DNA of 11,049 nucleotides from Jimgerdemannia flammicorona (Eukaryota > Mucoromycota > Endogonomycetes > Endogonales > Endogonaceae), in the NCBI GenBank assembly GCA_003990745.1, contig RBNI01006711.1:1-11049 (forward strand). Reading direction: 5' to 3'. Below the pieces are notes generated by a model. It saw only the letters and a program-made list of their open reading frames with translations. It was not told the origin of the DNA and did no database searches. This document shows, piece after piece, positions 1 to 11,049 of this stretch. How positions within the stretch are numbered: position 1 is the first letter of the stretch; each line of letters begins with the position of its first letter. A program made the translations under genes and the position numbers.

Positions 1-95
1 CTAGGAGTAGTTGTGTGAAGGGATATTGTGGGGAAGTGCTCAGGAGTTGTGTTCGGATTGTTCAAGTCTGAGATTCTGAGGTTTGGGGGAGGGGG

Positions 96-103
96 TATTT
101 ATA
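96..103 (-). promoter_or_regulatory. TATA box of a minus-strand gene leaving the window
   Basis: The plus strand reads TATTTATA, which is TATAAATA on the minus strand, followed there by CCCCCTCCCCC and a CA-rich leader. This is a good RNA polymerase II TATA box. Its layout (TATA, C-rich stretch, A/C-rich leader) resembles that at 1459-1465. Direction is inferred from the leader composition and from the repeated elements lying upstream of it on the minus strand. Confidence 0.5.
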
Positions 104-157
104 CTAGTGAGAGGCTATCTGGACTATGCTAAATATGGATGTAGCACTAAGTGCTTT

Positions 158-259
158 GCTGAGTCGGAATGCAGTCACGTAGTACAAGTGTGATCTGACA
201 TGTCAAGAGATCGTCTGACTGCTGAGTCAGTTCACAGTCATGTCGTACAAGGCTAATCT
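158..259. repeat. Degenerate tandem promoter repeat, offset 63 bp
   Basis: Two copies of a 39-base element lie at 158-196 and 221-259, both offset by exactly 63 bases. Each starts with GCTGAGTC and contains CAGTCA-GT-GTACAAG and ATCT. By eye 29 of 39 bases agree. The second copy contains a perfect TGAGTCA (223-229), the palindromic site recognised by Gcn4/AP-1 type bZIP factors; the first has TGAGTCG. The pair lies about 55 and 118 bases upstream of the minus-strand TATA box at 96-103, where activator sites would be expected. Confidence 0.55.
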
Positions 260-292
260 TACTATACTATGACTGCTAATCTAATTATAGGT

Positions 293-1389
293 TTACATGC
301 TGTCTGGGTAGTCTTCGATGACATCACCATCGATGACATCATCTCTGATGAAGTAGTCGTCTAAGAAGAGTGGTTTGCGGATTACTTCTCCTTGTTGGCT
401 GAGGTAATAATACATTGGAACTTCGTCTCCGTCCCACAGGATAGCATCATCTGTCTCGTATGCTGGATAAGGTGTTGGGGGGCGAAGAAGTGGTGCATCA
501 TCTTCGTTTTCATTGGATTCGCTGTCTGCGTATCTTCTGTAGGTTACAGCGCTATGAGTCGCAGGGTTGTAGTATGCTGGCGGTTGTGGTTCATGTTGCT
601 CGTACTCGGGTGGTGGAGTGGTTGGTTCAATCTCGAGGGTTGTCTGAAGGTACAGGTTGTGTTCTCTGGTCTCTTCATTATAGTTGAAGTAGTCGGGGGT
701 GAACGCAGGTTGGTATTCGTGCCAGTGGTCATTGTCCCAATAAGTCTCATATGTGGTTATGAACTGTTGTAAGTTCATCGGCAGAGTTGGCGGTGTGATC
801 AGAGTAGGAAGAGATTCTTGGCTTGAGGTCATGTCGGCGTCGGAAGGATCATTGTCTTCTGCTTCGTCTCTGTCGAAGTTAATTATATCGTAGACGTCCT
901 TCATGGCGTATCCAACTTGGGGCATTTGCAGGATGTGATCGTCAGGGTGTGGGAATGTTCTGTCTGTGGTTTCAACGTACTCAAGGTACTTGTGGTTGAG
1001 TTCTTGTATCATGTCGTCGATTTGGCCGTAGGACAGGATAGCAACCATTTCACTGGTAGTAGCTCGGAGGCGGGGAATAAAGGTGCTGTACTCGTAGAAG
1101 AGTTCTTGGTGTTTGCGGGCGATGAGTTTCTGGTGTTGAGACATCTGGGTAATGTCTGTATCATGGTGGTGTTCAACCATATCTTCTAGGAGGCGGCCGA
1201 TCTGGTGTAACTTGAGATTTGTCCAATCCAGTGGGCCTCGTTAAGTATGTTCAGGGCGTTCCATCGGGCTTCCACAAAGTAGAGAGGTGCTTGGCTATAG
1301 ATATTCATGAGGGGCAGAGGGGGTGTAGCTCGGTTGACAATGGCATTCCAAATTTCAGCGCGGATGCAGTTGTAGATCTCGGTGGTCAT
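293..1389 (-). CDS. Unidentified acidic, Tyr/Pro-rich protein, frame offset once
   Basis: I do not recognise the family. An N-terminal part starts at the ATG at 1389 (A at -3, 70 bases below a TATA box) and reads MTTEIYNCIRAEIWNAI; its frame stops at 1186-1188. The main part lies in the frame one base back, open from 1240 to the stop at 293-295, and reads sensibly well before its first ATG at 1180 (residues such as DWTNLKLHQIGRLLEDMVEH). The two frames overlap at 1189-1240, so a single product of about 365 residues would need a -1 shift, a one-base error or a very small intron. The first half is probably helical. The second half is low-complexity and acidic, has two PPxY motifs (PPEY, PPAY) and ends DVIDGDVIEDYPDSM. 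There is no zinc knuckle, membrane segment or signal peptide. It could be a host gene or a gag-like protein of an unrecognised element. Confidence 0.5.
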
Positions 1390-1458
1390 GTTTGTGTGTT
1401 TGGAAGTTGTGGATATTATTTGTTTTAGTTCTCTGTTTCGACGCGTCTCGGGGCTGGG

Positions 1459-1465
1459 TATATAT
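1459..1465 (-). promoter_or_regulatory. TATA box of the minus-strand gene at 293-1389
   Basis: TATATAT on the plus strand reads ATATATA followed by CCCAGCCCCGAG on the minus strand. It lies 70 bases upstream of the ATG at 1389, with an A/C-rich leader between them (AACAAATAATATCC, then CAAACACACAAAC just before ATG). Position and leader composition fit a core promoter for this gene and support the 1389 start. Confidence 0.6.
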
Positions 1466-1525
1466 GCATTTGTTCTGGATTGGTAAGATCCCGTTTGTGT
1501 GAATCTTGTGTTCCGTGACTTGGTA

Positions 1526-1572
1526 TTGACTCAGCTTTGTGCACTATGACTTCTGTTTGACTCAGCTTCGTG
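1526..1572. repeat. Duplicated TGACTCAGC promoter element
   Basis: TTGACTCAGCTTTGTG at 1526-1541 is repeated as TTGACTCAGCTTCGTG at 1557-1572 (15 of 16 bases, offset 31). Both copies hold a perfect TGACTCA bZIP (Gcn4/AP-1 type) site. They lie about 62 and 93 bases upstream of the minus-strand TATA box at 1459-1465, so they probably act as upstream activating sites for the 293-1389 gene. Related TGAGTC sites occur upstream of the other minus-strand TATA box at 96-103. Confidence 0.5.
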
Positions 1573-1915
1573 ATCTTGCAGATGATTTCCAGATTTGTTC
1601 GGAGATCGCGTGTGATTTCTGTGGCTTGGAGGTTGTGCGCTCACATTTGAGCAGGACCCATGGTTTGAGATTGGTGAGCTAGTAGAGTAGTGGAAGTGGC
1701 TTCTTTAGGAGGTGGTACAAGGGTGGTGGTATCAGGGGAGGCAGCTTCAACTAGGGGCCTTAAGAAAGGTGCAGGACATTATACAGCAGAGTCGAGGGCA
1801 CCTGGTGTTAGATGAGCATGGAGTTAGGTAGAAGGAATGTGTTGGATGATCAACCCTACCTATATATAATATGTCACAGTAGCTGTTTGTGGTTAATTGC
1901 CATTGTATTAGTGGT
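1573..1915. other. Stretch without a recognised gene
   Basis: No convincing gene. In the plus strand a 40-codon open stretch at 1709-1831 has no ATG and no recognisable motif; it could be the C-terminal end of a retrocopied reading frame, since it is followed by a roughly 85-base tail, AATAAA and poly(A). CpG dinucleotides are present up to 1794 and absent afterwards. Confidence 0.35.
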
Positions 1916-1960
1916 AATAAAGTTTGAGTCCAAGTGACTATAAAAAAAAAAAAAAAAAAA
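1916..1960 (+). other. Polyadenylation signal plus A19 tract: retrocopied transcript end
   Basis: AATAAA at 1916-1921 is followed after 20 bases by 19 consecutive A residues at 1942-1960. This signal-to-tail spacing is that of a genuine cleaved and polyadenylated mRNA, so the tract looks like a tail copied into DNA, as with a LINE or a processed retrocopy. The A tract abuts gypsy pol sequence directly at 1961. The 5' end of the retrocopied piece and a target-site duplication were not identified. Confidence 0.5.
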
Positions 1961-1974
1961 GAGGCCAGATCTGA

Positions 1975-2319
1975 AAAAGCCAGACCAAGAAGCCAGAAAG
2001 AAGGACCCTCAAGATCTATGATTTGGGAGAAGACATCCTAGCTCTCATTAGGCATACAACCTATCAATAATGGGTAGAAGATGCCACCAACTTCATGGAA
2101 GCACTAGATCCTATAGAAAAGAGAGATATCAACTACCTCCAAGATCCCTCTACTTGAGCCAGATGGCCACACCTCAACCTCAGAGTCTGGAGGCTTATTG
2201 CTAGTGGAGCTTCAGCCCAAGGAGAGTCCAAACTTAGCAAAGATATTGTCCAGTATGCCCTGCTGCATCCCAAGGCCAAACCTCTGACCAAAGCTCATCT
2301 AGAAGATATATGTAGGATA
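1975..2319 (+). pseudogene. Gag-like N-terminal segment of the gypsy polyprotein
   Basis: One frame carries a readable but unclassified peptide, with in-frame stops at 2068-2070 (TAA) and 2155-2157 (TGA). Readable stretches include LKIYDLGEDILALIRHTTY and DATNFMEALDPIEKRDINYL. It directly precedes the dUTPase and would sit where gag or the gag-pol joint lies. No zinc knuckle or gag motif is visible, so the gag assignment rests on position only. The reading ends where the frame changes into the dUTPase. Upstream sequence is missing because the element is cut at 1961. Confidence 0.4.
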
Positions 2320-2655
2320 TAATCAAAGCCTAGAGGATAAATCCATTAAGTCTGGAAAAACATTCATGATCAGAACTGGATTAGCCATGCAGCCATCCCA
2401 AGGAACTTACATCCAACTGACCTCAAGGTCCAGACTTACCAGACAAGGAATCACTGTGAAAGGAGGAATCATTGACCCAGGATATATTGGCAAAATCAAG
2501 ATCATCTTGTACAACAGTAGTACAGAATAGTACTGAATCATTAGAGGCAGAAGATTGCTCAAGCAGTCTTCATGAAAGTCAAAACCCCTCAGCTACAAGA
2601 AGTTTCTGAATTGACTGAAGGGGCCAGATAAGCCAAAGGATTTGGAAGCTCCAAT
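2303..2655 (+). pseudogene. dUTPase (dUTP pyrophosphatase) domain of the gypsy polyprotein
   Basis: A trimeric-type dUTPase hydrolyses dUTP to dUMP and pyrophosphate, limiting uracil in reverse-transcribed DNA. All five family motifs can be traced. Motif 1 is GYN at 2315-2323 (usually GYD). Next come SGKTFMIRTGLAMQPSQGTY and motif 2 in TSRSRLTRQG. Motif 3 is GGIIDPGYIGKIKIILYN, with the Asp and Tyr kept. Motif 4, QKIAQAVFMKV, begins at 2548. Motif 5 is R-stop-AKGFGSSN at 2626-2655, where family members have RGxxGFGS(T/S). Motifs 1-3 are in one frame and 4-5 in another, so there is an indel near 2520-2545. Stops include 2629-2631. At about 115 residues it is close to a normal single domain. 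It lies between the gag-like part and the linker leading to RT. Confidence 0.82.
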
Positions 2656-3054
2656 ATAAAGGAAGTACATCTCCTTCAGGTCAACCATCTCAAGAGAAAT
2701 GTCCCCCTGCAAGTGTACTACCAACTAGTCAAATTATACAAGAATCTCATCCTAGAACCTGGAGAACAGACCACCTTCAAAATCTTTGCACCACCCAACC
2801 CCAGGAATCTCTTCTTTGAATCCAAAGAAGATATCCCATATCTGGACATAGGAGGATATATGTTTTCTGACAAAATGAATCTGGTACACTCCTGAGCAAC
2901 CAACTAAAGTTGGGAGACCATCATCTTGCTGAAAGGGACTATCATAGGACATCTGGTGTCTTTTCTCAATCAGACTCATAGAAAAGTTTATAAACTAAAC
3001 TTATCAGGAAATGACAAAAGGTCTCAGAAGAAAGGAAAGGCCCCTCTGTAATCC
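2656..3054 (+). pseudogene. Linker between dUTPase and RT (protease position)
   Basis: The frame continues directly from the dUTPase end and holds LILEPGEQTTFKIFAPP, then KEDIPYLDIGGYMFSDKMN, and after stops at 2893-2895 and 2905-2907 TIILLKGTIIGHLVSF. The last phrase resembles the 'ITLKKGTxIGHL' strand that commonly sits between protease and RT in gypsy polyproteins. No D-T-G or D-S-G protease site is visible. Protease may have been lost or may lie in a degraded part. The role is inferred from position. Confidence 0.45.
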
Positions 3055-3086
3055 AGGAGACAGTGAAGTCTTCCACTAATATTGGA

Positions 3087-4140
3087 GAAGAATTGACACC
3101 CCAGCAATAGCAACAACTAGTAGAACTCCTCAACAAATATCAAGATATCTTCACCACTGATTATAGAAACCTGCCATATAATCCATCATATCACCACAGC
3201 ATAAATACAGGAAATGCAACACCCATCTGGCAGAAACTCTATAGAATACTCCATCACCTAAAGACATTCGAAAAGGAGCACATTCAAGAACTCTTGGACA
3301 ATAGAGTAGAACTCCTTAACAAAGATCAAGATATCTTCACTACCAATTATGGAAACCTGCCATACAATCTATCATATCACCACAGCATAAATACAGGAAA
3401 TGTAACACCCATCTGGCAGAAATCCTATAGAATACCCCATTACCTAAAGACATTCAAAAAGGAGTACATTCAAAAACTCTTGGACAATGGAGTCATCCAA
3501 CCTTCTACCAGCCCCTGGGCCAGCCCTATACTTATTGTACTAAAGAAAGGAGGATAGGGACTCTGTGTAGATTACAGAAAACTCAATTCGGTCACTGAGA
3601 AGGATGCCTATCCTTTGTTCAGAATTGATGACCTCTTGGACCAGTTACAATATACTAGATACTTCAGTAGTATGGACCTTTTCACAGGATTCCATGAGAT
3701 CCCCATAGACCCCAAAGACATTCAAAAGACAGCCTTCCTTACCTTAGGAAAACTGTTTGAATATCTCTGAATACCTTTTGAACTTTGCAATGCACCTCCT
3801 ACTTTCCAGAGGATGAAGAATTCAGTCTATGCTCTTCTGATCTACTATTGTCTGATTGTATACATGGATGATTCAAATATCTATTCAGCAAGTTTTGAAG
3901 AATACCTACACTACTTAGAAGAATTCTTCAGGCTCACCCACAAGAACCACCTGAGATTCAATGCTAAGAAATACTACTTTGGAAAACAGAAACTTGAATT
4001 CTTTGGATTTATAGTATCAAAAGAAGGAACTCATGCAGACCCAAAGAAAACTGAGAAGATCAACAATTGGCCAGTACCCAAGACCCTGAAGGAAGCACTA
4101 TTCTTTCTAATATTAGTATCTTATTACAGAAGGTTTATTA
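3087..4140 (+). pseudogene. Ty3/gypsy reverse transcriptase
   Basis: RNA-dependent DNA polymerase that copies the element RNA. The frame opens with EELTPQQ-stop-QQLVELLNKYQDIF (TAG at 3108-3110 where Gln is expected). It contains GVIQPSTSPWASPILIVLKK, VDYRKLNSVTEKDAYP, motif A SMDLFTGFHEIP (catalytic Asp at 3675-3677), motif B PFELCNAPPTFQRM, and motif C VYMDDSNIYS (Asp pair at 3867-3872). The thumb-side ending includes LEFFGFIVSKEG and SYYRRFIKNFTQI. Stops interrupt it just after KKGG (3555-3557) and before motif B. YMDD is less usual here than YLDD or YVDD. The N-terminal 62 codons are tandemly duplicated. Confidence 0.9.
3120..3491 (+). repeat. In-frame 186-bp tandem duplication in RT N-terminus
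   Basis: Copies at 3120-3305 and 3306-3491 are each 186 bases (62 codons), so the frame is kept. By eye they differ at about 17 positions, of which all but one are transitions. Both encode versions of VELLNK-QDIFTT-Y-NLPYN through QKL/QEL-LDN. The unit spans the conserved segment just before GVIQPS, which is present once in ordinary gypsy RTs, so the second copy joins normally to the rest of RT and the first is extra. Confidence 0.9.
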
Positions 4141-4169
4141 AGAACTTCACCCAAATTACTACCCCAATC

Positions 4170-4668
4170 TGAATCCTTCTCAAGAAAGAAGTGCCTTATA
4201 AATAGACAGAATCACAAGAGAAAGCTTTCAAAGAACTCAAGAACTACATGACTACAGCACCAATCCTTGTCTGCCCCAATCTATAGGAGTCATTCATCTT
4301 ATATACAGATGCTTCTAAAGATGGCCTGGGGCAGTTCTAGCCCAAGAAGGACTTGATCAACAGCACTATATAATAGCTTATGCAAGCTGAGCTATCAATC
4401 AGCAGCAGATGAATTATAGCAGCACTAAGTTGGAATGCCTTGCAGTCATATGGGTAGTCACTCTGTTCAAGCATTACCTTATCAGAAAAAGGTTCACCCT
4501 GATAACAGACCATGCAGTTCTCAAATAGCTATTCAACTGTAAGAAACCTACCAGAATCCTGGTCTGCTGGATCCTTATCCTTCAGGATTACAAAATCACC
4601 ATTATCTACAAAGTAGGGAAAACTTACAACAATGTTAATGTACTTTCCTGTCAGCCCCAATGAACCAG
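4170..4668 (+). pseudogene. Ty3/gypsy RNase H
   Basis: Degrades the RNA strand of the RNA/DNA hybrid after first-strand synthesis. The domain opens after LLKKEVPYK-stop-TESQEKAFKELK, where family members have Trp at the stop (4200-4202 region). Catalytic residues are visible: Asp in LYTDASKDG (4308-4310), Glu in STKLECLAVIW (4433-4435) and Asp in LITDHAVLK (4508-4510). A frame change occurs between DG and LGAVLAQEGLD, near 4325-4331. The end, ILILQDYKITIIYKVGK then NNVNVLS, matches the usual 'LQDY..I.Y..GK.N..ADALS'. Several stops make it nonfunctional. Confidence 0.85.
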
Positions 4669-4692
4669 AAGAAAGGTGTCCCAAGGAACTAC

Positions 4693-5718
4693 ACCCTAAA
4701 GAAAGCTCCTCAGACTATCAAAGTACAATAAGATCTCATCTGAAAAGAATATCAGAAAGCCCACCAAGAGCAGGCAAATATAGAAGAAAAGTTGCAAACA
4801 ATATATCAGCATTGGCCCAACCTCAGAATACAAGTCTGAAATATACTCAAGAAATGTAACACCTGCCAGAAGTACTAAGGAAAGAAGAACTATCAAGCAC
4901 CTCTATAACCAATCATACCACCAGACAATATCTTTCAGGGATGGGAAGTAGATGTAATTGGACCTCTATCAGTTATATCAAAAAGAAACAAATATATCCT
5001 TGTACTTGTGAAACATCTAACCAAATGGCTTGAGGCTTTCTCAATGGAAATCACAGATGCCCTGACTATTGTGAGCCTTCTCTATGAACTCACACTTGGA
5101 TATGGACCTCCAGAAGAACTCATCTCTGACTGAGGCACAGAATTTATCAATAACATAATTACAAGTTATGTCTAAATTCACAAGATCCACCTCAAACAGA
5201 TCACATCCTATAATCCCCAGACTAATGGCATGATAGAAAGAATGAATCAGACCATCAAGAAAGAACTTGTCTGAGTTAATCCTACCAATTGGGACCTCTG
5301 CTTACCTGAGATCCTATGGGAAATTTGGAAAACCCCTGCTGCCTCTACTAAACAAAAGCCATTTGAGATGATGTTTGCTAAGAAAACCTGAACTGCTGAC
5401 CATGAGAACCTTGGAGACCTCCTCAAGAAGGTAGAACAGTTATGTAAACAGGTCCAAGTCCAGATTATTAAAGCTCAAGAAAGACAAAAGAAATATTATA
5501 ACCAGAAGCAGAAGGATTAGGAGATCAAGATTGGAGACCAAGTACTAGTCTGGAGAAGTATGATTGAAACAAACTTTGCCACCAAACTGGAGCCCAAGTA
5601 GAAAGGACCTTATCTTGTATACAATATCAGAGAAACCACCATCTATTTAAGAAATATAGATGGATGAACTCTGAGAATACCTGTATACACCAATTGCCTC
5701 AAGATATACCTCCCTCTG
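4693..5718 (+). pseudogene. Ty3/gypsy integrase with GPY module
   Basis: Inserts element cDNA into the genome. The zinc-binding H-H-C-C is visible with His at 4762-4764 and 4810-4812 and CNTC at 4855-4866. The catalytic core shows Asp in WEVDVIGPL (4951-4953), Asp in LISD-stop-GTEFIN (5128-5130; the TGA stands where Arg is usual) and Glu in NGMIERMNQTIK (5236-5238), giving the DDE triad. The C-terminal part has KIGDQVLVWRS and a GPY/F module, LEPK-stop-KGPYLVYNI, where the TAG at 5599-5601 replaces the usual Trp. About a dozen stops lie in the frame. There is no obvious chromodomain after it. Confidence 0.88.
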
Positions 5719-5722
5719 TACC

Positions 5723-6235
5723 ATGAATCGGAGAATTGACAACTGCCTCCAGACTCTCATTCTTAGCTCATTTCAATCACTGCCAGTTCTGCTACTCCAA
5801 TTCCAAAAAAGTCAATGGGAATACCCTGCAGAATATTTAGATTCATCAAGAGAATCTTGTCCTGGCCTAATGTTTACTACAGATCTACTAACTTCAGGCT
5901 CATTATACAATTAGAGAACAATTGCAGGCCTTCCAGCTCCAGAACAAACCTATATCAGAAATACCACAGGATTATCAAGAAGGGATATCACTGCTGCTGA
6001 CAGACTCTATACTCTCTACAAACGAAATCCTATAGCTCTGATGCAAGCACAACTCCCCTGGAATGATATATGAGTAATGAACCTAGCCACCTATCTGAGT
6101 ATTATCAATACTGTTGAAATCATGTTCCCAGAAGAAGAAGAACCTCTGGAATAGAGCAATCATGGTACAGATAATGAAGATAATGGTACAGATATTGTTG
6201 CAGAGGATGCTTATGCATATTGGATTGATGACTAA
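5723..6235 (+). pseudogene. Unidentified ORF downstream of gypsy integrase
   Basis: A single frame, different from that of integrase, runs about 170 codons from ATG 5723 to TAA 6233-6235 with three internal stops: 5912-5914 (TAG), 6071-6073 (TGA) and 6152-6154 (TAG). Readable parts include GLPAPEQTYIRNTTGLSRRD, ITAADRLYTLYKRNPIALMQ and NLATYLSIINTVEIMFPEEE. The end is very acidic (SNHGTDNEDNGTD, ending AYAYWIDD) and includes an in-frame 21-base-offset repeat of ATGGTACAGATA at 6162 and 6183. No membrane segment, zinc site or known domain is seen. The alternative frame 5815-6000 is also open but less protein-like after 5900. It could be the natural C-terminus of pol or a separate accessory protein. 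Confidence 0.45.
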
Positions 6236-6338
6236 AAGACAGTCTTGGACAGACCATTCTTTAGTGGAGGCTGATATGATAAACCAAAAACATAACATCC
6301 AAATTATAATAATGTGAATAATTAGCAACTTAGCCAGA

Positions 6339-6530
6339 TGATGTGAAACATATAGCATAGTAACACAGTAACCATTTATTGAAATATGTAGGTTACAACT
6401 CGATATATGGTGGCGCAGCCTTCCTTGACTACGTCATCATGTAAACGTCACTAATTGCGATGCTTAAAAGCGTGTAAGAATTAGCAATAAACAGTTTGCT
6501 GCTCTCTCCAAAAATCCACATTCCACAACA
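6339..6530 (+). repeat. Candidate 5' LTR of the copia element
   Basis: The right end is fixed by the primer binding site, which begins right after ...TTCCACAACA. The left end is a best guess: TGATGTGAAA at 6339 forms an imperfect inverted repeat with TTCCACAACA, giving a 192-bp LTR of the TG...CA type. CpG dinucleotides reappear at 6401, inside this segment. It contains a TATA-like GATATATGG (6402-6410) and an AATAAA at 6486-6491. The 3' LTR is outside the window, so neither the length nor the target-site duplication can be confirmed. Confidence 0.5.
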
Positions 6531-6543
6531 GGTTATGAGCCCC
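6529..6543 (+). other. Primer binding site, initiator tRNA-Met half-molecule
   Basis: CAGGTTATGAGCCC is complementary to the anticodon arm of eukaryotic initiator tRNA-Met (which reads GGGCUCAUAACC, anticodon CAU). Use of the internal half of this tRNA rather than its 3' end is established for Drosophila copia and yeast Ty5. It sits immediately after the candidate LTR end and about 50 bases before the gag ATG, exactly where minus-strand DNA synthesis would start. Confidence 0.7.
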
Positions 6544-6593
6544 GGTTAGCAGCTATACACCCCTCTTACACTTACACTACACTACGCTATACA

Positions 6594-7520
6594 ATGGCTA
6601 CTAGTTCAAGCAGTGCTAGCAGTGTGCCGCCAAGTCCTGGTAACACAAACACAGCCGGAACAGGTTTTGCTTCCATGACGACGAACATTCCGGCAGTGGT
6701 GCCAACATCAACAGTAAAGAGGATGATTCCTGTCTTTGACGGTAAGGACTACACCATATGGGTGTATCATATGAAGAATCTCCTTGAAGAATGCGGTTTG
6801 GAGGACTACTAGAAGCCACAGGTGCAAGTAACAACATACGACGCCGTGAAAGATCGCAAAGCGCTAAGGGAGATTACATTCACCCTTTCGAATGCGCAAA
6901 TGAAGCTGGTAATCAATGCTACGACGGCGAATGAAGCCTGGGAGATATTACACAATCACCATCAACAGGCATCCACGTTAAACAGATTCCACTTAAAGGC
7001 GCAACTATTCAATCTTCGAATTAAGTCCAAGGAGAGCATCCAGGACTATGCCAATTGAGTCGACGAGCTGGCAAATCAAGTGAATTCCCTTACATCTATG
7101 CTGGCGGACACCATCAAGGATGAAGACAAGGTCCTGGCTCTTATACGAGGCCTTCCCAAAGTGTACAACATGGTTGTCGCTGCTATGAGGGAATCCGGCA
7201 GATTATCAGATTATAAGCATGTCGTCACAAGTCTTTTAAATGAGGAAACGAGGCTAGGCAGCAACAACGCCAATGAGGAATACGACGAGAAAGCATTCTA
7301 CAGTGGAGCACGTGGACGAGGCAAAGGCAAGCCAAACAAAGGTCGAGGCCAGCAATATGAGAAATTCAATGGTAAATGCTTTTACTGTAATAAGCGTGGA
7401 CATTGTGAGCAGGACTGCAACCACAAGAAGAAGGAAAAGGGTGGCCAACAGCAAGGACAACAGCAGGCAAACACGGTGGATGCCAACAACGAAAACAGCA
7501 ATGGCGGAGGTCTATTCTTC
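6594..7520 (+). pseudogene. Copia Gag with CCHC zinc knuckle
   Basis: The capsid/nucleocapsid part packages element RNA. It begins with a Ser/Thr/Pro-rich tail (MATSSSSASSVPPSP) followed by PVFDGKDYTIWVYHMKNLLE, the typical copia gag start ('F.G.NY..W'). The middle has NEAWEILHNHHQ and KDEDKVLALIRGLPKVYNM, which match the UBN2-type gag fold. The nucleocapsid zinc knuckle CFYCNKRGHCEQDC (CX2CX4HX4C) is at 7377-7418, preceded by a basic RGRGKGKPNKGRG stretch. Stops at 6810-6812 and 7056-7058 break it in the capsid region. Confidence 0.85.
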
Positions 7521-7724
7521 GCAGAAGCGGTGACCTATCCATATGCAGAAACCATTGAAATAGGAGGAAATTCGGAACCAACCACCAGTTGCAGATGCAA
7601 TTTCACCAGTTCGACATCTACAAATCCTGGTCAACAAAACACTTTTCAGACAGCGAAAAATGGTGACGTCAACGTCAGTGCCAGCGCAAATGTAAGCTAT
7701 ATGCCGAACAGCACTTATGCATGC

Positions 7725-7985
7725 AGCAATGAGGTCTGGCTCATGGATTTGGGCACAACACAGCATATGACAGCTCACCGAGAGTGGTTCTCTACATACG
7801 AGAAGTTCGAGCATCCCATACCTATCAAGCTAGGCAACAATAACGTCATTTACGCTCAAGGGAAAGGCAACGTAGGCATACATCTACATGGAAACATTGA
7901 TGAACCTTCAGGCACCTTTGTGGACATACTATATGTTCCAGATATAGGCAAGAACCTCTTCTCGATAGGCCGGATGATGGCTTGC
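7725..7985 (+). pseudogene. Copia aspartic protease with D-L-G active site
   Basis: Cleaves the polyprotein in virus-like particles. The domain starts EVWLMDLGTTQHMT, where the family has W-DSGA--HM, and ends with the typical ILYVPDIGKNLFSIGRM (about 7929-7979). The catalytic triplet D-S/T-G is D-L-G (Asp at 7746-7748, Leu TTG at 7749-7751). A TCG to TTG transition would explain this and is again a CpG change. The missing hydroxyl residue should weaken or abolish activity. The frame itself is open here. Confidence 0.82.
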
Positions 7986-8144
7986 GGGGACAGAGGAGTA
8001 AATATACGCCCGAACGGTATAACGGTAATCAATCTGAAGAACAATAATGAGTTAATGTACGCATCGAAAAAGGGGAATCTATACGCAATCAACGGCATGC
8101 CAAGTGGTGCTATATCCGCATATTCTGCAACTATGACAGGAGAG

Positions 8145-9134
8145 GATTTCTGGTGTATAATGCATGAATGCTTAGGACATATCGGTAAAACAAGTCTCGA
8201 ATGGATGGTAAGGAGCAAGTCCATGTACGGTTTACTGGACTATACGCCACTGGATTTCTTTTGTGATGGATGCGCGGCAAACAAGGCTTCCCGGCAACCT
8301 TTTCAGGAATGAACGAAGCGAGCAGCCGGCATTCTCAATTTGATTCATATGGATATTTGTGGCCCCATGCGAACGGCATCACACTCCGGGAAGAAGTATT
8401 TTATTACATTCATTGATGATTATACATGCAAAGTCCACGTATATCTCATTGCGGGGAAAAACGAGGCATACGACAAATTCCGGGAATTCAAGGCAGCCAT
8501 GGAGAATGAGACGGGATGTAGAATACGAACCCTATACTCAGATAATGGCAAAGAATACATCAACAAAGGTTTCAGACACTTCTTGAAGAAGAACGGTATA
8601 CAGCACTCTACGATAGCCCCTTATACACCTCAGCAAAACGGCGTGGTGGAACGATTCAATTGAACAGTAGTGGAAATGGCTAGAATGATGATGAATACGG
8701 CCGGCTTACCGAAGTCCTTTTGGGTGGAAGCAGTGAATATGGCAGCATATATTCGAAATCGTTGTTTCTCTCGAGCTCTAAGTAAGGATCCTGGCAAGCA
8801 ATCCAGGAATGATAGCAATCTTACCCCTGAGGAATTATGGAGTGGATCCAAGCCTGACATTTCACACTTACGCATATTCGGAAGCGAGGCATACATTCTG
8901 GACAAAGGTGGCAACCGAGGCAAGTTCGAACCTAAGGCAGATAAGCATATATTCCTTGGATATGATGGAGCAGGATACAGACTTTGGAACCCGCAGAAAT
9001 GACGTATGATCATTTCATGCAATGTACAGTTCAAAGAGACTAAGCAGGAAATCTACATGGAAATTCCTATCTCAAATCCGATGGTGAATTCGATGGTACA
9101 GCCAGCGACATCTATGCCAACTACAAAGGCTAGC
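8145..9134 (+). pseudogene. Copia integrase (GAG-pre-integrase zinc domain and core)
   Basis: The zinc domain shows H-H-C-C: WCIMHECLGHIG (His 8163-8165, 8178-8180) and FFCDGCAANKASR (Cys 8262-8264, 8271-8273). Cys at 8169-8171 (TGC) stands where the family has Arg, another possible CpG change. The core has Asp in HMDICGPM (8352-8354), Asp in LYSDNGKEYI (8541-8543) and Glu in QQNGVVERFN (8649-8651), so the DDE triad is intact. The copia-type end PDISHLRIFGSEAYI and KADKHIFLGYDGAGYRLWNP follows. TGA stops at 8310, 8661 and 9000 break it. A variable linker then leads to RT and holds the frameshift. Confidence 0.88.
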
Positions 9135-9394
9135 GGAACAACATCTACACCCAGACGTCACCGAAGACTACGCCAAAGACATCCTTGGGACCTATGCCAG
9201 CGAAAACGCAACCCATTCAAACAGAAATAAAGTTGCAAGAACCAAGGATAACAGAAATTATGGATGAGGATGATGAAGAGGATACCTTTCCGAAGGGTAA
9301 GAAGAAGCGCAAATCTGGGATGGATAACGAAATCCAAGCGGATCTGGGAAATTACTGGAACCCACCCAAGTCATCTCATCACAAACAACATCAC

Positions 9395-10510
9395 ATGAAC
9401 TATGCCTGTGAATGCACTTACATAGCAATGATCGGTGAGCCAGCACACTATGACAAAGCCATTCACTCAAGTGATAAGAAGGAGTGGGGAAAGGCTATGG
9501 ACGTGGAGTATAGTTCGCTCATCGAAAACAATACTTGGGATCTAGTAAGCCTTCCAGCAGAGCGACAAGCTATAGGATCGAAGTGGGTCTACAAGATCAA
9601 GTGTAAGGCTAACGGCAACGTAGAATGGTATAAGGCTCGATTTGTAGCAAAGGGATACTCGCAAGGCTACAGCGTAGACTACGACGAGATATTTTCCCCA
9701 GTATTTAAGTTGACTTCACTTAGAATACTTCTTGCAATCGGAGCCAAGTATGACTACAAAATACACTAAATGGACGTAAAGACAGTATTCTTGAATGGTG
9801 ACATAGACACGGAGTTATATGTACGACAACTACAAGGATACGAACTATACGACAACGACGGAAACGAGCTCGTATGTAAATTACACAAAGGGCTCTATGG
9901 AATCAAGCAAGCGGCGAGGTTGTGGAATCGAAAGATCGATGGATATCTCCTAGACAACGGATTCAAGTGTTGTGAAGCCAATCCATGCATATACACCCGA
10001 CATACATCCTCAGGAATGGTATACCTGGGAATTTGGGTTGATGATATTATTTTAGTTGGAATGGCAAGTGAAATCAATGACGTAAAGGCTACACTACGCC
10101 AGGAATTCAAAATGATGGACTTAGGCGAAGCATCCTATCTCCTTGGAATATCGATTACACGTAACAGGTGCGAGCATGCTATACACCTAATGCAAGCCAC
10201 ATACATTCGAAATATTCTCGAGCGATTCGGGATGAGTGAATGCAAACCAGTCGGGACATCTATGGAAACATTCGTGAAACTAAAGAAGTCTGACACTACG
10301 CCCGAGGGAAACGACATCCCCTATTGACAAGCCATGGGATCCCTCATGTATCTTATGCAAGGGACGAGACCTGATATCTCTTTTGCAGTAAACAAAGCGG
10401 CACAGTATTCTTCATGCTACAACAATAGCCATTGGATGGCAATCAAGCAAATTTTCAGATACATCAAAGGAACTGCAGACTATATGCTCAGTTTGGGTGG
10501 TGATAATGGG
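9395..10510 (+). pseudogene. Copia reverse transcriptase
   Basis: Opens with KEWGKAMDVEYSSLIENNTW, then GSKWVYKIKCKANGNVEWYK and ARFVAKGYSQGYSVDYDEIF, the family hallmark. Motif A is MDVKTVFLNGD (Asp 9773-9775), directly after a TAA at 9767-9769 where Gln is usual. LHKGLYGIKQAARLWNRKI follows, and the catalytic motif C is GIWVDDIILVG (Asp pair 10040-10045), WVDD where YVDD is commonest. The C-terminal part has GEASYLLGISI, TGA at 10325-10327 (Arg expected), QAMGSLMYLMQGTRPDISFA and FRYIKGTADYMLSL. The frame differs from that of gag to integrase because of the upstream indel. Confidence 0.9.
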
Positions 10511-10513
10511 TAA

Positions 10514-11017
10514 AGCGGGAGTACTATATGCCTATTCGGTTCTTGTGATGCTGATTGGGCCGGCGACTTAGATGACAGAAGGTCTATGACTGGATACATC
10601 TTTAAAGTAAACAACGGAGCCATTTTATGGCAAATATGTAAGCAACCTTCAGTGGCAACATCCTCTACGCAAGTGGAATATCAAGCATTGTCAACGGCAA
10701 CAAAGGAGGCTATCTGGCTTCGAGAACTGTTAAAGGAGCTGGGATATGAGCAACGGCACTCTATGCTACTCCAGCAAGATAACCAATCAACGATTGCTTT
10801 GGCGAAGAACCCTATACATCATGCCAGAACGAAACACATTGACATACAGCATCATTTCATACGTGAATGTGTGGAAAATGGCACTATACACCTTGAATAC
10901 ACCCCAACAGAATATATGATGGCAGATTCATTGACTAAAGCCCTTCCAAAGGCAAAGTTTGACTTATGCATAAAGAGAATGGGAGTTACGGTGGCGAAAA
11001 CTATATGCCAGCAATAA
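10514..11017 (+). pseudogene. Copia RNase H
   Basis: Removes RNA from the hybrid during reverse transcription. Visible residues are Asp in SCDADWAGDLDDRRSMTGY (10547-10549), Glu in SSTQVEYQALSTATKEAIWL (10676-10678) and Asp in LLQQDNQSTIALAKNP (10778-10780), followed by HHARTKHIDIQHHFIRE and MMADSLTKALP, all typical for copia. This last domain has no stop from 10514 to its natural TAA at 11015-11017. The stop at 10511-10513 lies just before it. Confidence 0.9.
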
Positions 11018-11049
11018 AAAAAAAAACAGCAACAATAGTGAGCTATACG
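11018..11049 (+). other. Short tail after copia pol, before the unseen 3' LTR
   Basis: A run of A residues (about 11016-11026) follows the pol stop, then CAGCAACAATAGTGAGC to the window edge. The purine run could belong to the polypurine tract that primes plus-strand synthesis, but no following TG...LTR match to 6339 is visible, so this is only a possibility. Confidence 0.25.

What the first reader, a model, noticed from the sequence alone, without database searches (positions are those of the whole stretch)
2303..2655. dUTPase domain embedded in a Ty3/gypsy polyprotein ahead of RT
Five dUTPase motifs can be followed in order: GYN, TSRSRLTRQG, GGIIDPGYIGKI, QKIAQAVF and AKGFGSSN. dUTPases are established in betaretroviruses and non-primate lentiviruses but are uncommon in Ty3/gypsy elements. 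Here the domain lies upstream of RT, roughly where protease would be expected, and I see no protease active site. I infer that a gypsy lineage in this host carried its own dUTPase, perhaps to keep uracil out of its cDNA.
Basis: partly seen in the sequence, partly recalled or inferred. Interest (0 to 1): 0.75.

Follow-up and report, generated by a model that had tools for sequence, protein, structure and literature searches.

The report
dUTPase domain in decayed gypsy retrotransposon
A broken jumping gene in this genome carries a real DNA-precursor-cleaning enzyme domain that its relatives also carry, an arrangement already described in fungal and rotifer elements.

Summary
In detail: a broken trimeric-dUTPase domain lies at 2312-2655, upstream of RT in a decayed Ty3/gypsy remnant (about 1961-6376). 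PF00692 matches motifs 1-3 at E = 1.1e-10. It is a lineage trait: the host genome holds about 1,000 candidate copies of the segment and of its RT (40 of each scored), and 4 of 4 copies picked by RT alone carry the dUTPase upstream. A sibling has an aspartic protease ending about 1.4 kb upstream of the dUTPase; the window copy has lost that half, its homology stopping at an A-tailed sequence near 1961. Shared (older) variants in the domain concentrate at third codon positions (25/9/47, p = 1.4e-6), private ones do not, so the domain was probably constrained while the family moved. At least three further dUTPase-bearing gypsy lineages occur in the genome, one with the dUTPase before protease. 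This fits print: PosPlaTy3-5 and bdelloid Juno/Vesta/TelKA carry a dUTPase between PR and RT. New member of a known kind; enzyme activity and benefit are inferred.

The parts
1646..1960 (+). 3' end of an unrelated A-tailed repeat (AATAAA at 1916-1921, A-tract 1942-1960) at which the gypsy homology stops on the left
   Evidence: 1646-1940 recurs at C1381 and C4555 (87%); AATAAA and A-tract read directly; sibling homology starts at 1945-1961 in 11 of 12 loci
1961..6376 (+). decayed internal part of a Ty3/gypsy element (family B); no LTR found in the window
   Evidence: blastn to 12 sibling loci; no LTR-like repeat
2071..2319 (+). conserved region of unknown fold ahead of the dUTPase (TGA at 2155)
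   Evidence: P0002 and P0001 align over the corresponding region; no Pfam match above cut-off
2312..2527 (+). dUTPase motifs 1-3 (motif-1 Asp reads Asn)
   Evidence: PF00692 E = 1.1e-10; unbroken in sibling L046, E = 1.4e-26
2545..2655 (+). dUTPase motifs 4-5 in a shifted frame, interrupted by TAG at 2629
   Evidence: PF00692 E = 0.024 for 2545-2628; tblastn with the P0001 domain
2656..3000 (+). conserved linker between dUTPase and RT, function unknown
   Evidence: P0003 and P0004 are 83% and 85% identical to P0002 over the linker; no Pfam match for window 2632-2892
3119..3490 (+). 186-bp tandem duplication (3119-3304 / 3305-3490, 91%) ahead of RT
   Evidence: both copies align to one stretch in each of 12 siblings
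3490..4170 (+). reverse transcriptase (broken)
   Evidence: PF00078 on 3558-3767 E = 3.8e-8 and on 3813-4169 E = 3.3e-6, below cut-off
4280..4592 (+). RNase H region (broken), limits approximate
   Evidence: position carried over by alignment from L045, RT_RNaseH E = 4.1e-37; not scanned in the window
4724..5690 (+). integrase region (broken), limits approximate
   Evidence: rve on 4915-5130, E = 0.0037, below cut-off; sibling L043 Integrase_H2C2 E = 6.5e-10
6377..11049 (+). Ty1/copia element inserted in the gypsy remnant, cut by the contig end
   Evidence: PF22936, rve, RVT_2; gypsy homology runs to 6376 in 3 of 12 siblings, copia homology starts at 6374 in L036 and 6377 in L037

Best explanation
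The segment is the trimeric-dUTPase domain of a high-copy Ty3/gypsy family (family B here) with the order LTR - gag - CCHC - PR - spacer - dUTPase - linker - RT - RNase H - IN - LTR. SHOWN by sequence: what the domain is, its place between PR and RT in siblings, its presence in the copies examined, kept active-site residues, and older variation concentrated at third codon positions. INFERRED: it was made as part of Gag-Pol, acted in or near the virus-like particle as a homotrimer that splits dUTP to dUMP and PPi, and so kept uracil out of the cDNA and away from uracil-DNA-glycosylase. The window copy is dead: stops, frameshift, 5' half missing, 3' end interrupted by a copia element.
For: PF00692 match in the window and in an unbroken sibling frame, E = 1.4e-26. 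1,002 candidates for the dUTPase-linker segment and 996 for RT, 40 of each scored. 4 of 4 RT-anchored copies have it. In 17 copies motif-2 Arg, motif-3 Asp and Tyr, motif-5 Arg and Phe are kept in 17, motif-2 Ser and motif-4 Gln in 16, motif-1 Asp in 14 (positions chosen from recalled dUTPase biology). Codon positions over 12 copies: shared variants 25/9/47 (p = 1.4e-6), private 22/19/27 (p = 0.49), difference p = 0.033; RT/RNase H shared 44/27/77. Relative P0002 models as a dUTPase, pLDDT block means 91-98 over residues 131-250, and the 50 PDB rows shown are all dUTPases, TM by target length 0.65-0.92.
Against: No activity, expression or packaging was tested. Columns shared among related copies are not independent, and the private-variant control is not clean everywhere: private variants also lean to third positions in the linker (p = 0.027), RT/RNase H (p = 0.048) and the region ahead of the dUTPase (p = 0.012). 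Motif 4 in P0001 and the window reads GQKMAQ/GQKIAQ, not GD(R/K)IAQ, and motif 5 ends GSSD, not GSTG (usual forms recalled); P0002 has GDKITQ. Motif 5 of the model lies outside the confident part. Only 4 copies were tested without choosing them by dUTPase, and one of these (L051) is rearranged.
Confidence: 0.85

Rival explanations
1. A chance insertion: a piece of a host dUTPase gene landed in one gypsy copy and has no role.
For: The window copy is broken and has suffered other insertions and a duplication.
Against: The domain is at the same place in 4 of 4 RT-anchored copies and in 12 of 12 dUTPase-anchored loci examined. Relatives P0002-P0004, 69-78% identical, are in other public contigs (organisms unnamed).
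Confidence: 0.02
2. The domain is kept for another reason than dUTP hydrolysis, for instance as a structural or binding part of Gag-Pol, with weak or no catalysis.
For: Motif 4 and the end of motif 5 depart from the usual forms in P0001 (usual forms recalled).
Against: Eight key residues are each kept in 14 to 17 of 17 copies.
Confidence: 0.12
3. One ancient dUTPase capture was inherited by all dUTPase-bearing gypsy lineages of this genome and later moved within pol, rather than several captures.
For: The backbone of the dUTPase tree is unresolved, so one origin is not excluded.
Against: The domain lies before PR in lineage A (L010) and after PR in B. A and A2 are 56% identical in RT but about 38% in dUTPase, though faster dUTPase change would also give that. 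No supported clade joins the element lineages.
Confidence: 0.3

Closest known systems
PosPlaTy3-5 of Postia placenta (PMC2864245, passages read)
   Same: Ty3/gypsy element of a fungus with a dUTPase between PR and RT
   Different: Treated there among chromodomain elements; in family B no chromodomain was found in the four pieces scanned. Its sequence was not held, so kinship was not measured
dUTPase-bearing Metaviridae of Phanerochaete chrysosporium and Tmt1 of Tuber melanosporum (2008 papers, seen only as cited)
   Same: Fungal LTR elements with a dUTPase
   Different: Original papers and sequences not seen; whether either is the same family cannot be told
Bdelloid Juno, Vesta and TelKA elements (PMC5408684, passages read)
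   Same: dUTPase between PR and RT of an LTR element
   Different: Rotifer host; retrovirus-like lineages with extra ORF3 types
Badnaviruses with a trimeric-dUTPase domain (PMC5649073, passages read)
   Same: Reverse-transcribing elements with a dUTPase; in CYVBV it lies between zinc finger and aspartic protease, the order seen in lineage A here
   Different: Plant pararetroviruses without integrase (recalled); family B has the dUTPase behind PR
Betaretroviral and lentiviral dUTPases
   Same: Same domain family; 1f7d, 1dut and 1duc (lentiviral by recall) match P0001 at 55-56 bits
   Different: Vaccinia dUTPase (86 bits) and human dUTPase (71 bits) match better (names). Against this, PMC2774666 states that betaretroviral dUTPases resemble those of fungal chromoviruses

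Membership tests
Trimeric dUTPase (PF00692) | significant profile match | tested here: met
   window piece E = 1.1e-10; sibling L046 E = 1.4e-26
Trimeric dUTPase (PF00692) | five motifs in order with key residues | tested here: met
   complete in L046 and P0002, with departures in motifs 4 and 5; in the window broken and motif-1 Asp is Asn
Trimeric dUTPase (PF00692) | dUTPase fold | tested here: met
   P0002, residues 131-250, pLDDT block means 91-98; the 50 PDB rows shown are all dUTPases; motif 5 is outside the confident part
Trimeric dUTPase (PF00692) | dUTP hydrolysis as a trimer | not testable with these tools
   needs protein
Ty3/gypsy (Metaviridae) | PR-RT-RNase H-IN order | tested here: met
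   PR in L039, RT-RNase H and IN in L043, RNase H in L045, RT in the window
Ty3/gypsy (Metaviridae) | LTRs | tested here: met
   terminal direct repeats in 6 of 12 sibling loci, 83-93% identical; none in the truncated window copy
Chromovirus | chromodomain behind integrase | tested here: inconclusive
   none in 4 integrase-end or post-integrase pieces of family B, while lineage A (L011) has Chromo E = 1.3e-17; not every frame was scanned
Known dUTPase-bearing fungal gypsy elements | dUTPase between PR and RT | tested here: met
   L039: PR, dUTPase and RT
Known dUTPase-bearing fungal gypsy elements | close sequence kinship to PosPlaTy3-5, Tmt1 or the Phanerochaete elements | not tested
   their sequences are not in the tools at hand

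The most novel reading that the evidence does not exclude
Several gypsy lineages of one host genome took up dUTPases independently, at different places in pol (before PR in A, after PR in B, directly ahead of RT in C), and at least B became abundant. That would point to a host-specific pressure, such as a high dUTP pool or uracil-directed defence, that repeatedly favours elements bringing their own dUTPase.
Probability: 0.25. Interest if true: 0.55.

Novelty: new member of a known kind. Interest (0 to 1): 0.3.

Why it matters
It adds a high-copy example of an LTR element with its own dUTPase, with evidence that the domain was constrained while the family spread. A genome with several dUTPase-bearing gypsy lineages in more than one arrangement is a good place to ask whether such domains are captured repeatedly, and whether uracil in cDNA limits retrotransposition in the host.

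Tried and rejected
Rejected: that protease is absent from the family (found in siblings). Rejected: chance insertion of the dUTPase.

Tried without result: whether the linker behind the dUTPase is a second, decayed dUTPase. A motif-4-like stretch aligns by eye and in hhalign, but P = 0.15 over 20 columns; AF2 gave pLDDT of about 40 there; a search with the linker alone found P0002-P0004 only. Long Foldseek alignments to Dioscorea bacilliform virus were not used: rmsd above 30 A, and low-confidence coil takes part.

Tried: naming the host. Plavaka transposases are present (58 matches), which suggests a fungus (papers on Plavaka seen as a listing only), but no name is available; the hydrophobin search rang nowhere, controls included, so it says nothing.

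Tried: mutation spectrum. 108 of 120 changes in the window copy are transitions, C>T plus G>A 83 against 25 the other way; no one dinucleotide context accounts for it, so no RIP claim is made.

Tried: dUTPase tree. Backbone unresolved; its bootstrap had not settled. The metagenome gypsy group (4 rows) has one unlabelled row (P0010) inside it.

Tried: codon positions first with 10 copies (shared 20/9/43, single 22/13/22), then with 12.

Full report
WHAT IS THERE. Motifs 1-3 lie in one frame at 2312-2527 and match PF00692 at E = 1.1e-10. Motifs 4-5 lie in another frame at 2545-2655, with a TAG at 2629; the piece 2545-2628 matches at E = 0.024, below the cut-off. The domain is real but broken. 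RT follows at 3558-3767 (E = 3.8e-8), and weak integrase similarity lies at 4915-5130 (E = 0.0037, below cut-off).

WHAT SURROUNDS IT. The window is a nest of repeats. The gypsy remnant runs from about 1961 to 6376. On its left it meets a sequence that ends in AATAAA and 19 A (read directly) and whose last 295 nt before the A-tract recur at two other listed places at 87%; this looks like the 3' end of an A-tailed retroposed sequence (inference). On its right a Ty1/copia element begins at about 6377. A 186-bp tandem duplication (3119-3304 / 3305-3490, 91%) is single in each of 12 siblings, two of which break off at window position 3226. So this copy lacks LTRs, gag and PR.

THE FAMILY. A search of the host genome (134.8 Mb, 7,754 contigs, unnamed) with window 2161-3060 gave 1,002 candidates, of which 40 were scored. 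All 40, the window included, align over at least 884 of 900 nt; the other 39 are 82-85% identical. As that query holds the dUTPase, it cannot show copies without it. An RT query gave 996 candidates, 40 scored. All 4 contain the dUTPase, one of them (L051) rearranged. Sibling loci show the order gag - CCHC - PR - spacer - dUTPase - linker - RT - RNase H - IN, and terminal repeats of 83-93% identity were seen in 6 of 12 loci. Protease is unbroken in L039:1847-2500 (PF13975, E = 1.1e-11) and ends about 1.4 kb ahead of the dUTPase at 3823; in L045 a stop splits it.

CONSTRAINT. In 17 copies (the window, 12 dUTPase-anchored, 4 RT-anchored) eight active-site positions, chosen from recalled dUTPase biology, were read. 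Motif-2 Arg, motif-3 Asp and Tyr, motif-5 Arg and Phe are kept in 17; motif-2 Ser in 16; motif-4 Gln in 16; motif-1 Asp in 14 (Asn in the window, L040 and L042). Over 12 copies, variable columns whose minor allele is in two or more copies fall 25/9/47 on codon positions 1/2/3 (p = 1.4e-6), single-copy variants 22/19/27 (p = 0.49); the classes differ at p = 0.033. RT/RNase H (9 copies) gives 44/27/77 and 48/43/67 (private p = 0.048, difference p = 0.11). Gag (9 copies) gives 45/30/74 and 65/61/64 (difference p = 0.004). The linker gives 13/8/30 and 13/7/21 (private p = 0.027, difference p = 0.53). The region ahead of the dUTPase gives 16/10/21 (p = 0.14) and 8/16/25 (p = 0.012). So the private class is not a clean neutral control everywhere, and columns are not independent. 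The reading is that the dUTPase was constrained while the family moved and has decayed since; it behaves like gag and RT in this respect.

OTHER LINEAGES IN THE SAME GENOME. A PF00692 search gave 5,391 loose candidates; 150 were scored, all over the cut-off. The eight loci cut from that search (L001-L008) share a dUTPase followed at once by a protease start. They belong with lineage A, seen more fully in L010 (first element) and L011: zinc knuckle (by eye) - dUTPase - PR - RT in one frame of L010, and a chromodomain in L011 (E = 1.3e-17). L012 and L013 also hold lineage-A domains. L009, L014 and L015, and a second place in L012, form lineage A2; in L009 the dUTPase follows a zinc knuckle (E = 0.0008, just below cut-off) and precedes RT, with a weak RVP_2 match between (E = 0.069). 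Lineage C (L010, second element) has the dUTPase ahead of RT without the linker; a protease was not confirmed there. RTs of A and A2 are 56% identical but their dUTPases about 38%; B is about 40% from both in RT. In a tree of 41 dUTPase rows, A, A2 and B are each a well-supported clade, but the backbone is unresolved and the bootstrap had not settled. Repeated capture is likely but not shown.

WHAT IS KNOWN. PMC2864245 (passages read) reports dUTPases in Postia elements at the N-terminus of Pol, at its C-terminus, and between PR and RT (PosPlaTy3-5), cites earlier cases in Phanerochaete and Tuber, and already suggests independent acquisition. The bdelloid elements Juno, Vesta and TelKA have it between PR and RT (PMC5408684, passages read). 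Entomophthora muscae shows enrichment of PF00692 with other TE-related families (PMC11105155, one passage). A metavirus taken as proxy for the PNMA ancestor has a dUTPase (PMC11011659, passages), and some badnaviruses have one between zinc finger and protease or elsewhere in ORF3 (PMC5649073, passages). Literature searches: in open-licence PMC papers only; the 2008 original papers were not seen.

MECHANISM. Most likely the domain is made within Gag-Pol, trimerises, and lowers dUTP where cDNA is made. By sequence the nearest solved chains to L046's domain are vaccinia dUTPase (86 bits), and human dUTPase (71 bits) is ahead of the lentiviral chains (55-56 bits) (names partly), which gives no sign of a retroviral source; PMC2774666 (passage) nevertheless states that betaretroviral dUTPases resemble those of fungal chromoviruses.

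VERDICT. Observation confirmed, interpretation partly supported, new member of a known kind.

Noticed in passing
P0017 (632 aa, ENA contig of 8,048 bp): A dUTPase lies in one protein behind an integrase-like region (by eye) and a PF25597 domain, which looks like a Ty1/copia pol (my reading of the family, recalled; my notebook says rve, which the precomputed list does not show). The listing of the one search for dUTPase and copia (15 papers) showed no title on it; the papers were not read for this.
   Followed up: partly
window 2656-3000 and P0002-P0004: The linker between dUTPase and RT is strongly conserved (83% and 85% to P0002) yet window 2632-2892 matches no Pfam family; a short motif-4-like stretch is not significant (P = 0.15).
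   Followed up: partly
L043 and L045 between PR and dUTPase; L010 about 6770-6860: A Cys-rich stretch of CxxC type lies between protease and dUTPase in family B, and a Cys-rich stretch also precedes the dUTPase in lineage C (by eye).
   Followed up: no
window 3119-3490: 186-bp tandem duplication ahead of RT, single in the 12 siblings compared.
   Followed up: partly
window 296-1180, - strand, and 1430-1648: An open frame of 295 aa without a Pfam match; 1430-1648 belongs to a repeat, mostly 95-97% identical in the listed places.
   Followed up: partly
L036 and L037: Two siblings break off at the same gypsy position (window 3226), one continuing in a later part of the gypsy and one in the copia element.
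   Followed up: no
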